From Flavobacteriales bacterium (GTDB lineage Bacteria > Bacteroidota > Bacteroidia > Flavobacteriales > UBA7312): a DNA stretch of 64,000 nt. The position numbers and the translations under genes are program-made. The DNA is taken from positions 1 to 64,000 of the forward strand of contig JADHMQ010000009.1 in the NCBI GenBank assembly GCA_016779935.1. The letters are read 5' to 3'. Position 1 is the first letter of the stretch; the number at the start of each line of letters is the position of its first letter. Below are positions 1-64,000 of this stretch, one piece after another. The notes under the pieces were generated by a model. That model saw nothing but the letters and a program-made list of their open reading frames with translations. It was not told the origin of the DNA and did no database searches.

Positions 1-120
1 GTAGACTTAGAAGGCCAACACCGTACAATGGTAGATATGAATACTATGCCAAAAGGCGTGTACTTCTTAGAAATCACTACACTAAACGGAAGTATCAATC
101 AAAAAATAGTGCTTCAATAA
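1..120 (+). CDS. 3' end of a secreted protein with T9SS type A sorting domain (partial)
   Basis: The first 39 codons are open in frame 1 and end at a TAA. The residues (…DMNTMPKGVYFLEI…INQKIVLQ) have the usual end of a Por-secretion C-terminal sorting domain: a 'PKGVYFLEI' strand followed by a short basic strand ending in Q. In T9SS cargo this domain directs passage across the outer membrane and is then removed or attached to the surface. The body of the protein lies outside the window, so its function cannot be stated. Confidence 0.8.
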   Translation, partial: VDLEGQHRTMVDMNTMPKGVYFLEITTLNGSINQKIVLQ

Positions 121-141
121 GATTTAGATTTGACTTTTTAA

Positions 142-172
142 AAGCTCCGAGTATTTGCTCGGAGCTTTTTTT
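142..172 (+). terminator. Rho-independent terminator of the T9SS cargo gene
   Basis: A perfect 10-bp stem, AAGCTCCGAG with CTCGGAGCTT, and a 6-nt loop are followed by a T run. It begins 21 bases after the stop codon, the usual intrinsic terminator arrangement. Confidence 0.9.
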
Positions 173-258
173 ATGAGTAAGTGGTATGGCAATTAATCAC
201 TATATCTATATATAACGTATTAATTGTGATTTATTCAGTCTGTGAAGCTTGATGGGGT

Positions 259-302
259 TAAACAAAAACCCTTCTACTCAAAGAACGGAAGGGTTTTGTT
301 TA
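259..302 (-). terminator. Hairpin terminator downstream of the tRNA-like gene
   Basis: The arms TAAACAAAAACCCTTC (259-274) and GAAGGGTTTTGTTTA (288-302) pair with one bulged A, giving a long stem. Read on the minus strand it lies 3 bases beyond the 3' end of the tRNA-like sequence and its descending arm is T-rich, so it probably ends the transcript from the ammonium transporter/tRNA-like region. Confidence 0.7.
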
Positions 303-304
303 AG

Positions 305-415
305 CTGTACGGAAAGGATTCGAACCTATAAGTAGACGTTAGCACAAAAGTGTTTATCCGTTAAATCTACACCCTCGAGACAGGAGGGCATGTTTGCCAA
401 TTTCATCACCGTACA
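305..415 (-). tRNA. Long class-II tRNA-like gene, anticodon GUC; possibly non-standard or decayed
   Basis: On the minus strand the sequence folds as a cloverleaf. The acceptor TGTACGG (415-409) pairs 7/7 with CCGTACA (312-306), with discriminator G at 305 and no encoded CCA. The D arm is ATG/CAT around a Leu-like loop containing TTGG. The anticodon stem CCCTC/GAGGG has the 7-nt loop CTGTCTC, which places GTC at positions 34-36. The T arm carries the canonical TTCGAAT loop with one T-T mismatch in its stem. The variable region is about 40 nt, closed by GTAGA/TCTAC. GUC is the aspartate anticodon, but Asp tRNAs are class I with a short variable loop. Position 37 is T where a purine is normal. 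It lies 9 nt after the ammonium transporter stop. It could be a real odd tRNA, a tRNA-derived regulatory RNA or a pseudogene. Confidence 0.6.
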
Positions 416-424
416 ATAATAATA

Positions 425-1747
425 TTATACTATTTCCTCACCATGTTGTGAAAGGTCAAGGCCTCTTTCTTCTTGGTCTTGTCTAACACGCATTGGCAAA
501 ATAATGTCAACGATTTTATATAAAAGCAGCGAGCCAAAGAAGGCGAATACAATCACTATTACGCAGGCTATTAGGTGAAGTATAAAAGTGTTTACTTCTC
601 CGTATACTAAACCAACATCTTTGGCGAAAACTGCAGTAAGTATCATTCCGCAAATTCCGCCAATACCATGACTAGCGAATACATCTAAAGTGTCATCAAT
701 TCTATTCGATTTTTTGATTTTAATCATAGCAAGGTTGCACACTAAAGCAGTGATAAAACCAATTAAAATAGAATGAGGAATACTAACAAATCCTGCAGCA
801 GGAGTAATTGCAACTAAACCAACAATAGCGCCTATGCAAGCTCCAACAGCCGATATTTTTTTATTCAAAAACCTATCGAAAAGTACCCAAGTTATCATGG
901 AGCTTGCTGAGGCGATATTTGTGTTGGCAAATGCTATTACTGCATCGTAATTTGCTGCAAGTGCTGAACCCGCATTAAATCCGAACCATCCGAACCATAA
1001 TAGCCCTGTTCCTAGTATAATGAAAGGGATATTAGCTGGGTCGCTGTTTTCTTCTTTCCTTTTACCTAGGTAAAGAGCGCCAGCTAGTGCTGCTAAACCT
1101 GCAGACATATGAACAACAGTTCCGCCGGCAAAATCTAAAACGTGTAAGCCTTCAAATCCTGTAATGCCAATAACATTACCGAAATTGGCAAAAATACCTT
1201 CTGGCGACCACGTTGTATGAGCAATTGGACTGTATATAAAGATGCAAAACAATATCATGAATAATAAGTAGCTTCTAAACCGAATTCTCTCGGCAAAGCT
1301 ACCTGTAATGATTGCAGGTGTTATTATGGCAAATTTTAACTGAAATAAAGCAAATAATAAGTAAGGAATATTGCTGTTTTTAGAATCCAAATTATCAAGA
1401 CATAAGTGTTGTAGTGGATTTCCAATAATTCCCCATCCATTTACAGAATCCCCAAATGCAAGAGAGAATCCAAACAATACCCAAATTAATGAAATAATAC
1501 CCAAAGCGATAAAGCTTTGCAGCATAGTTGAAATAACATTCTTTTTATTGACCATTCCTCCGTAGAAGAAGGCTAAGCCAGGCGTCATAAGGAGAACAAG
1601 GGCACTGGCAACAATCATCCAAGCAGTGTCGGCACTATTAATGTCGACTGACTGCATGGGTGATGTTTGATGATTTGAAAAAAACAGTAACACTAGCATA
1701 ACTAGTGAAAGGATTATGAAAAATGTACGCCTATTATGAAAAAACAT
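425..1747 (-). CDS. amtB: Ammonium transporter (Amt family)
   Basis: This 440-residue membrane protein conducts ammonium/ammonia across the inner membrane. It has an N-terminal signal-like hydrophobic segment (about 8-24) followed by about eleven membrane helices. Family hallmarks are present: FFYGGMVNKKNV near 60-71, the AERIRF motif near 152, and DFAGGTVVH with Asp205. The twin pore histidines fall at about H213 and H360, nearly the same spacing as in E. coli AmtB. No glnK/PII gene follows it, which is unusual for amt loci, and I saw no sigma-54 type -24/-12 box upstream. The small gene upstream is 31 bp away on the same strand and may be co-transcribed. The tRNA-like gene starts immediately downstream. 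Confidence 0.95.
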   Translation of the reverse strand: MFFHNRRTFFIILSLVMLVLLFFSNHQTSPMQSVDINSADTAWMIVASALVLLMTPGLAFFYGGMVNKKNVISTMLQSFIALGIISLIWVLFGFSLAFGDSVNGWGIIGNPLQHLCLDNLDSKNSNIPYLLFALFQLKFAIITPAIITGSFAERIRFRSYLLFMILFCIFIYSPIAHTTWSPEGIFANFGNVIGITGFEGLHVLDFAGGTVVHMSAGLAALAGALYLGKRKEENSDPANIPFIILGTGLLWFGWFGFNAGSALAANYDAVIAFANTNIASASSMITWVLFDRFLNKKISAVGACIGAIVGLVAITPAAGFVSIPHSILIGFITALVCNLAMIKIKKSNRIDDTLDVFASHGIGGICGMILTAVFAKDVGLVYGEVNTFILHLIACVIVIVFAFFGSLLLYKIVDIILPMRVRQDQEERGLDLSQHGEEIV

Positions 1748-1778
1748 GATTTCAATAATTATCTTTCAACATCCATTT

Positions 1779-2030
1779 TTAGTTTAATGAGTAACAGATG
1801 TCTTTATTTTGACGATACTCATTAATCGTTCTTGGTTTTTTAGTCGGTTCATATGTCAAATCATAATTCTGAAATAGATTAATCAACGAATGATAAACGG
1901 GATCGTTTTGGTCGTAGGTATAATCCTTTCTTCTGTTATTGGTCAAGTATTTGACTTCGGTAATATGGTTTTTAGAGTCTAAAAAATATTCTGAAACCGA
2001 ATCTAAATGATGAACTGTTATTTTTTTCAT
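1779..2030 (-). CDS. Small hypothetical protein (83 aa)
   Basis: Not recognised. An upstream extension of 18 codons (to 2084) is open, but a TAAATTTG promoter box at 2054-2061 falls inside it, so the start at 2030 (MKKITVHHL…) is preferred. The protein is soluble, charged and rich in Tyr, Asn and Asp, with a 'YLTNNRRKDYTYDQ' centre. It has no signal peptide or membrane segment. It lies directly upstream of the ammonium transporter in the same orientation, so a shared transcript is likely, but a nitrogen-related role would be a guess. Confidence 0.55.
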   Translation of the reverse strand: MKKITVHHLDSVSEYFLDSKNHITEVKYLTNNRRKDYTYDQNDPVYHSLINLFQNYDLTYEPTKKPRTINEYRQNKDICYSLN

Positions 2031-2053
2031 ATCACACTTACTAACTAACTGCA

Positions 2054-2061
2054 CAAATTTA
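2054..2061 (-). promoter_or_regulatory. Bacteroidota -7 box (TAAATTTG)
   Basis: TAAATTTG matches the Bacteroidota -7 consensus TAnnTTTG. It lies 23 bases upstream of the ATG at 2030 and would drive the small gene and perhaps the ammonium transporter. No clear -33 TTTG partner is seen. Confidence 0.5.
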
Positions 2062-2207
2062 CATATATTTGCATCTATAAACATTAAATATAAACCATAA
2101 AATTAATAAAAAAGTCAAAATAAATTTAAATCAAACAATTAAAAGTCAAAATCATTTTTTAGATGTGTTTTTATAGCATTTATATTTAAATTTAAAATCA
2201 GATTACA

Positions 2208-2684
2208 ATGTCAAAGTCAACTTTAATAGACAAATTAGATTTAGAAATACTCAAATTATTGTCTCTAAATTCAAAAATTTCATTTTCAGAAATATCTAAT
2301 ATTCTAAAAGTTTCCAATACCACTATTCATGTAAGAATTAAGCGTTTGCAGAAGCTGGGCATTATTAAAAACTTTACTATTACCATTGATTATGATAAGC
2401 TTGGCTTCAATTACACTTGCTATATGGGCGTGTATTTGGATAAAGCGTCTAAATACGACCAGGCCTTAAAAGAGCTATTAAAGATTGACAACATTACGGG
2501 CATGGATTTCACAACAGGAAAGTCGAGTTTGTTCTGTAAAATTCGTGCTATTGACTCTAATGATGCTCGTCAAATTATCAGTAAAATACATAAAATAGAG
2601 GGTATAAACAGAACCGAAACCTTTTTCTCCCTTGAACAATTACTCAACCAAAAGGAAAGTCTATTATCTACAATTACCTTTTAA
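2208..2684 (+). CDS. Lrp/AsnC family transcriptional regulator
   Basis: This 158-residue protein has the standard two-part layout: an N-terminal winged helix (about 6-65, 'LDLEILKLLSLNSKISFSEI' followed by the recognition helix 'VSNTTIHVRIKRLQKLGII') and a C-terminal RAM effector domain (about 70-145). The length is normal for the family. Members bind DNA as octamers and sense amino acids or related metabolites. It is transcribed away from the small gene/amt pair, so that intergenic region is a plausible target, but the effector cannot be predicted. Confidence 0.93.
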   Translation: MSKSTLIDKLDLEILKLLSLNSKISFSEISNILKVSNTTIHVRIKRLQKLGIIKNFTITIDYDKLGFNYTCYMGVYLDKASKYDQALKELLKIDNITGMDFTTGKSSLFCKIRAIDSNDARQIISKIHKIEGINRTETFFSLEQLLNQKESLLSTITF

Positions 2685-2745
2685 TTTTTGCTTTAAAGCT
2701 GTAAGAAGCAAGTCCTCTTTTAAATAATATTTGTTAAAAAAAGGT

Positions 2746-2753
2746 TAAGTTTG
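2746..2753 (+). promoter_or_regulatory. -7 box (TAAGTTTG) of the CotH/VTC operon
   Basis: TAAGTTTG fits TAnnTTTG and lies 31 bp before the CotH start codon. A TTTG at 2730-2733 is too close to be a normal -33 element, so the assignment rests on the -7 box alone. Confidence 0.4.
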
Positions 2754-2784
2754 CTAGAACAAAACCAGAACCTTAATTTAACTA

Positions 2785-5031
2785 ATGAATTTAATTCGAA
2801 CCCTTCTCTTTTTTTTAGTGCTGTCCTTTTCCATTTCATCTGGCCAAGAGCTTTACCAGATGGATAATATTACCACTATTGACATATATTTCCCTATTAC
2901 TGACTGGAATGATCTGATGATTGACAATTACTACAGTGAAACCTACCTTATGGCAGATTCAGTCGTAATTAATGGCTCCATGAAAGATAGTGTTGCCGTT
3001 AAGTATAAAGGGAATAGCACATTTTCTGAAACTAATGACAAAAACCCTCTTAACATTTCATTAGATGAGTTCAACGATAATCAGGACTACAAAGGTTTCC
3101 GTACACTTAAACTTTCAAGCGGTTATAAAGATCCTTCTTTTTTAAGAGAGGTATTGTCTTATGAAGTGGCACGAAAGTATATGCAAGCCCCTCAGTCTAA
3201 TTTTGCAAGGGTATCGATTAATGGTAATTACCATGGATTGTATAGCAGTTCAGAATCGGTAAATTCAGATTTTCAAAGAAAATATTTATATGCTGATAAA
3301 GACAACAGTCGTTTTAAATGTAATCCAGTCAGCACATTCAACGGAGGCTCATCACTAGAATACTTAGGTGCAGATTCTGCATCATACTACGACTATTATG
3401 AGTTAAAATCGGACTTTAGTTGGCAGGACATTATTGACTTGACTAATGCTATAAATAATAACCCACAAAGCATTGAGCAATTTCTAGACATTGATCGTGC
3501 AATATGGATGTCTGCTTTCAACAATGTTTTGGTCAATTTGGACAGTTATTTAGGTCCTTTTCGTCAGAACTATTACCTTATTAAAGACGATAATAACCGA
3601 ATGAATCCTGTAGTATGGGATTTAAACGAATCTTTTGGGGGCTTTGCAATGGTAAATGAAGGTCCCGGAATGGGAGGGCCAATTGACCTTACACAATTAA
3701 ACCCTTTACTTAGAGAAGGTGACCAGGACTGGCCATTGTTAGATTTAATATTCTCTAACCCTACCTATAAACGAATGTATATTGCTCATATGCGTACCAT
3801 TATCAATGAAAACTTTGCTAATGGATGGTATATTGAAAGAGGTTTAGAATTGCAGAATTTAATCAAGAGTAGTGTTCAAACCGATCCAAATGCAATCTAT
3901 AGCTATTCTGACTTTATCGCTAATCTTAATGACGATGTCACCATTGAAGGAGGACCAGGGAGTGGCAATAAATTTGGGCTAAGTTCCTTAATGGAAAGCC
4001 GTATTGATTACTTAGAATCTCAGGCCGAGTTTACTGCTACACCTCCAACAATTAATGCTATTAGCACCACACCTACCCTAGTTAATATTTATTCTGAAGC
4101 AAATATTAGTGTTGAGGTTGATAATGCTGAATCGGTAATCTTTGGTTACAGATTTAGACCCTATGAAGTTTTTACTAAGCTAGAAATGTTTGATGACGGC
4201 AATCACAACGATGGACAAGCGAATGATGGAATCTATGGGGTTTCAATAGATGTTGATGCACTTGACGTTCAATATTATATATATGCAGAAAACAATGATG
4301 CTGGAATATTTTCACCAGAACGAGCTGAACATGAATTTCATTTTCTGCCAGTTGTAGGGGATTTAGTAATTAATGAATTTATGGCATCAAACACTTCCGC
4401 CGTTGAGGACATTTCGTCAGGGCTTTCTGAGTATGACGACTGGGTAGAATTATATAACAGGGGAAATTCTACTATTAACCTATTAGGCTATCATTTATCG
4501 GATAACGAAAATACATTGGATAAATGGACATTTCCAGATGTAAGTATTGCTCCCAATGAATACTTAATTGTATGGCTAGATAATGACCTTGACGCGACTA
4601 GCGGATTGCACACAAATTTCAGACTGTCTGCTGATGGGGAAGAGTTGTTTTTATCTACATCAAATAATTTCATCATTGACGCTTTGTTCTACGGTGAGTT
4701 ACCCTCAGATTTTGGCTATGCTAGAGTGCCAAACGGAAGTGGCGCTTTCGTTATTCAAGACCATACCCACAACGCCAATAACGGATTAGGAACAGCTATT
4801 TCCGAATATACACACAATTCAAATATATTGGTCTATCCAAACCCATCTAATTATTTACTGCATATTGTCGTTCCTTTTGCAAATCAAATTGAAGCTTATG
4901 ATGTATTAGGCAAAAAACAGTATACAAAGCAAAACATTAAAAATGGTATTGATATAGATGTTAGTAACTGGAAAAAAGGCGTTTATATATTAAAAATAGA
5001 CGATGAATTCCGTAAAATCAGTGTACAATAA
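2785..5031 (+). CDS. Secreted CotH kinase-like protein with LTD and T9SS sorting domains
   Basis: The 748-residue protein begins with a signal peptide cleaved before Gln21 (…SISSG/Q). A CotH domain spans about 30-415; CotH proteins are atypical protein kinases first known from Bacillus spore coats. The NYYLI…VVWDLNESFGG segment (about 262-286) is the expected acidic active-site region. Next come a linker with an Asp-rich loop (DDGNHNDGQANDG, 470-482), a lamin-tail domain (about 525-640, INEFMASN…DDWVELYN) and a T9SS type A sorting domain (about 675-748, YPNPSN…GVYILKI). It is therefore expected on the cell surface or secreted. It is the first gene of a tight run, with the next gene one base away. 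CotH genes next to VTC and DUF4956 genes recur in bacteria, suggesting a joint role. The substrate is unknown. Confidence 0.9.
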   Translation: MNLIRTLLFFLVLSFSISSGQELYQMDNITTIDIYFPITDWNDLMIDNYYSETYLMADSVVINGSMKDSVAVKYKGNSTFSETNDKNPLNISLDEFNDNQDYKGFRTLKLSSGYKDPSFLREVLSYEVARKYMQAPQSNFARVSINGNYHGLYSSSESVNSDFQRKYLYADKDNSRFKCNPVSTFNGGSSLEYLGADSASYYDYYELKSDFSWQDIIDLTNAINNNPQSIEQFLDIDRAIWMSAFNNVLVNLDSYLGPFRQNYYLIKDDNNRMNPVVWDLNESFGGFAMVNEGPGMGGPIDLTQLNPLLREGDQDWPLLDLIFSNPTYKRMYIAHMRTIINENFANGWYIERGLELQNLIKSSVQTDPNAIYSYSDFIANLNDDVTIEGGPGSGNKFGLSSLMESRIDYLESQAEFTATPPTINAISTTPTLVNIYSEANISVEVDNAESVIFGYRFRPYEVFTKLEMFDDGNHNDGQANDGIYGVSIDVDALDVQYYIYAENNDAGIFSPERAEHEFHFLPVVGDLVINEFMASNTSAVEDISSGLSEYDDWVELYNRGNSTINLLGYHLSDNENTLDKWTFPDVSIAPNEYLIVWLDNDLDATSGLHTNFRLSADGEELFLSTSNNFIIDALFYGELPSDFGYARVPNGSGAFVIQDHTHNANNGLGTAISEYTHNSNILVYPNPSNYLLHIVVPFANQIEAYDVLGKKQYTKQNIKNGIDIDVSNWKKGVYILKIDDEFRKISVQ

Positions 5032-5032
5032 A

Positions 5033-5536
5033 ATGAAAAAAATACTACTTATTCTAGCAGGAGTTAGTGTCTTGTTTTCCTGTCAAAAAGAAGCAGGAGA
5101 AGGCGGGACATCTTCCATAGCAGGAAAAATAATTACATACGATTTGAGGCATTTTGATGTGCCAGGAGGCAACCAAAGCGTAGATACAATCTCAAGCTAT
5201 GCTAAAGCAGATGAAGAAGTCTATATTGTATATGGTGACGAGGATAATCTTTATGACGATTCGTACAATACCTCATGGGATGGCAGCTTCAGCTTTGAGA
5301 ATTTAAGAAAAGGCAAGTATACCGTATTTGTATATTCTGAATGTGAGGCAGATACGAGCGGTTTAGCGGTCTTGAGTCAAACAAATCCAACTTATGCTCA
5401 AGAATTGGCGTCCACTATTTGGCATCCTGATTGTATCAATGGAGACTTCCCACATATTATTGAAATAGAAATTACAGATAACAATTCCGTATATAATTTA
5501 GGAGATATATCCATCTATAATATTGCAGTCAATTAA
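5033..5536 (+). CDS. Small lipoprotein with a carboxypeptidase-regulatory-like fold (predicted)
   Basis: The ATG at 5033 lies one base after the CotH stop; an in-frame ATG at 5003 is inside CotH and would spoil the signal peptide. The 167-residue product starts with a type II signal peptide and lipobox LFSC, so it should be lipid-anchored. The rest (…SIAGKIITYD… SWDGSFSFENLRKGKYTVFVYS) has the strand pattern of a CarboxypepD_reg/SpaA-like beta-sandwich, in which 'G.F.F.nL..G.Y.v.v' is typical. No catalytic motif is visible. Its place between CotH and VTC suggests a structural or anchoring part of the same envelope system. Confidence 0.75.
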   Translation: MKKILLILAGVSVLFSCQKEAGEGGTSSIAGKIITYDLRHFDVPGGNQSVDTISSYAKADEEVYIVYGDEDNLYDDSYNTSWDGSFSFENLRKGKYTVFVYSECEADTSGLAVLSQTNPTYAQELASTIWHPDCINGDFPHIIEIEITDNNSVYNLGDISIYNIAVN

Positions 5537-6275
5537 AAACATATTAGACTCTTTTGAGCCCATATCTTTGGAGCAAATGGATTCGGTGCAGTTAATGAAC
5601 AGAACAGATACCAAATTTGTTTTTGAATTAGAATTGTTAGGCAAAGTACTCAACGAAATTAGAGAACATTATTACGTTTTGGATATAAATAACAAGCGAA
5701 TGAGTGCTTACCGTTCTTTGTATTACGATACCGATGATTTTGAGTTTTATTTTGAACATCACAATGGCAAAACAAACCGCAACAAAGTACGGTATAGAGA
5801 ATACATAGATTCGGGTCTATGTTTCTTAGAAATAAAGCACAAAACCAATAAGGGGAAAACAATAAAAAAGCGAATAAAAGTCGATAAAATCCCTAATGAA
5901 ATTGACACGAATGCCAATGCCTTTATCACTTCAGTGATTGGAGAGGAGAAAGAACTGGTTCCAAAACACTGGAATAAATTTAATCGCATTACGCTTGTCA
6001 ACAAAAAGATGAAGGAACGCGTAACAATTGATGTAAACATTAATTTTGAAGGCGACAACAAAACATCTGAATTAGGGAATATGGTAATTGCAGAGATAAA
6101 GCAAGAAAAGATTAATCACGCTTCAGTTTTCATGCGAATCATTAAAAAGAATATGGTAAGGCCTTTTAGAATAAGCAAATATTGCATGGCTACTGCAAGC
6201 CTTTACCCTTTATTAAAAAACAATAATTTTAAACCAAAATTTATAAAAATTAACAAACTTCAACACGATGCATAG
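5523..6275 (+). CDS. VTC-domain protein (polyphosphate polymerase family)
   Basis: This 250-residue protein matches the VTC domain, the catalytic tunnel that makes polyphosphate in the yeast vacuolar transporter chaperone. Charged motifs expected to line the tunnel are present: NRTDTKF (26-32), KVRYREY (88-94), EIKHKTNKGKTIKKR (103-117), a buried acidic IDVNI (169), AEIK (190-193) and ISKY (217-220). No membrane segment is present, so it should be cytoplasmic, feeding the DUF4956 protein encoded next. The apparent start is TTG at 5523, overlapping the lipoprotein stop by 14 bases. The first ATG (5577) would remove the conserved FEPISLEQM lead-in, so TTG is favoured. Some VTC-like proteins act as inorganic triphosphatases, so polymer synthesis is inferred. 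Confidence 0.85.
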   Translation: MQSIKNILDSFEPISLEQMDSVQLMNRTDTKFVFELELLGKVLNEIREHYYVLDINNKRMSAYRSLYYDTDDFEFYFEHHNGKTNRNKVRYREYIDSGLCFLEIKHKTNKGKTIKKRIKVDKIPNEIDTNANAFITSVIGEEKELVPKHWNKFNRITLVNKKMKERVTIDVNINFEGDNKTSELGNMVIAEIKQEKINHASVFMRIIKKNMVRPFRISKYCMATASLYPLLKNNNFKPKFIKINKLQHDA

Positions 6276-6909
6276 TCTATTATTATTGATTTCAGATATT
6301 GAGCTTTTCGGAACTGACCTTTTTGACCAAAAAGATTTTATTGAGCTACTTGCTCGTTCAGTTTTTAACTTTTTGATTGTAGGATATATAGTTCGCTATT
6401 TGTACTACCCAGCAACAAAAAATAAGGATTACTTATTTACCTATTTATTGATTAGTGTTACCGTCTTTTTTCTATGCTTTTTACTAGAAAATGTAAAGCT
6501 AGAACTAGGTTTTGCACTTGGGCTATTTGCCATCTTTGGGATTATCAGATACCGAACAGACCCTATTCCTATTAAGGAGATGACCTATCTATTTGTCATT
6601 ATTGGTATTTCTGTGATGAACGCTCTGGTTAATAAAAAAATCAGTCATGCGGAGGTCGTATTTACCAACCTTATTTTCATTGCCCTAACCTATGGTTTAG
6701 AAAAAATTTGGCTGCTCAAGCATGAATCTCGAAAGAATATAACTTTTGAAAAAATAGAGCTAATTGTACCTGAAAAGCGACAAGAGTTATTTGAAGATTT
6801 GAAGCAAAGAACGGGCTTGAATATTACACGAGTAGAAGTTAAGAGCATTGATTTTCTTAGAGATACTGCTCAATTAAGAATCTTCTTTTTTGATGATGAA
6901 CAAAAGTAG
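6268..6909 (+). CDS. DUF4956 inner-membrane protein
   Basis: The 213-residue protein has about four membrane helices in its first 145 residues and a soluble C-terminal domain. The family signature is clear: 'FGIIRYRTDPIPIKEMTYLF' just after the third helix. DUF4956 has no established biochemical role, but its genes sit next to VTC and CotH genes in many bacteria, and a role in handling or export of polyphosphate or another anion has been suggested only by context. The start overlaps the VTC stop by 8 bases, implying translational coupling. Confidence 0.9.
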   Translation: MHSLLLLISDIELFGTDLFDQKDFIELLARSVFNFLIVGYIVRYLYYPATKNKDYLFTYLLISVTVFFLCFLLENVKLELGFALGLFAIFGIIRYRTDPIPIKEMTYLFVIIGISVMNALVNKKISHAEVVFTNLIFIALTYGLEKIWLLKHESRKNITFEKIELIVPEKRQELFEDLKQRTGLNITRVEVKSIDFLRDTAQLRIFFFDDEQK

Positions 6910-7504
6910 CTTTGTACTTCTTTTATTTTTTCCTTTTCTCTTGTTAGCACAAGAGCAAGATTTTCAATTATGGACTAAGGTTGAAGTTTCACACTCATTA
7001 AACAAAACAGTTAAATTATCCTTTGATCAAGGGTATAGACTTAGAGAAAATGCATCATTATCTGATGCTCTTTTTTCGAATATATCTTTAAGATACAAAA
7101 TCAACAAACCCTGGTCAGTTGCCTTTGGCTACCGTTACATTAATGATTTTGCTATACAAACGGAGGTTAAACACCGTTTGTTTACAGATTTAAACTTCCG
7201 TAAAAAACATAAGCGTTGGGAATTTAAGAATCGATTACGTTATCAATTCCAATCGAACGTTTCGACACTAAGAGATAAAATGTCAGCTACATATAATGTA
7301 CGCAAAACACCTCTTGAACCTTACACTGCCTTTGAGATTTTCTACCTTAATCAGTCACTCAATAAGTGGCGCTATACATTTGGGGTGTCTTACCCCATTT
7401 CTAAGGCACTAAACCTCTCTTTATATTACAGGCTTCAGCAAGAGTTCAACAGCAATAGTCCACAATTGTATATCTTAGGTGTTGGATTCGATTACGATTT
7501 TTAA
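6893..7504 (+). CDS. DUF2490-like outer-membrane beta-barrel protein
   Basis: About 203 residues, with a signal peptide cut before Gln (LLLA/QEQDFQLW) and alternating amphipathic strands ending in an aromatic residue (…GFDYDF), the outer-membrane barrel signature. The opening 'QLWTKVEVSHSLNKTVKLSF' and repeated arginine/tyrosine strands are typical of DUF2490. ATG codons at 6893 and 6896 are both possible; the reading frame also opens at a TTG at 6890. The start lies inside the end of the DUF4956 gene. It completes a set spanning cytoplasm, inner membrane, lipoprotein, outer membrane and secreted protein. Confidence 0.8.
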   Translation: MMNKSSFVLLLFFPFLLLAQEQDFQLWTKVEVSHSLNKTVKLSFDQGYRLRENASLSDALFSNISLRYKINKPWSVAFGYRYINDFAIQTEVKHRLFTDLNFRKKHKRWEFKNRLRYQFQSNVSTLRDKMSATYNVRKTPLEPYTAFEIFYLNQSLNKWRYTFGVSYPISKALNLSLYYRLQQEFNSNSPQLYILGVGFDYDF

Positions 7505-7505
7505 G

Positions 7506-8156
7506 ATGAAAGCAAAGCTCAACCTTCAGCATTTTATTTTTCCGTCTTTATTTATTCTTCTACTAGCTTTAATAGAGTATTTAGAATTTTATTGGAACAT
7601 ACGTTTTGTAAAGTACGGTGTATTGCCAAGAACATTTGAAGGATTAAAAGGTATTTTATTATCTCCCCTAATACACGGCGATTGGAAGCATTTGACTAAT
7701 AATGCAGTCCCCCTTTTTGTATTGATTTCTTCTTTAACCTTTTTTTATAGAAGTATTGCAAATGAAGTGTTTTTATGGTCTTGGCTTATGAGTGGCATTT
7801 GGTTGTGGGCTATTGGTCGACCAAGTTTTCATATTGGCGCAAGTGGACTGGTCTATGCTTTAGCATCTTTTTTATTTTTCAGTGGATTCATACGAAAGCA
7901 TACTCGACTAATGGCTATTTCAATGTTTGTCGTTTTCCTATACGGTGGTATGATTTGGGGAATTTTTCCAATGCAAGATAACATTTCTTGGGAAGGGCAT
8001 TTGTCAGGTGGCTTTGCTGGTCTAATATTAGCGTATTGGTTTAAAGAAAATGGACCCCCAAAACAGATTTACCAATATGAAATTGACGAACTGTTAGAAG
8101 AAGCTGAAGAAGAGCAACAGTATCATTACGATTACAAGGAAAAAGAAAAGGACTGA
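7506..8156 (+). CDS. Rhomboid family intramembrane serine protease
   Basis: A 216-residue six-helix membrane protease. The catalytic serine is in GASG (Ser113, after FHI) and the catalytic histidine in WEGHLSGG (His165). The HGDWKHLTNN loop (57-66) matches the conserved rhomboid HxxxxHxxxN motif. The C-terminus is a soluble acidic tail rich in Glu and Tyr. The ATG at 7506 follows the previous stop by one base, so it is probably the last gene of the CotH/VTC run. Rhomboids cleave membrane-anchored substrates near the membrane face; a substrate within this operon is possible but unproven. Confidence 0.93.
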   Translation: MKAKLNLQHFIFPSLFILLLALIEYLEFYWNIRFVKYGVLPRTFEGLKGILLSPLIHGDWKHLTNNAVPLFVLISSLTFFYRSIANEVFLWSWLMSGIWLWAIGRPSFHIGASGLVYALASFLFFSGFIRKHTRLMAISMFVVFLYGGMIWGIFPMQDNISWEGHLSGGFAGLILAYWFKENGPPKQIYQYEIDELLEEAEEEQQYHYDYKEKEKD

Positions 8157-8172
8157 GTAAACTCAGCCCTTT
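8147..8172. terminator. Bidirectional terminator between convergent genes
   Basis: The stem AAAGGACTGAG / CTCAGCCCTTT has one A-C mismatch and a TAAA loop. It includes the rhomboid stop codon and lies just before the end of the convergent DUF805 gene, so it can serve both strands. Confidence 0.75.
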
Positions 8173-8177
8173 ATTTG

Positions 8178-8546
8178 TTAATTTTCAGGCACGGCTCCAT
8201 ATTTATTTTCGCTTTCATTACCTTTTAACAACGTTAGCACAAGAATCCAAAAAGTCCCTATAATCGGAATTAATAGAATTAGCAACATCCACCCACTTCT
8301 GTTCGTGTCATGTAATCTTCTTACGCCTACAGCAATAGAAGGAATAAATACAAATAGGGTATATAACCAATATATAATACCACCAATTGGTAGGCTTGAA
8401 GAGTCTTCACTTCCCATTGCACCTTCTAATATTCCTATTAAAAAGATAATAATGATATTTATTAAAGCAAATTCCCAGTATTCATTCCTACTAGCTCGTC
8501 CTTTAAATACTGAATATTTTCGTAATACTTTCAAATAGTTTTTCAT
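8178..8546 (-). CDS. DUF805 membrane protein
   Basis: A 122-residue protein of the DUF805 (YhaH-like) family. It opens with 'VFKGRASRNEYW', the family signature, followed by three hydrophobic helices and the conserved 'GVRRLHDTNRSGWM' loop near 73-86. The last segment GNESENKYG is also typical. The function of the family is unknown. It is 10 bp downstream of the lectin gene on the same strand and may be co-transcribed. Confidence 0.92.
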   Translation of the reverse strand: MKNYLKVLRKYSVFKGRASRNEYWEFALINIIIIFLIGILEGAMGSEDSSSLPIGGIIYWLYTLFVFIPSIAVGVRRLHDTNRSGWMLLILLIPIIGTFWILVLTLLKGNESENKYGAVPEN

Positions 8547-8556
8547 AAGCTCTAAA

Positions 8557-9444
8557 TTATTTAATGACTTTCAATGTATTAATCAGAAGCTGATTTTCAT
8601 TAGTGGTCATCTTCACAAAATAAATCCCCTCTCTAAGGTGGCTTATGTTTATTGTTTTTGAACGATTTATTTTTCGATAAACCTCTTGCCCTAAAGCGTT
8701 TATAATCGTTATTTCTTTGATATCATCACGCATGATTTTAAAGTAAGATGAGCTGGGATTAGGGTAAATCAAAGAGGATTGAATGTTGTAATCAGTAACA
8801 GCTACAGTAGAATCAGTACCACCACCATCACCGCCGTCACCATCACCGTTTCCAGAAGTCGTATCAATTTCAGACTCTATTATGAAGTATAATAGATTTT
8901 CAACATTTAAATCGTTCCATTGTCCAGCACTTCCATATGGCCAGTCTGTTAATGCAAATCCCAATGCGTTTTGATTACCTAAGTAATTATCTGGTTCTCC
9001 TGCAAAGGAACTACTGCCCCAATTATTGTATAAACCACCTACTGCACTTCCAGAGTTAGTCCCTTGCCAAAACTGAGTGGCGTCACCATTTTCACCTATC
9101 CACTCCCATTTTCCTTCTTCACCCATATCGCTACCGCCTATCCAAAGGTAAGATGCTTGCCCACCATCTGGGGCAGATGTATTTGAGTTGGTAATGTTTG
9201 CATTTGGTATTTCAGCCCAAATGGCATCTTGTTCTTCTTGGTTGTCAATTATTGCTAATATGCCTCCGAGTTGGTATGCACAAGCTATGGCATCAGTCCA
9301 ACTTTTTGTATCTTTTACAATGGCATAATTTTTATTATTGTGTTGAAAAACATAAAGATTAGAAGTGTCCGTACATATTTCAGTTTGAGCAATAATGGAA
9401 AATGATAAAAGAGATAGGCCAAGCCCGAGTAATAATTTTTTCAT
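8557..9444 (-). CDS. Secreted C-type lectin-like protein with T9SS sorting domain
   Basis: The 295-residue protein has a signal peptide cut before Gln20 (SIIA/QTEI). A C-type lectin-like domain spans about 30-195, with 'W.DAI..A...GG.LA.I.N.EEQ', 'YLWIGGSD…GKWEWIGENG', the Ca/sugar-type EPDN motif and a closing 'GQWNDL'. Then come a Gly/Asp-rich linker and a T9SS type A domain (about 222-295, YPNPSSSYF…EGIYFVKM). It should be exported and displayed or released as a glycan- or protein-binding factor. The EPDN tetrapeptide differs from the mannose-type EPN, so sugar preference cannot be predicted. Confidence 0.9.
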   Translation of the reverse strand: MKKLLLGLGLSLLSFSIIAQTEICTDTSNLYVFQHNNKNYAIVKDTKSWTDAIACAYQLGGILAIIDNQEEQDAIWAEIPNANITNSNTSAPDGGQASYLWIGGSDMGEEGKWEWIGENGDATQFWQGTNSGSAVGGLYNNWGSSSFAGEPDNYLGNQNALGFALTDWPYGSAGQWNDLNVENLLYFIIESEIDTTSGNGDGDGGDGGGTDSTVAVTDYNIQSSLIYPNPSSSYFKIMRDDIKEITIINALGQEVYRKINRSKTINISHLREGIYFVKMTTNENQLLINTLKVIK

Positions 9445-9468
9445 GATTTATAGTTTTAAGAGTTACTA

Positions 9469-9476
9469 CAAATCTA
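9469..9476 (-). promoter_or_regulatory. -7 box (TAGATTTG) of the lectin gene
   Basis: TAGATTTG matches TAnnTTTG, 24 bp upstream of the lectin ATG at 9444. Confidence 0.45.
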
Positions 9477-9487
9477 AGAAAGTTTTA

Positions 9488-10096
9488 CTATAGGTAAAGC
9501 ACACTAACCCATTCGACAAATACGCCTAGTAAAAAACCAACATATACTTGCCGGTAATTATGTGAGTGTGTTTTAAGACGTGCATAGCCAATTAGACCGG
9601 CAAAAATAACAAGCACCATTATCAAATTAGAATGGTCAAACTGAAAGCGTTGAGAGATGCCAATTATTGCACCTATAAGGCCGCCAAAACCAAGCATATG
9701 AATACTTACTTTCCACCTCAAAGTAATGATTAACGACAGACCAATTGCAATAATAGCACCCAGCATTAACAATAAAAAACTCTGAGGGATGTACAGTTTA
9801 GCAAGCAGTTGGAAAGCCAAATAATACCAAACAAGTGTAAAAACAAATGGCCACTTACGTTCCTCACTTGACTTCATATAAATACTATCAATTACCCTCA
9901 ATTGCTTGAGTAGGATAGCGGTAACAATCGGAAGTACAATAGTGAATAGTGAGAGAATGATTATAACCACATTCTTAGTAGAATCGCTTATCATCATATT
10001 GACGTAAGGATTAGTGTACATTAATAAACTAAAAGCATAAGAAGGCATAAATAATGGATGTGCCATAACGGAAATAAACTGGGCGAATTTCATCAT
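9488..10096 (-). CDS. PAP2-like polytopic membrane protein
   Basis: A 202-residue protein with about six membrane helices. The 'SEERKWPF', 'VSIHMLGFGG' and 'ARLKTHSHNYRQVYVGFLLG' segments resemble the three phosphatase motifs of the PAP2 superfamily. However, the PSGH motif is reduced to SIH and the last Asp is Gln, so phosphatase activity is uncertain. Possible substrates in the family are undecaprenyl pyrophosphate and phosphatidic acid. Its start overlaps the rpoN stop by 4 bases (ATGATG/TGA), so it is translationally coupled to rpoN. Confidence 0.6.
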   Translation of the reverse strand: MMKFAQFISVMAHPLFMPSYAFSLLMYTNPYVNMMISDSTKNVVIIILSLFTIVLPIVTAILLKQLRVIDSIYMKSSEERKWPFVFTLVWYYLAFQLLAKLYIPQSFLLLMLGAIIAIGLSLIITLRWKVSIHMLGFGGLIGAIIGISQRFQFDHSNLIMVLVIFAGLIGYARLKTHSHNYRQVYVGFLLGVFVEWVSVLYL

Positions 10097-11454
10097 AGCG
10101 TTCGTCTAAGTCTTGCAACTGGAAAATCGAGTTGTTCTCGATATTTAGCGACTGTTCTTCTAGCAATATGATAGCCTTTTTCACCAAGTCTTTCTGAAAG
10201 TTCCTCATCAGAAAAAGGCTTCTTTTTATCTTCATTATCAACGATTTCTTTCAGATGACTCTTCACCACCTTATTTGATATAGTGGTACCGTCTTCTTTG
10301 CTGTAAGCATCAGAAAAAAAATCTTTCAGTAAAAAAGTGCCGTAGGGGGTTTCAATGTATTTACTATTTGTTACTCTTGAAATGGTCGAAATATCTAGAT
10401 TAATTTGCTCTGCAATGTCCATTAATTTCATGGGCTTGAGTGTACGCTCATCACCAGATTTGAAATAATCCATTTGCAGCTTAACGATGCAATTCATAGT
10501 ATTTAGTAGAGTCTGCTCGCGTTGAATGAGAGCATTAGCAAACCAGTTTGCCCCTTCTATTTTATCTTTCAAAAAAGAAATAGCCTCTTTATCGCCTTTA
10601 GTGTCTTCAAGATTTTTCAGCATGTTTTTGTAGTACTCACTACTCTTAAGCTGCTTCACTTTACTGTTGTTGAGCACTACCTTTAATTCATCGTTTTGAA
10701 CTTCTAAGCTAAAATCTGGAGTGATGTAATTATTTCCTTCTTCTTGATTCGAAAAGCTTGCGCCAGGCTTTGGGTTAAGCGTTTCAATTTCTTTATAAGC
10801 CGCCTTTAGTTCGTCTTCGCTTAGATTCAACTCACGCATTAACTTTTCGTAATTTTTATTGCTAAAAGCAGAGTAGTGTTTAGAAAGAAGTAGAATAGCA
10901 TCAGTAATTGACGAACTAGGCTCTTTGTTTTCTAACTGAATGAGTAAACACTCTTGCAAATCTCTAGCGCCTACGCCAATAGGCTCTAAGCTTTGTATGC
11001 TTTTTAAAATAGGAATAAGATCATACTCGCTGATTTCCAAATTCATCTTGAACAGCAAATCATCAGTAATCGACAAAAGAGAGCGGCTTAAAAATCCATT
11101 GTCATCCAAACACCCCACGATAAATTCAGAGATAGAATATTCTAAATCATTGAGGTTAAGCATAGGAAGTTGCTCTAGTAAAAACTCTTGAAGACTTAAT
11201 TCTCTTTGATGAGTAAACTCTCTAGGTGTTTCCTCTTTATTAGAATTTCTAGAACTGCTTTTCTCCCAACTTTGTTCGCTGCTTTCAGAAGCTTTATCGG
11301 ATTCTGTTTCTTCTTCTAAAGCAGGATTGCTTTCCAGCTCCTCTTCAATACGTTTTTCCAAAGACATTAAAGGAATTTGCAACAAACCAAGAAACTGTAT
11401 TTGTTGAGGGCTAAGTTTGAGTCCTATTTCCTGTTTTAGTCTTTGTTTTTGCAT
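10093..11454 (-). CDS. rpoN: RNA polymerase sigma-54 factor
   Basis: A 453-residue sigma-54. Region I is the Gln-rich start (QKQRLKQEIGLKLSPQQIQF) that binds the enhancer-binding activator, followed by an acidic region II (about 48-75), the core-binding domain and the DNA-binding part. The C-terminus holds the RpoN box ARRTVAKYRE, which reads the -24 promoter element. All domains are complete. It lies 3 bp downstream of asnS and upstream of the PAP2-like gene, apparently one transcript. No sigma-54 activator gene is in the window. Confidence 0.97.
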   Translation of the reverse strand: MQKQRLKQEIGLKLSPQQIQFLGLLQIPLMSLEKRIEEELESNPALEEETESDKASESSEQSWEKSSSRNSNKEETPREFTHQRELSLQEFLLEQLPMLNLNDLEYSISEFIVGCLDDNGFLSRSLLSITDDLLFKMNLEISEYDLIPILKSIQSLEPIGVGARDLQECLLIQLENKEPSSSITDAILLLSKHYSAFSNKNYEKLMRELNLSEDELKAAYKEIETLNPKPGASFSNQEEGNNYITPDFSLEVQNDELKVVLNNSKVKQLKSSEYYKNMLKNLEDTKGDKEAISFLKDKIEGANWFANALIQREQTLLNTMNCIVKLQMDYFKSGDERTLKPMKLMDIAEQINLDISTISRVTNSKYIETPYGTFLLKDFFSDAYSKEDGTTISNKVVKSHLKEIVDNEDKKKPFSDEELSERLGEKGYHIARRTVAKYREQLDFPVARLRRTL

Positions 11455-11457
11455 TAA

Positions 11458-12900
11458 TTAAAATTCCGCATTTTGAGGGTATCGTGGGAAAGGAATAACA
11501 TCTCTAACATTTTTCATTCCAGTTACAAACATTATTAGTCTTTCGAAGCCTAATCCAAAACCACTATGTGGGCATGTTCCAAACTGTCGTGTTTCAAGAT
11601 ACCACCACAATTCTTCTTGGTCAACATCCATTTCTTCCATTCTACTTTTAAGAATGTCCATACGCTCTTCCCTTTGTGAGCCGCCAACAATTTCACCTAT
11701 ACCGGGGAAAAGAATATCCATAGCACGAACGGTTTCACCATCTTCATTCATGCGCATGTAAAAGGCTTTAATGTTTTTTGGATAGTCAGTAAGAATCACT
11801 GGTTTTTTAAATTTCTTTTCTACCAAATAGCGTTCATGTTCTGACTGAAGGTCAGCACCAAAGCCTTCGATGAGGTATTGAAATTTCTTCTTTTGGTTTG
11901 GCTTAGAATTTCTAAGGATGTTAATAGCCTCAGTATAGGTCAGTCTTTCAAACTCATTTTCTGCCACAAAGTTGAGGCGTTCAATAAGGCTCATTTCTGA
12001 TTTTTGCTCTTTAGGAAGGTTTTTCTCATCATCAGTTAAGCGCTTGTCAAGGAACGTAATATCATCTTTACAGTGTTCCAAAACGTATTTGATGCAATAT
12101 TTTAGAAAATCTTCAGCCAAATCCATATTATCGTTTAGGTCATTGAAAGCCACTTCAGGCTCTATCATCCAAAATTCTGATAAGTGTCTAGAAGTATTAG
12201 AGTTTTCAGCTCTAAACGTTGGGCCAAAAGTATAGACCTGACCCAATGCCAATGCTCCTAATTCAGCTTCTAACTGTCCAGAAACGGTTAAGTTTGTTTT
12301 CTTACCAAAGAAGTCTTGAGTTTCATCCACATTACCATCCTCATCTTTTGGTAGATTGTTCCAGTCTAAATTACTAACTTGAAACATTTCGCCAGCACCC
12401 TCGGCATCAGCACCTGTAATAATGGGTGTATGAAGGTTAACAAAGCCCTTATCATTGAAGAATTTATGAATAGCAAAAGATAAAGCGTGTCTTACTCTGA
12501 AAACTGCACTAAAGGTATTCGTTCGGAAACGTAAGTGAGCTTTTTCTCTCAGAAATTCCAGACTGTGCTTTTTGGGTTGAAGCGGATATACATCGGCATC
12601 TGCTTCGCCAAGCACCTCAATCTCTTGAGCTGTAATTTCGACCTTTTGACCGCTTCCTTGCGATTCGACCAATGTACCTACGATACGCACACAAGCACCT
12701 GTTGTGATTTGTTTGATTAAGTCTTCCTCAAAAGAATCACTTTCGGCAACAGCTTGGATATTGTTTATTGTAGAACCATCATTAATAGCAATAAAAGAGA
12801 CATTTTTACTTCCTCGCTTAGTTCTTACCCAACCTTTTACACAAACGGTTTCCTTTAGGCTTTCACCTTTCAATAACGTCTTTACTTTGGTATGTTTCAT
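11458..12900 (-). CDS. asnS: Asparaginyl-tRNA synthetase
   Basis: A class IIb synthetase of 480 residues that charges tRNA-Asn. It has the N-terminal OB-fold anticodon-binding domain (about 15-105, '[20 protein letters not shown]') and a class II catalytic core. Motif 2 is '[19 protein letters not shown]' (about 227-245) and motif 3 '[12 protein letters not shown]' near the C-terminus. Length and C-terminus ([13 protein letters not shown]) are typical of AsnRS. It heads the asnS-rpoN-PAP2-like run, driven by the box at 12918-12925. Confidence 0.97.
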
Positions 12901-12917
12901 CGTGTATATTCTTAGAA

Positions 12918-12925
12918 CAAAGATA
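12918..12925 (-). promoter_or_regulatory. -7 box (TATCTTTG) of asnS
   Basis: TATCTTTG matches TAnnTTTG, 18 bp upstream of the asnS start. Confidence 0.5.
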
Positions 12926-12965
12926 TTAAATCTTAAAACTTTTGGGCATTTTAGTCTAACAATTA

Positions 12966-13008
12966 AAACTTTGGAAACAAAAAGCTATTAAAAATGTTTC
13001 CAAAGTTT
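12966..13008. promoter_or_regulatory. Perfect 14-bp inverted repeat, likely TetR operator
   Basis: AAACTTTGGAAACA (12966-12979) is mirrored exactly by TGTTTCCAAAGTTT (12995-13008), with a 15-nt spacer. It ends 9 bp before the TATATTTG box of the TetR gene, so a bound repressor would cover the -33 region. It lies between the divergent asnS and TetR genes. It has no T tail and sits upstream of genes on both sides, so a terminator is unlikely. Confidence 0.7.
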
Positions 13009-13017
13009 ATTTATATG

Positions 13018-13025
13018 TATATTTG
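13018..13025 (+). promoter_or_regulatory. -7 box (TATATTTG) of the efflux operon
   Basis: TATATTTG fits TAnnTTTG. Transcription would begin a few bases before the ATG at 13036, giving a very short leader. Confidence 0.55.
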
Positions 13026-13035
13026 CACCCCGAAA

Positions 13036-13641
13036 ATGGACGTTAAGGAAAATATAATACACCAATCGCTTATTCTTTTTCTAAAAAAAGGAGTGAAGCA
13101 AGTTAATATGGACGAAGTGGCCTCAAAGCTAGTTATTTCCAAAAAGACACTATATATCCACTTCGACAACAAACAAGATTTGGTGCACCATTGTTTTAAG
13201 AGGCACAATGAGATGTTTGAAGAAATGATAAGTAACTCTTTCTCACAACCTCAAAATGCTATTGATGAGCTTTTTGCAATTGATGAAAGCGTTTCTTTAA
13301 TGATGAAAAAAACCAATCCTTATTTATTAGGAGAGCTCAAAAGGTATTATCCTAATACCTGGAGTTTGCTCGAGGAGTTAAAAGAAAAGGTATTGTTTAA
13401 TATTATGAAAAACAACCTTATCAAGGGCATTCAACAAGAATTGTATAGGTCTGAATTGGACGTGGACATTATTACCAAGTTTGTTATTAGTAGAACAGAC
13501 ACCTTAGTCAATGACCAAATTTTTCCGCTTACCGTTTACAACTTCAAAAAGTTATTAAAAGAAAACAGAATATATCACATTAGGGGAATAGCGACCTCAA
13601 AAGGAATCAAATATCTAGAAAAGAAAATCAATGAATTATAA
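13036..13641 (+). CDS. TetR family transcriptional regulator
   Basis: The likely start is the ATG at 13036 (MDVKENIIHQS); the reading frame is open from 12994, but that extension contains the promoter box. The 201-residue protein has the TetR helix-turn-helix at about 10-50 (VNMDEVASKLVISKKTLYIHFDNKQDL) and a variable ligand-binding C-terminal half. It is the first gene of an operon with a TolC/adaptor/RND pump, whose first gene overlaps it by 11 bases. Local repression of that pump through the inverted repeat at 12966-13008 is the obvious model. Confidence 0.92.
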   Translation: MDVKENIIHQSLILFLKKGVKQVNMDEVASKLVISKKTLYIHFDNKQDLVHHCFKRHNEMFEEMISNSFSQPQNAIDELFAIDESVSLMMKKTNPYLLGELKRYYPNTWSLLEELKEKVLFNIMKNNLIKGIQQELYRSELDVDIITKFVISRTDTLVNDQIFPLTVYNFKKLLKENRIYHIRGIATSKGIKYLEKKINEL

Positions 13642-14950
13642 GCTATTAATAATTGCATTTATAGTTGCATTTAATGCCAATGCTCAGCAAAGACTTTCAG
13701 TTGAAGATGCTCAGCAGATAGGTTTGACAAATAACACCGAGGTGAAAAACGCTCGATTAGACGTGAAGTTAGCAAAGAAAAAAGTCATGGAAACAGTCGC
13801 AATTGGTCTGCCAAAAATTAATGGGGAGGTCAATATGCAGCAGTTTTTGGAAATACCTACGACTGTTGTTCCTGCTAATATGTTTGTGCCAACAGCATCA
13901 GCCGATGATTTTACTGAACTGCAATTTGGAACAGAGTTCAACTCTACCTCAACACTTTCAGCTTCACAGCTTGTGTTTGACGGCTCTTATATTGTAGGGC
14001 TTAAGGCCTCATCCATCTATAAGAATTTATCTATTCAATCCTTGGAGCTTACCGAACAACAAATTCTAGATAGCATTGCAGCAGCATATTATAATGTTTT
14101 AGTAGCCGAAGAACGCAAAGCCTTTCTAAAACTGATAGCAGATATTCATCAAGATATTTTAGATGAGGTAAGCACTATGTATGAATTAGGATTGGTGGAA
14201 GACCTTGACGTTGATAGGATGACACTTACCTTATCAAATATGAAAATCCAATCGGAAAATATGGATCGCATGACTGATGTGGCATATTTATACCTAAAAT
14301 TAATTTTAGGGTTGCCACTCGATGAGGAAATTATTTTAACCGACAGTCTAACTAATTTATTGTCTGACAATCAGATTATTCAATTGAAAGAACCTTCGAT
14401 TGAAAACAGAAAAGAATACCAATTAGCACAAACTCAAACACAGTTGATGAAACTTGATTTAAGACGCTTTCAGTCTCAGCTTTTGCCATCAATTACCGCT
14501 TTTGCATCTTACAGCAAAAACGCATACAGAAATGAGTTTGACTTTTTTGACGAAGGTAAATGGTACCCGTCGAACGTCATTGGCATAAAAGCAAACATGA
14601 CGTTGTTTGATGGACTTGCAAGGGTGTCAAGAATTCAACAGGCTCAAATTAATTACGAAAAAGCTAGAAACAATCAATCGCAAACTTCAGAGTCATTGCA
14701 ATTGGCTTACGAGATGGCTTTATCTAATTACATAACAGCTTTTAATTCGCAAGAGCAAACCGCTAACAATTTAGGGCTTAGCAAGAAGATTTACCACAAA
14801 ACATTACTTAAATACAAGGAAGGTTTGGTAAGTAGTTCAGAATTATCACAAGCAGGTGCAGACTACAGTCAAGCCCAAGCAAACAATGCACAAGCGATTT
14901 ACAATTTACTAATAGCAAAAACTAATTATAACCGATCAGTAGGAAACTAA
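13631..14950 (+). CDS. TolC family outer-membrane efflux protein
   Basis: A 439-residue outer-membrane channel with a signal peptide cut before Gln19 (NANA/QQRLS). Two repeated long helical regions follow ('LSVEDAQQIGLTNNTEVKNA' and 'ENRKEYQLAQTQTQLMKLD'), as expected for the periplasmic tunnel of TolC trimers. The C-terminal helix contains 'KEGLVSSSELSQA', a common TolC motif. It is the outer-membrane part of the tripartite pump encoded here. Its stop overlaps the adaptor start by one base. Confidence 0.93.
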   Translation: MNYKLLIIAFIVAFNANAQQRLSVEDAQQIGLTNNTEVKNARLDVKLAKKKVMETVAIGLPKINGEVNMQQFLEIPTTVVPANMFVPTASADDFTELQFGTEFNSTSTLSASQLVFDGSYIVGLKASSIYKNLSIQSLELTEQQILDSIAAAYYNVLVAEERKAFLKLIADIHQDILDEVSTMYELGLVEDLDVDRMTLTLSNMKIQSENMDRMTDVAYLYLKLILGLPLDEEIILTDSLTNLLSDNQIIQLKEPSIENRKEYQLAQTQTQLMKLDLRRFQSQLLPSITAFASYSKNAYRNEFDFFDEGKWYPSNVIGIKANMTLFDGLARVSRIQQAQINYEKARNNQSQTSESLQLAYEMALSNYITAFNSQEQTANNLGLSKKIYHKTLLKYKEGLVSSSELSQAGADYSQAQANNAQAIYNLLIAKTNYNRSVGN

Positions 14951-16068
14951 TGAAAACAACACACATTTTAATACTAGCATCCCTCATTGCCTTTGTTGGC
15001 TGTGGAGAAAAGGTCAGTGAACTTGACCAAAAGAAAGCCTCTTTAAAAACCTTAAAGGAACAATTAGGGGAGATAAAAACACAAATACTTACTCTAGAAA
15101 AAGAGATCGCATTAGCCGATACTATAGTTAAAGACGGTATAGCTGTAAATGTAGAAGAGATTACTTCTCGTTCATTTGCACACTACATCAATCAGCCAGG
15201 AACGGTAAGCTCAAGAGCAAACGTTGTCGTAAGCTCTGAAGTTGGGGCTACTGTAGTTCGCAGATTAGTAGAAGAAGGAAGTTGGGTGTCTAAAGACCAA
15301 GCCATAATACAGTTAGACGCTACAGTAATGATGAATCAAGTTGAAGACTTAAGGCAGTCTGTTGAATTAGCCAAGACGACTTTTGAAAGACAAGACAACC
15401 TTTGGAAGCAAGGCATTGGCTCTGAAATTCAATTTTTACAAGCTAAAAACCAATACCTTTCTTTGAGTAAGAAGCTAGCTGCCTCAGAAGCACAGTTGGA
15501 CAAATACGAAATAGTTGCACCAATTAGTGGTAGGCTTGACGAAATCGTTATAAATGAAGGAGAATTTACTTCGCCAGGAAGACCGGCATTTAGGGTAGTG
15601 AATTCCAATAGATTACAAATAGAAGTTGATGTAGCTGAGCGTTATTCATCTGTTTTAAAGAAAGGCGATATAGTTAAAATTTCCTTCAACTCTTTGGGCA
15701 TTGACATGGAAGCACCAGTAAGTTTTGTAGGGCAAGTTATAAATCCAGAAAACAGAACCTTCAAGCTAAAAATAAACCTTAGAAATACATCTGGCAACAT
15801 TAAGCCAAATGCAGTAGCCTCCTTAAAGATTAAAGATTTCAGTGCTGACAATACCATTGTATTGCCATCCTCTGCTATAAAGAAAGATATGCGAGGCTCA
15901 TTTGTCTTTGTAGCCGAAGGCAATAAAGCAGCCAAAAAGTATATTGAAGTAGGCTTATCACAAGCAGCTGAAACACATGTGACTGCTGGATTAGAATTTG
16001 GTCAAAAAGTCATTACAGTTGGCTTTGATGAAGTATCAAACGGAAGTATTATTGAAATAAAAAACTAG
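14950..16068 (+). CDS. RND efflux periplasmic adaptor (membrane fusion protein), lipoprotein
   Basis: The 372-residue adaptor joins the RND pump to the TolC channel. It has a type II signal peptide with lipobox FVGC. A 35-residue heptad-type helix follows (about 22-58, rich in Leu, Lys, Glu), then a beta-barrel/lipoyl region ('VVVSSEVGATVVRRLVEEGS'), a short hairpin and the second lipoyl half 'IVAPISGRLDEIVINEGEFT' (about 194-213). The extra helix before the lipoyl domain is not part of the basic AcrA layout and may act as a tether from the lipid anchor. Confidence 0.93.
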   Translation: MKTTHILILASLIAFVGCGEKVSELDQKKASLKTLKEQLGEIKTQILTLEKEIALADTIVKDGIAVNVEEITSRSFAHYINQPGTVSSRANVVVSSEVGATVVRRLVEEGSWVSKDQAIIQLDATVMMNQVEDLRQSVELAKTTFERQDNLWKQGIGSEIQFLQAKNQYLSLSKKLAASEAQLDKYEIVAPISGRLDEIVINEGEFTSPGRPAFRVVNSNRLQIEVDVAERYSSVLKKGDIVKISFNSLGIDMEAPVSFVGQVINPENRTFKLKINLRNTSGNIKPNAVASLKIKDFSADNTIVLPSSAIKKDMRGSFVFVAEGNKAAKKYIEVGLSQAAETHVTAGLEFGQKVITVGFDEVSNGSIIEIKN

Positions 16069-16072
16069 ATAA

Positions 16073-19000
16073 ATGAGTAATCGAAGTTTCAAAATCACGA
16101 ATTTATCACTGAAGAATAAAACAACCGTTTTCATTCTAACGGCTTTATTGACACTCTTTGGTATCTTTTCGTATAAATCCATGCCCAAATCCTTGTATCC
16201 AGATATTGTTATGCCAACAATAATGGTGCAAACGGTATATCCTGGAAACTCACCTGCAGATATAGAAAACCTGATTACAAGACCTTTAGAGAAAGAAATT
16301 AAATCTGTAAAAGGCTTGAAAAAACTTACTTCCTCTTCCATTCAGGATAACTCCTCAGTAATTGTAGAGTTTAACACAGATATTGAGCTTAAAGTAGCTC
16401 TACAAGATGTTAAGGACGCTGTAGATAAAGCAAAGAGTGATCTGCCAAGAGATTTGGATATGGACCCTATGGTTATGGATATCGATTTCTCAGAATTCCC
16501 CATTTTGAACATTAACCTTTCGGGAGACTTTAGTTTGGATGAATTAAAAATTCATGCCGAGTATCTCCAGGATGAGATAGAGTCTTTTACCGAAATATCT
16601 AAAGTTGAAATCACAGGACTATTAGATAAGGAAATTCGTATAGAGGCTGACTTATATCTCATGGAGAGTAGCCAAGTAAGTTTTGGAGATATAGAAAGTG
16701 CAATTGCCTATGAAAATACTTCTATTGCAGGAGGAAATGTGCTTATTGGCAATACTAGAAGAATGGTCAGAACATCGGCTGAGTTTACGTCAGCTGAAGA
16801 AATTGGCAACATTATTGTAAAGCATGAAAAGGGAAATATAGTTTACCTCAAAGACATCGCAACAGTTACAGATGGCTATGAAGAAAGAGAAAGCTTTGCA
16901 CGGTTAGACGCACAACCAGTAGTATCATTAAATGTTGTGAAGAAAAGCGGCGAAAACCTTTTGGAGGCAACCAGTAAAATAATGTCGCTTTTAGCCACGG
17001 CAAAATCGACTAATCTACTGCCTCAGAACTTAACCATATCCATTACAAACGATCAGTCCGAACAAACTAGAGATCAATTAAGTAACTTGGAGAACAGTAT
17101 CATTTTTGGAGTAATTTTGGTGGTGCTTGTTCTCTTGTTCTTTCTTGGTTTACGAAACGCTTTATTCGTTGGAATGGCTATTCCGTTGTCGATGTTTATC
17201 AGTTTTGTAGTCTTTGGCGGTATGGGTACCACAATGAATATGGTAGTGCTTTTTGCCCTCATTTTAGCATTGGGAATGTTAGTAGACAACGCTATTGTAG
17301 TGATTGAAAATATTGACCGTATTTATAAGAAAGAAGGCTTGAGTAAGTTCGAAGCAGCAAAACAAGGAGTAGGCGAAATAGCCATTCCTATCATCTCTTC
17401 AACCCTAACGACATTAGCCGCCTTTTTCCCACTCTTATTCTGGGACGACCTCATGGGAGAGTTCATGGGCTATATTCCAATGACATTAATTATTGTATTG
17501 GGCTCCTCACTATTTGTAGCCTTAGTCATAAACCCTGTTTTTGCATCTCGATTTATGCAAAAGGACAGCAGAAAAGAAGTGAATAAACCAAAGCTAAAAA
17601 AGACCACTATTTATGCTGCGGTAATTTCTATAATCTTCTACCTATTAGGATTCCGTATGTTGGGCTCACTAGCGTTAATTTATGGCTTGTTGAACTTATT
17701 GAACAGCATATACCTAACACCTTGGTCATATTGGTTCCAAGACACATTACTTGCCCGTTTGGAAGAAAGATACTCTAGAACATTAAACTGGGCATTAGAG
17801 GGAAGACGTCCATTAAAACTCTTAGCAGGAACCTTTGGGCTATTAATTTTCTCCATTATGTTCTTTGCATTTATGAAACCCAACGTGGAGTTTTTTCCCG
17901 TTAATGAGCCAAAGTACATCAATGTATTTTTGGAAATGCCAGAAGCAACGGACGTTACAGCTACAGACTCCATAGCTCGTGTGGTTGAACAAGACATTAT
18001 TGAGATTCTAAGCCCGTACGAGCATATAGTTTCTTCCGTATTGACTAATGTTGGCGCAGGAACATCTGACCCTAACGAAATGGGTGGAGGTTCAGGAAAT
18101 ACCCCTCACAAAGCACGTATAACCATTAATTTTGTAGAGTTCAAATACAGAGATGGCATCGCTACTGGGGATGTTATGAAAGAATTATCTGCTTCGATGA
18201 AAGAATTACCTGGAGTAGAAATTTCTGTCGATAAAAATAGAGACGGACCACCAATGGGACGACCAATTAATTTGGAAATTACGGGTGAGAATTTCGAAGA
18301 CTTACTCTTTTTGGCCGAAGACATTCAGCAAAAAATTGAGAAAGAGAAAATCCCTGGAATAGAAGGACTAAAAGTCGATTTAGAATTAAGTAAGGCAGAG
18401 ATGCTTGTGCAGATAGACAGAGACATGGCGCGACGATTAGGCGTGTCTACTTCTCAAGTAGGATCTACTATTCGTACAGCATTGTTTGGAAAAGAAGTTT
18501 CTAAATTTAAGGATGGAGAAGACGAATACCCAATCACCTTAAAATTAGCAGATAAGTACCGTTATAACGTGTCATCATTGATGAATCAGAGCATTACCTT
18601 TAGAAGCCAGTCTAGTGGTAGAGTTATGCAAATTCCTATCTCTTCGGTGGCAACTTATACCTACAATAACACCTTTGGTTCGGTCAACAGAAAAGACATG
18701 AAAAGACAGGTAACCCTTTATTCAAACGTAATAGAAGGTTACAACGAAAACGCCATAAATGAGCAATTGAAAAAGCTATTAGCTGACTATCCTTTGCCAG
18801 AAAATTGCGATTTACAATTTACAGGAAAACAGCAAGAACAAGCTCAAACGCAAGACTTCTTGTCTAAAGCATTATTAATTGCTGTGGCTCTTATCACGCT
18901 GATATTAGTATCTCAATTTAACTCCGTATTCAAGCCAGTAATTATTATTATGACGGTACTGTTTAGTACCATCGGTGTATTCTTGGGACTGGCTATTTTC

Positions 19001-19468
19001 AATATGGACTTCGTTATTATTATGACGGGAATTGGGATAGTTTCATTGGCTGGAATTGTAGTTAATAATGCCATTGTTTTAATCGACTACATTGACCTCA
19101 TTAAATCAAGAAAGAAAGAAGAACTTGGCTTAGACGGTTCAGAAGAATTAGATTACCAAAACTCCATAGATAGTATTCGTGAAGCTGGGCAAAAAAGGCT
19201 AAGACCTGTACTTCTTACAGCCATTACAACGGTATTGGGACTACTACCATTAGCTACAGGTATGAATATTAATTTCAGCACCTTGCTAACGGAGTTCAAT
19301 CCACAGATTTTCTTTGGAGGGGACAACGCTATTTTCTGGGGACCAATGGCGTGGACGGTTATTTTTGGACTTACCTTTGCCACATTCCTTACCTTAGTAA
19401 TTGTGCCAGTAATGTATCTCTTAACCGACAAATTAAAGACTAAGATTATATCTAAATTAAGGAGCTAG
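16073..19468 (+). CDS. RND efflux pump permease subunit
   Basis: An 1131-residue proton-driven inner-membrane transporter with the duplicated layout of six helices and a large periplasmic loop. N-terminal 'NKTTVFILTALLTLFGIFSY' and 'YPGNSPADIENLITRPLE' are family signatures. TM4 carries LGMLVDNAIVVIENI (near 400), with one Asp where AcrB has two; VDN is common in this branch. The second half contains 'GIVSLAGIVVNNAIVLIDYI'. It is about 80 residues longer than AcrB, mainly from an insert in the middle (about 500-545) and one near the last helices. Substrates cannot be predicted. Confidence 0.95.
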   Translation: MSNRSFKITNLSLKNKTTVFILTALLTLFGIFSYKSMPKSLYPDIVMPTIMVQTVYPGNSPADIENLITRPLEKEIKSVKGLKKLTSSSIQDNSSVIVEFNTDIELKVALQDVKDAVDKAKSDLPRDLDMDPMVMDIDFSEFPILNINLSGDFSLDELKIHAEYLQDEIESFTEISKVEITGLLDKEIRIEADLYLMESSQVSFGDIESAIAYENTSIAGGNVLIGNTRRMVRTSAEFTSAEEIGNIIVKHEKGNIVYLKDIATVTDGYEERESFARLDAQPVVSLNVVKKSGENLLEATSKIMSLLATAKSTNLLPQNLTISITNDQSEQTRDQLSNLENSIIFGVILVVLVLLFFLGLRNALFVGMAIPLSMFISFVVFGGMGTTMNMVVLFALILALGMLVDNAIVVIENIDRIYKKEGLSKFEAAKQGVGEIAIPIISSTLTTLAAFFPLLFWDDLMGEFMGYIPMTLIIVLGSSLFVALVINPVFASRFMQKDSRKEVNKPKLKKTTIYAAVISIIFYLLGFRMLGSLALIYGLLNLLNSIYLTPWSYWFQDTLLARLEERYSRTLNWALEGRRPLKLLAGTFGLLIFSIMFFAFMKPNVEFFPVNEPKYINVFLEMPEATDVTATDSIARVVEQDIIEILSPYEHIVSSVLTNVGAGTSDPNEMGGGSGNTPHKARITINFVEFKYRDGIATGDVMKELSASMKELPGVEISVDKNRDGPPMGRPINLEITGENFEDLLFLAEDIQQKIEKEKIPGIEGLKVDLELSKAEMLVQIDRDMARRLGVSTSQVGSTIRTALFGKEVSKFKDGEDEYPITLKLADKYRYNVSSLMNQSITFRSQSSGRVMQIPISSVATYTYNNTFGSVNRKDMKRQVTLYSNVIEGYNENAINEQLKKLLADYPLPENCDLQFTGKQQEQAQTQDFLSKALLIAVALITLILVSQFNSVFKPVIIIMTVLFSTIGVFLGLAIFNMDFVIIMTGIGIVSLAGIVVNNAIVLIDYIDLIKSRKKEELGLDGSEELDYQNSIDSIREAGQKRLRPVLLTAITTVLGLLPLATGMNINFSTLLTEFNPQIFFGGDNAIFWGPMAWTVIFGLTFATFLTLVIVPVMYLLTDKLKTKIISKLRS

Positions 19469-19503
19469 TTAAGTGAGTTTGTCTTTACAGATGTTAATTT
19501 TCT

Positions 19504-19511
19504 TATATTTG
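19504..19511 (+). promoter_or_regulatory. Promoter of dxs (TATATTTG, with TTTG upstream)
   Basis: TATATTTG matches TAnnTTTG; a TTTG at 19478-19481 lies 22 bp before it, near the expected -33 spacing. It separates dxs transcription from the efflux operon. Confidence 0.55.
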
Positions 19512-19531
19512 TACCTGAAAAGTATTCCAGT

Positions 19532-21439
19532 TTGAGTTCATTAGATAACATCCAATTTCCTGAAGATTTAAAAAATCTTAAAAGCAGCGATTTGCCTCAA
19601 GTATGTGATGACTTAAGGCAATTTATTGTTGATGTAGTGTCCACTAAAGGAGGGCATTTTGGAGCTAGCTTAGGTGTAGTAGAGCTTACAGTTGCATTGC
19701 ATTATGTTTTCAATACGCCTTATGACCAATTAGTGTGGGATGTAGGCCACCAAGCATACGGACATAAAATCCTAACTGGTAGAAAAGACCGTTTTCACAC
19801 CAATAGAATTTACAAAGGAATTAGTGGCTTTCCCAAGCGAACGGAAAGTGAATACGATACTTTCGGTGTAGGTCACTCATCTACTTCTATTTCTGGTGCT
19901 CTAGGAATGGCAGTAGCCTCGAACTATAAAAACGAAAGTGACAAACAGCACATTGCCGTTATTGGTGATGGTTCAATGACCGCAGGCTTAGCCTTTGAAG
20001 GGCTTAACCATGCCGGTATAGAAAAATCCAATCTTTTGGTAATCCTCAACGACAACTGTATGTCCATTGACCCTAATGTTGGAGCTTTAAAAGAATATCT
20101 AACGGACATTGCTACTTCTCATACTTACAATAAGGTAAAAGATGACGTATGGCATTTATTGGGAAAAGTCAGTAAGTTTGGACCAAATGCACAAGCCATT
20201 GCGGCAAAGTTGGAAAACGCTTTAAAGTCTGCACTATTGAAGCAAAGCAACTATTTTGAGTCTTTAAACTTTAGATATTTCGGACCTGTAGATGGACACG
20301 ATGTAGTGCATTTGACCAAAATATTAAACGATTTAAAAAATATTCCTGGACCAAAGATATTGCATTGCATTACTAAAAAAGGGAAAGGCTATGAGCCAGC
20401 AGAAATGGGAAGCCCTACCAAGTGGCACGCACCAGGATTATTTGATAAAAATACGGGGGAAATTATTAAATCTTCCTCTAATAGCCCTCAACCACCAAAA
20501 TACCAAGATGTATTTGGAAAGACTATTATTGAGTTGGCTAAAGAAAACGATAAAATTATGGGGATTACCCCAGCCATGCCTACAGGTTGTTCCTTAGGTA
20601 TGATGATGAATGAGATGCCAGACAGGGCCTTTGATGTGGGTATTGCAGAGCAACACGCCGTAACCTTTTCGGCGGGTTTAGCCACACAAGGAATGGTACC
20701 ATTTTGTAATATATATTCCTCCTTCATGCAACGTGCATACGATCAAGTAGTACACGATGTTGCCATTCAAAATTTGAATGTAGTATTTTGTCTCGACAGG
20801 GGTGGTTTAGTAGGTGCTGATGGCCCGACTCACCACGGTGTTTACGATATGGCATATTTCAGATGCATTCCTAATATGATTGTTTCTGCACCTATGAATG
20901 AGCAAGAGTTGCGCAACCTGATGTACACAGCACAATTGCCTAACAAAGGACCATTTTCAATCCGTTACCCAAGAGGAAAAGGTGTTATGGTCGAATGGCA
21001 AACACCTTTTGAAGAAATACCAGTAGGAAAAGGAAGAAAAGTTTCTGATGGTAATGAAATTGCTCTAGTGACAATTGGTCATGTGGGGAATTTTGCTCAA
21101 GAAGCCATTTCAGATTTAGACACGTATTCTATAGCCCATTACGATATGCGATTTGTGAAGCCTTTGGACGAAGCCTTACTACACGAAGTCTTTAAGAAGC
21201 ACGATAAAGTTATTACGGTAGAAGACGGCTGCATACAAGGCGGTTTCGGTAGTGCAATCATTGAATTTATGGCAGACCACAACTACAAAGCACAAGTTAA
21301 GCGTTTAGGTATTCCTGACAAATACGTTGAGCATGGTACTCAGCCAGAATTATGGCGTGAATGCGAGTACGATAAACAAGCCATCATCGAAAGCATTCAT
21401 CAGATGGTAGGGGTTAAAAAAGTAGCCACCACAGCATAA
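19532..21439 (+). CDS. dxs: 1-deoxy-D-xylulose-5-phosphate synthase, TTG start
   Basis: This 635-residue enzyme condenses pyruvate and glyceraldehyde-3-phosphate to DXP, the first step of the MEP isoprenoid pathway; it is thiamine diphosphate dependent. The ThDP motif runs from GDGSMTAGLAFEGLNHAG to NDN (about 147-176). 'GHVGASLG'-type and 'YDQVVHDVAIQ' regions are in place, and the C-terminal transketolase domain is complete. No ATG exists near the start. The TTG at 19532 gives the conserved N-terminus and lies 20 bp after the promoter box, so TTG is the likely start. Confidence 0.96.
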   Translation: MSSLDNIQFPEDLKNLKSSDLPQVCDDLRQFIVDVVSTKGGHFGASLGVVELTVALHYVFNTPYDQLVWDVGHQAYGHKILTGRKDRFHTNRIYKGISGFPKRTESEYDTFGVGHSSTSISGALGMAVASNYKNESDKQHIAVIGDGSMTAGLAFEGLNHAGIEKSNLLVILNDNCMSIDPNVGALKEYLTDIATSHTYNKVKDDVWHLLGKVSKFGPNAQAIAAKLENALKSALLKQSNYFESLNFRYFGPVDGHDVVHLTKILNDLKNIPGPKILHCITKKGKGYEPAEMGSPTKWHAPGLFDKNTGEIIKSSSNSPQPPKYQDVFGKTIIELAKENDKIMGITPAMPTGCSLGMMMNEMPDRAFDVGIAEQHAVTFSAGLATQGMVPFCNIYSSFMQRAYDQVVHDVAIQNLNVVFCLDRGGLVGADGPTHHGVYDMAYFRCIPNMIVSAPMNEQELRNLMYTAQLPNKGPFSIRYPRGKGVMVEWQTPFEEIPVGKGRKVSDGNEIALVTIGHVGNFAQEAISDLDTYSIAHYDMRFVKPLDEALLHEVFKKHDKVITVEDGCIQGGFGSAIIEFMADHNYKAQVKRLGIPDKYVEHGTQPELWRECEYDKQAIIESIHQMVGVKKVATTA

Positions 21440-21467
21440 AAAAAGAGCCTCAAGAGCTCTTTTTTTT
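21438..21467. terminator. Bidirectional terminator after dxs and accC
   Basis: AAAAAAGAGC and GCTCTTTTTT pair with a short CTCAAGA loop, with A and T runs on both flanks. It is placed between the convergent dxs and accC genes. Confidence 0.88.
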
Positions 21468-21487
21468 AGTTTTCATCCAAAACTTTC

Positions 21488-22825
21488 TTATTTCAACTTA
21501 AAGGACTCCATAAATTTGGTGGTATAGTTACCGTTTATGAAATCTTCGTTTTTCATCAATTGTAAATGAAATGGTATAGTTGTTTTTACGCCTTCAATCA
21601 CGAATTCTTCCAGAGCTCTCCTCATCTTTGCAATGGCTTCTTCTCTAGTTTGAGCGACTGTAATGAGTTTAGCAATCATAGAGTCGTAATTAGGAGGTAT
21701 AATGTAGTTGGCATATACATGAGTATCAATACGAATGCCATGTCCACCTGGTGCGTGAAAATTAGTTATTAATCCTGGGCTTGGCCTAAAATCGTTATAT
21801 GGGTCTTCAGCATTAATACGGCACTCAATAGCATGCAGTTGAGGGTAGTAGTTTTTACCAGAAATCTTTACGCCTGCGGCTACTTTTATTTGCTCGCAGA
21901 TAAGGTCGTAATCCACTACTTCTTCCGTAATAGGATGTTCTACCTGAATACGGGTATTCATTTCCATAAAGTAGAAGTTACGGTGCTTATCAACTAGAAA
22001 TTCTACCGTTCCAGCACCTTCATACTTTACCGATTCAGCAGCTTGTACAGCCGCTTTACCCATAGCTTCTCTTAGCTCATCCGTCATAAAAGGCGAAGGC
22101 GTTTCTTCTACTAATTTTTGGTGTCTTCGCTGAATAGAGCAATCCCTTTCAGAAAGGTGACACGCTTTGCCTGTATTATCTCCAATAATTTGTATTTCTA
22201 TATGGCGAGGGTCTTCAATGAATTTCTCCATATACATACCATTGTTGCCAAAGGCAGCAGCAGACTCTTGTCTGGCAGAGTCCCAAGCATTTTCTAATTC
22301 ACTGGCTTTCCATACGAGTCGCATTCCTCTACCACCACCACCGGCAGTAGCTTTTAGCATTACTGGGTAACCAATTTCTTTGGCGAGTTTCTTGCAGTGT
22401 GCAAAGTCGTCAATCAGACCATCCGAACCAGGAATGGTAGGTACGCCTGCTTTTTTCATGGTCTCTTTGGCAGCTGCTTTGTCGCCCATGCCTTCAATCA
22501 TTTCTGGTGAAGCACCGATAAATTTGATGCCATTTTCTCCGCAAATTTTTGAAAATTTAGCGTTTTCAGAAAGGAAACCATAGCCTGGATGAATAGCATC
22601 GGCATTGGTAATTTCTGCTGCGGCAATAATGTTTGGGATATTTAGGTAAGATTCGCTTGATGGTCCTGGGCCTACGCATACCGCTTCGTCGGCAAACCTA
22701 ACGTGTAGACTTTCAGCATCGGCAGTAGAATATACGGCTACCGTTTTTATGCCCATCTCCTTGCATGTGCGAATTACTCTTAGAGCAATTTCACCTCTAT
22801 TAGCTATTAATATCTTTTTAAACAT
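21488..22825 (-). CDS. accC: Biotin carboxylase subunit of acetyl-CoA carboxylase
   Basis: The 445-residue subunit carboxylates biotin on AccB using ATP and bicarbonate. The ATP-grasp fold is evident: '[19 protein letters not shown]' at the start, the Gly-rich loop [13 protein letters not shown] (about 160-172), and the catalytic '[15 protein letters not shown]' near 290. Length equals that of E. coli AccC. It lies 9 bp downstream of accB as the last gene of the fatty-acid run. Confidence 0.97.
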
Positions 22826-22834
22826 GAATGTATT

Positions 22835-23329
22835 TTAAGAAGGGTCAACTAAAAATAAAGGCTGGTCGTATTCTACTGGTGTAGAATCGTCTACTAATAC
22901 CTTTACAATTTTACCGCTAACTTCAGATTCTATTTCGTTGAATAGCTTCATGGCCTCTACCACGCAAAGGATATCGCCAGGCTTGATAGTATCACCGATG
23001 TTAACAAAGGTTTCTTTATCTGGCGAAGGCTTTCTGTAAAATGTACCAATCATTGGTGACTTTACGGTAATGTATTTGTCTTCCTTGCTACTTTTGTCAG
23101 CTGCTGGAGCTTCTGCTGCTGGAGCCGGAGCTGGTGCAGCTGCTACAGGCATTATTGCCGGAGCACCTTGAGCTACAGGCATTTGCTGAATAATGGTTGT
23201 TTCAGGCACAGTCCCTTTCTTAGCAGGGGATTTGATAGAAATTTTTACGTTATCAATTTCTAGATTTACCTCAGTTGCTCCAGATTTAGCAACAAACTTT
23301 ATTAGTTCTTGAATTTCTTTAATGTCCAT
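22835..23329 (-). CDS. accB: Biotin carboxyl carrier protein
   Basis: A 164-residue BCCP. It has a short N-terminal domain (MDIKEIQELIKFV), an Ala/Pro-rich flexible linker (about 45-80) and a C-terminal biotinyl domain with the biotin-accepting lysine at about 128 in VEAMKLF. The 'SPMIGTFYRKPSPD' segment contains the thumb of the canonical BCCP. It carries the carboxyl group between AccC and the carboxyltransferase. Confidence 0.97.
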   Translation of the reverse strand: MDIKEIQELIKFVAKSGATEVNLEIDNVKISIKSPAKKGTVPETTIIQQMPVAQGAPAIMPVAAAPAPAPAAEAPAADKSSKEDKYITVKSPMIGTFYRKPSPDKETFVNIGDTIKPGDILCVVEAMKLFNEIESEVSGKIVKVLVDDSTPVEYDQPLFLVDPS

Positions 23330-23359
23330 AAGGCGATTTTAATATTTCAAATATATAAT

Positions 23360-24358
23360 TTATTTACTATCGTATGCCCATTTTAAATAAATAGAGCCCC
23401 AAGTAAAGCCGCCACCAAAGGCCGCAAGGATGAGATTGTCTCCTTTATTTAATTGACTTTCCCATTCCCACAAACACAATGGAATAGTAGCGTTAGTGGT
23501 ATTTCCGTAACGCTGAATGTTCAGCATAACTTTGTCTTTACCTACACCCATTCTGTTGGCAGTAGCGTCAATGATTCGTTTATTGGCTTGGTGAGGAACT
23601 AACCAGGCGATATCGTCACCATCTAAGTTGTTACGTTCCATAATTTCTGCAGAAACATCCGCCATACCTTTTACAGCAAACTTGAATACGGTTTGACCTT
23701 CTTGGTGTATGAAGTGCTCTTTATTTTTAATAGTTTCTTCTGATGCTGGACGGACTGATCCGCCGCCAGTCATCTTTAGATAATGACGTCCTTCACCATT
23801 ACTTTTCATGATAGAGTCTTGTACTCCTAAACCGCTTTCATCGGCTTCGAGGAGAACAGCACCCGCACCATCACCAAAAATAATACAGGTTTGTCGGTCT
23901 GTATAATCGACTATCGATGACATTTTATCAGCACCCACAACAACTATCTTTTTATAGCTCCCAGTTTCTATGTATTTCGATGCTGTAGCTACAGAAAATA
24001 GGAAGCCTGAGCAGGCTGCCATTAAATCGTATGCAAAGGCATTCTTTGCTCCAATTTTGTCTGCGATAATACATGCTGTTGCAGGAAAAATCATATCTGG
24101 AGTAGCTGTTGCACAGATGATGCAATCTATCTCTTCAGCACTAATGCCTTTTTTCTCTAGCAAGCCTTCTACAGCAGCAGCCCCTAAGTCTGAAGAACCT
24201 AAGCCTTCGCCTTTTAATATTCGTCTTTCTTTGATACCCGTTCTAGTGGTTATCCATTCGTCATTGGTGTCTACCATCCCTTCCAACTCCTTGTTTGTTA
24301 AAACATATTCAGGGACATATCCGTGAACGCCAGTTATAGCAGCTCTGAGTTTAGTCAT
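23360..24358 (-). CDS. fabH: Beta-ketoacyl-ACP synthase III
   Basis: The 332-residue enzyme starts fatty-acid synthesis by condensing acyl-CoA with malonyl-ACP. The catalytic triad is complete: Cys116 in AACSGF, His256 in VPHQAN and Asn286 in YGNTTNA. The C-terminal glycine-rich '[12 protein letters not shown]' is standard. The start overlaps the end of plsX by 8 bases. Confidence 0.97.
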
Positions 24359-25304
24359 TATTGAAGTTATTTAAAATTTTTGTGGTTAAATCAGCTTCAA
24401 CAACATCAGCAGTCAAAACGATCATATTCTTAATGGCGATTTTGTTAGATATTCCGTGACCAATAACAACGGTTTTGTTTAATCCTAGTATGGGTGTCCC
24501 ACCGTAATTTTCATAATTAAATCGATTGAAATAGTCGTCTTTAATATTTCGTTTTTCAATTAGGTTGTAGATGGATTCCGCTTGCTTCAGTATAACGTTC
24601 CCTGAAAAACCGTCGCAAACAATGACATCGCATTTATCATCAAAAAGATGTCTACTTTCTATGTTTCCACAGAAGTTGAAATCTCTTGAGTCGCTCATAA
24701 GTTCATGAGCGGCAATAGTTAGCATATTGCCTTTTGTTTCTTCTTCGCCAATATTTAATAGGCCTACTCTAGGAGCAGAAACACCGCATACGTGCTCTGC
24801 AAATAGGGAACCTAATATTCCAAACTGATACAGTACATCAGCTTTGCAGTCGGCATTGGCACCGACATCTAAAATTACATTTACTCCACCGTCTAATTTG
24901 GGCAATACGGAAGAGATACAAGGTCTTAAAATTCCTGGGATAGGCTTAACAGACATATAGCCACCGACGAACATTGCACCGGTATTTCCTGCACTGGCAA
25001 AACCGTCGATTTTTCCTTTTTTGAGAAGGTGAAATCCAACAGCGATACTTGAATTAGGCTTTTTGACTAAAGCTTTGGTAGGGTGTTCGCCCATTTCGAT
25101 ATTATCAGGGGCATGAACAATTTCGAAGGAATCTTCTTGTAGGTTGTGTTTTTGTAATTCGCTTTTAATGAGAGTTTCGTCACCGATTAGAACTAAGTCT
25201 ACGTTATCGGCTAAGTTTGGGAGAGCTAGAACACTGCCGTCAATAGTAGCTCCTGGGGCATAATCCCCACCCATAATATCTATTCCAATTCGAACTCTAT
25301 CCAT
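24351..25304 (-). CDS. plsX: Phosphate acyltransferase PlsX
   Basis: About 317 residues. PlsX makes acyl-phosphate from acyl-ACP for phospholipid synthesis. The opening '[20 protein letters not shown]', '[16 protein letters not shown]' and '[11 protein letters not shown]' are family motifs. The frame can be read from a TTG at 25313, but the ATG at 25304 begins where PlsX proteins normally begin. Neighbours rpmF and fabH are its usual partners. Confidence 0.96.
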
Positions 25305-25382
25305 TAAAAACAAAAGTAGATTTAAGAGTTATAAAGAGTCCTAAATCTACAAATTAAAAATTAAACTAAACGACAAGTTTTA

Positions 25383-25568
25383 CTAGGCAGCAACTTCTTG
25401 TGAAACCGCTTCTTTACCTCTGTAAAAACCACATTCACCACATACTCTGTGGTGTAAAACTGGTGCACCACAGTTAGGACATTTACTAACGTTGTGTGCG
25501 GTTGCTTTGTCGTGAGTTCTTCTTTTGTCTCTTCTAGTTTTAGAAATTTTACGTTTAGGATGTGCCAT
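25383..25568 (-). CDS. rpmF: 50S ribosomal protein L32
   Basis: A 61-residue ribosomal protein with the basic N-terminus 'AHPKRKISKTRRDKRRTHDK' and a zinc ribbon formed by Cys30, Cys33, Cys43 and Cys46. It is the zinc-binding (C+) form. It is flanked by the DUF177 gene and plsX, the standard order. Confidence 0.98.
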   Translation of the reverse strand: MAHPKRKISKTRRDKRRTHDKATAHNVSKCPNCGAPVLHHRVCGECGFYRGKEAVSQEVAA

Positions 25569-25581
25569 AATCTAAATCAAT

Positions 25582-26112
25582 TTATTTGTGTTTTATATTC
25601 TTTAAACTTGCCCAACGGGGGTCAATTTCAATCTCTTCTTTTTCTGTTTGTTCTTTAATTTCAAATTGCCTTATGTTTTCTAACATCTCTTGGTTACAGT
25701 CCTTTTCATCGGCATGTGACCGTTTTGAGGGGAGCGATAAATGAATGAATTCGTAAATACTTTGAGCAAGCGATAGGGTATGCTCTCTGGTAGATAGAAT
25801 TATGATTTCGTCACTTTCAGTGCTTTCCACTAAGTCAGAAAATTTTACAATAAGATTAAACTGTTCGTTTAGCTCCTGAAGGTAATGGTCGGCACAGGTG
25901 TCGCAAGGGAGTTCAACATTACCAATAATGTTAAAGTCTAAATCAAGCAATGTTGCCTTTTTATTTAGAGTAATAGCTACTTTTAAAGCGGCCTTTTTTA
26001 ATTCAGAATTTTCGAACAATTCAAAGAACGAGTCTACGATGTCAAAATCAAATTGGTGCGTCCCTAATTTTAGACCCGAAAAAGGAATATCAAAATCTTT
26101 TTCTTTTACCAT
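25582..26112 (-). CDS. DUF177/YceD family protein
   Basis: A 176-residue member of the YceD/DUF177 family, encoded upstream of rpmF in most bacteria and linked to 23S rRNA accumulation in plants and E. coli. Visible features are a CDTC pair at about 71-74 (…LPCDTCADHYLQEL) and the C-terminal 'IDPRWASLKNIKHK', a motif ('DPRW..L..L') common in Bacteroidota members. It is the first gene of the rpmF/fatty-acid operon. Confidence 0.93.
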   Translation of the reverse strand: MVKEKDFDIPFSGLKLGTHQFDFDIVDSFFELFENSELKKAALKVAITLNKKATLLDLDFNIIGNVELPCDTCADHYLQELNEQFNLIVKFSDLVESTESDEIIILSTREHTLSLAQSIYEFIHLSLPSKRSHADEKDCNQEMLENIRQFEIKEQTEKEEIEIDPRWASLKNIKHK

Positions 26113-26138
26113 GAATTCAATTTTTTCAAAGTAGCCTG

Positions 26139-26146
26139 CAAATGTA
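26139..26146 (-). promoter_or_regulatory. -7 box (TACATTTG) of the rpmF/fatty-acid operon
   Basis: TACATTTG matches TAnnTTTG, 26 bp before the DUF177 ATG at 26112. It probably drives DUF177-rpmF-plsX-fabH-accB-accC. Confidence 0.6.
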
Positions 26147-26184
26147 ATAATATTTCATGAAATGAGCTTAAAAAAAGCGTTTGT

Positions 26185-27249
26185 TTACTCAACCTTACTT
26201 CTAGAGCGTTCTTTTTTGGGGCTTATTTTTAGCGGATTGCTATTAAGCGCTTGCCATTCCTTACGTTTTTTGGAGATATCACAAGCGGTATAAACGGCTT
26301 GTCGAAAGGAGGATTCTTGAGCTTGATTTTTGCCTGCTATATCGAATGCAGTACCATGGTCTGGAGAGGTGCGAACAATATTCAATCCTGCTGTAAAATT
26401 AACACCATTTCCGAAGGATAATGTTTTGAAAGGCACTAGGCCTTGATCGTGATACATGGCAAGAACACCATCAAAGGCTTGGCGTTTGTTAGAGCCAAAA
26501 AAACCATCGGCAGGGTATGGACCAAAGACCAAAATATTCTGCTCTTCTGCTTTTTTAATCGCCGGAATAATGGTCTTTTTTTCTTCATCACCTATTATGC
26601 CATTGTCTCCAGCATGTGGGTTTAGTCCTAAGATTGCAATTTTAGGTTTTCGGATGCCAAAATCTTGTTTTAGACTTTGATTTAGGGTATTGAGTTTGTC
26701 TAGTATGGCTTTTGTACTAATGTGTTTGGACACCTTTTCTAATGGAATATGACCAGTTACCACTCCAATTCTAAGACTGTCTGAGAGCATCAGCATGAGA
26801 GATTTGCCTTCATGTTCTTTTTCTAAAAACTCAGTATGCCCTGGGAATTTAAACTCATCCGACTGTATGTTGTCTTTATTGATGGGTGCAGTTACAAGAG
26901 CATCTATTTGACCGTTTTTTAAAGCAATATTAGCAGATTGTAAAGATTTTAAGGCGTATTTACCACCATCAGCATTGTTTTGTCCTAGCGTAAGTTTTAC
27001 CTCTTCTTTCCAACAATTCAAGACATTAATTTTCTTGGCTTTCGCCAAGTCGATGGATTGGATTTTATTCAAAGATAAATCGTCAAAATGCAATGATTTT
27101 TTTACTTGATTTAGCAAATTAAAGTCGCCAAAAATAATTGGCGTGCAAAAGTCTAGCATACGTTTATCTCTAAACGTTTTGAGAATGACTTCCGTTCCAA
27201 TGCCATTAATATCGCCAATGGAAATGCCTAATTTTAGTTTGCTACTCAT
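26185..27249 (-). CDS. pdxA: 4-hydroxythreonine-4-phosphate dehydrogenase
   Basis: A 354-residue enzyme of the DXP-dependent vitamin B6 pathway, oxidising 4-phosphohydroxy-threonine. The metal-binding histidines are in GHTEF, LNPHAGDNG and YHDQGLVPFK, all intact, and 'TAGLNIVRTSPDHGTAFDIA' is the standard substrate motif. The C-terminus has a short basic extension (KISPKKERSRSKVE). Its start overlaps the stop of the aminopeptidase gene by 4 bases. Confidence 0.96.
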   Translation of the reverse strand: MSSKLKLGISIGDINGIGTEVILKTFRDKRMLDFCTPIIFGDFNLLNQVKKSLHFDDLSLNKIQSIDLAKAKKINVLNCWKEEVKLTLGQNNADGGKYALKSLQSANIALKNGQIDALVTAPINKDNIQSDEFKFPGHTEFLEKEHEGKSLMLMLSDSLRIGVVTGHIPLEKVSKHISTKAILDKLNTLNQSLKQDFGIRKPKIAILGLNPHAGDNGIIGDEEKKTIIPAIKKAEEQNILVFGPYPADGFFGSNKRQAFDGVLAMYHDQGLVPFKTLSFGNGVNFTAGLNIVRTSPDHGTAFDIAGKNQAQESSFRQAVYTACDISKKRKEWQALNSNPLKISPKKERSRSKVE

Positions 27250-28655
27250 TCAGCTTTTGTTTTTAAAAAATCAAATAGTAAGCGTACGCCAACACCTGTT
27301 CCTCCTTTATCGTGATAGGTGTAAGGGGCCAATAAAAATGCTGGTCCGGCAATGTCTAAGTGGGTATACGGATAGTCAGTGAAATGTTCCAAAAACTTAC
27401 CGGCTGTAATGGCACCTGCTTCAGCACCACCCAAATTTTTTAGATCGGCAATGGGCGATTTTAAATCTTCTTTATAGTCGTCCCAAAAAGGCATTTCAGC
27501 AATTCTCTCGTGAACGTTTTTGCCACTTTCTTTAAGCTTTTGCATAGTGCTTTCATCATTACCCATAGCCACTATTCCTCTTTTCCCAATTGCTCTTGCT
27601 GCTGCCCCCGTGAGGGTAGCAAGGTCTATCACCAATTCTGGTTTATAGTTTTTAGCAAAACTCAATGCGTCGGCAAGGATTAATCGCCCTTCTGCATCGG
27701 TATTTAACACCTCTACAGTGGTGCCGTCATGCATAGTGATGACGTCTCCTGGAGCATAAGCATTGCCAGACGGTCGGTTATCGGTTGCTGGAACAAGACC
27801 AATGACATGTACGTTCAATTTAGCTTGGGCAATGGCATACATAGTTCCTACCACTGCAGCAGAACCACCCATATCGCACTTCATCATGTCCATAGAGTTG
27901 GCTGTTGGTTTTAAGGACAAACCACCAGTATCGTAAACAATACCTTTTCCAACTAATACAATTGGCTTACTGTTAGAGTAGGTTTTGGGTTTCCACTCCA
28001 TGATGCTAAAGGTTGGGGGGTCAATACTTCCTTTGTTTACAGCTAAAAGACCGCCCATTTTTAGCGCTTCAATTTTTTTCTTGTGAAGGACTTCAACCTT
28101 AAAGCCAGCTTCTTCACCCAATTTCTCAATGTCTTGACTATATTGCATAGCGGTAAGGTATGAGAAAGGTTCATTAACTAAGTCCTTAGCGACATAGGTT
28201 CCTTTAATTACAGCTTTAAGCTGACTGATTTCTTCCTCGCCATTTGCTGAATGTAGGCTAATTTCCTTTAAACTGTTTTCTTTTTTATCGGAGAAATACT
28301 TTAGAAATTGATAATTACTCAAGGCTAAACCTTCGGCAAACGCCCAAGTGACTTTTGGCTGATTGCTCAAGTCCACTACGGTAATATGCTCTATTTTTTC
28401 TTGGCAAATGCTAGAATGTAGACTTTTGGCTGCTAGTCGATTGCCTTCTAATTTTTCATCTGTTTTTTGAACAAATACAAACCGATTGTAGCGGTTAACC
28501 GATACGCTTTTCATGTCTTTGTCAAAGCTATTTTGGATGTATTTTCTTTCCTCTTCAGAGAGTGAAAAAGACGATAAATCGTCCATGGATTGGCATAAAA
28601 GTATTAGCGATTGCTTCTCTGGAATATGTTTTGCTAAAGAGATGAGTAAGTCCAT
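27246..28655 (-). CDS. Leucyl aminopeptidase family (M17) protein
   Basis: A 469-residue cytosolic M17 metallopeptidase that removes N-terminal residues from peptides. The metal site is recognisable: VGKGIVYDTGGLSLKP (about 237-252), 'KCDMGGSAAV' and the family signature NTDAEGRLILADALSF (about 320-335). The N-terminal domain is divergent, as usual in the family. It and pdxA form a two-gene run with a promoter box interlocked with that of mqnC. Confidence 0.93.
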   Translation of the reverse strand: MDLLISLAKHIPEKQSLILLCQSMDDLSSFSLSEEERKYIQNSFDKDMKSVSVNRYNRFVFVQKTDEKLEGNRLAAKSLHSSICQEKIEHITVVDLSNQPKVTWAFAEGLALSNYQFLKYFSDKKENSLKEISLHSANGEEEISQLKAVIKGTYVAKDLVNEPFSYLTAMQYSQDIEKLGEEAGFKVEVLHKKKIEALKMGGLLAVNKGSIDPPTFSIMEWKPKTYSNSKPIVLVGKGIVYDTGGLSLKPTANSMDMMKCDMGGSAAVVGTMYAIAQAKLNVHVIGLVPATDNRPSGNAYAPGDVITMHDGTTVEVLNTDAEGRLILADALSFAKNYKPELVIDLATLTGAAARAIGKRGIVAMGNDESTMQKLKESGKNVHERIAEMPFWDDYKEDLKSPIADLKNLGGAEAGAITAGKFLEHFTDYPYTHLDIAGPAFLLAPYTYHDKGGTGVGVRLLFDFLKTKAE

Positions 28656-28667
28656 AATTTATTGTCG

Positions 28668-28675
28668 TATTTTTG
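28668..28675 (+). promoter_or_regulatory. -7 box (TATTTTTG) of mqnC
   Basis: TATTTTTG matches TAnnTTTG, 24 bp before the mqnC ATG. It is only 6 bp from the oppositely directed box at 28682-28689. Confidence 0.55.
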
Positions 28676-28681
28676 TACCCT

Positions 28682-28689
28682 CAAAATTA
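28682..28689 (-). promoter_or_regulatory. -7 box (TAATTTTG) of the aminopeptidase/pdxA run
   Basis: TAATTTTG on the minus strand, 26 bp before the aminopeptidase ATG at 28655. Its expected start site falls on the mqnC -7 box. Confidence 0.5.
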
Positions 28690-28699
28690 GACAATTTAG

Positions 28700-29824
28700 A
28701 TGAATTCAGACCAATTATTAAAACGGGCTTTAGCCTTTGAATTTTTAACAGCAGAGGAAGGGCAGTTTCTATTTGAGAATGTGCCAACAGCAGAATTGAT
28801 GTGGGTAGCTAATGAATTGCGTAAAATTCAAAAACCCGATGGTTTAGTCACGTGGCAGATTGACAGAAACGTCAATACCACTAACGCTTGTATTGCCAAT
28901 TGTAAGTTTTGTAATTTTTTCCGTCCTCCAGGGCACGATGAAGTGTACGTAACAACGATTGAGCAGTATAAACCAAAGATTGAAGAAACTATTCGTTATG
29001 GTGGCGACCAATTACTACTTCAAGGCGGGCATCATCCTGAGTTAGGACTGGATTTTTACACTAATTTGTTCAAGGAGTTAAAAGAATTATACCCTGAGAT
29101 TAGGCTGCATGCTCTTGGGCCACCAGAAGTCGCACATATTTGCAAACTTGAAGGGAAGTCCCATTTGGAAGTTTTGGCGGCGCTCAAAGAGGCAGGCATG
29201 GATAGTTTGCCAGGTGCTGGTGCAGAAATCCTAAACGATAGGGTAAGGCGTTTAATCTCTCGAGGTAAATGTACGGGTCAAGAATGGTTAGACGTTATGC
29301 GTGCTTGCCATAAATTGGATATTACTACTTCGGCTACCATGATGTTTGGTCATATAGAAACCTTAGAAGAACGTTTCGAGCATTTGGTATGGCTTCGTGA
29401 GGTGCAAGCTGAAAAACCCAAAGATGCCAATGGCTTTTTGGCATTCATCCCATGGCCTTTTATGGACGATGGCACTTTGCTAAAGCGCATTCGAGGCATA
29501 CAAAATAATGTATCTGGCGACGAATATTTGCGTATGATTGCAATTAGTCGAATTATGTTGCCGAACATTAAAAACATACAAGCCTCTTGGTTAACGGTCG
29601 GAAAAGAAACCGCTCAACTGTGTTTGGAAGGCGGCGCCAACGATTTTGGCTCTATTATGATTGAAGAAAATGTAGTGTCGGCAGCGGGAGCTCCACACCG
29701 TTTTACCTACAAAAGCATACAAGACTCTATTCGTCAGGCAGGTTTTGAGCCACAACTAAGACGACAAGATTATACCTTTAGGGAAATCCCTGAGGGAATT
29801 GAAGAACAACTTATTAATTACTAA
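28700..29824 (+). CDS. mqnC: Cyclic dehypoxanthinyl futalosine synthase (radical SAM)
   Basis: The 374-residue radical SAM enzyme cyclises dehypoxanthine futalosine in the futalosine route to menaquinone. The cluster cysteines are C64, C68 and C71 in NACIANCKFC, preceded by 'QIDRNVNTTN'. 'LLLQGGHHPELGLDFY' and the C-terminal 'GANDFGSIMIEENVVSAAG' favour MqnC over MqnE. This implies the organism makes menaquinone by futalosine rather than by the classical Men pathway; other mqn genes are not in the window. ribE follows after 2 bp. Confidence 0.9.
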   Translation: MNSDQLLKRALAFEFLTAEEGQFLFENVPTAELMWVANELRKIQKPDGLVTWQIDRNVNTTNACIANCKFCNFFRPPGHDEVYVTTIEQYKPKIEETIRYGGDQLLLQGGHHPELGLDFYTNLFKELKELYPEIRLHALGPPEVAHICKLEGKSHLEVLAALKEAGMDSLPGAGAEILNDRVRRLISRGKCTGQEWLDVMRACHKLDITTSATMMFGHIETLEERFEHLVWLREVQAEKPKDANGFLAFIPWPFMDDGTLLKRIRGIQNNVSGDEYLRMIAISRIMLPNIKNIQASWLTVGKETAQLCLEGGANDFGSIMIEENVVSAAGAPHRFTYKSIQDSIRQAGFEPQLRRQDYTFREIPEGIEEQLINY

Positions 29825-29826
29825 TA

Positions 29827-30405
29827 ATGTTTACAGGAATTATAGAACATTTGGGTGAAGTGGTTGCTCTGGAAAAAGAGCTAGACAACCTTCATATATC
29901 TATGCGAACACCCATTACCTCTGAACTAAAGATAGACCAAAGCGTTGCACATAATGGCATTTGTCTAACGGTTGTAAATATTGAGGGGGATGTGTATACG
30001 GTAACTGCCATTAAAGAAACGCTTGATAAAACCAATTTGGGGCTATTAGAGGTAGGACATAAAGTAAACATTGAACGGTGTATGAAGTTGGGCGATAGGC
30101 TGGACGGCCATATCGTTCAGGGGCATGTTGACCAAACGGCAAAATGTATTGATATAGGCATAGAAAACGGATGGCACACCTTTACTTTTGAGTATGAGCC
30201 TTCTGCAAACATTACGGTTGAAAAGGGGTCAATATGTGTTAATGGCGTAAGCCTGACCGTTGTCAATTCACAGAAAACAACCTTCTCTGTAGCTATAATA
30301 CCCTATACTTTTGAGCATACTAATTTCAGTGATTTTGAAGTAGGCACTACGGTCAACTTAGAGTTTGATATCATCGGGAAGTACATAACAAAAATGAATT
30401 CATGA
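29827..30405 (+). CDS. ribE: Riboflavin synthase alpha chain
   Basis: A 192-residue enzyme that dismutates two 6,7-dimethyl-8-ribityllumazine molecules to riboflavin. It has two similar lumazine-binding halves: 'MFTGIIEHLGEV…SVAHNGICLTVV' (1-95) and 'GHIVQGHVDQTAKC…GSICVNGVSLTVV' (96-190). Length is near normal for the family. It is translationally close to mqnC and overlaps the next gene by 4 bases. Confidence 0.96.
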   Translation: MFTGIIEHLGEVVALEKELDNLHISMRTPITSELKIDQSVAHNGICLTVVNIEGDVYTVTAIKETLDKTNLGLLEVGHKVNIERCMKLGDRLDGHIVQGHVDQTAKCIDIGIENGWHTFTFEYEPSANITVEKGSICVNGVSLTVVNSQKTTFSVAIIPYTFEHTNFSDFEVGTTVNLEFDIIGKYITKMNS

Positions 30406-30680
30406 AAAAATTCTTTCGTCTAATTACCCTATTAGAAGGGCTATCCTACATACTATTGCTTTTTATTGCTGTGCCTTTGAAATATGGTGGCGGCGATGAT
30501 TTTCTAGTCAAAATATTAGGTATGCCTCACGGTATTTTATTCATGCTTTATTTAGCATTAGCCTTTTATTTGAAAGATAGTTACCAATGGAAATGGGGAC
30601 AAACGGCCATAGTTTTTTTAGCGTCTATTGTTCCTTTCGGCACTTTTTATGTGGACAGGAAGTACTTAAAAGACAAGTAA
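30402..30680 (+). CDS. DUF3817 small membrane protein
   Basis: A 92-residue protein with three membrane helices and the DUF3817 pattern: 'RLITLLEGLSYILLL', 'KYGGG', 'GMPHGILFMLYL' and the final 'IVPFGTFYVDRKYLK'. The function of the family is unknown. The end overlaps the convergent CotH-like gene by 15 bp. Confidence 0.92.
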   Translation: MKKFFRLITLLEGLSYILLLFIAVPLKYGGGDDFLVKILGMPHGILFMLYLALAFYLKDSYQWKWGQTAIVFLASIVPFGTFYVDRKYLKDK

Positions 30681-32858
30681 ACGCTGAGTGTAATGGTGTC
30701 CTTCTAGTTGAATTCCAACTAAGTAAACTCCTGGTTTTAAGTGATGTAGATTAATTGGATTGCTCCATTTTTGGCTAAATCTCATGACCTCTTTACCCAA
30801 GCTGTTTTTTATGGAAAGACCTTCAAAATGATTGTCTTGTACAGCCAAGTCAATCTTCAGTAAACCATTGGTAGGATTAGGGTAAAGGCTAAAAGGTACC
30901 CCAAAATAGTCATTGAGTTGCTCCTTCATTACTGTAGGGCGAATGGCAGCAAAAGAATACAAACCCTTCACGGCTTCTTGCCAATCGTTTATATCATTAG
31001 GTGTTGACCACCTCATGCAATGTTCATTCACTTCTGGAGCATACACAGCCTTTGTTTCATTGATGTGATTCATTAGGTTTTGAGTACTGAATGTAGATTC
31101 TAGCAGCTCATTAAAACGGGAGCGAAAGCCTTGCTTGAAGTGCTCATTTTTGAAAAGGTGATGCATTAATTCGGTCGACCATTCTGGAAAATCCTGACGA
31201 ACGCCTTGAGCGGACATAAAATCGCCTAAAAGTTCATAATTCTCATAACTCATACATTCGTCACAGTCAAAAAATAACCACCGCCATTTCCCGTCTTTTT
31301 GGGCTTTCCAGAACTTGATGTTGTTGTGCGGCCAATCCGTATTTGCCAAAAACAATTGGGTGCAATAGTAGTCAATGAGGTTATCAATATCTATCCAATT
31401 ACTCACCTGTGTGTAATGCACCTCTTGACTTAAGTCATTTGTTTGTAGATAATTTTTTAGGCTTAAAAAATCGGCATTACTACCTTCTTCGATATTGGCA
31501 TCGGCAGAGAGTAAATCTATTTGTTCAACACCCATATAATCCTCAATAAAGTATTCGTCCATACGCTCGTTGAGGTGATGAATGCCCCAATAAGAACCGT
31601 TTACAAAGACAATTACTTCTTGTGATGCAGGATGTTCTAAATTTAATTCTGCAACAATTTTTTGAGCCAATTCGTTTTTGAATAAGGTGTTTTTCCAGTC
31701 GTTAGAACTGGCTGACCGCAGTATAATTCTTTTGAAAGAGTCCTTATTTTTATCCTCAAAGAAGGCATGTTTCAGTCGTTTTTTTCCGTAGCTATTGCGA
31801 GCGTATAGCAATAGAGATTTTTGTGCCAATGTTCGCCCTTTATTTCCGTAGGTACGTAAACCGAGCTCTTGTTGAATTTGCAAATTACCGTTACGGTCAA
31901 AATATTCGAAATGAACGGGGCGTTCCCATTCCCTTCCTCTTTGTGAGTAGTTGGTGTTTTGTCCTTTCACATAAATGCCGTGCTCATTTTCAAACAAATT
32001 AGCATTTGGACTAACTAATGACACTATTGGGAAGCTATACCTATCGGATATATTTTCATCCACAAAATAGGTTTTGGTATAAACTTTACTGATTTGTATT
32101 CCCTCTAAAAAAGCAGCTACTCTAATGGTATGTCCTTTGTAGATATTCTCTTTTGGCGGATACCAATTCTCGGCAGTTGGAATTTCTGAAATACTATTGG
32201 GTTTAGTGTCTAATTGCCTTAGCGGCAAAGGCTTGAGGTATTGAGGAGAATTTGCCGTAGGAGTTTCGCCAGTGATTGTAAAGTGAATAGTGGCTTGAGG
32301 GTTGGAAGCCAGAATTTCTAATTCAAAGGGGTTTTTTTGAAAGGCATTGTGGTGTGAAAAGTACAACAGGCTAAAACCTCGTGCTATTGTATCGTTTGCT
32401 GCATTGGGGCTTGGCATATTTAATATTCCCATTTGTGCTTGACCGTCGGGAAATCTGCCAAAGGCTTGGTCGTCAAGAAGAGGAACAGCAGGGAAAGAGT
32501 CTACCACTCCACTCTTAATATGGCTGAGATAAAGGGCTTCCCCTTGGCTACTAATTTTGAAATTGCAGTGCAAATCGCCGTCTTCTTCGCTAGCATAAAT
32601 GACTATATGCGATTGTCCGTTTAGATAACGCTTTGGAAGTTGCCATTTGTAAGTATTAGTAGGGTCATCAGTCAAATAATAAGTATTCAATAATACACTG
32701 TCCTCAGTTGTATTATAGAGCTCTATCCAATCCGAATATCTTTGAAAGTCGTTGAACAAACCGCTTTCATTTTTAGATACGATTTCGTTCAGTACAATTT
32801 GGCTTTTCAGTGGACTACTTAAACCAACAAAAAGTAATATGGCAAGGCAACGAAACAT
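30666..32858 (-). CDS. Secreted CotH-type protein, LTD-first architecture, T9SS sorting domain
   Basis: The frame is open from 32996, but the signal peptide (MFRCLAILLFVGLSSPLKS/Q) begins at 32858, one base overlapping the previous stop, so this is the start (730 residues). Domains in order: lamin-tail domain (about 20-135, 'IVLNEIVSKNE…DWIELYN'), a chitobiase C-terminal-like module ('ATIHFTITGETPTANSPQY', near 200), a CotH domain (about 285-610, with 'WRWLFFDCDECMSYENY' as the acidic site) and a T9SS type A domain (about 655-730, YPNPTNG…PGVYLVGI). Domain order differs from the CotH protein at 2785 and there is no VTC or DUF4956 gene nearby. Expected on the surface; substrate unknown. Confidence 0.88.
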   Translation of the reverse strand: MFRCLAILLFVGLSSPLKSQIVLNEIVSKNESGLFNDFQRYSDWIELYNTTEDSVLLNTYYLTDDPTNTYKWQLPKRYLNGQSHIVIYASEEDGDLHCNFKISSQGEALYLSHIKSGVVDSFPAVPLLDDQAFGRFPDGQAQMGILNMPSPNAANDTIARGFSLLYFSHHNAFQKNPFELEILASNPQATIHFTITGETPTANSPQYLKPLPLRQLDTKPNSISEIPTAENWYPPKENIYKGHTIRVAAFLEGIQISKVYTKTYFVDENISDRYSFPIVSLVSPNANLFENEHGIYVKGQNTNYSQRGREWERPVHFEYFDRNGNLQIQQELGLRTYGNKGRTLAQKSLLLYARNSYGKKRLKHAFFEDKNKDSFKRIILRSASSNDWKNTLFKNELAQKIVAELNLEHPASQEVIVFVNGSYWGIHHLNERMDEYFIEDYMGVEQIDLLSADANIEEGSNADFLSLKNYLQTNDLSQEVHYTQVSNWIDIDNLIDYYCTQLFLANTDWPHNNIKFWKAQKDGKWRWLFFDCDECMSYENYELLGDFMSAQGVRQDFPEWSTELMHHLFKNEHFKQGFRSRFNELLESTFSTQNLMNHINETKAVYAPEVNEHCMRWSTPNDINDWQEAVKGLYSFAAIRPTVMKEQLNDYFGVPFSLYPNPTNGLLKIDLAVQDNHFEGLSIKNSLGKEVMRFSQKWSNPINLHHLKPGVYLVGIQLEGHHYTQRLLVF

Positions 32859-33415
32859 TAGTGAAGGCTTATGCCCACTTTGAATGAAATGAGGTCGAGC
32901 GTTAGGGATTCGGTATGGTAGATTTGCCCGTCTGTATTGAGGTGTTCTAAATCCACTTTTTGCATAATGTAGCTTAGTCCGGCAGTAAGCCCCCATTTAT
33001 CATTAATTTGGTAGTAGTAGCCTATGCCTGGCGAGAAATATATTTTTCCAACGTAATTGTTGTATACAGAGTTTTCAAAGTCTGAATTTCTAGCTTTGGT
33101 ATAGCCAATAGATGTCGTAAAATAGGGGCTATTACTTTGGCTTTTTTTGTGGGCTCTACACTGCACAAAAAGAGGGATGAACTCTTCACTTTCTAATTGC
33201 AGATAAGCTGTCCCTACACCAATTTGCACATAGTCTCCAAAGGATTTTGTGACACTAATTTCTGCCAAAGCACCAGACTTCAGAATGGGAAAGGTCTTAC
33301 TAAGTTGTATACCTCTTAATCCACCGATTTCTATTTGGGTATTTAGCTTAGCATTTTGGCCATACGCCAGATTAAAGCTAAACAATAGTAACAGTGAAGT
33401 TATAATCCGTTTCAT
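32858..33415 (-). CDS. Predicted outer-membrane beta-barrel protein
   Basis: A 185-residue protein with a signal peptide cut before Gln20 (LAYG/QNAK) and repeated amphipathic strands ('YVQIGVGTAYLQLE', 'KIYFSPGIGYYYQIND', 'WGLTAGLSYIMQ', 'FKVGISLH'). It resembles small 8-stranded outer-membrane barrels but I cannot assign a named family. It is co-transcribed with the CotH-type gene (TAATG overlap), so it may anchor or help that protein. Confidence 0.7.
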   Translation of the reverse strand: MKRIITSLLLLFSFNLAYGQNAKLNTQIEIGGLRGIQLSKTFPILKSGALAEISVTKSFGDYVQIGVGTAYLQLESEEFIPLFVQCRAHKKSQSNSPYFTTSIGYTKARNSDFENSVYNNYVGKIYFSPGIGYYYQINDKWGLTAGLSYIMQKVDLEHLNTDGQIYHTESLTLDLISFKVGISLH

Positions 33416-33419
33416 TCAT

Positions 33420-33427
33420 CAAAGGTA
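33420..33427 (-). promoter_or_regulatory. -7 box (TACCTTTG) directly abutting a start codon
   Basis: TACCTTTG matches TAnnTTTG and ends only 4 bases before the ATG at 33415. If used, the transcript would start at or beside the ATG, giving a leaderless mRNA for the barrel/CotH pair. Confidence 0.5.
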
Positions 33428-33487
33428 AGGAAGTATTTTGTTATAAATACGGCCCCCTTTTTAGTAATGAAAGCATATTTTTTTGGC

Positions 33488-34312
33488 TTAGTTTTTCTCC
33501 TCTAATTTACGCAGTAACTCTTTGTTTTTCTTGTCCAAATCTTTAACGGCATTGACTAGTAGCCAGATAATTTCTGAGGAATCGAAAGTGCGTTTGTCTG
33601 ACAAGCCACTAGCTCCTTGGCTATCGTCAAATTGACTTACAGTATTGGGCAACAACCGTTCTATTTCTTGGGCAATAACTCCTACAAATTGACTGGTGGT
33701 ATCTTCATAGCCAGATAGACTGTTGTACTGAAAACGGACCGGTTTTATTTGCATGACTTCTTCGATGCCTTTGTGGTAGCTAACAATATTCTTTTTTACT
33801 CTACGGTCGGAGAAGGTGAGCCAGGAGCCACCACCTATTTTGGAGGCGTTTCCATTTACGGTAAGGGTTTGGTCAGGGGTTTGGGTATTGATACCCACTC
33901 GACCACTACTACCCGAATAAGAGGAAACACCGGGTAAGTGAATGCTTAAAATATTGTTTTCTACCCAAGCCGAACCATTGCAATATAGGCTATTGGTGGC
34001 CTGAGTACCATCGGCAATATTTAGGGTTGGAATACTTACGGTATTCCCATCGCTAATGCTTAGTTGGTCGCCGTTTATGGAAAGGGTTTGGCGAAGCTTT
34101 ACCCAAGCGTTTGAGCTACGTTGGTAGACCGAATTTTGGGTAGTGTTATAGACCAAAGTGCCTGTTAAAGGGTTACTTATACCATTCATTTGACTGGTGG
34201 TTACATTATGTAGGCGTACCAAACTACTGGAATTGGGGGCTTGGGCATATCCCATTAGGCTTGTCACACTTAGTAAAGCCGTTAGGCAGTATATTTTAAG
34301 CTTATTTTTCAT
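33488..34312 (-). CDS. Secreted tail-fiber-like protein with S74 endosialidase-chaperone domain
   Basis: A 274-residue protein with a signal peptide cut before Gln24 (MGYA/QAPN). The N-terminal half has short beta repeats of the bacterial type ('MNGISNPLTGTLVYNTTQ', 'GRVGINTQTPDQTLTVNG'). The C-terminal S74 intramolecular chaperone starts at SDRRVKKNI (168-176) and ends in a heptad helix (about 245-274). In phage and bacterial relatives this domain forms a trimer and cleaves itself. There is no T9SS domain. It is a shorter paralogue of the next gene upstream, 4 bp away. Confidence 0.88.
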   Translation of the reverse strand: MKNKLKIYCLTALLSVTSLMGYAQAPNSSSLVRLHNVTTSQMNGISNPLTGTLVYNTTQNSVYQRSSNAWVKLRQTLSINGDQLSISDGNTVSIPTLNIADGTQATNSLYCNGSAWVENNILSIHLPGVSSYSGSSGRVGINTQTPDQTLTVNGNASKIGGGSWLTFSDRRVKKNIVSYHKGIEEVMQIKPVRFQYNSLSGYEDTTSQFVGVIAQEIERLLPNTVSQFDDSQGASGLSDKRTFDSSEIIWLLVNAVKDLDKKNKELLRKLEEKN

Positions 34313-34316
34313 GGTT

Positions 34317-36134
34317 TTATTGGGTGTTAATTTTATGTTCTATGAGGTCTTGCTCCTTTTTTATTTCTTGAAGGGCATTAATGAGGTTATACAAGATAGA
34401 AGAAGAATCAAATTGCAAGGTATTCTTGAGCTCTCCTTTGCCATTTTTTACGGTTTGCACACTTTCGGGCAGTATGTATTGCATTTCTTGTGCCAGAACT
34501 CCTGTAAAGGTGCTTGTCGTATCGCTGTAGCTTGAGTTGGAACGGTAATTGAACTGATAGGGATTTATGTTGCGAATAACATCTAAGCCTTTGGTATAGG
34601 GCTTAATGTTCTTTTTAAGGCGTTTATCCGAATAACCCAACCAATTGCCACCGCCTTGTTTACTGGTATTACCGTTGACATCTAAACTATTTAAAATATT
34701 TTTTGTGTTAATACAAATTCCATGCTCTCGATTTACCTTTTCATAGGTTTTAACATTTGATGAGCTAAGCAATACTAAATGAGTTGGTGTAAGTATATAT
34801 TTTCGAGCACTAGTCATTGCAGTTGATTGAAAAACTTGTTCAAATATAATTGTAGGGTTTGCAGGGTCAGTGATGTCGAAACATCGTAATAATGGAAAAT
34901 ATGTGCCAGACCCCAAAGCTGAATAGACGAATAGTCTATTCTCAAAAACCCTAAGGCTTGTAGAGGCATTATCGTAAAAAACAGAAGCAGAAGTGTTATT
35001 GGGAGAGATATCGCTAACAACACTTAAGTCTGATAGTCTTATCGTTTTTATGCCCCCTAAATAGTCTTCAACATTATTCTTTAGATAAGAAATAAATAGA
35101 TGATTATTATGAGCAGTAATAGATTTTATCCCTGACATTGAATGAGTCCCAATAAATGAAGGAGCACTAGGATTGCTTATGTCGTAAAATGCCAGATGGT
35201 CATCTTGAACATCAGAGTTCTCCCTAAATGTAACTAGATACTCACCATGTACTAGCATCTCTCCAGTAGATGGAGGGTATGATGTAAAAGTATAGTAGAC
35301 ATTAGGCGCTGGAATGTCGTTAACTAATGTTAGTGACGGACCGCTTAAATCTAAGGTGTAAGTTTTTATTCTACCATTGAGTCCAGTGATTCCATAATGT
35401 AAATATACAAAACCATTATGGTATGACATATTACCAAAGCCTACTGCATTTCCTAAATTTACAGTGTGTACAATACTTGGGTTAGATATGTCGGAGATAT
35501 CTATAACATGAAGGTAACTATGCACGTTAACTAATAGATAATCGTCATTAACTTTTTCTATTTCGTTTGCACCAAAAAAAGTAGCAGATTGCGGCGAAGA
35601 CACTCCTTGTATTCCAGAGATGTGACTTAAATTATTTAAGTCACTAGCATCAAAAATTTCTAGTCCTCCACTATAAGATGTTATATATCCGATATCGTCA
35701 TCAATTATTATATCTAATGCATTATTTATGAAGGAATGGGTTAATACTCCTCCGTTATGCACATAATTTGTGTGTTCGCCATAGCGATCAAGTATTGACA
35801 ATAAAGAATCGCTTTTCCATTTATCACCATCCCATGACATTGTTTCTCCAGTTCTGATTGGCAGAAAATTTGTCAAAGAGACGGAGTTACCATTTAAAAT
35901 ACTAAGTTGATCATTACAGACCCTAAGTTTTTGTCTAAGCTGAATCCATTCATCACTGTCTCTTTGGAATAGAGAGGAGTCTGCAGTGCCAAAAAGCACA
36001 GAGCCGTCTAGCGGATTAGCCACTCCATTCATTTGGGAGCCATTGGTGTTCTTGAGTTGCAACAGACTGGTGTTTACTTGGGCGTAGCTTTGCCCAAAAA
36101 TTCCAATCATAAGTAGTATTAGCGTCTTTTTCAT
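34317..36134 (-). CDS. S74 chaperone-domain protein carrying an inserted LVIVD beta-propeller
   Basis: The start is the ATG at 36134 (MKKTLIL…); an ATG at 36146 lies inside the upstream gene. The 605-residue protein has a signal peptide cut before Gln (QSYA/QVNT) and the same N-terminal module as the neighbour ('MNGVANPLDGSVLFGT'). An LVIVD-type propeller follows (about 125-470; repeats such as 'YLLVNVHSYLHVIDISDISN', 'LAFYDISNPSAPSFIG' and 'LLRCFDITDPANPTII'), then an S74 domain beginning at SDKRLKKNI. The propeller sits between N-terminal and S74 modules shared with the neighbour. Probably a trimeric surface or periplasmic binding protein; ligand unknown. Confidence 0.82.
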   Translation of the reverse strand: MKKTLILLMIGIFGQSYAQVNTSLLQLKNTNGSQMNGVANPLDGSVLFGTADSSLFQRDSDEWIQLRQKLRVCNDQLSILNGNSVSLTNFLPIRTGETMSWDGDKWKSDSLLSILDRYGEHTNYVHNGGVLTHSFINNALDIIIDDDIGYITSYSGGLEIFDASDLNNLSHISGIQGVSSPQSATFFGANEIEKVNDDYLLVNVHSYLHVIDISDISNPSIVHTVNLGNAVGFGNMSYHNGFVYLHYGITGLNGRIKTYTLDLSGPSLTLVNDIPAPNVYYTFTSYPPSTGEMLVHGEYLVTFRENSDVQDDHLAFYDISNPSAPSFIGTHSMSGIKSITAHNNHLFISYLKNNVEDYLGGIKTIRLSDLSVVSDISPNNTSASVFYDNASTSLRVFENRLFVYSALGSGTYFPLLRCFDITDPANPTIIFEQVFQSTAMTSARKYILTPTHLVLLSSSNVKTYEKVNREHGICINTKNILNSLDVNGNTSKQGGGNWLGYSDKRLKKNIKPYTKGLDVIRNINPYQFNYRSNSSYSDTTSTFTGVLAQEMQYILPESVQTVKNGKGELKNTLQFDSSSILYNLINALQEIKKEQDLIEHKINTQ

Positions 36135-36135
36135 A

Positions 36136-39100
36136 TTACCAGCCATTATTTAAGTTTAGATTGAGAGTGGCGATACTGTCACAACCTGTAGAATTAGTGA
36201 AAGTTTTGGAATAGGTCCCTGAACAGTAGTAGGTTTCTCCATTCCAGGTATAGGAATCACCAGCATTAACATTGGTTAAAGAAGACGTACTGTTATTAAT
36301 AGTCAAGTCAAGTGCTTTATTGGTGTTACATCCGCTGATATTGAATGGGTGTAAATAATAACCAGAGCTAGTGTAATTAGTTTGGTTAAAATTCCAATAG
36401 TAACTATCGCATTCCGTTACAGTTTCAACATCATAAAGAGGGTTATTAATAGTAAGATTTAAAATAGCTGTAATTGTACATCCATTCGGACCATTAATAG
36501 TGTTAGTATAAGTTCCAGAACAATAGTAGGTATCGCCTAACCAAGTGAATGAGCCTGTAGCAGTTTCAGTAAAGGTTTGAGTATTTGCATTATTCAAAGT
36601 TAGGTGCAGTGTATGCGTTACAACACAACCGCCTAAAGCGGTAACTGTAGCGGTATATGTTCCAGAATTAGTATAACTCTGCCCATTAATGGGCCAAGTG
36701 TATTCAAAACATTCAACTACGGAGTGTTCTTGAGAAGAGTTGTGATAGATTGAAAGGTTTAGTGTTTCGGTATATTCACAACCATTGGCATCAGTAAGTA
36801 CAGTAGAATAAACCCCACTTTGGGTGTAAGTTTCTCCATTAATGGGCCAAGTATAGGAATCGCAAGCTGATATAGGAACTAAATTATTAATATCAAATGC
36901 AGAATTGATGGTTAAATTTAGAGTGTATTTTTGGTCACAACCATTACTTGCCCCCCCAACTTCGGTATAGTGGTACGTACCACTTTGAGTATAAGTCTCT
37001 CCGTTAACAGGCCAAGTATAGCTATCGCATTGTGTGATATTTTGCACTATGGTGGCGGGAGTTTGGTTAATGGTAAGGTTTACGGTTTTAGTCGTACAAG
37101 TGGGGTTTGTTGATGTTTCGTAATAGGTGCCACTAGAAATGCGGTTTACTCCACCTACCGTATAAGAATCACAGGCAGTAACATTTTCGGTGATATGTGG
37201 AATAATATTCAAGTTTAGTGTGTGTCCTGAACTACATCCTCCAGTTGTTGTTGGCGGTTCAACGTATTCGTAAAAGCCCGAGCTAGTGTAGGTTTGCCCA
37301 TTTTCAGACCAAGTATAGGAGCCACAGGCACTTATTGAAGTGTAGGTGGGTTGTGGAGGGTCTTCAATGGTCAAGTTTAAAGTAGTGGTTAAACAACCCC
37401 CATTACTTACAATGGTATAAGTGCCAGAGGCTGTATATGTCACAGGAGTAGCACCACCAGTATATACGTATTCTTCACAAGCAGTTACATTTAAGGTTTG
37501 GGTGCTTGAGGCAGGGTGAACAGTAATATAATTTGTTCTGATTCTGGCATGACTATCAGAACTATTTGTAACGATTAGTATGACAGTATAGGTGCCAGAG
37601 CTCGTGTATGTGTGTGTAGGATTTTGTAAAGTAGAATTAGTAGTACCATCTCCAAAATTCCAACTCCAAGAGGTAGGTCCACCCACCGATTCATCGGTAA
37701 ACTGTATGCTTTGATTGGCACAAATTTCTGTAGGGTTAGCCGAAAACTCAGCAGTTGGGGCGATGTTTTCTGCAATGGATATTTTCCAAACCCCTCTGCC
37801 AAAGGTGCCGGCATATAGGAAATGGTTGGTGTCGTTAATTTCTAAATCTTTAACGATTACATTGGGCAAGGAATTTAAATTATAGTTGGTCCAAGACGTA
37901 GCAATTCCATTTCTACGGTAAACCCCTAAGTCAGTACCCACAAATGTGCGGTTATTGTCCACATCAACCGTCACGCAATTAACGCTGACATTGGGCAGAT
38001 TGTATGTAATATTTGTCCAGTTATTACCTCCATCGGTAGAATGATACACTTTGTTACTGGGGTTCCATGTGCCTCCAAAAGTGACCCAAATATGGTTGGC
38101 ATTATTCGGTGAGGAGTGAATGTCCGTTATGGTAGCTTGGGTAGCTAAGCCACTTGAAATATCTGTCCAAGCGGAACCGCCATTAGTTGTTCGAAACAGT
38201 TTATCGTTAAATGAAAAATAGAAAATATTGTTATTGTTGGTCAATTCAATTTCTTGGGCATTACTACCATTAAGTAAGCCACTTGTACTGCCTAGTGCTG
38301 TCCAAGATGTTCCCCCATTAGTTGATAAATATAATTGGTCATAACCCGCTACCATACGTTGTGGATTGGAAAGTGAAGGTGAAATTTCATAAGGCGTTTC
38401 CCAAGCGCCGCCATTATCAGGTGAAATGTCAGTCCAACTAGTTCCTCCATTTTGTGAACGTGAAATGCTTCCATTTTGAGATGCACCATACATAATGTTG
38501 GAATTGGTAGGGTCAATGATACACTGCATACCATCGCCACCTAATTTTGCGGTCCAATTATCGGCACTAGTGTAATCATTTCTGTGATGAAGTGTGCCAT
38601 TGTCTTGAGCCCCTCCAATAATATTATCTTGAATGCTTTCGGCAATACCTACGCTGTAAAATTGAGTGATTTCTAAATCTTCAGACAAATCTTCCCACGT
38701 ACTGCCGCTTCGTTTACCAAAGCCACCATCGGAACAAACAAATAAGGTATTATTGTGGTGACTAAATTCCAATTCATGAATGTCGGCGTGTACATAATTA
38801 GTTTGACCCGAAGCAGACCACAAAGAACGATTGGTCCAAGAGGCTCCACCATCGGTGGATTGCCAAATATTCACACCCCCTACCCATACATCATTGGCAT
38901 TGGTTCGGCTAACGGCCAAACTTAAATCGTACCAACCCTGTCCGCCATAGTCAGTACCATTGGCATTCCACCCCAATAAGTTTGGGGTGGCAGTAGAGGG
39001 CGTTACACAGCGTTCGCGTTGGCTAAAACTAACGCCAGAATTAGTGGAACGGTAAAGCCCATAAAACGAGCCTGTTTGGTCGCAGAAGATAACATAGACA

Positions 39101-39747
39101 TAATTAGCATTATGAGGACTAACGGCGATTTTTCCTCGGCGAGTACCAGAAGAGGGTATGCCAGAAGTAATTTGTGACCAACTTACTCCATTATTGGTAG
39201 AACGCCAAAACTGTCCGTTGTTTCGTGTTACAGCGTAAATGGTATTGTAGCTATTGGGTTTAAACTCCATACTGCTGAAATTCCCCGTTTGCGTTAGTGT
39301 CCAGGACGTGCCCCCATTAGTAGAACGGTAAATACCACTGCTCGTAGCGGCTATCATATTGTTGGCATTATTGGGCTGAATAAGTAAACGTGCAATAGTT
39401 TGTACATTGGTAGGAAAGGCAGTTTGAGTCCATGTGCTACCGCCATCAGTCGAACGGAAAATACCGTTGGCAAAGGTGTCAAAGCCATCGGCATCGCCCG
39501 TTGCCCAAAACATGGTGTTGTGATTAGTGGGGTGAATGGCAATGTCCGAAACACCCAAGCGTGGCATAAAATCAGTATTGCTTGTCCAGTTTTGACCGCC
39601 ATCGGTAGTTTTCCAAATCCCTCCTGCCGGTGTGCCCAAAAACATAGTGTTAGCATTGGATGGGTGAAAGGTAACGCAGTTGACTCTTCCTAAACCTCTA
39701 ATTCCTCCCCAAGGAGTAATAGGCACAAAATTAGGGCCTACGGCCAT
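36136..39747 (-). pseudogene. Main part of a frameshifted sortilin/BNR-propeller, PKD and nine-repeat secreted protein
   Basis: This frame encodes 1203 residues but has no signal peptide; the N-terminus with signal peptide is in the overlapping frame at 39738-40091. Domains: BNR/sortilin-type propellers (about 1-655, many 'S.DGG.SWT' Asp-box motifs such as KTTDGGQNWT), a PKD domain (about 665-745, 'WSWNFGDGTTNSTLQNPTHTY') and nine about-50-residue repeats of the CDSYTWPINGETYTQSGTY type to the end. No T9SS domain is visible, although these repeats usually precede one. Both fragments together match the normal layout of this Bacteroidota family. A one-base loss in GGACCATGGCCGTAGG explains the split. 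A -1 ribosomal slip or sequencing error could restore it. Confidence 0.75.
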
Positions 39748-40091
39748 GGTCCACTAGCCATGGCAGCACTGCTAGCGGCGGCACTTGGCGGCGCTATTGG
39801 AGCATTGGATGATCTAGTTGAAAGCAAACTTTCCAAATAGCCCTGATATAAGGCATCTCTAGGTATTTCTCCATCGGGGTGTATGCGGCTTTGCCAAAAG
39901 CTTTCCCACCGTTTGAATTGCTTATAGCCTTTTCCTTTTACATTCGGATTTCGCGTTTCCCAATAATCATTAAACGCTTTTTGTATATCGTAAAAATTAG
40001 CAGTAGTATCGTACATCATGTCGATGTAGCGCTGGGAATACAAGTAATTAACAGAAAATAGGAAAAACAGTAATAGAGTAAATCTTTTCAT
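39738..40091 (-). pseudogene. N-terminal fragment (signal peptide and lead-in) of the frameshifted propeller protein
   Basis: 117 residues: a signal peptide cut before Gln (YLYS/QRYID), then 'MMYDTTANFYDIQKAFNDYW', 'GKGYKQFKRWESFWQSR' and an Ala/Ser/Pro stretch ending SGPWP at a TAG. The 'FYDIQKAFNDYW…KGKGYKQFKRW' lead-in is what normally stands before the first BNR propeller in this family, so this is the start of the next fragment, not an independent gene. The frames overlap by 10 bases and are joined by adding one base (or slipping back one) after TGG, restoring SGPW-x-VGPN. Its promoter box (40113-40120) supports transcription from here. Confidence 0.8.
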
Positions 40092-40112
40092 GTTTAGACA
40101 TTTTAAGGACTA

Positions 40113-40120
40113 CAAATATA
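40113..40120 (-). promoter_or_regulatory. -7 box (TATATTTG) of the propeller/S74 run
   Basis: TATATTTG matches TAnnTTTG, 21 bp before the ATG at 40091. It probably drives the split propeller gene and the two S74 genes. Confidence 0.6.
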
Positions 40121-40195
40121 AGTGTTTTTTGCTTTGCTTTACTTTACGTTTTAATTGTGTCATTTTTTTTGAATTTAGTTTGATCCATTCTCAGT

Positions 40196-40425
40196 CTTGT
40201 AGTCCACTAGTCCACTCTGAAGTTAGTGAAGAGTCTAATACCATGATGCAATAAAGTCTCCTCACTTACTTTGGCTATGCTCAGTAAGACCGTTCGGAGA
40301 GACCAGCCGCCCTTAGCTTGTAGTCCACTAGTCCACTCTGAAGTTAGTGAAGAGTCTAATACCATGATGCAATAAAGTCTCCTCACTTACTTTGGCTATG
40401 CTCAGTATGACCGTTCGGAGAGATC
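40196..40425. repeat. Two direct copies of an about 107-bp intergenic repeat, period 121 bp
   Basis: CTTGTAGTCCACTAGTCCAC begins at 40196 and again at 40317; the copies stay nearly identical through GACCGTTCGGAGAGA, with a single A/T difference (CAGTAAGACC versus CAGTATGACC). No coding frame is evident. Read on the minus strand it contains GTCATACTGAGCATAGCCAAAG-like and ACTCTTCACTAACTTC-like pieces, reminiscent of the dispersed 'GTCAnnCTGAGC…' intergenic repeats common in Bacteroidota. This gap (40092-40513) otherwise holds only promoter boxes. Confidence 0.85.
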
Positions 40426-40499
40426 AAGCCCACGAAGCAGTGAAGAATCTGACCCTTATTTTTTACAACAAAAGGAGCTCAAAAAAACATTAAAATACG

Positions 40500-40507
40500 T
40501 AATTTCG
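40500..40507 (+). promoter_or_regulatory. Possible -7 box (TAATTTCG) of lepA
   Basis: TAATTTCG differs from TAnnTTTG at one position and lies 6 bp before the lepA ATG, which would give a leaderless or nearly leaderless transcript. Confidence 0.3.
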
Positions 40508-40513
40508 CCTACT

Positions 40514-42304
40514 ATGAAACACATTCGAAATTTCTGTATCATTGCTCATATCGACCACGGAAAAAGTACGTTGGCGGATAGGCTATTGGAGTTTACTGGA
40601 GCAGTAACTGAGAGGGAAGCGCAGAACCAATTGCTTGACGATATGGATTTGGAGCGTGAACGAGGAATTACCATCAAGAGTCATGCTATACAAATGGAAT
40701 ACTCTTTAAATGGCACAGACTATATCTTAAATCTTATTGACACCCCTGGACATGTCGATTTTTCGTATGAGGTGTCACGATCCATAGCAGCTTGTGAAGG
40801 CGCTTTACTTATCGTAGATGCGGCACAAGGCATTCAAGCCCAAACCATTTCTAATTTGTATTTGGCACTGGAAAACGATTTAGAAATTATACCTGTCCTC
40901 AATAAAATAGATTTGCCTTCAGCAGATCCAGAAGTGGTAAAAGACCAAATTATAGACCTTATCGGATGTAAAGATGAAGAGATTATTCCTGCCTCAGCCA
41001 AAACAGGCTTAGGTATTGACGATATTTTACACGCTATTGTTGAGCGTGTACCAGCCCCTAAAGGTGATGTAAATGCACCCCTTCAAGCCATGATATTTGA
41101 TTCGGTATACAATTCATTTAGAGGAATTGAAGCCTATTTCAAAATTATAAACGGAACGATTAACAAAGGCGATGAAGTGCAGTTTATGGCAACAGGCAAA
41201 AGCTATTTTGCTGATGAAATAGGGGCGTTGAGACTCAAACAAAAACCCATGAAAGCCTTATCGGCAGGCGAGGTGGGTTATCTTATCTCTGGAATTAAAG
41301 ATGCTCGAGAAGTTAAGGTCGGGGATACTATTACTCTTAAGAAAAACCCTTCACAAGATGCTGTGCAAGGATTTGAAGATGTAAAACCCATGGTCTTTGC
41401 TGGAATTTACCCTGTAGACACAGAGGACTATGAAGAGCTACGTAGCTCTATGGAAAAGCTTCAGCTTAACGATGCATCCCTGACTTTTGAGCCTGAATCT
41501 TCGGCAGCATTGGGCTTTGGTTTCCGTTGCGGATTCCTTGGAATGTTGCACATGGAAATTATCCAAGAACGTTTGGAAAGGGAATTTGATATGACGGTAA
41601 TTACTACCGTGCCTAACGTATCCTATTTTGCTTACACTACAGCCGGAGAAAAGATGTCTATTCATAACCCTTCAGATTTGCCAGATCCTTCTTCCATGGA
41701 TTATGTAGAAGAGCCGTTTATCAAAGCACAAATCATAACCAAATCAGACTACGTAGGGGCGGTAATGTCTTTGTGTATCGAAAAACGAGGGATACTCACC
41801 AATCAAGTGTATTTGACCACCGACAGAGTAGAGTTGTCTTTCGAAATGCCATTGGGTGAAATTGTCTTTGATTTTTACGACAAACTAAAAAGTATTTCAA
41901 GAGGATATGCCTCATTTGATTATTTCCCGCTAGAGTACAGACGTTCCAACTTAGCCAAGCTGGACATACTATTGAATGGCGACCAAGTGGACGCTCTCTC
42001 TGCACTTATTCATCGTGATAACGCTTACACATTAGGTAAAAAGATTTGCCTTAAACTTAGAGAGTTGATACCACGTCAGCAGTTTGATATTGCTATACAG
42101 TCAGCCATTGGTTCAAAAATTATTTCTAGAGAAACAGTAAAAGCTGTACGAAAAGACGTTACTGCCCGTTGCTATGGAGGGGATATTACCAGAAAAAGAA
42201 AGCTACTCGAAAAACAGAAAAAAGGAAAGAAAAAAATGAGACAGATTGGAAGCGTCGAAGTGCCGCAATCTGCTTTTATGGCCGTTTTAAAATTAGACGA
42301 CTAA
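40514..42304 (+). CDS. lepA: Elongation factor 4 (LepA)
   Basis: A 596-residue translational GTPase that acts on the ribosome during initiation or back-translocation. G motifs are intact: [16 protein letters not shown] (11-26), [17 protein letters not shown] and NKIDLP. The LepA-specific C-terminal domain ends with '[20 protein letters not shown]'. Normal length. Confidence 0.98.
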
Positions 42305-42335
42305 TTTATATATTGCTTAAAATTATCCAAGAATT

Positions 42336-43082
42336 ATGGGAAGAGCATTCGAATTTAGAAAAGCCCGAAAAATGAAACGTTGGTCTGCCATGGCAAAGAC
42401 CTTTACACGAATCGGTAAAGACATCTCCATGGCTGTTAAAGAGGGTGGCCCTAACCCTGAGACGAATTCACGACTAAGAGCAATTATCCAAAATGCCAAG
42501 TCGGCGAACATGCCCAAAGAAAATGTTGAACGAGCCATTAAAAAAGCCTCAGGTTCAGACTCTGCCAATTATGTAGAGATGAGTTTGGAAGGCTATGCGC
42601 CACATGGTATTGCTGTTTTTGTAGAATGCACCACCGACAACAACAACAGAACGGTTGCCAATGTGCGTTCCTATTTCAACAAATGTGAAGGCAACTTAGG
42701 CACTAATGGATCTTTGGAATTTATCTTTGACCGCAAGGCCGTATTCACCTTTTCTCAATCACAAGTTGAAATGGATTTAGAAGAGCTAGAAATGGAGCTA
42801 ATAGATGCTGGACTCGAAGAACTAGAAAACGACGAAGGAACCCTTACCGTAACCACAGACTTCACCGACTTTAGCAATATGCAAAAGCAATTAGAGAGCT
42901 TGAACATAGAACTTGAAAGCTCAGAATTACAACGCTTTCCAAACAACACCAAAGCCTTAGAGTTAGAAGATGCTAAATTAGTACTCAAACTTATCGACAA
43001 ACTCGAAGAAGATGAAGATGTGCAAAATGTCTTTCATAATATGGAGATGGGAGAAGAATTAATGGCTCAACTTGACGACTAA
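42336..43082 (+). CDS. YebC/PmpR family translation or transcription factor
   Basis: A 248-residue member of the YebC family, proposed as a DNA-binding regulator and more recently linked to translation of difficult peptide motifs. The N-terminus '[20 protein letters not shown]' and the helical '[20 protein letters not shown]'-like segment are typical. The long acidic C-terminal part is intact. Its stop overlaps the next start by one base. Confidence 0.95.
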
Positions 43083-44623
43083 TGAAAGACAAACTCAAAA
43101 TATTAAAAGATAAAAAGGCCGAGGCCCTTGTTGGCGGCGGACAAAAGCGCATAGATGCCCAACACGATAAAGGCAAGCTAACAGCCAGAGAGCGTATCCA
43201 CTTTTTGATAGATGAGGGTTCTTTCGAAGAATTAGGGATGTTAGTAACGCACCGTTCAACCAATTTCGGACTCGATAAGCAAAAGTTTTTAGGCGATGGA
43301 GTCGTAACTGGTTATGGCACCATTGATGGGCGATTGGTATATGTGTATGCCCAAGATTTTACCGTAATGGGTGGCTCTTTGGCAGAAGCCCATGCCGAGA
43401 AGATTTGTAAAATAATGGATATGGCCATGAAAAATGGCGCTCCTATAATTGGTCTAAACGACAGTGGTGGAGCGCGTATTCAAGAAGGCGTTGTTTCTTT
43501 AGGAGGTTATGCCGATATATTTTACAGAAATACTCGAGCAAGTGGTGTAGTGCCACAGCTATCTGCCATTATGGGTCCATGTGCTGGAGGAGCGGTATAT
43601 TCGCCAGCCTTGACGGATTTCATTATGATGGTAGAAAACACTTCATACATGTTCGTAACAGGTCCGAACGTAGTAAAAACCGTTACCCACGAAGAGGTAA
43701 CTGCCGAAGAGTTAGGAGGAGCGTCTACACATGCCTCTAAATCAGGAGTGGCCCATTTTACCTATCCCAATGAAATTGAGCTTATTAATAACCTCAAACG
43801 TTTGGTCAGCTATATGCCACAAAACTGTGAAGAGGAAGCCCCTATTTTAGACTATCAGATGGGAGACGAAAGCCGTATGGAATTGAACAGTATTATTCCA
43901 GATAATGCAAATCAGCCCTACGATATTCACGATGTAATAAACGGTATTATTGATAGAGATTCTTTTCATGAAGTTCACAAAGAATATGCCGAAAACATAG
44001 TCTGTGGTTTTGCCCGTTTGGCCGGTCGTTCTATAGGTATAGTAGCAAATCAACCTGCTTTTTTAGCCGGTGTTTTGGATAACCATGCTTCAAACAAAGC
44101 CGCACGCTTTGTGCGTTTTTGCGATAGCTTTAATATTCCCCTTTTGGTGCTAGAAGATGTGCCAGGCTTTTTGCCAGGCACTGACCAAGAATGGAATGGC
44201 ATTATTAACAACGGAGCTAAGCTATTGTATGCCTTTAGTGAAGCTACTGTTCCACGCGTAACCATTATTACACGCAAAGCATATGGCGGCGCTTATGATG
44301 TAATGAATTCTAAACACATTGGAGCAGATCTCAATTACGCATGGCCTACAGCCGAAATAGCCGTCATGGGAGCAAAGGGAGCTGCCGAAATTATCTTTCG
44401 AAAAGAAATTAAAGAAGCAAAGGATTCGGGCGCTAAATGGAAAGAAAAAGAAGCCGAATATGCAGACTTGTTTGCTCACCCTTACAATGCTGCGGCAAGA
44501 GGATATGTTGATGAGGTCATAGAACCATCATCATCTAGAGAAAAATTAATAAAGGCCTTTAAAATGTTAGAAAACAAGGTCGATGTGTTACCTAAGAAGA
44601 AACACGGAAATATACCCCTATAG
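43082..44623 (+). CDS. Acyl-CoA carboxylase beta (carboxyltransferase) subunit
   Basis: A 513-residue biotin-dependent carboxyltransferase, most like propionyl-CoA carboxylase beta. '[20 protein letters not shown]' near 33, the oxyanion-loop '[18 protein letters not shown]' (about 164-181) and '[15 protein letters not shown]' (about 401-415) are canonical. No biotin carboxylase or carrier gene adjoins it here; those may be elsewhere or shared with accBC. Acetyl- versus propionyl-CoA preference cannot be read from sequence alone. Confidence 0.93.
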
Positions 44624-44624
44624 A

Positions 44625-45911
44625 ATGAATGTATTAGTATTAGGTTCAGGCGGTCGAGAACATGCCCTAAGTTGGAAAATTTCACAGAGTAGTTTGTGTG
44701 AAAAGCTCTTCATAGCACCAGGAAATGCAGGCACCAATTCGGTCGGACAAAATGTAAACATAAGTGTCAATGATTTTCTTACTATCAAAACATTTGTCTT
44801 AGAAAACGATATTGATATGGTCGTAGTTGGTCCTGAAGACCCTTTAGTAAATGGCATTTACGACTTCTTCCAAAACGATAGTGCATTGAACGATATTTGC
44901 CTTATTGGACCATCCAAAGAAGGGGCAAAATTGGAAGGCAGTAAAGATTACTCCAAGCGGTTTATGATGCGTCATAATATTCCTACTGCGGCTTATGGCA
45001 GCTACACGTCTGAAACGCTTAAGGAAGGATGTGATTTTCTAGAAACACTCAAGCCGCCCTATGTTCTAAAAGCAGACGGTTTGGCAGCAGGAAAAGGAGT
45101 GTTAATTCTTGACGATTTAGAGATTGCCAAAACTGAACTTAAGGCCATGCTTACCGAAGCAAAATTTGGCAAAGCCAGTTCCAAAGTAGTTATTGAAGAA
45201 TTTTTGGACGGTATTGAATTGTCAGTATTCGTACTTACGGACGGGAAAAATTATAAAGTTTTGCCATCTGCCAAAGATTATAAGCGTATTGGAGAAGGGG
45301 ATAAAGGGTTAAACACTGGTGGAATGGGAGCCATTTCACCTGTACCATTTGCCGATAGTATTTTCATGGAAAAAGTAGAAAATACCATAATTAAGCCAAC
45401 CATTTTTGGATTGCAAGAAGAAAACATTGACTATAAAGGCTTTGTGTTTATTGGGCTAATGAATGTAGGCGGAGAGCCTTTCGTTATAGAGTATAATGTG
45501 CGTATGGGAGATCCTGAAACGGAAGTCGTTATCCCTAGAATAAAATCGGATTTACTGAATCTGTTTAGAGGTATTGCCAATGGTACATTTGGTGAGCAAG
45601 ATTTTTATGTGGATGAGGATGTAGCAACAACGGTAATGTTAGTTTCCGGCGGTTATCCAGAAAGCTATGAAAAAGGTAAAGAAATAGTTGGATTGGATGA
45701 GGTAGAAAACAGTCTAGTTTTTCATGCTGGAACTAAAGAGGATAATCAAAAAGTATTGACAAATGGCGGTCGCGTGATGGCACTAACATCCTTTGGAAGA
45801 ACGATGGAAGAGGCTTTAGAAAAATCATTTGATAACGCCAAAAAGATACACTTTGACGGCAAATATTTCCGAAGGGATATTGGCTTTGATCTAAAAGAGG
45901 AAAAGGTTTAA
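44625..45911 (+). CDS. purD: Phosphoribosylamine-glycine ligase
   Basis: The 428-residue ATP-grasp enzyme makes GAR, the second step of purine synthesis. The frame is open from 44583, but the ATG at 44625 begins at the family's normal N-terminus 'MNVLVLGSGGREHALSWKI' and follows the previous stop by one base. 'KADGLAAGKGVLI' (about 145) and 'EYNVRMGDPETEV' (about 285) are the nucleotide and metal sites. Confidence 0.97.
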   Translation: MNVLVLGSGGREHALSWKISQSSLCEKLFIAPGNAGTNSVGQNVNISVNDFLTIKTFVLENDIDMVVVGPEDPLVNGIYDFFQNDSALNDICLIGPSKEGAKLEGSKDYSKRFMMRHNIPTAAYGSYTSETLKEGCDFLETLKPPYVLKADGLAAGKGVLILDDLEIAKTELKAMLTEAKFGKASSKVVIEEFLDGIELSVFVLTDGKNYKVLPSAKDYKRIGEGDKGLNTGGMGAISPVPFADSIFMEKVENTIIKPTIFGLQEENIDYKGFVFIGLMNVGGEPFVIEYNVRMGDPETEVVIPRIKSDLLNLFRGIANGTFGEQDFYVDEDVATTVMLVSGGYPESYEKGKEIVGLDEVENSLVFHAGTKEDNQKVLTNGGRVMALTSFGRTMEEALEKSFDNAKKIHFDGKYFRRDIGFDLKEEKV

Positions 45912-46075
45912 GCTTCTCCGTTTCTTTTGAAGGCTACCAATTTGCCAGTCCAGTAAATAAACAATACAGAAATGACAATAATTGCTAATACATTAGGTAC
46001 ATTTCCAAGAGTTGGCATGATTGTCCAGATGCTTGAAAATAAATCGCCGATACTGTTCCAAAAAGTTGACCACAT
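45908..46075 (-). CDS. 55-residue single-pass membrane protein, DUF6341-like
   Basis: The minus strand between purD and the DUF6427 gene encodes MWSTFWNSIGDLFSSIWTIM… followed by a hydrophobic helix (about 29-43, VLAIIVISVLFIYW) and a basic tail ending FKRNGEA. The start codon is at 46075 and the stop overlaps the purD stop by 4 bases. The pattern (amphipathic front, one helix ending 'YW', polar tail) resembles DUF6341, encoded beside DUF6427 and pur genes in Flavobacteriia. The family assignment is from memory of context. Confidence 0.65.
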   Translation of the reverse strand: MWSTFWNSIGDLFSSIWTIMPTLGNVPNVLAIIVISVLFIYWTGKLVAFKRNGEA

Positions 46076-46121
46076 AGTTGATAAAATATAATTTCTGCAA
46101 AATTAGAACAATCATTTAAAA

Positions 46122-47087
46122 ATGCTAGTAAAAACACTGAAAACAAATAAACCATCGGCATTTATTTCGTTCTTCGTACTATCGTTGTGTTTGTTCATAT
46201 TGGATTTTATAGCCTCCCCTTCTTTACAATTGGAATCCAATCATCCTATCTTCTCTTCAGTCGCATTATTTTTTAATACAAACACTTGGCTTAGCTACAC
46301 CCTTGTTTTTGTAATAGGATTGCTTATTGCTATGGGCTGGAACAATCTTTTGACCGACAGAGGAGTATTCAAAAACATAACCATTTTACCGGCATTTATT
46401 CTTGTGTTAATGAGCTCAGTGTTTGATATTTCAGCAATATGGGTGAGTTATTTTATAATGTTGTTTGTCTTAAATAAACTCATGTCTATTTACCAGAAAA
46501 GCAAACCTTATGCAAGCTTGTTTGACAGTGGCTTTCTGATTGGCTTATCCACTATCATTTACCCCCTTTCAATATTGTTCTTTTTACTAATATTAGTTGC
46601 GGTTTTTATTTATTCGACTATAAATTGGCGGTATTTTCTAATTCCACTTTTGGGACTTCTAACGCCTTTTTTATTTGCATTTACCTATGGCTATTATTTT
46701 GATGAGCTTAGCCTTTTAAGTCAGTATTTTTTTAATGCTTTTTCATTTGCATTACCTCTATTTGAGTGGAGTGTTGGCTTGGTCATTTGGAGCAGTGTTT
46801 TAGGCATAATATTTCTATTATCTTTTAAAGAAATGGTGGACTGGTTGGCAATGAAAAATTTACGTTCTCGAAAAGCCTTTTACTTATTCTTTGCTTATAG
46901 TGTTTGTGTATTTATAAGCTTATTTTTTAGTGCTTTTGATTGGAATCATCTTTTATTATTTGGCTTGCCCATGTCTGTATTGATTGCCAATTATTTTATG
47001 TTTTTGCATAAAAAGTGGTGGTATGAAGGATCGTTCATAGTGTTGATATTATCAACTATATATTTACATTTAGAGCCATTATTTTAG
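46122..47087 (+). CDS. DUF6427 polytopic membrane protein
   Basis: A 321-residue protein with about nine hydrophobic helices, beginning 'MLVKTLKTNKPSAFISFF'. The loop 'SKPYASLFDSGFLIGLSTIIYP' (about 126-147) is the recognisable part of the Bacteroidota-specific DUF6427. The function is unknown. It is divergent from the 55-residue membrane protein gene, 46 bp away, a pairing that seems to recur in this class. Confidence 0.8.
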   Translation: MLVKTLKTNKPSAFISFFVLSLCLFILDFIASPSLQLESNHPIFSSVALFFNTNTWLSYTLVFVIGLLIAMGWNNLLTDRGVFKNITILPAFILVLMSSVFDISAIWVSYFIMLFVLNKLMSIYQKSKPYASLFDSGFLIGLSTIIYPLSILFFLLILVAVFIYSTINWRYFLIPLLGLLTPFLFAFTYGYYFDELSLLSQYFFNAFSFALPLFEWSVGLVIWSSVLGIIFLLSFKEMVDWLAMKNLRSRKAFYLFFAYSVCVFISLFFSAFDWNHLLLFGLPMSVLIANYFMFLHKKWWYEGSFIVLILSTIYLHLEPLF

Positions 47088-47133
47088 CACTTAAATGTTT
47101 ACATTTGAAGTCTAATTTTAAACTATTAGTAAG

Positions 47134-47826
47134 ATGAAATTTGGTGTAGTTGTTTTCCCAGGGTCTAATTGTGATAAAGACATGATTTATGTTCTAGAAA
47201 CCCTTTATGGACAGAAAGTGGTAAGCCTTTGGCACAAAGACACTGACCTACAAAATTGTGATTTTATCGTCTTACCAGGCGGTTTTTCTTATGGAGATTA
47301 TTTACGCTCGGGAGCTATTGCTCGTTTCTCGCCTATTATGGAGAAAATAATAGAGTTTGCCAATAATGGTGGCTATGTTATGGGTGTATGTAATGGCTTT
47401 CAAATTTTATGTGAATCGGGGCTATTGCCTGGTGCTTTACTGCACAACAACAGCCATAAATTCATTTGCAAAAATGTGTATCTGTCCACACAAAATAAGA
47501 ATACGTGTCTAACTACAAGTGTAGAGGACAAAGTACTTTGTGTGCCTATTGCTCATGGTGAAGGGCGTTATTTTGCAGATGAGGGAACTTTAAAACAACT
47601 AAATGATAATGGTCAGGTCTTATTTAGATATTGCGATGAAGAAGGCAATATTACGCCTGAAAGTAATCCTAATGGTGCAGTAGAAAATATTGCTGGAGTG
47701 AGCAATGCAGCTGGTAATGTCTTTGGGATGATGCCACATCCAGAACGTGCTGCTGATAAGGAGTTAAGCAATACTGATGGAGGCTATATCTTTGAAAGTA
47801 TCATGAATACGCTTGTTGTTGCCTAG
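47134..47826 (+). CDS. purQ: FGAM synthase glutaminase subunit PurQ
   Basis: A 230-residue class I glutamine amidotransferase that supplies ammonia to PurL in purine synthesis. The nucleophile is Cys86 in GVCNGFQIL; His and Glu of the triad are in MMPHPERAAD near the C-terminus, and the oxyanion segment is LPGGFSYGDYLRSGAIA. The full length shows a separate PurQ, so the organism should have the small PurL/PurS form; those genes are not in the window. Confidence 0.95.
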   Translation: MKFGVVVFPGSNCDKDMIYVLETLYGQKVVSLWHKDTDLQNCDFIVLPGGFSYGDYLRSGAIARFSPIMEKIIEFANNGGYVMGVCNGFQILCESGLLPGALLHNNSHKFICKNVYLSTQNKNTCLTTSVEDKVLCVPIAHGEGRYFADEGTLKQLNDNGQVLFRYCDEEGNITPESNPNGAVENIAGVSNAAGNVFGMMPHPERAADKELSNTDGGYIFESIMNTLVVA

Positions 47827-47830
47827 TCAA

Positions 47831-48403
47831 TTATTTATAAAAATTCATTTCGTCGATATACTTATTTATCTTTTGGGGTAAGAAGTAACTGATTTCTTTT
47901 TTCTCACGAATACTCTTTCTAATAAATTCAGCAGAGATATCCATTAGAGGAGCCTTGGTCAATTGTACTTTCTCATGCTTTTCCATATCACACGCTTTAC
48001 AATAAGGTCTTGGGTAGACGTAAATATTGTGGTGCTCTAAAATGGACTCATGGTTTTTCCATTTGTCAAAATGAACAAGATTATCCTGTCCCATAATTAG
48101 TGCAAAGTCGATATCAGCATGTGCTTCTCTTAAATAGGTGAGGGTGTCAACGGTGTAAGATGGAATAGGCAAGTTAAACTCAATGTTGGAAGCCTGCATT
48201 TTGGGATCGTCTTCAACAGCAATACGGACAATAGTCAGTCGGTGTTGTTGGTCAAGTAAGCTTTCTTTCGTCTTAAATGGATTTTGTGGCGACACTACAA
48301 ACCATATTTTTTCAAGAGCAGTATGTTCTAGCATGTATTGTGCGATAGCCATATGCCCTATGTGAATGGGGTTAAACGAGCCGAAAAATAAACCTACTTT
48401 CAT
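47831..48403 (-). CDS. nadD: Nicotinate-nucleotide adenylyltransferase
   Basis: A 190-residue enzyme joining nicotinate mononucleotide and ATP in NAD synthesis. The nucleotidyltransferase motif 'GLFFGSFNPIHIGHMAIAQY' (4-23) includes the HxGH signature, and the C-terminal 'ISAEFIRKSIREKKEISYFL' holds the second signature (ISSTxxR-like). Overlaps gmk by 4 bases. Confidence 0.96.
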   Translation of the reverse strand: MKVGLFFGSFNPIHIGHMAIAQYMLEHTALEKIWFVVSPQNPFKTKESLLDQQHRLTIVRIAVEDDPKMQASNIEFNLPIPSYTVDTLTYLREAHADIDFALIMGQDNLVHFDKWKNHESILEHHNIYVYPRPYCKACDMEKHEKVQLTKAPLMDISAEFIRKSIREKKEISYFLPQKINKYIDEMNFYK

Positions 48404-48966
48404 TGTATGAATTCTCTAACAAGGTTTAATGATTCTTGGCAGGAATCTTCTAATGAGTCATTGACAACGGTGATGTCAAATTCGCTTTGATATTCCATTT
48501 CTGAGACTGCTTTAGACACTCTTTTATTTAGGCTTTCATCACTTTCAGTCCCTCTACTTCTTAAGCGTTCCTCTAAGGTTTCTAGAGATGGAGGGGCAAC
48601 AAAAATCGCTAATCCATTTTCTTTGAAATGATTTTTTAAAGCGATAGCTCCTTTTACATCAACATCAAAGATGATAACTTTTCCTTCTGCCCAAAGCCGT
48701 TCAACTTCTTCTATTAGAGTGCCATAAAACATATTGGAATAGACTTCCTCCCACTCTAAAAAGAGATTCTGATTTATACGGTTTTTAAATTCTTCTACAG
48801 ATAAAAAGTAGTAGTCTCTACCATCCTTTTCATTTTCTCTTGGAGATCTACTACAAGCAGAAATGGAAAAAGAAAGCTCAGGCATTTGTTCAAGTAGATG
48901 CTTGACAATAGTGGTTTTACCTGCACCAGAAGGTGCTGAAAAGATGACAGCTTTTTTATAAGACAT
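48400..48966 (-). CDS. gmk: Guanylate kinase
   Basis: A 188-residue kinase phosphorylating GMP. The P-loop is APSGAGKTTIVKHL (10-23); 'FSISACSRSPRENEKDGRDYYFLS' is its GMP-binding region, here with 'CSRSPRENE' in place of the usual 'TTRxPRxGE'. The lid and 'RLRSRGTES' segments are intact. Overlaps yicC by 11 bases. Confidence 0.96.
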   Translation of the reverse strand: MSYKKAVIFSAPSGAGKTTIVKHLLEQMPELSFSISACSRSPRENEKDGRDYYFLSVEEFKNRINQNLFLEWEEVYSNMFYGTLIEEVERLWAEGKVIIFDVDVKGAIALKNHFKENGLAIFVAPPSLETLEERLRSRGTESDESLNKRVSKAVSEMEYQSEFDITVVNDSLEDSCQESLNLVREFIQ

Positions 48967-49819
48967 TGAGAATTTGTTCTTTAATCTTTTCTAATTCGTC
49001 TTTCATTTTAACAACTTCTTGTTGCATAGTTGCGTCGTTTGACTTTGAACCAATGGTATTAATTTCTCTGCCAATTTCCTGACAAATAAATCCAAGTTTT
49101 TTACCTTGTGAACTCGTACTTTGCATTACCTCTATGAAGTAATTGAGGTGAAGATTTAAACGCGTAATTTCTTCAGTTATATCTAGTTTTTCGATATAAT
49201 AGATGAGCTCTTGCTCAAATCTATTTTCATCAACAGATATTTTTAGCTCGTCTATCTTTTCACGAATATTCCCTTTTATTTTTTCTATTCTACTTTTTTC
49301 GTAGGCTTCTATTTGATTGAGAGATGATCGGATATTTTCAATACGCAATTCAAAGTCTTCACCTAAAATGCGTCCTTCGTCGGCTCTGTAGTTTGTGATA
49401 GCGTCAATGGCTTGTGCAAGTAATGACTCTATTTGTTTCCATTCTAAGTCGTCTATTTCTTCTTTTTTACTTTTTAGAACATCTGGTAAACGCATTATAC
49501 TACTCATAATGTCGTCGGTGTTGTCAAGCTCATTGGCGATGCTTTTTAAGTCAGAATAATAGGCTTTGACGACTTCAGTATTGATAGTGGCAGATAGTTC
49601 AGAGTGCGTTTGTTCAACAAAAAGAGCAACATCGATTTTACCTCTATTTAGTGCTTGTCCTACGGATTTACGAATACTCAATTCCTTTTCTCTGTAAGAA
49701 GAAGGCATACGCACACTCATATCGATTTGTTTGCTATTGAGCGATTTAATTTCAATAGTCAGTTTTTTGTTCAGCGTATTGATTTCGGCTTTTCCAAAGC
49801 CTGTCATAGATAGGATCAT
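48956..49819 (-). CDS. YicC/YloC family endoribonuclease
   Basis: About 287 residues. The frame also opens at a TTG at 49840, but that codon is in the promoter box, and MILSMTGFGKAEI at 49819 is the normal YicC N-terminus. Conserved 'EIKSLNSKQIDMSVRMP' and the C-terminal 'GKKLGFICQEIGREINTIGSKSND' are present. Relatives are RNases implicated in small-RNA turnover. It leads the yicC-gmk-nadD run. Confidence 0.94.
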   Translation of the reverse strand: MILSMTGFGKAEINTLNKKLTIEIKSLNSKQIDMSVRMPSSYREKELSIRKSVGQALNRGKIDVALFVEQTHSELSATINTEVVKAYYSDLKSIANELDNTDDIMSSIMRLPDVLKSKKEEIDDLEWKQIESLLAQAIDAITNYRADEGRILGEDFELRIENIRSSLNQIEAYEKSRIEKIKGNIREKIDELKISVDENRFEQELIYYIEKLDITEEITRLNLHLNYFIEVMQSTSSQGKKLGFICQEIGREINTIGSKSNDATMQQEVVKMKDELEKIKEQILNVL

Positions 49820-49837
49820 ATTCTGCTTATTTGATGA

Positions 49838-49845
49838 CAAAGGTA
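49838..49845 (-). promoter_or_regulatory. -7 box (TACCTTTG) of yicC-gmk-nadD
   Basis: TACCTTTG matches TAnnTTTG, 18 bp before the ATG at 49819. It decides against the TTG start at 49840. Confidence 0.55.
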
Positions 49846-49853
49846 ATAAATTG

Positions 49854-50747
49854 CTATTCTTGAAGAGCTTTTGGCTTATGACTTACTAAATACACTCCAA
49901 AACAAATTAATAATGCCGATACTATTTTAACAAAATCGAGCTCATCGCTACTAGCAATAACGGCTACAATACTTGCTAAAACAGGCTGAAAATAAATATA
50001 GGTGCTTACGGTAGAGGGGTTGAGAGTCTTTAATCCATAAATATTGAACAGGTAAGCCAAAAAGGTGGTGCAAATCACTACAAAACCCACTTCCCACATT
50101 ATTACTGTTGGCATATTCTGCCAATCTATTGACTGAAATTCTGACCATCCAAAGGGGCTTACAAACAATAGTCCAAACAAAAACACCCAACTAATAACCG
50201 TAATAGGCTTGTATTTTTTCATCAAGGACTTTACCAAAACAAGATAAATAGCATATGAGGTAGCATTTATAAATACTAGGGCATTACCATAAAAATGCTC
50301 TTGACTTAGGGTAATATTACCACCGTTGGTAATAAGCGTTAATGCTCCAATAGCTCCTACTCCTATACCTAGCCATTTGCGTTTACTAAGGCTTTCTGTG
50401 GACATAAAACCTGCGAAAACCAACACCAATATGGGGTTGACAACCATTATTACTGCGGCATTGATAGGGGTAGTCAAATTAAGTCCTTCAAAAAATAACA
50501 TTTGATTGATTGCAACACCAAAGAGAGCACAAAGGGCTAAAAGTGGAATATCTTTCTTGGCGACTTTTTCATAAAAAAAGAATTTGTAACACAACCAAAA
50601 TAGCACAACAGCACCACTTACCCTTATAAAAATGAAGCCGAGAGGTTCTATATAAGTTGGCATCACATCTTTAGCAACAGTATAATTGATGCCGTAAATA
50701 AGATTGGCGCCAAATAAGGCTAAGTGAGCGAATAAATTTTTATTCAT
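49854..50747 (-). CDS. DMT superfamily (EamA) transporter
   Basis: A 297-residue protein with ten predicted membrane helices in two EamA halves ('LFGANLIYGINYTVAKDVMP' at the start of the first; 'NALVFINATSYAIYLVLVK' at the start of the second). It is probably a metabolite exporter; substrates in the family include amino acids and nucleotide-derived compounds. The start overlaps the ArsC-like gene by 8 bases. Confidence 0.93.
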   Translation of the reverse strand: MNKNLFAHLALFGANLIYGINYTVAKDVMPTYIEPLGFIFIRVSGAVVLFWLCYKFFFYEKVAKKDIPLLALCALFGVAINQMLFFEGLNLTTPINAAVIMVVNPILVLVFAGFMSTESLSKRKWLGIGVGAIGALTLITNGGNITLSQEHFYGNALVFINATSYAIYLVLVKSLMKKYKPITVISWVFLFGLLFVSPFGWSEFQSIDWQNMPTVIMWEVGFVVICTTFLAYLFNIYGLKTLNPSTVSTYIYFQPVLASIVAVIASSDELDFVKIVSALLICFGVYLVSHKPKALQE

Positions 50748-51087
50748 TAAGGCATTTTTTTAATGCTTCAATAGTCTTCTTACTGTTGCCTATAAAAATA
50801 GAATTATTGATAATAAAAACAGGACGTTTTAAAAAGGTGTCTTCTTCTAAAATTAGACGTTTGTAATCGTTTTCAGATAGGGATTTTTCTTTCAGTCCCA
50901 TGCTTTTGTACTTCATAGCCCGTCTGCTGAACAGAGATTCATAAGAGCCAGATAGATTTGCCATTTCATCAATTTGATGTTCAGTGATTTTTTCTTCTCT
51001 AATGTTTTGGCTTTCTCCTTGCCAATGGACATCTTCTAATATTCGTTGACACGTACCGCATTTAGCGAGGTGGTATGCTTTTTTCAT
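50740..51087 (-). CDS. ArsC/Spx-like thioredoxin-fold protein
   Basis: A 115-residue protein of the ArsC/YffB/Spx group. It has a CxxC motif in KCGTCQRIL (9-17), then 'ITEHQIDEMANLSG', 'LFSRRAMKYKSMGL' and 'EEDTFLKRPVFIINN', matching the family's cis-Pro region near 94. The classical arsenate reductase motif has one Cys in a different loop, so arsenate reduction is not assured; a glutathione- or thioredoxin-linked redox role is as likely. Confidence 0.88.
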   Translation of the reverse strand: MKKAYHLAKCGTCQRILEDVHWQGESQNIREEKITEHQIDEMANLSGSYESLFSRRAMKYKSMGLKEKSLSENDYKRLILEEDTFLKRPVFIINNSIFIGNSKKTIEALKKCLNE

Positions 51088-51091
51088 GTGT

Positions 51092-51107
51092 CAAAAATAC
51101 AAAACTA
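51092..51107 (-). promoter_or_regulatory. Two adjacent -7-like boxes before the ArsC-like gene
   Basis: On the minus strand TATTTTTG (51099-51092) and TAGTTTTG (51107-51100) both fit TAnnTTTG. The closer one is 4 bases from the ATG, implying a leaderless or very short-leader transcript if it is used. Confidence 0.4.
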
Positions 51108-51203
51108 AAAGACTTTCTTGAACGTATAAGATATTTTGTATGACAGTTTTGAGAAAAACAAAAAAAAGTAAAACTTTGTTGAAACCTTTTAAAATTATAA
51201 GTC

Positions 51204-52667
51204 ATGAAAAAAATTATTTTGCTTACAGCTGTGCTAATTACTTTTAGTGTATCGGCACAACCCCCAAACAATTACAATACCATTACTGATGTTACTTTTA
51301 CAGATGTAGATGGTCAAACCCATAACCTTTATAATTTGCTTGGCCAAGGCTATCGTGTAATTTTAGATTTTGGATTCATTGGCTGTGGTCCTTGTTCTGA
51401 TTGGTCGCAACATATTGGCCCTGAACTTTGGGATGAACATGGTCCAGACGGAGACAATACCCTACGGATATTTTATTTTGAAACAGGGGGACTTTATACT
51501 GATGATGAGGTAGAAAGCTATTATACGGGTTTAGGTGTTGAATATTCTATTACTAATCTTGATTTTACAGATACAGTTGAAAGTCAGTATCAAGCCTTTT
51601 TTGATGCTGGAATTTTAGATGGTGGATATCCCGTGCATATATATGTATGTCAAGATACTACCTACCGAGTGGATATTGGTTTTGCGTATCCACAATCATT
51701 ATATATTGCTGAGCATATTCTTGATAACAGTTGTAATGGTCAAGATGTACATTATAAAGATGTAGCGATGGTTGGTTTAGCACAACCTTTTTCTTATTGT
51801 AGTCAAAGTAGCGGACCAATTAGTTTTATTCCAAGGCTAAGAGTATATCATAATGGGGGGATTGAGTATACTACTGCACCGTCACCGAACCCGCCGCCAC
51901 AATCAGAGTTTTCCATAAATGATACTTTTTTGGTTAAAACGTATATCAATAATACCTATTTGAGAACGGATACTTTAGACCCTAACGATTGGGGTGATTT
52001 TGTAGACTTTTCTGATACTGCGGACGGTGATGATAACATAGGACAAGGTGTTGATTGGAGTTTTTTCTTACCCAGTTTAGAGGCGCAAGCTAATGACAGT
52101 GTTAAGTTCGAATTGTTGTATCCTGAAGATTCTTATATGCTGAACAACACTTATTCTTTTAAGGTAGAGCAAGAAGAGACAAAAACAGCATCAAGCAATC
52201 AATTTAGATTAGTTCTTGAGAACCCTTACATGTTTGTTTACCTTTACGCTGAAGGAGAGGTAGGAGGAGAGGATGGTCCTAGTCAAGAGATTAACATCCA
52301 AAATGGCTATGACACTTTAATCACTATCAATAATGGTCAGTGCTATGCCATGTCTGTAGTCGGTGTTCAAGCAGGTAATGCTTCTCTGATTCAATTCGAT
52401 AATAACGATACTATATTTCATCGCCCGATAGGTGGGGCTTACTTTGAATCCAAGCTCTATTATTTCAATGTAGACTCCACAGCAACTGCTGTTGATGAGT
52501 ATTTTAATACTAATACAGAAATATCACATATCCAATATTTTGATTTAATGGGTCGATTACAAGATGTTAAAAGCTACGACTTACTAGCTCAAGGTGTTTA
52601 CTTGAGGGTCATTTATTATACTGATGGGACATTTATTTCCGAGAAAATTTCTAAAATAATTAACTAA
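51204..52667 (+). CDS. Secreted thioredoxin-fold protein with CGPC motif and T9SS-type C-terminus
   Basis: A 487-residue protein with a signal peptide cut before Gln19 (SVSA/QPPN). A thioredoxin/redoxin domain spans about 28-190: 'FTDVDGQTHNLYNLLGQGY' is followed by FGFIGCGPCSDW with Cys61 and Cys64. Beta-sandwich-like modules follow ('SINDTFLVKTYINNTYLRTD' near 235), and the C-terminal about 60 residues resemble a divergent T9SS domain (…LAQGVYLRVIYYTD). Probably an extracytoplasmic redox protein, exported by T9SS. It is 11 bp upstream of a paralogue that lacks the active-site cysteines. Confidence 0.82.
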   Translation: MKKIILLTAVLITFSVSAQPPNNYNTITDVTFTDVDGQTHNLYNLLGQGYRVILDFGFIGCGPCSDWSQHIGPELWDEHGPDGDNTLRIFYFETGGLYTDDEVESYYTGLGVEYSITNLDFTDTVESQYQAFFDAGILDGGYPVHIYVCQDTTYRVDIGFAYPQSLYIAEHILDNSCNGQDVHYKDVAMVGLAQPFSYCSQSSGPISFIPRLRVYHNGGIEYTTAPSPNPPPQSEFSINDTFLVKTYINNTYLRTDTLDPNDWGDFVDFSDTADGDDNIGQGVDWSFFLPSLEAQANDSVKFELLYPEDSYMLNNTYSFKVEQEETKTASSNQFRLVLENPYMFVYLYAEGEVGGEDGPSQEINIQNGYDTLITINNGQCYAMSVVGVQAGNASLIQFDNNDTIFHRPIGGAYFESKLYYFNVDSTATAVDEYFNTNTEISHIQYFDLMGRLQDVKSYDLLAQGVYLRVIYYTDGTFISEKISKIIN

Positions 52668-52678
52668 ATCACATAATC

Positions 52679-54112
52679 ATGAGAAAAATTAATCCAAATT
52701 TAAAGGTATCTTTGGTACTCCTATTTACAATAATGTTCTTTAAAGGTGCTTATGCTCAATTTCAGAGTCAAGCTGACGCCCCTGATGCTATATTAACAGA
52801 TTTAGATGGAAATACTTCTAGCGTCCATTCACTTTGTGAGCAAGGCTTCATCGTTATTTTAATGATTGGAGAGGAAGCGGCTTGTTGGCAAACAGAATCA
52901 GTTGTTGGAGCTATGAATCCGGTATGGAATCTTCATGGCCCTGATGGTGACAATAAAGTTAGAATGTTTTTTGTTGACAATAAACCTATAGCAGATACTC
53001 CACAAGAATTACAAATATTAGAAAATTTTCCAATTCAACCCGGACCTCTTGTTACGGATTCAATAGTTGAGATATATACTCAACAAGAAGGAATAAATTT
53101 CCCAGTAGTAAACTATGATGGAGATATTCCGGGTTATGAATTTGATTTAGGACCTGCTTACTTCATGATTTGCCCAGACAAAACATATCATTATTTTGCT
53201 GGATTTGGCGAATTTGCAACTTACGCTTCAGTTATAGCTCATATTTCTGAATGTTCAGGAGCAGATATGAGTAGCGACGTTTCATTGGGAGGCTTTAAAT
53301 ATCAACCTCAATTTTGTGTGATAGGAGATAGTGTTAAGTTAAAACCTGTACTTTATTCAACTCTCTCAACAGCTTTTAATACTACAGATACAATGATTAC
53401 TCAAAATTATGACATTGATATTTATAAAAACGGGCAGTTTGTGGAAACTCAGAACATTAATCCATATAGTGATAATGATATAACAATAGTAGATTTTGCT
53501 TATCTAGATGAGATACTAGTAGAAGCAGGCGACAGTTTACGATTTGTGCTGCAATACCCTGGCGACTCTTACTCAGGAAATAATACACAAACCTTTATTG
53601 TTCCATATGATTTAGAACAGACTCCAACGGCAACAACTTCTGAACTTCTACTAAGTATGGTTACTCCCTCAGATGCTATTGGAGCACCCTCATTTTCAAT
53701 ATGTACATACACTGGAGAGGGTTTGTTTTCTTATCAAGAAAATTATGGAACATATGAGTTGGAGTTGGACAATGGGATTTGTTATGAAATACAGTTCTCA
53801 AATCAACAGGATTACGCCCCTGTTTTAAAGGACTTAAACAATAACATAATTATTAGTTTAGAGGAGTTTGCCTTTTTCCCTAATGGAGAAACACCATTTC
53901 TTTACTTTAATGTAAATAACAAACAAGAAACAGGAATAAATACTTTAGATTTTCCTCTAGAGTCGAAACACGAGATTATCTATTACAATCTTGAAGGTAA
54001 AAAAATAAATATCAATGAATTATCAAAGCTACCCAAGGGCAGTGTATATATTAGAAAATCACGGTCAAGTAATGGGACTTACTCAATAAAAAAGAATGTA
54101 AGTTTAAAGTAA
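52679..54112 (+). CDS. Secreted thioredoxin-fold paralogue lacking the CxxC active site
   Basis: A 477-residue protein with a signal peptide cut before Gln28 (GAYA/QFQS). The layout parallels the neighbour, with shared 'LTDLDGNTSSVHSL' and 'HGPDGDNKVRMFF' segments. At the redox site the sequence is MIGEEAACWQTES: in a gapless alignment both catalytic cysteines are replaced (Ala68 and Gln71), leaving a lone Cys69. The C-terminus (…YYNLEGKKININEL…KGSVYIRKSRS) is a divergent T9SS-type domain. Redox catalysis is therefore unlikely; a binding or partner role with the active copy is possible. Confidence 0.78.
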   Translation: MRKINPNLKVSLVLLFTIMFFKGAYAQFQSQADAPDAILTDLDGNTSSVHSLCEQGFIVILMIGEEAACWQTESVVGAMNPVWNLHGPDGDNKVRMFFVDNKPIADTPQELQILENFPIQPGPLVTDSIVEIYTQQEGINFPVVNYDGDIPGYEFDLGPAYFMICPDKTYHYFAGFGEFATYASVIAHISECSGADMSSDVSLGGFKYQPQFCVIGDSVKLKPVLYSTLSTAFNTTDTMITQNYDIDIYKNGQFVETQNINPYSDNDITIVDFAYLDEILVEAGDSLRFVLQYPGDSYSGNNTQTFIVPYDLEQTPTATTSELLLSMVTPSDAIGAPSFSICTYTGEGLFSYQENYGTYELELDNGICYEIQFSNQQDYAPVLKDLNNNIIISLEEFAFFPNGETPFLYFNVNNKQETGINTLDFPLESKHEIIYYNLEGKKININELSKLPKGSVYIRKSRSSNGTYSIKKNVSLK

Positions 54113-54132
54113 TTTTAGGTATTGTGACTTTG

Positions 54133-54172
54133 AAGCAAGGGTGTAGATATAATTTTGCCCCTTGCTTTTTTG
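54133..54172 (+). terminator. Terminator after the thioredoxin-fold pair
   Basis: AAGCAAGGG (54133-54141) pairs with CCCTTGCTT (54159-54167), followed by a T run. It starts 21 bp after the stop codon. Confidence 0.8.
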
Positions 54173-54193
54173 TATAATTTCAATTCAAAAGAT

Positions 54194-54201
54194 TAATTTT
54201 G
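54194..54201 (+). promoter_or_regulatory. -7 box (TAATTTTG) of the trans-sulfuration gene
   Basis: TAATTTTG matches TAnnTTTG, 26 bp before the ATG at 54228. Confidence 0.45.
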
Positions 54202-54227
54202 TTTCTTACGTTTAATCCCACCTTAGA

Positions 54228-55373
54228 ATGAAATTTAACACCAAAGTTATACATGCTGGCTTAGAGCCTGACCAAAGTACAGGAGCCATAATGACTCCAA
54301 TATATCAAACCTCAACTTACGTTCAGCTAAGTCCTGGAGATCATAAAGGGTTTGAATATTCAAGAACAGCGAACCCTACTCGTGCTGCTTTGGAATCTAA
54401 TTTAGCCGCCCTAGAAAATGCCAAATATGGCTTGTGTTTTAGTAGTGGTTTGGCAGCTATTGATGCCGTTATTAAGCTGTTGAGCCCTGGCGATGAAGTT
54501 GTTTCTACCAACGATTTATATGGAGGAACTTATCGTATTTTCACAAAAGTATTTGAAAATTACGGAATTAAATTTCATTTTATTGGCATGAAAAATGCTG
54601 ATAGAATTGCCGATCATATAAATGAGAATACCAAACTCATTTGGGTAGAAACACCTACCAATCCTATGTTAAATATCATTGATATTGAGGCGGTAGCTAA
54701 AGTGGCTAAAAAACACAATCTAATTTTGGGTGTTGATAATACTTTTGCTTCACCTTATTTGCAAAATCCTATCGACTTAGGGGCAGATATTGTTATGCAT
54801 TCCGTTACCAAATATTTAGGTGGACACTCTGATGTAGTCATGGGAGCTTTAATGCTGAATGATGATGCGCTTGCTGAGAAGTTATATTTTTTACAAAACA
54901 GTTGTGGTGCTGTACCTGGCCCTATGGACTCATTCCTAGTTCTTAGAGGCATTAAAACCCTTCATCTTAGAATTCAACGCCACTGTGAAAATGGTAAAGC
55001 CATTGCCGAGTTTTTACAATCACACCCCAAAGTAGACAATGTGTATTGGCCAGGTTTTGAAAGTCATCCCAATCATGATGTTGCCAAACGTCAGATGAAA
55101 GATTTTGGAGGAATGCTTTCTTTCTCATTAGTTGCTAACAGAATAGAAGATGCTTTTAAAGTAGTTTCTTCTACGCATTATTTTACATTAGCAGAATCGC
55201 TTGGAGGTGTAGAGTCCTTATGTGGACACCCAGCAAGCATGACTCATGCTGCAATCCCTAAAGAAGAACGAGAAAAGACAGGGGTTGTAGATTCACTTAT
55301 TCGATTAAGTGTAGGAGTCGAAGATATTGACGACTTGATAACAGATTTAGATAACGCATTGAATACACTATAA
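54228..55373 (+). CDS. Cystathionine gamma-synthase/lyase-type PLP enzyme
   Basis: A 381-residue Cys/Met metabolism PLP enzyme. The PLP lysine is Lys195 in SVTKYLGGHSD; 'EYSRTANPTRAALE' (44-57) and 'SSGLAAIDAV' are family signatures. It could be cystathionine gamma-synthase (MetB) or cystathionine gamma- or beta-lyase; the family does not separate these cleanly by sequence. Its stop overlaps the SDR start by one base, so the two are likely co-expressed. Confidence 0.9.
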   Translation: MKFNTKVIHAGLEPDQSTGAIMTPIYQTSTYVQLSPGDHKGFEYSRTANPTRAALESNLAALENAKYGLCFSSGLAAIDAVIKLLSPGDEVVSTNDLYGGTYRIFTKVFENYGIKFHFIGMKNADRIADHINENTKLIWVETPTNPMLNIIDIEAVAKVAKKHNLILGVDNTFASPYLQNPIDLGADIVMHSVTKYLGGHSDVVMGALMLNDDALAEKLYFLQNSCGAVPGPMDSFLVLRGIKTLHLRIQRHCENGKAIAEFLQSHPKVDNVYWPGFESHPNHDVAKRQMKDFGGMLSFSLVANRIEDAFKVVSSTHYFTLAESLGGVESLCGHPASMTHAAIPKEEREKTGVVDSLIRLSVGVEDIDDLITDLDNALNTL

Positions 55374-56074
55374 TGAACGTATACTATATTACAGGAGCAA
55401 GCAGCGGAATAGGAGAAGCTATAGCAGAACTACTTTTAGAAGACAGTAATAATATGGTTATTGGCATTGCCCGTTCAAGGACGATTCAGCACGATAGATA
55501 TAAACATCATTTTATAGACTTATCGACAAATTGGTTCGAAACAATTTTTAAGAAACCAACCTTTAATGCCGAAAAAATCATCTTAATTAATAATGCTGGC
55601 TCAATAGGGCCTATAAAACCCTTGCACGAGCATAGCGAAGATGAGATAAAAGATAACTACTTCCTAAATATCGTTGCCCCAACAATCTTATGTAAACAAT
55701 TCATTACGTCATTTTCAGATTCAAAATCAAAATGTATTGTTTTAAATATCAGTTCTGGAGCTGGCAAACACCCGATTCATTCATGGAGCACCTATTGCTC
55801 TTCAAAGTCTGCTTTAGATATGCTATCCCAGACCGCAGATTTAGAATCGCCTAATGTTAAATTCTATTCTATTGCTCCAGGAATTGTCGATACGCCTATG
55901 CAAGATGAGATTAGAGACGCTGACGAAAAGCATTTCCCTGAACTTAATCGATTTATAGACTATAAAAACGATGGTGAACTAAGTTCTCCTCTAGAAGTTG
56001 CCCAGAAATACGTCGATTTTTTAAACAATAGCACAAAATTTAAGGAAGTGCTGTATTCGGTAAGAGACCTATAA
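55373..56074 (+). CDS. Short-chain dehydrogenase/reductase
   Basis: A 233-residue classical SDR. The NAD(P)-binding TGASSGIGEAI (7-17) is followed by 'NNAG', the catalytic Ser region 'LNISSGAGK' and the YCSSK pair (YxxxK). The later 'SIAPGIVDTPMQDEIR' resembles sepiapterin reductase and related enzymes. The substrate is unknown. Confidence 0.92.
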   Translation: MNVYYITGASSGIGEAIAELLLEDSNNMVIGIARSRTIQHDRYKHHFIDLSTNWFETIFKKPTFNAEKIILINNAGSIGPIKPLHEHSEDEIKDNYFLNIVAPTILCKQFITSFSDSKSKCIVLNISSGAGKHPIHSWSTYCSSKSALDMLSQTADLESPNVKFYSIAPGIVDTPMQDEIRDADEKHFPELNRFIDYKNDGELSSPLEVAQKYVDFLNNSTKFKEVLYSVRDL

Positions 56075-56384
56075 ACTTTCATTTTATCCTTATTTTTCGT
56101 GATATGCCCCTGTTTCAGGGCGTAAATACTTGTTAATCAGATGATTGTAATACGCATTTATAATAAACAAGTCTATGTTGATAACGAAAACAACACCCTT
56201 TCATTAAATTATAACAACAAACATTCAAATATTTGAAAATCAGTTGTTTGTGAGTAAAATACCTTAAAAAAAGCGTGTTTTTTTCACCATTACACCCTTT
56301 GCTTTTGAATTGCAGAAAAAATTTGAAAGTTGAAGACCAACCCCATATGTTTGTTTCAATTATTAACCAATTTAATATTTAACA
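56075..56384. other. 310-bp intergenic region with a palindrome, no gene seen
   Basis: I see no coding frame. It contains a 14-bp perfect palindrome TTCAAATATTTGAA (56224-56237) flanked by ACAAACA/TGTTTGT arms, and a 5-bp CCCTG/CAGGG hairpin shortly after the SDR stop. A promoter for the small membrane protein must lie near its right end, but no good TAnnTTTG box is found. Confidence 0.6.
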
Positions 56385-56609
56385 ATGGATAAAGTATTTA
56401 AATACTTCGGTGATTTTTTTACAGGTTTAACAGCTTTAGTTTTAACCCTTTTAGGGTTAGGCGTTGCTGTTGAAATTCTATTCGGTTCAGGAGCAATGTT
56501 TGGTGTTACTGTTATTGAGAATGTAACAAATGTACTTGGCTCTTTAGCTGGTTCAGGATTTGCTGGATTTTTAGCAATTTTGATATTATTCTCTTTAATT
56601 AAGAAATAA
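56385..56609 (+). CDS. Tiny two-helix membrane protein, paralogue A
   Basis: A 74-residue protein of two hydrophobic helices (about 14-35 and 50-71), starting MDKVFKYFGDF and ending LIKK. The second small protein 83 bp downstream aligns along its whole length: shared spacing of 'LG..V', 'G..MFG..VI.NV', 'LGS..GS.F.G' and 'L.LFSL.K'. I do not recognise the family. It has its own terminator, so it is expressed separately from paralogue B or attenuated before it. Confidence 0.7.
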   Translation: MDKVFKYFGDFFTGLTALVLTLLGLGVAVEILFGSGAMFGVTVIENVTNVLGSLAGSGFAGFLAILILFSLIKK

Positions 56610-56625
56610 TTCAACTTAGATAGTT

Positions 56626-56657
56626 AAAAAAAGCTCGTCTAATGGCGGGCTTTTTTT
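56626..56657 (+). terminator. Terminator between the two small membrane protein genes
   Basis: AAAAAAAGCTCG pairs with CGGGCTTTTTTT (one G-U wobble) around a TCTAATGG loop, followed by T-rich sequence. Confidence 0.88.
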
Positions 56658-56692
56658 AAATTTAATATTATCTTCAATCAAAATTCGTAAAT

Positions 56693-56923
56693 ATGAAAGA
56701 TTTACTAGAAAAAATACAATCGTTAGCGTCTGAGCTTACATCTTTTGCTGTAGTTATACTATGCCTCGGGATTACAGTTCAACTTATTGTAGGCGAGCCA
56801 CTATTTGGGTGGAACGTTGTGGGTAATATTGCAAAAGCTATTGGCTCTATGGGTCAAAGCAGTTTTATCGGTGTAGCTGCCTTACTTGTACTCTACTCGA
56901 TATATAAAAACAAGAAATCTTAA
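56693..56923 (+). CDS. Tiny two-helix membrane protein, paralogue B
   Basis: A 76-residue protein of two hydrophobic helices, MKDLLEKIQSLASELTSF…YSIYKNKKS, clearly homologous to paralogue A with a one-residue gap in the loop ('GEPLFGWNVVGNIAKAIGSM'). The function is unknown. Its stop overlaps the end of the convergent polA by 4 bases. Confidence 0.7.
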   Translation: MKDLLEKIQSLASELTSFAVVILCLGITVQLIVGEPLFGWNVVGNIAKAIGSMGQSSFIGVAALLVLYSIYKNKKS

Positions 56924-59727
56924 TGAGCTTCTAGCCAATTTTCTCCCATTCCTATTTCTACATCTAATGGAACACTAATTGCTAGTGCGTACTCCATTTT
57001 CTCTTTAATAAGAACATTTAAGGACTCAAGTTCTGTCTTATGAATATCAAATACCAGTTCATCATGAACTTGTAATAGCATTTTGGATTTGTAATTACCT
57101 TCTTTCAGCATATTACTAACACCTATCATAGCCAGTTTAATGATATCCGCCGCAGAGCCCTGTATAGGTGCATTAATGGCATTTCGTTCAGCATAGCCTC
57201 TTACTACAGCATTTCTAGAGTTAATATCATTAAGTTTTCTTTTACGTCCTAAAATAGTTTCGACATAGCCGTTTTCTCTAGCTTTTTCAATACTCATATC
57301 CATATATTCCTTTACCTTGGGGTATTGAGCAAAGTAATTGTCAATGATATCCTTTGCCTCGCCCCGTTTGATGCCTAAGCGTTGAGATAATCCAAAGGCT
57401 GATATTCCATAAATGATTCCAAAGTTGACCATTTTAGCGTGCGAACGCTGCTCTCGGCTGACCTCCTCCAAATCGATTTGATACACTTTAGCGGCTGTTG
57501 CAGTATGAATATCTTCTCCATTTTGAAAAGCCGATAACATCCCTTCATCTTGTGAGAGGTGTGCCATAAGTCGCAATTCTATCTGGGAGTAATCGGCAGC
57601 AACAAGGATATAATCATCATTTCTAGGCACAAAAGTTTTTCTTACTTCTCTTCCTTTTTCGCTACGTATTGGAATATTCTGAAGATTAGGATTTACAGAA
57701 CTTAATCGTCCAGTTGCCGCCACCGCTTGTTGGTAGGTAGTATGAATTCTGTGAGTAGTTTCGTTAGCTAATTCAGGCAAGGTATCTACATAGGTAGATT
57801 TAAGTTTTTGTAATTGTCTAAACTCAAGTATCTCGTCAATGATTTCATGTGTACCTTTGAGCTTTAGTAAGGTGTCTTCAGAAGTTGAGTATTGACCAGT
57901 TTTTGTCTTTTTTGGTTTGTCCACCAACTTCATATGCTCAAATAAAATCTGACCTAATTGTTTGGGTGAAGCCAGGTTGAAGGGTGTGCCTGCTAGCTTC
58001 TGAACATTGTCGTTTAGCTCAATTAGCCTGTCCTCTAATTCTTTTGAAAAATCGGCTAAAGCAGTAGTGTCGATTTTAATTCCTTCCAGTTCCATCTCAG
58101 AAAGAACAGGAATTAATGGGTATTCTATGTCATTTAAAATTTTGAGGCTTTCGCTACCTTCAAGGTCTTTTTGGAAAATGGTTTTGAGCTGAAAAGTAAT
58201 ATCGGCGTCTTCACAGGCATAGGGGTATATTTTTTCTAGTGGCGCCTGACGCATACTCAATTGGTTTTTCCCCTTTTTCCCAATGAGTGTTTCTATGCTT
58301 ATCGGAGAATAGTTTAAATAGTTTTGAGCCAATATGTCCATATTGTGTCTTTGGTCAGGCTCTAAAAGATAATGGGCAAGCATAGTGTCAAAATATGGCA
58401 AGCTGACATGAATACCATATTTTGCCATTACTTTATAATCGTATTTTAAATTTTGAGCAACTTTTTCTATTACAGGATGTTCAAAAAAGCCTTTGAATTC
58501 TTGTGCTATTTCACTTTCCTTTCCTTCAGGAACATGCACGTAATAGGCTTTATTCTTTTCGTAACAAAAGGATAAGCCAATAAGATCGGCAGTGAGGGGG
58601 TTGAGACCGGTTGTTTCAGTATCAAAACAAACGGATTTTTGCAGCAGCAGCTGTTTTAATAATTGCTGTCTTTCTTCAGCAGAATTTACCAATATATAAT
58701 CTGTTTTTATGTCTTCGAGGGTCTGAAAAGAGGGTGTAGGCGGGGCATCGTCTATCGCCATAGAAAACAAATCCATTTGAGCAGAAGGTGCTTTTTCTAC
58801 TTTTTGACTTGTCGGTTCTTGTTCGTCAGTATTACTTTCTGTCACATCACTTTGCTTGAGCAAACGTTTTGCTAAGTTTCTGAACTCTAATTCTTCAAAT
58901 AATGCTTGTACTTTTTCGGTATCAAACTTTTTAACCTCAAGAGCCTTTTCATCAATATCCACAGGAGCATCTAATAAAATTGTAGCAAGCTTTTTGGATA
59001 AAATTCCTTTCTCTTTATTGGCTTGAATTTTTTCACCCAAATTACCCTTGAGTTCGTGGGCATTGTCCAAAAGAGTTTCCATATTGCCATATTCGGCAAG
59101 TAGCTTTTTTGCTGTTTTTTCGCCCACACCAGGAAGTCCTGGAATATTATCAACGGCATCGCCCATCATGCCTAGAAAGTCGATGACTTGCGTAACCTCT
59201 TTAATCTCGAATTTATTGAGCACTTCCTGAACGCCCCATGTTTCGGTTGGCTTCCATTTATTTCCAGGCCTGTAAAGCAATATGTTTTCTGAAACGAGTT
59301 GGGCAAAATCTTTGTCAGGCGTCATCATGTAGGTAACAAAGCCCTCTTTTTCGGCTTTTTTTGCCAATGTGCCAATCACATCATCTGCCTCGTACCCATC
59401 AGCAAATAGTTTAGAAATATTAAAGGCATCAAGCAGTTGGTCGATATAGGGTAGAGCAACAGAAATACCTTCTGGCATAGCCTCTCTATTAGCTTTGTAT
59501 TCTGAATATTCAATGTGTCGAACGGTTGCTTTTGGGGTGTCAAAAACGACTGCAATATGTGTCGGATTTTCTTTTTTCAGTACTTCCACCAAACTATTTA
59601 CAAAACCTAGTACGGCAGAAGTCTCTACGCCTTTAGAATTGATTCGTGGATTTTTGCTAAAGGCAAAATACGAACGGTAAATAAGTGCAAAAGCATCTAT
59701 CAAAAATAGTTTTTTAACTGGTTTCAT
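56920..59727 (-). CDS. polA: DNA polymerase I
   Basis: A 935-residue family A polymerase with all three parts. The N-terminal 5'-3' exonuclease includes 'LIDAFALIYRSYFAF' and 'GMMGDAVDNIPGLPGVGEKTA'. The 3'-5' exonuclease keeps its acidic site FDTETTGLNP (about 368-377). Polymerase motifs A (DYSQIELRLMAHLS), B (KMVNFGIIYGISAFGLS) and C (VHDELVFD) are intact. Active proofreading is expected. The start is 51 bp from the divergent lipoprotein gene. Confidence 0.98.
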   Translation of the reverse strand: MKPVKKLFLIDAFALIYRSYFAFSKNPRINSKGVETSAVLGFVNSLVEVLKKENPTHIAVVFDTPKATVRHIEYSEYKANREAMPEGISVALPYIDQLLDAFNISKLFADGYEADDVIGTLAKKAEKEGFVTYMMTPDKDFAQLVSENILLYRPGNKWKPTETWGVQEVLNKFEIKEVTQVIDFLGMMGDAVDNIPGLPGVGEKTAKKLLAEYGNMETLLDNAHELKGNLGEKIQANKEKGILSKKLATILLDAPVDIDEKALEVKKFDTEKVQALFEELEFRNLAKRLLKQSDVTESNTDEQEPTSQKVEKAPSAQMDLFSMAIDDAPPTPSFQTLEDIKTDYILVNSAEERQQLLKQLLLQKSVCFDTETTGLNPLTADLIGLSFCYEKNKAYYVHVPEGKESEIAQEFKGFFEHPVIEKVAQNLKYDYKVMAKYGIHVSLPYFDTMLAHYLLEPDQRHNMDILAQNYLNYSPISIETLIGKKGKNQLSMRQAPLEKIYPYACEDADITFQLKTIFQKDLEGSESLKILNDIEYPLIPVLSEMELEGIKIDTTALADFSKELEDRLIELNDNVQKLAGTPFNLASPKQLGQILFEHMKLVDKPKKTKTGQYSTSEDTLLKLKGTHEIIDEILEFRQLQKLKSTYVDTLPELANETTHRIHTTYQQAVAATGRLSSVNPNLQNIPIRSEKGREVRKTFVPRNDDYILVAADYSQIELRLMAHLSQDEGMLSAFQNGEDIHTATAAKVYQIDLEEVSREQRSHAKMVNFGIIYGISAFGLSQRLGIKRGEAKDIIDNYFAQYPKVKEYMDMSIEKARENGYVETILGRKRKLNDINSRNAVVRGYAERNAINAPIQGSAADIIKLAMIGVSNMLKEGNYKSKMLLQVHDELVFDIHKTELESLNVLIKEKMEYALAISVPLDVEIGMGENWLEAH

Positions 59728-59765
59728 CGAAATATTCCTTTTTCTGCAAGATACAAGATTATGTG

Positions 59766-59773
59766 TATTTTTG
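59766..59773 (+). promoter_or_regulatory. -7 box (TATTTTTG) abutting the lipoprotein start
   Basis: TATTTTTG matches TAnnTTTG and ends 5 bases before the ATG at 59779, so the transcript would be leaderless or nearly so. Confidence 0.5.
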
Positions 59774-59778
59774 TAGGT

Positions 59779-60078
59779 ATGAAACGTCTAATCTTAGCAG
59801 TCTTTTTATCTATTTATGTAATGGCCTGTGCGCAAGAACCTATGCTTACTATGGAAGGGTGGTGGACCATGTCTGACGGTCAACATTATTTTGAAGACAG
59901 GGAAATTATGCCAGTAAAGTTTGTTGGCGAAGACCTTTGGGGCATGGAAGAATATTATTCTGACTTAGTGCCTGAAATGGGTCTGCCAGTACAAAGCATT
60001 ATTACAGCTAGGATGAATGGTGATGTCCTTGAAATTTACACCCTAGAAATAGCTCCTGAGGGCTGTGAAGAATACTAG
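59779..60078 (+). CDS. Small predicted lipoprotein (99 aa)
   Basis: The ATG at 59779 (MKRLILAVFLSIYVMACAQEP) gives a clean signal peptide; the reading frame is open from 59761, but that extension contains the promoter box. The lipobox VMAC suggests a lipoprotein, although cleavage at ACA/Q by signal peptidase I is also conceivable. The remainder is acidic, with Trp and Met ('EGWWTMSDGQHYFEDREI') and a C-terminal 'EGCEEY'. I cannot assign a family. It overlaps the convergent desaturase gene by 4 bases. Confidence 0.65.
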   Translation: MKRLILAVFLSIYVMACAQEPMLTMEGWWTMSDGQHYFEDREIMPVKFVGEDLWGMEEYYSDLVPEMGLPVQSIITARMNGDVLEIYTLEIAPEGCEEY

Positions 60079-60815
60079 TGCTTTAAGGCTATCGGATTAA
60101 TCTTTATTAGCCCTACAAAATCCATAACTCTCATGATGGGATAAATCGGGTCAATCTCATACCATTTTCTGGCAAAGTTTGCCATTCCACCTTCAGCGTG
60201 ATGATTGTTGTGGTAGCCTTCGCCAAGCATAAAAATATCAAATGGCATAAGGTTTTTTGATGTATCATCTACCTCATAATTAGTATAACCGAACTTATGA
60301 GCAAACCAGTTAACAATAGTTCCGTGAACAGGTCCCATAAGTATGTGCATTGGAATGAATAGGTACATCCACCAAGCAGTAGCAAAAGTGTAGTAAAACC
60401 AAATGTAGAATAATGACCAAAGTATTTTTACTAAAAGTGAGCCTGCCATTTTATCAAACCATTTCCAGTCAGGTAAATTTTTAGTAATAGCTTCTTTAAC
60501 CTTTATCGCACCATTTTGAATGCCAGCGAATTTATGGTAGGTTTTTACCATTAGACTAACAAAGTTTTTAGAGAATAATGGAGAGTGCGGATCTTCTTCT
60601 TTGTCGGCGTGTTCGTGGTGTAATCTATGAAGAATACCATATACTTTTGGGCTCATATACGAAGAGCCTTGTGCTACAAATGAAAAGACAAAAAAGAACT
60701 TTTCAACCCACTTGGGCATGGTAAACATTTGATGGGCTGAGTACCTATGGTGAAAGAAGGATTGTGCGAATAACGATAAGTACCAATGTGCGACGATAAA
60801 GATGAAAATTTCCAT
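60075..60815 (-). CDS. Acyl-CoA desaturase-type fatty acid desaturase
   Basis: A 246-residue membrane di-iron enzyme. The three histidine boxes are HHRYSAH (22-28), HRLHHEHAD (63-71) and GEGYHNNHH (about 198-206), in the normal order, with membrane helices between. It introduces a double bond, usually delta-9, into acyl chains, tuning membrane fluidity. It is somewhat short compared with eukaryotic desaturases but typical of bacterial members. Confidence 0.92.
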   Translation of the reverse strand: MEIFIFIVAHWYLSLFAQSFFHHRYSAHQMFTMPKWVEKFFFVFSFVAQGSSYMSPKVYGILHRLHHEHADKEEDPHSPLFSKNFVSLMVKTYHKFAGIQNGAIKVKEAITKNLPDWKWFDKMAGSLLVKILWSLFYIWFYYTFATAWWMYLFIPMHILMGPVHGTIVNWFAHKFGYTNYEVDDTSKNLMPFDIFMLGEGYHNNHHAEGGMANFARKWYEIDPIYPIMRVMDFVGLIKINPIALKH

Positions 60816-60886
60816 TTAAAAGAGTGTTAACTTAATGCTACAAAGGTCGTTAATATTTGCCAATCATTGTATATGACTAGAAATTT

Positions 60887-61864
60887 TTATTCATTATAAA
60901 TAACGGAAGTAACAGTTTGACCTACAGCCTTTAAGGTGTTTTTGTCGATATTATTCATATCGTCGTTATGAGTATGCCAATGCTTATTAAAGCCGCTTTT
61001 AGTATTCATGTCGAATTCAATTATATCTATAGTGGGGATATTGGCCACTGTATTTAGATACAGATGGTCGTCAATAATTTGCGGAGTCATTTGATACGCA
61101 AAGTACTCGCCATGTCCTAAATTATGAGCTGTTTTCCAAACTTTTTTGAGTATGCGTTGAGCGTAATTTCTAGAAAGTCCTTCGTGAGTAAAGCGTGCGC
61201 CTTTAGCACCAACCATATCTAATAATATTCCATATTGAGCATAATAATTTGGCACGTGTGGGTTTTCACTCCAATACTTTGAGCCTATACACCAACTTGT
61301 TGCAGAATTAGGAGAACTGCTATTGGGGTCACCATAATCTTCAGCATCAAATAGAATAATATCAATACCCATTCGGCTTTCTTCTTGTGCTAACAAACGG
61401 GCAATTTCAATAAGCACTCCAACACCACTACCGCCATCATTTGCACCTAAAATAGGCTCGTTTTGTCGGTCATCATCATGGTCGGCAACATGCCTAGTAT
61501 CCCAATGTGCGCAGAGTAAAATTCGGTTATTTTTTTCAGGACTAAATGAGGCGATGATATTTCTTAGCTTATGAGTTTTGCCGTCGTATGTTGTAATTCT
61601 GCTATTCTGCTCCTGTACGTATGGCGTGTAGCTAGATAACTTTTGAACCAAATAATCCCCGCATTGTTGCCAACCTTCGCTACTTAAATAGCGAGGTCCA
61701 AAATCCACTTGTTCTTGAATGTATTGGTAAGCACTGTCTGCGTTAAAGGCAGGTACTTCAACTGTATTCTTAGTTTCTTTTTTAACGGATTGACTTGGTT
61801 TTTTTTCTTCCTGACAGGAAAACAAAATGCACACACATAAAGAAATAAGGGTAAAATTACGCAT
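60887..61864 (-). CDS. M28-type glutaminyl-peptide cyclotransferase-like lipoprotein
   Basis: The start is the ATG at 61864 (MRNFTLISLCVCILFSC); the frame is open from 61927 but that extension lies in cysS. The 325-residue protein has lipobox LFSC, so it is lipid-anchored outside the cytoplasm. The M28 metal site is visible: CAHWDTR (118-124), GANDGGSG with Asp143, DAEDYG with Glu175 and HWHTHNDD (295-302). 'GANDGGSGVGVLIEIARLL' and 'DIILFDAEDYGD' resemble the type II glutaminyl cyclases reported in oral Bacteroidota more than aminopeptidases. It would convert N-terminal Gln of exported proteins to pyroglutamate. An ordinary M28 peptidase remains possible. It is 13 bp downstream of cysS. Confidence 0.78.
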   Translation of the reverse strand: MRNFTLISLCVCILFSCQEEKKPSQSVKKETKNTVEVPAFNADSAYQYIQEQVDFGPRYLSSEGWQQCGDYLVQKLSSYTPYVQEQNSRITTYDGKTHKLRNIIASFSPEKNNRILLCAHWDTRHVADHDDDRQNEPILGANDGGSGVGVLIEIARLLAQEESRMGIDIILFDAEDYGDPNSSSPNSATSWCIGSKYWSENPHVPNYYAQYGILLDMVGAKGARFTHEGLSRNYAQRILKKVWKTAHNLGHGEYFAYQMTPQIIDDHLYLNTVANIPTIDIIEFDMNTKSGFNKHWHTHNDDMNNIDKNTLKAVGQTVTSVIYNE

Positions 61865-61877
61865 AGTTAATAGTAGC

Positions 61878-63344
61878 TTATTCTTTGATTTCCCAGAAAC
61901 TGCCTTCGCTTCCATCTCGGACTTCAATATTTAGTTTTTTTAGTTCATCTCGAATAAAATCGGCAGTTGTCCAGTCTTTATTGGATTTTGCTGCACTTCG
62001 TATTTGTAAGACGATATCCATAATGTCGTTGCTCAAATTGGTATTAGATTCCTCTTCCTCTTTCAGTGCCAAAATGTTTGCAACGAAAGTGTCAAAAATT
62101 TCAGTTAGAATTTTAATATTTTCTTTAGTAAGCTCTTCTGTTCCTGCTTTAGCACAGTTAATTATTCGCACCGCTTCAAAAAGGTGTGCAATAAGAATTG
62201 GTGTGTTGAAGTCATCATTCATTGCAGCATAGCAATCCTTTCTTAAGGTTGCGACATCTACGGTAGAATTATTACTTTCTTTGAGTTGGCTAATGGTCTT
62301 TTGGGCATTTAACAATTTAGCCAAACCTTTTTCCGCAGCCTGTAAAGCATCATTTGAAAAGTCGAGTGGACTTCTGTAATGGGCTTGTAGTATGAAAAAA
62401 CGTACCGTCATAGGTTTGTAAGCACGTTCTAATAAATCATGACTACCATTAAAAAACTCTTCAAGATTGATAAAGTTTCCTAGAGATTTACCCATCTTTT
62501 GTCCGTTAATAGTAATCATATTGTTATGCATCCAAAATTTAGCTGGGTCACACTTATTACAAGCGTTCGACTGAGCTATTTCAGCTTCATGATGAGGGAA
62601 CACCAAGTCCATGCCACCACCGTGAATATCAAAGGCATCACCTAAGTACTTATTGCTCATTGCTGAACATTCTAGGTGCCAACCTGGAAAACCTTCTCCC
62701 CAAGGAGATGGCCAACGCATAATGTGTTCAGGTGATGCTTTCTTCCAAATGGCAAAATCTACCGAGCTTTTCTTTTCGTCCTGACCGTCAAGAGCACGGG
62801 TATTTTCTAGAGTGTCTTCTAAATTTCTTCCAGATAACTTGCCATAAGGAAAGTCTTCATTATACTTATTTACATCTAAATAAACTGAGCCATTGACTTC
62901 ATAAGCATATCCATTATGGATAATTTTTTTGACCATTTCTATTTGTTCAATGATATGCCCAGTTGCTCTTGGTTCAATTGATGGTGGTAAACAGTTTAAT
63001 GCTTCTACGGCTTTATGGTATTTGATGGTGTAAAATTGTACCACCTCCATAGGTTCTAATTTTTCTAGACGTGCTTTTTTAGCAATTTTGTCTTCACCGT
63101 GGTCAGCATCATCTACAAGGTGTCCAGCATCAGTAATATTTCGCACATAACGCACTTTCAAACCTTTATGTTGAAGGTATCGGAATACAATATCAAATGT
63201 AATGGAAGGTCTTGCATGTCCTAAGTGAGGCTCACCATAAACGGTAGGTCCACACACATACATGCCAACATGATTAGGGTGTATAGTTCTGAAAACCTCT
63301 TTTTTTCGGCTGAGTGTGTTATAAATGATTAAATCAGAAGACAT
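61878..63344 (-). CDS. cysS: Cysteinyl-tRNA synthetase
   Basis: A 488-residue class I synthetase. The HIGH-type motif is in '[16 protein letters not shown]' (HLGH) and the KMSKS-type motif is KMGKS (about 279-283). The zinc-binding '[10 protein letters not shown]' and 'HHEAEIAQS' segments are intact, and a helical C-terminal anticodon-binding domain follows. The KMGKS variant is unusual but the motif's lysines are kept. Confidence 0.96.
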
Positions 63345-63353
63345 TCTGTACTG

Positions 63354-64000
63354 TTATTGGTTCACTAGTGTTTTAATGTTCGTTAACATATCAGTCGTTA
63401 ACCCTTGCAAATTAAAGGAACTTTTCCAATTCCAATCCGTTTTTGCTTCAGAATCATCAATACTTTTTGGCCAACTGTCTGCTATATCCTGTCGGTAATC
63501 GCTTTGGTAGTTTATTTTAAATTCTGAAATATGCTTTTGTATCTCACTAGCCAATTCTTGTGGGCTGAAGCTTAGTCCTGCAACGTTATAAGATGAACGA
63601 ATTTTTACGTTTTCTGATGGAGCTTCCATAATTTCCATAGTGGCACGTATAGCATCATTCATGTGCATCATAGGCAGGGTAGTTTTTTCACTAAGAAAAC
63701 AGGTATACTCCCCGTTTTTTAGTGCTTCATGGAAAATATGAACGGCATAATCCGTAGTACCTCCTCCTGGTTCAGATTTCCAACCTATCAAACCAGGATA
63801 GCGAATACTTCGCACATCTACGCCAAATTTTTCATGATAATATTCGCACCAACGTTCGCCAGCTAGCTTGCTAATACCATAAACAGTATTTGGCTCCATA
63901 ATGGTATACTGTGGGGTAAGAACACTTGGGGTAGTTGGCCCAAAAACAGCAATCGAACTTGGCCAATAGACTTTTTTGATGTGTTTTTCTTTGGCTAAAT
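63354..64000 (-). CDS. L-threonine 3-dehydrogenase-like epimerase-family protein (5' truncated by window)
   Basis: The frame runs past the last ATG (63899) to the window edge, so the start is missing. Translating the edge gives …KVYWPSSIAVFGPTTP…TIMEPNTVYGISKLAGE, with the YxxxK site (TVYGISK). 'VDVRSIRYPGLIGWKSEPGG' and 'DYAVHIFHEAL' match the SDR-type L-threonine dehydrogenase of Bacteroidota, which oxidises threonine to 2-amino-3-ketobutyrate. The Rossmann N-terminus lies beyond the window. It is 9 bp upstream of cysS on the same strand. Confidence 0.88.
   Translation of the reverse strand, partial: LAKEKHIKKVYWPSSIAVFGPTTPSVLTPQYTIMEPNTVYGISKLAGERWCEYYHEKFGVDVRSIRYPGLIGWKSEPGGGTTDYAVHIFHEALKNGEYTCFLSEKTTLPMMHMNDAIRATMEIMEAPSENVKIRSSYNVAGLSFSPQELASEIQKHISEFKINYQSDYRQDIADSWPKSIDDSEAKTDWNWKSSFNLQGLTTDMLTNIKTLVNQ

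Follow-up and report, generated by a model that had tools for sequence, protein, structure and literature searches.

A conserved class-II tRNA-like RNA of Bacteroidota and their phages, a candidate carrier for asparagine synthesis outside translation

Asparagine synthesis on tRNA-Asn and the diversion of tRNAs from decoding are both already known. The peptidoglycan tRNA-Gly of Staphylococcus is a non-translating tRNA, and allo-tRNAs and similar natural tRNAs combine unusual cloverleaf proportions with Ser or stop anticodons. The pseudo-tRNA of Bacillus cereus is likewise non-translating (PMC3399842). In Bdellovibrio, Deinococcus and Thermus, a non-discriminating AspRS and GatCAB together make asparagine on tRNA-Asn (PMC4206432).

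Here we describe a family of class-II tRNA-like RNAs found through a copy in the window, by which we mean the whole 64,000-nucleotide stretch of Flavobacteriales DNA that was analyzed. The family has the G34, U35, C36, C38 and G73 of ordinary bacterial tRNA-Asp(GUC). However, it differs from that tRNA in its class II arm, U1-A72, A10 or U10, lack of A37 and dispensable U33, and tRNA models miss it. Its D arm and variable-arm spacing are those of bacterial tRNA-Leu, from which it departs in having G73 instead of A73, a GUC anticodon and an elaborate arm. Like allo-tRNAs, it strays from the usual cloverleaf proportions, but its acceptor and T helices keep 7 + 5 pairs and its loop is fixed at (G)UC-C. 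In our proposed reading, it would also resemble the Staphylococcus and B. cereus RNAs as a tRNA gene diverted from decoding, although the amino acid type, fold class and partners would be different and the family spans a phylum and its phages. The same reading would parallel the tRNA-Asn pathway, with AspRS and then GatCAB acting on a U1-A72 RNA that is retained in bacteria also owning AsnRS and GlnRS (PMC4206432). In contrast to that pathway, whose carrier is the ordinary decoding tRNA-Asn (GUU, A37), the carrier here would be a separate class-II GUC RNA without A37, which would remove the need for a non-discriminating AspRS.

Anatomy of the RNA

The features of the locus, in window coordinates, are as follows.

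305..415, minus strand: class-II tRNA-like RNA, 111 nt including the discriminator G73 (position 305), with U1 at 415
409..415, minus strand: 5' acceptor strand UGUACGG, from sequence reading and covariation
306..312, minus strand: 3' acceptor strand CCGUACA; the family hardly varies at U1-A72 and G2-C71
390..406, minus strand: Leu-type D arm AUG-AAAUUGGCAAA-CAU, with A10-U25
377..383, minus strand: anticodon loop CUGUCUC, with GUC at 381-379, U37 at 378 and C38 at 377
332..370, minus strand: long variable arm with a GUAG/CUAC base helix, ACG/CGU, the conserved internal loop GAUAAA/CUAA and a CAC-UUUU-GUG hairpin
259..300, minus strand: terminator-like hairpin AAAACCCUUC...GAAGGGUUUUU, directly 3' of the RNA, read from the sequence
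425..1747, minus strand: amtB, ammonium transporter (PF00909), ending 10 nt before the RNA
2208..2684, plus strand: Lrp/AsnC-family regulator gene (HTH_AsnC-type and AsnC_trans_reg), divergent from amtB and the RNA
11461..12888, minus strand: asnS (asparaginyl-tRNA synthetase), 11 kb from the RNA on the same contig

Direct reading of the minus strand from 415 to 305 confirms the class-II tRNA-like anatomy, GUC anticodon and variable arm of about 40 nt that an earlier note had assigned to 305-415. The full order is UGUACGG-UG-AUG-AAAUUGGCAAA-CAU-G-CCCUC-CUGUCUC-GAGGG-U-(39-nt arm)-UU-AUAGG-UUCGAAU-CCUUU-CCGUACA-G. The acceptor strands pair at 7/7 positions; U8 and G9 lead into the D stem AUG/CAU, which closes an 11-nt D loop, and the anticodon stem CCCUC/GAGGG encloses a loop that keeps U33 and has U at position 37. 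The 39-nt variable arm, with 1 nt before and 2 nt after it, sets the anticodon stem and T stem 42 nt apart, unlike the short class I variable loop of tRNA-Asp. The T stem AUAGG/CCUUU carries a U50xU64 mismatch and closes the T loop UUCGAAU, the discriminator is G73, and CCA is not encoded. The oddities listed in the earlier note (U37, A10-U25 and the single T-arm mismatch) are thus all present in this copy. In the variable arm, the base helix is supported by covariation, and the inner helices were read by eye.

Across the 163 distinct sequences collected, length ranges from 107 to 210 nt, with a single outlier of 76 nt. The D arm and the 1 + 2 nt spacing of the variable arm are those of the Leu tRNAs of host and phages, so the scaffold probably derives from tRNA-Leu. 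Most variable arms have an internal loop AUAAA opposite CUAA, and phage and many host copies bear a terminal module around GGGUUGACCAC; the variable-arm module is absent from many members. In the variable arms of L039-L067, short palindromes that differ between copies (UUGUGCACAA, GCUUGCAAGC, GCUAGC) come after the GGGUUGACCAC module and could be a hairpin or dimerization site. A small hairpin insert in the D loop, such as AAAAGCGUACGCACGGCAGA, occurs in several phage and host copies (L040, L052, L058, L065, L067; L243, L253, L267). The D-arm pattern TGATGRAAYTGGCARACAT was discarded as a family probe; it matches mostly ordinary phage tRNA-Leu and is useful only for showing the scaffold.

ARAGORN called no tRNA in the window, an Rfam scan left the element unmatched even at E<=5, and an RF00005 search of the whole host genome at E<=0.1 returned 32 tRNAs without it. 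Known Rfam families gave no match at E<=0.5 to 5, the remaining matches being sub-threshold or ordinary tRNAs elsewhere in the loci. ARAGORN, one of the tools that the earlier note had suggested for verification, misses the element; purpose-built covariance models recover its family. The same note had proposed counting the host's Asp, Leu and Ser genes; ARAGORN typing of the RF00005 loci includes an ordinary tRNA-Asp(GUC) along with Leu and Ser sets that look complete, so the element is an extra RNA and not the host's Asp tRNA. Its folding energy is unremarkable (MFE z-score -1.06); the case therefore rests on conservation, and energy was left out as evidence. ARAGORN types one relative, the 76-nt copy at L397:2339-2414 (minus strand), as tRNA-Asp(atc); this copy has lost the variable arm and has the loop CUAUCUC, and two other genomes of its genus (G544, G714) have the loop CUCUCUC.

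Conservation, neighboring genes and phage copies

The 163 distinct members come from Bacteroidota chromosomes, including a second class of the phylum, and from dozens of phage contigs. Among 60 relatives searched by blastn, 10 genomes, the window's own included, carry the element; identity to the window copy falls from 98% within its genus to 85-86% in a second genus of the family and 77-80% in another family of the order. The copy in the second genus again sits behind amtB, the position at which the earlier note had proposed looking for orthologues, and the second family has two tandem copies in three genomes. A covariance model built from these relatives (R1) scored members above 92 bits, against 50-60 bits for ordinary Leu tRNAs, across 396 genomes of the order. 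Exact-pattern scans placed the element on 43 viral contigs and matched at least 119 stretches in genomes of Bacteroidota, with carriers in Chitinophaga, Niastella, Niabella, Segetibacter, Cyclobacterium, Algoriphagus, Belliella, Marivirga (three copies), Flammeovirga pacifica, Portibacter, Saprospiraceae and Flavobacteriales UBA7430. A second model (R2) found it in 43/392 well-assembled genomes of the phylum; in the other class one family was positive, carrying as many as three copies in tandem. Copies on chromosomes keep their location and are often multiple. Five stand in tandem in F. pacifica (L290, 3688-4630), which suggests that dosage matters. A blastn search against INPHARED phages and PLSDB plasmids gave zero matches.

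Paired positions covary. In alignment A2 (117 distinct aligned rows, including seven lower-scoring rows that resemble ordinary tRNAs), 99.3% of paired cells pair, and compensatory changes occur in 23/24 pairs, in 308 cells against 57 in shuffles. The seven rows were excluded from A3, the training set of R2, and from the base counts over 163 sequences. Phylum-wide conservation and covariation of the stems bear out the earlier argument against long-standing decay, and we conclude that the element is a real, conserved tRNA-like RNA gene. Other identities were rejected. A 26-codon peptide frame starting at an ATG in the D arm of the window copy is broken by indels in relatives, and its third codon positions are no freer than the other two, which indicates constraint on RNA. 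Mimicry of the anti-Shine-Dalgarno sequence (CCUCCUGUCU compared with 16S CCUCCUUUCU) breaks down in the other class (CCGUCCAGUCUC) and at covarying stems. A tmRNA identity was also dismissed, despite one phage copy beside a tmRNA.

In the window, the gene order is Lrp/AsnC (plus), amtB (minus), RNA (minus); a 101-codon open reading frame between the first two (1779-2084, minus strand) has no Pfam match. By ORF clustering, the commonest neighbor is a regulator of the Lrp/AsnC family (55/80 host loci), which in most cases lies immediately upstream in divergent orientation and which recurs in the other class of the phylum. It was not found at Saprospiraceae-like and some other loci (L397-L400, L402-L411). 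In E. coli, asnC and asnA form a divergent pair of regulator and asparagine-synthesis gene; the parallel with the Lrp/AsnC-RNA pair is attractive and proves nothing.

The viral copies match IMG/VR, and their flanks encode terminase, DNA polymerase and DnaB helicase. No constant protein partner appeared among the flanking ORFs, in keeping with an RNA that relies on host enzymes. The RNA sits in phage tRNA arrays, and one phage (L065) has an ordinary tRNA-Asp as well. On contig L046, a tmRNA and the RNA share a tRNA cluster (1839-2335 and 2461-2604), and the phage copy L103 near 806-955, whose loop is CGGUCAC and whose arm module is shortened, looks decayed.

Fixed bases and co-occurrence with GatCAB

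A37 and U33 are needed for decoding, and the family holds to neither: position 37 is U in 152, C in 7, G in 4 and A in none of the 163 sequences, and U33 (151/163) gives way to A, C or G in whole lineages. At the acceptor end, U1 is found in 162/163 and A72, G2-C71 and G73 in all 163, while U35, C36 and C38 are each invariant (163/163). Position 34 is G in 159, C in 2, U in 1 and A in 1. Of the four exceptions to G34, one (AUC) is the arm-less L397 copy, and the other three are UUC or CUC, Glu anticodons; we count these three in favor of a GatCAB connection because Glu is the second amino acid on which GatCAB acts. The A3 part of the set was collected largely by loop-dependent patterns, whereas the A4 part (57 sequences) was found by covariance model only, with a mild bias from the model's training on the pattern set; A4 loops differ at positions 32, 33 and 37 (CAGUCUC, UCGUCUC, CGGUCUC, UUGUCCC, UUGUCGC), and GUC is present in 53/57 and U35, C36 and C38 in 57/57.

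The bacterial Asp identity set comprises G73, G10, G34, U35, C36 and C38 (PMC9976931), all kept by the family except G10 (14/163). Measured against tRNA-Asp, the family thus has the GUC anticodon, C38 and G73, but it does not maintain the A37 and U33 required for decoding, G10, or the G1-C72 of bacterial tRNA-Asp (PMC9976931), for which the window copy has A10 and U1-A72. Compared with tRNA-Leu, it has the D arm and the long arm with 1 + 2 nt spacing but G73 (163/163) for A73 and UC at 35-36 in place of a Leu anticodon. Judged as a tRNA-Ser, it has G73, G2-C71 and a large variable region but A72 (163/163) instead of C72, and no Ser anticodon among the 163.

Bacterial GatCAB recognizes U1-A72 in its substrates (PMC4206432), a pair present in 162/163 members. 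In the host, U1 is otherwise found only in tRNA-Gln and tRNA-Asn, and bacterial tRNA-Asp has G1-C72; we therefore examined the co-occurrence of the RNA and GatCAB, scored by a gatB search. All 43 RNA-positive genomes of the 392-genome sample have gatB. In many bacteria the lack of GlnRS makes GatCAB necessary, so the informative set is the Bacteroidia with GlnRS. Among 99 such genomes, 35 have both RNA and gatB, 61 have neither, 3 have gatB alone and none has the RNA alone, so that the two states agree in 96/99 (Fisher 1e-23, a statistic that ignores phylogeny). Both are jointly absent from some genera of two families (G397, G695 and G504 in f17; G411 and G498 in f18) whose other genera have both, and the link is therefore not merely one deep split. 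The three genomes with gatB alone (G118, G142, G255; family f3) have a gatB that scores clearly lower (about 1e-105) and may be divergent or transferred. In other classes, GatCAB without the RNA is common, and the combination is also seen in Bacteroidia that lack GlnRS (G048, G432).

AsnRS was found in 20/20 genomes examined, and GatCAB therefore looks dispensable for ordinary tRNAs in genomes with GlnRS. The window's genome has GatB and AsnRS and lacks GlnRS, AsnA and AsnB. In several RNA-positive genomes AsnB models do find matches, so asparagine supply cannot be the sole reason for keeping the RNA there. The genome-wide asnS search also gave a weak AspRS-like match just past the window (C9 71250-72875).

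A candidate non-decoding carrier and its alternatives

We lean, slightly more than evenly, towards a dedicated non-decoding carrier that would be charged by AspRS and amidated by GatCAB to Asn-RNA, with a loop that would bar it from the ribosome. After CCA addition, G34, U35, C36, C38 and G73 would let the cell's AspRS charge the RNA to Asp-RNA; the U1-A72 end would then mark it for GatCAB, which would convert it to Asn-RNA at the expense of glutamine. A GUC RNA bearing asparagine would introduce errors at Asp codons, which would explain why the decoding bases are disabled: the lost A37, relaxed U33 and bulky variable arm may together exclude the RNA from the ribosome. The Lrp/AsnC neighbor probably sets its level, and phages may carry it because host enzymes alone suffice. 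The output is the least certain step. It may be free asparagine, which would be of use where AsnA and AsnB are missing, as in the window's host, or it may be a signal of nitrogen or aspartate/glutamine, or the transfer of Asn to some other target. A counterpoint to aspartylation is that G10 and G1-C72, which are helpful to E. coli AspRS, are absent; AspRS would also have to accommodate the long variable arm. The fuller proposal is tentative, and we place it somewhat short of an even chance: an undescribed RNA cofactor, loaded with Asp by a discriminating AspRS and amidated by GatCAB off translation, that would serve asparagine supply or nitrogen sensing in Bacteroidota and act in phages as an auxiliary metabolic RNA gene.

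Among the alternatives, an aspartylated but unamidated tRNA mimic, which would bind or titrate AspRS or report the aspartate/nitrogen state as a regulatory RNA under Lrp/AsnC, is unlikely but has the fixed AspRS identity bases, the drifting decoding bases and the Lrp/AsnC and amtB neighbors in its favor. Neither the fixation of U1-A72 nor the joint presence and absence of the RNA and gatB in Bacteroidia with GlnRS is explained by it. The earlier note's tRNA-like regulatory RNA comes nearest of its three readings, although the pattern of conserved bases is a more specific pointer, to aspartylation followed by amidation.

An extra translational Asp tRNA, used for example under starvation or, in phages, to resist anticodon nucleases, is improbable. 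GUC in 159/163 members, the presence in phage tRNA arrays, and the loop changes by which known phage tRNAs evade such nucleases (cf. PMC10264068) would fit. However, A37 is never seen and U33 is replaced in several lineages, which also makes the earlier suggestion of a tRNA misreading GAC codons unlikely; the bulky arm, U1-A72, the ordinary tRNA-Asp of phage L065 and the positional conservation and frequent multiplicity of chromosomal copies argue against it further.

Quite improbable is a small RNA that is never charged, owes its stability to a borrowed tRNA scaffold and acts purely by base pairing or as a protein sponge. The divergent regulator gene, the terminator, the tandem copies and arm modules that no synthetase needs (the AUAAA/CUAA loop and the GGGUUGACCAC module of phage and many host copies) are consistent with it, but the fixed bases are a synthetase identity set plus the amidotransferase mark, and the variable-arm module is missing from many members.

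Charging by SerRS through the long arm and G73, whatever the loop, for a non-ribosomal use is very improbable. The bacterial Ser identity set does include G73, G2-C71 and a large variable region (PMC9976931), but it also lists C72 where the family has A72. Moreover, U35, C36 and C38 are invariant though SerRS does not need them, even in the L397 member without an arm, and the arm is spaced as in the host Leu tRNAs, with 1 nt ahead of it and 2 nt behind. Finally, a decayed Leu tRNA with GUC by chance (the earlier note had allowed for Leu or Ser) could draw on the Leu-type D arm and arm spacing and the U50xU64 mismatch of the window copy, but it is refuted for practical purposes by compensatory changes in nearly every pair and by conservation that spans families and extends to a second class.

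Full-text searches of open-licence PMC papers turned up no description of a distinct class-II, non-decoding RNA devoted to tRNA-dependent asparagine synthesis, and the family is absent from Rfam 15. If the carrier proposal is true, a tRNA-shaped RNA made for a metabolic reaction rather than for decoding would be widespread in a major bacterial phylum, and a metabolic RNA would be added to the cargo of Bacteroidota phages. It would also offer a rationale for the retention of GatCAB by many Bacteroidota that have both GlnRS and AsnRS, a puzzle that has been raised for other bacteria (PMC4206432).
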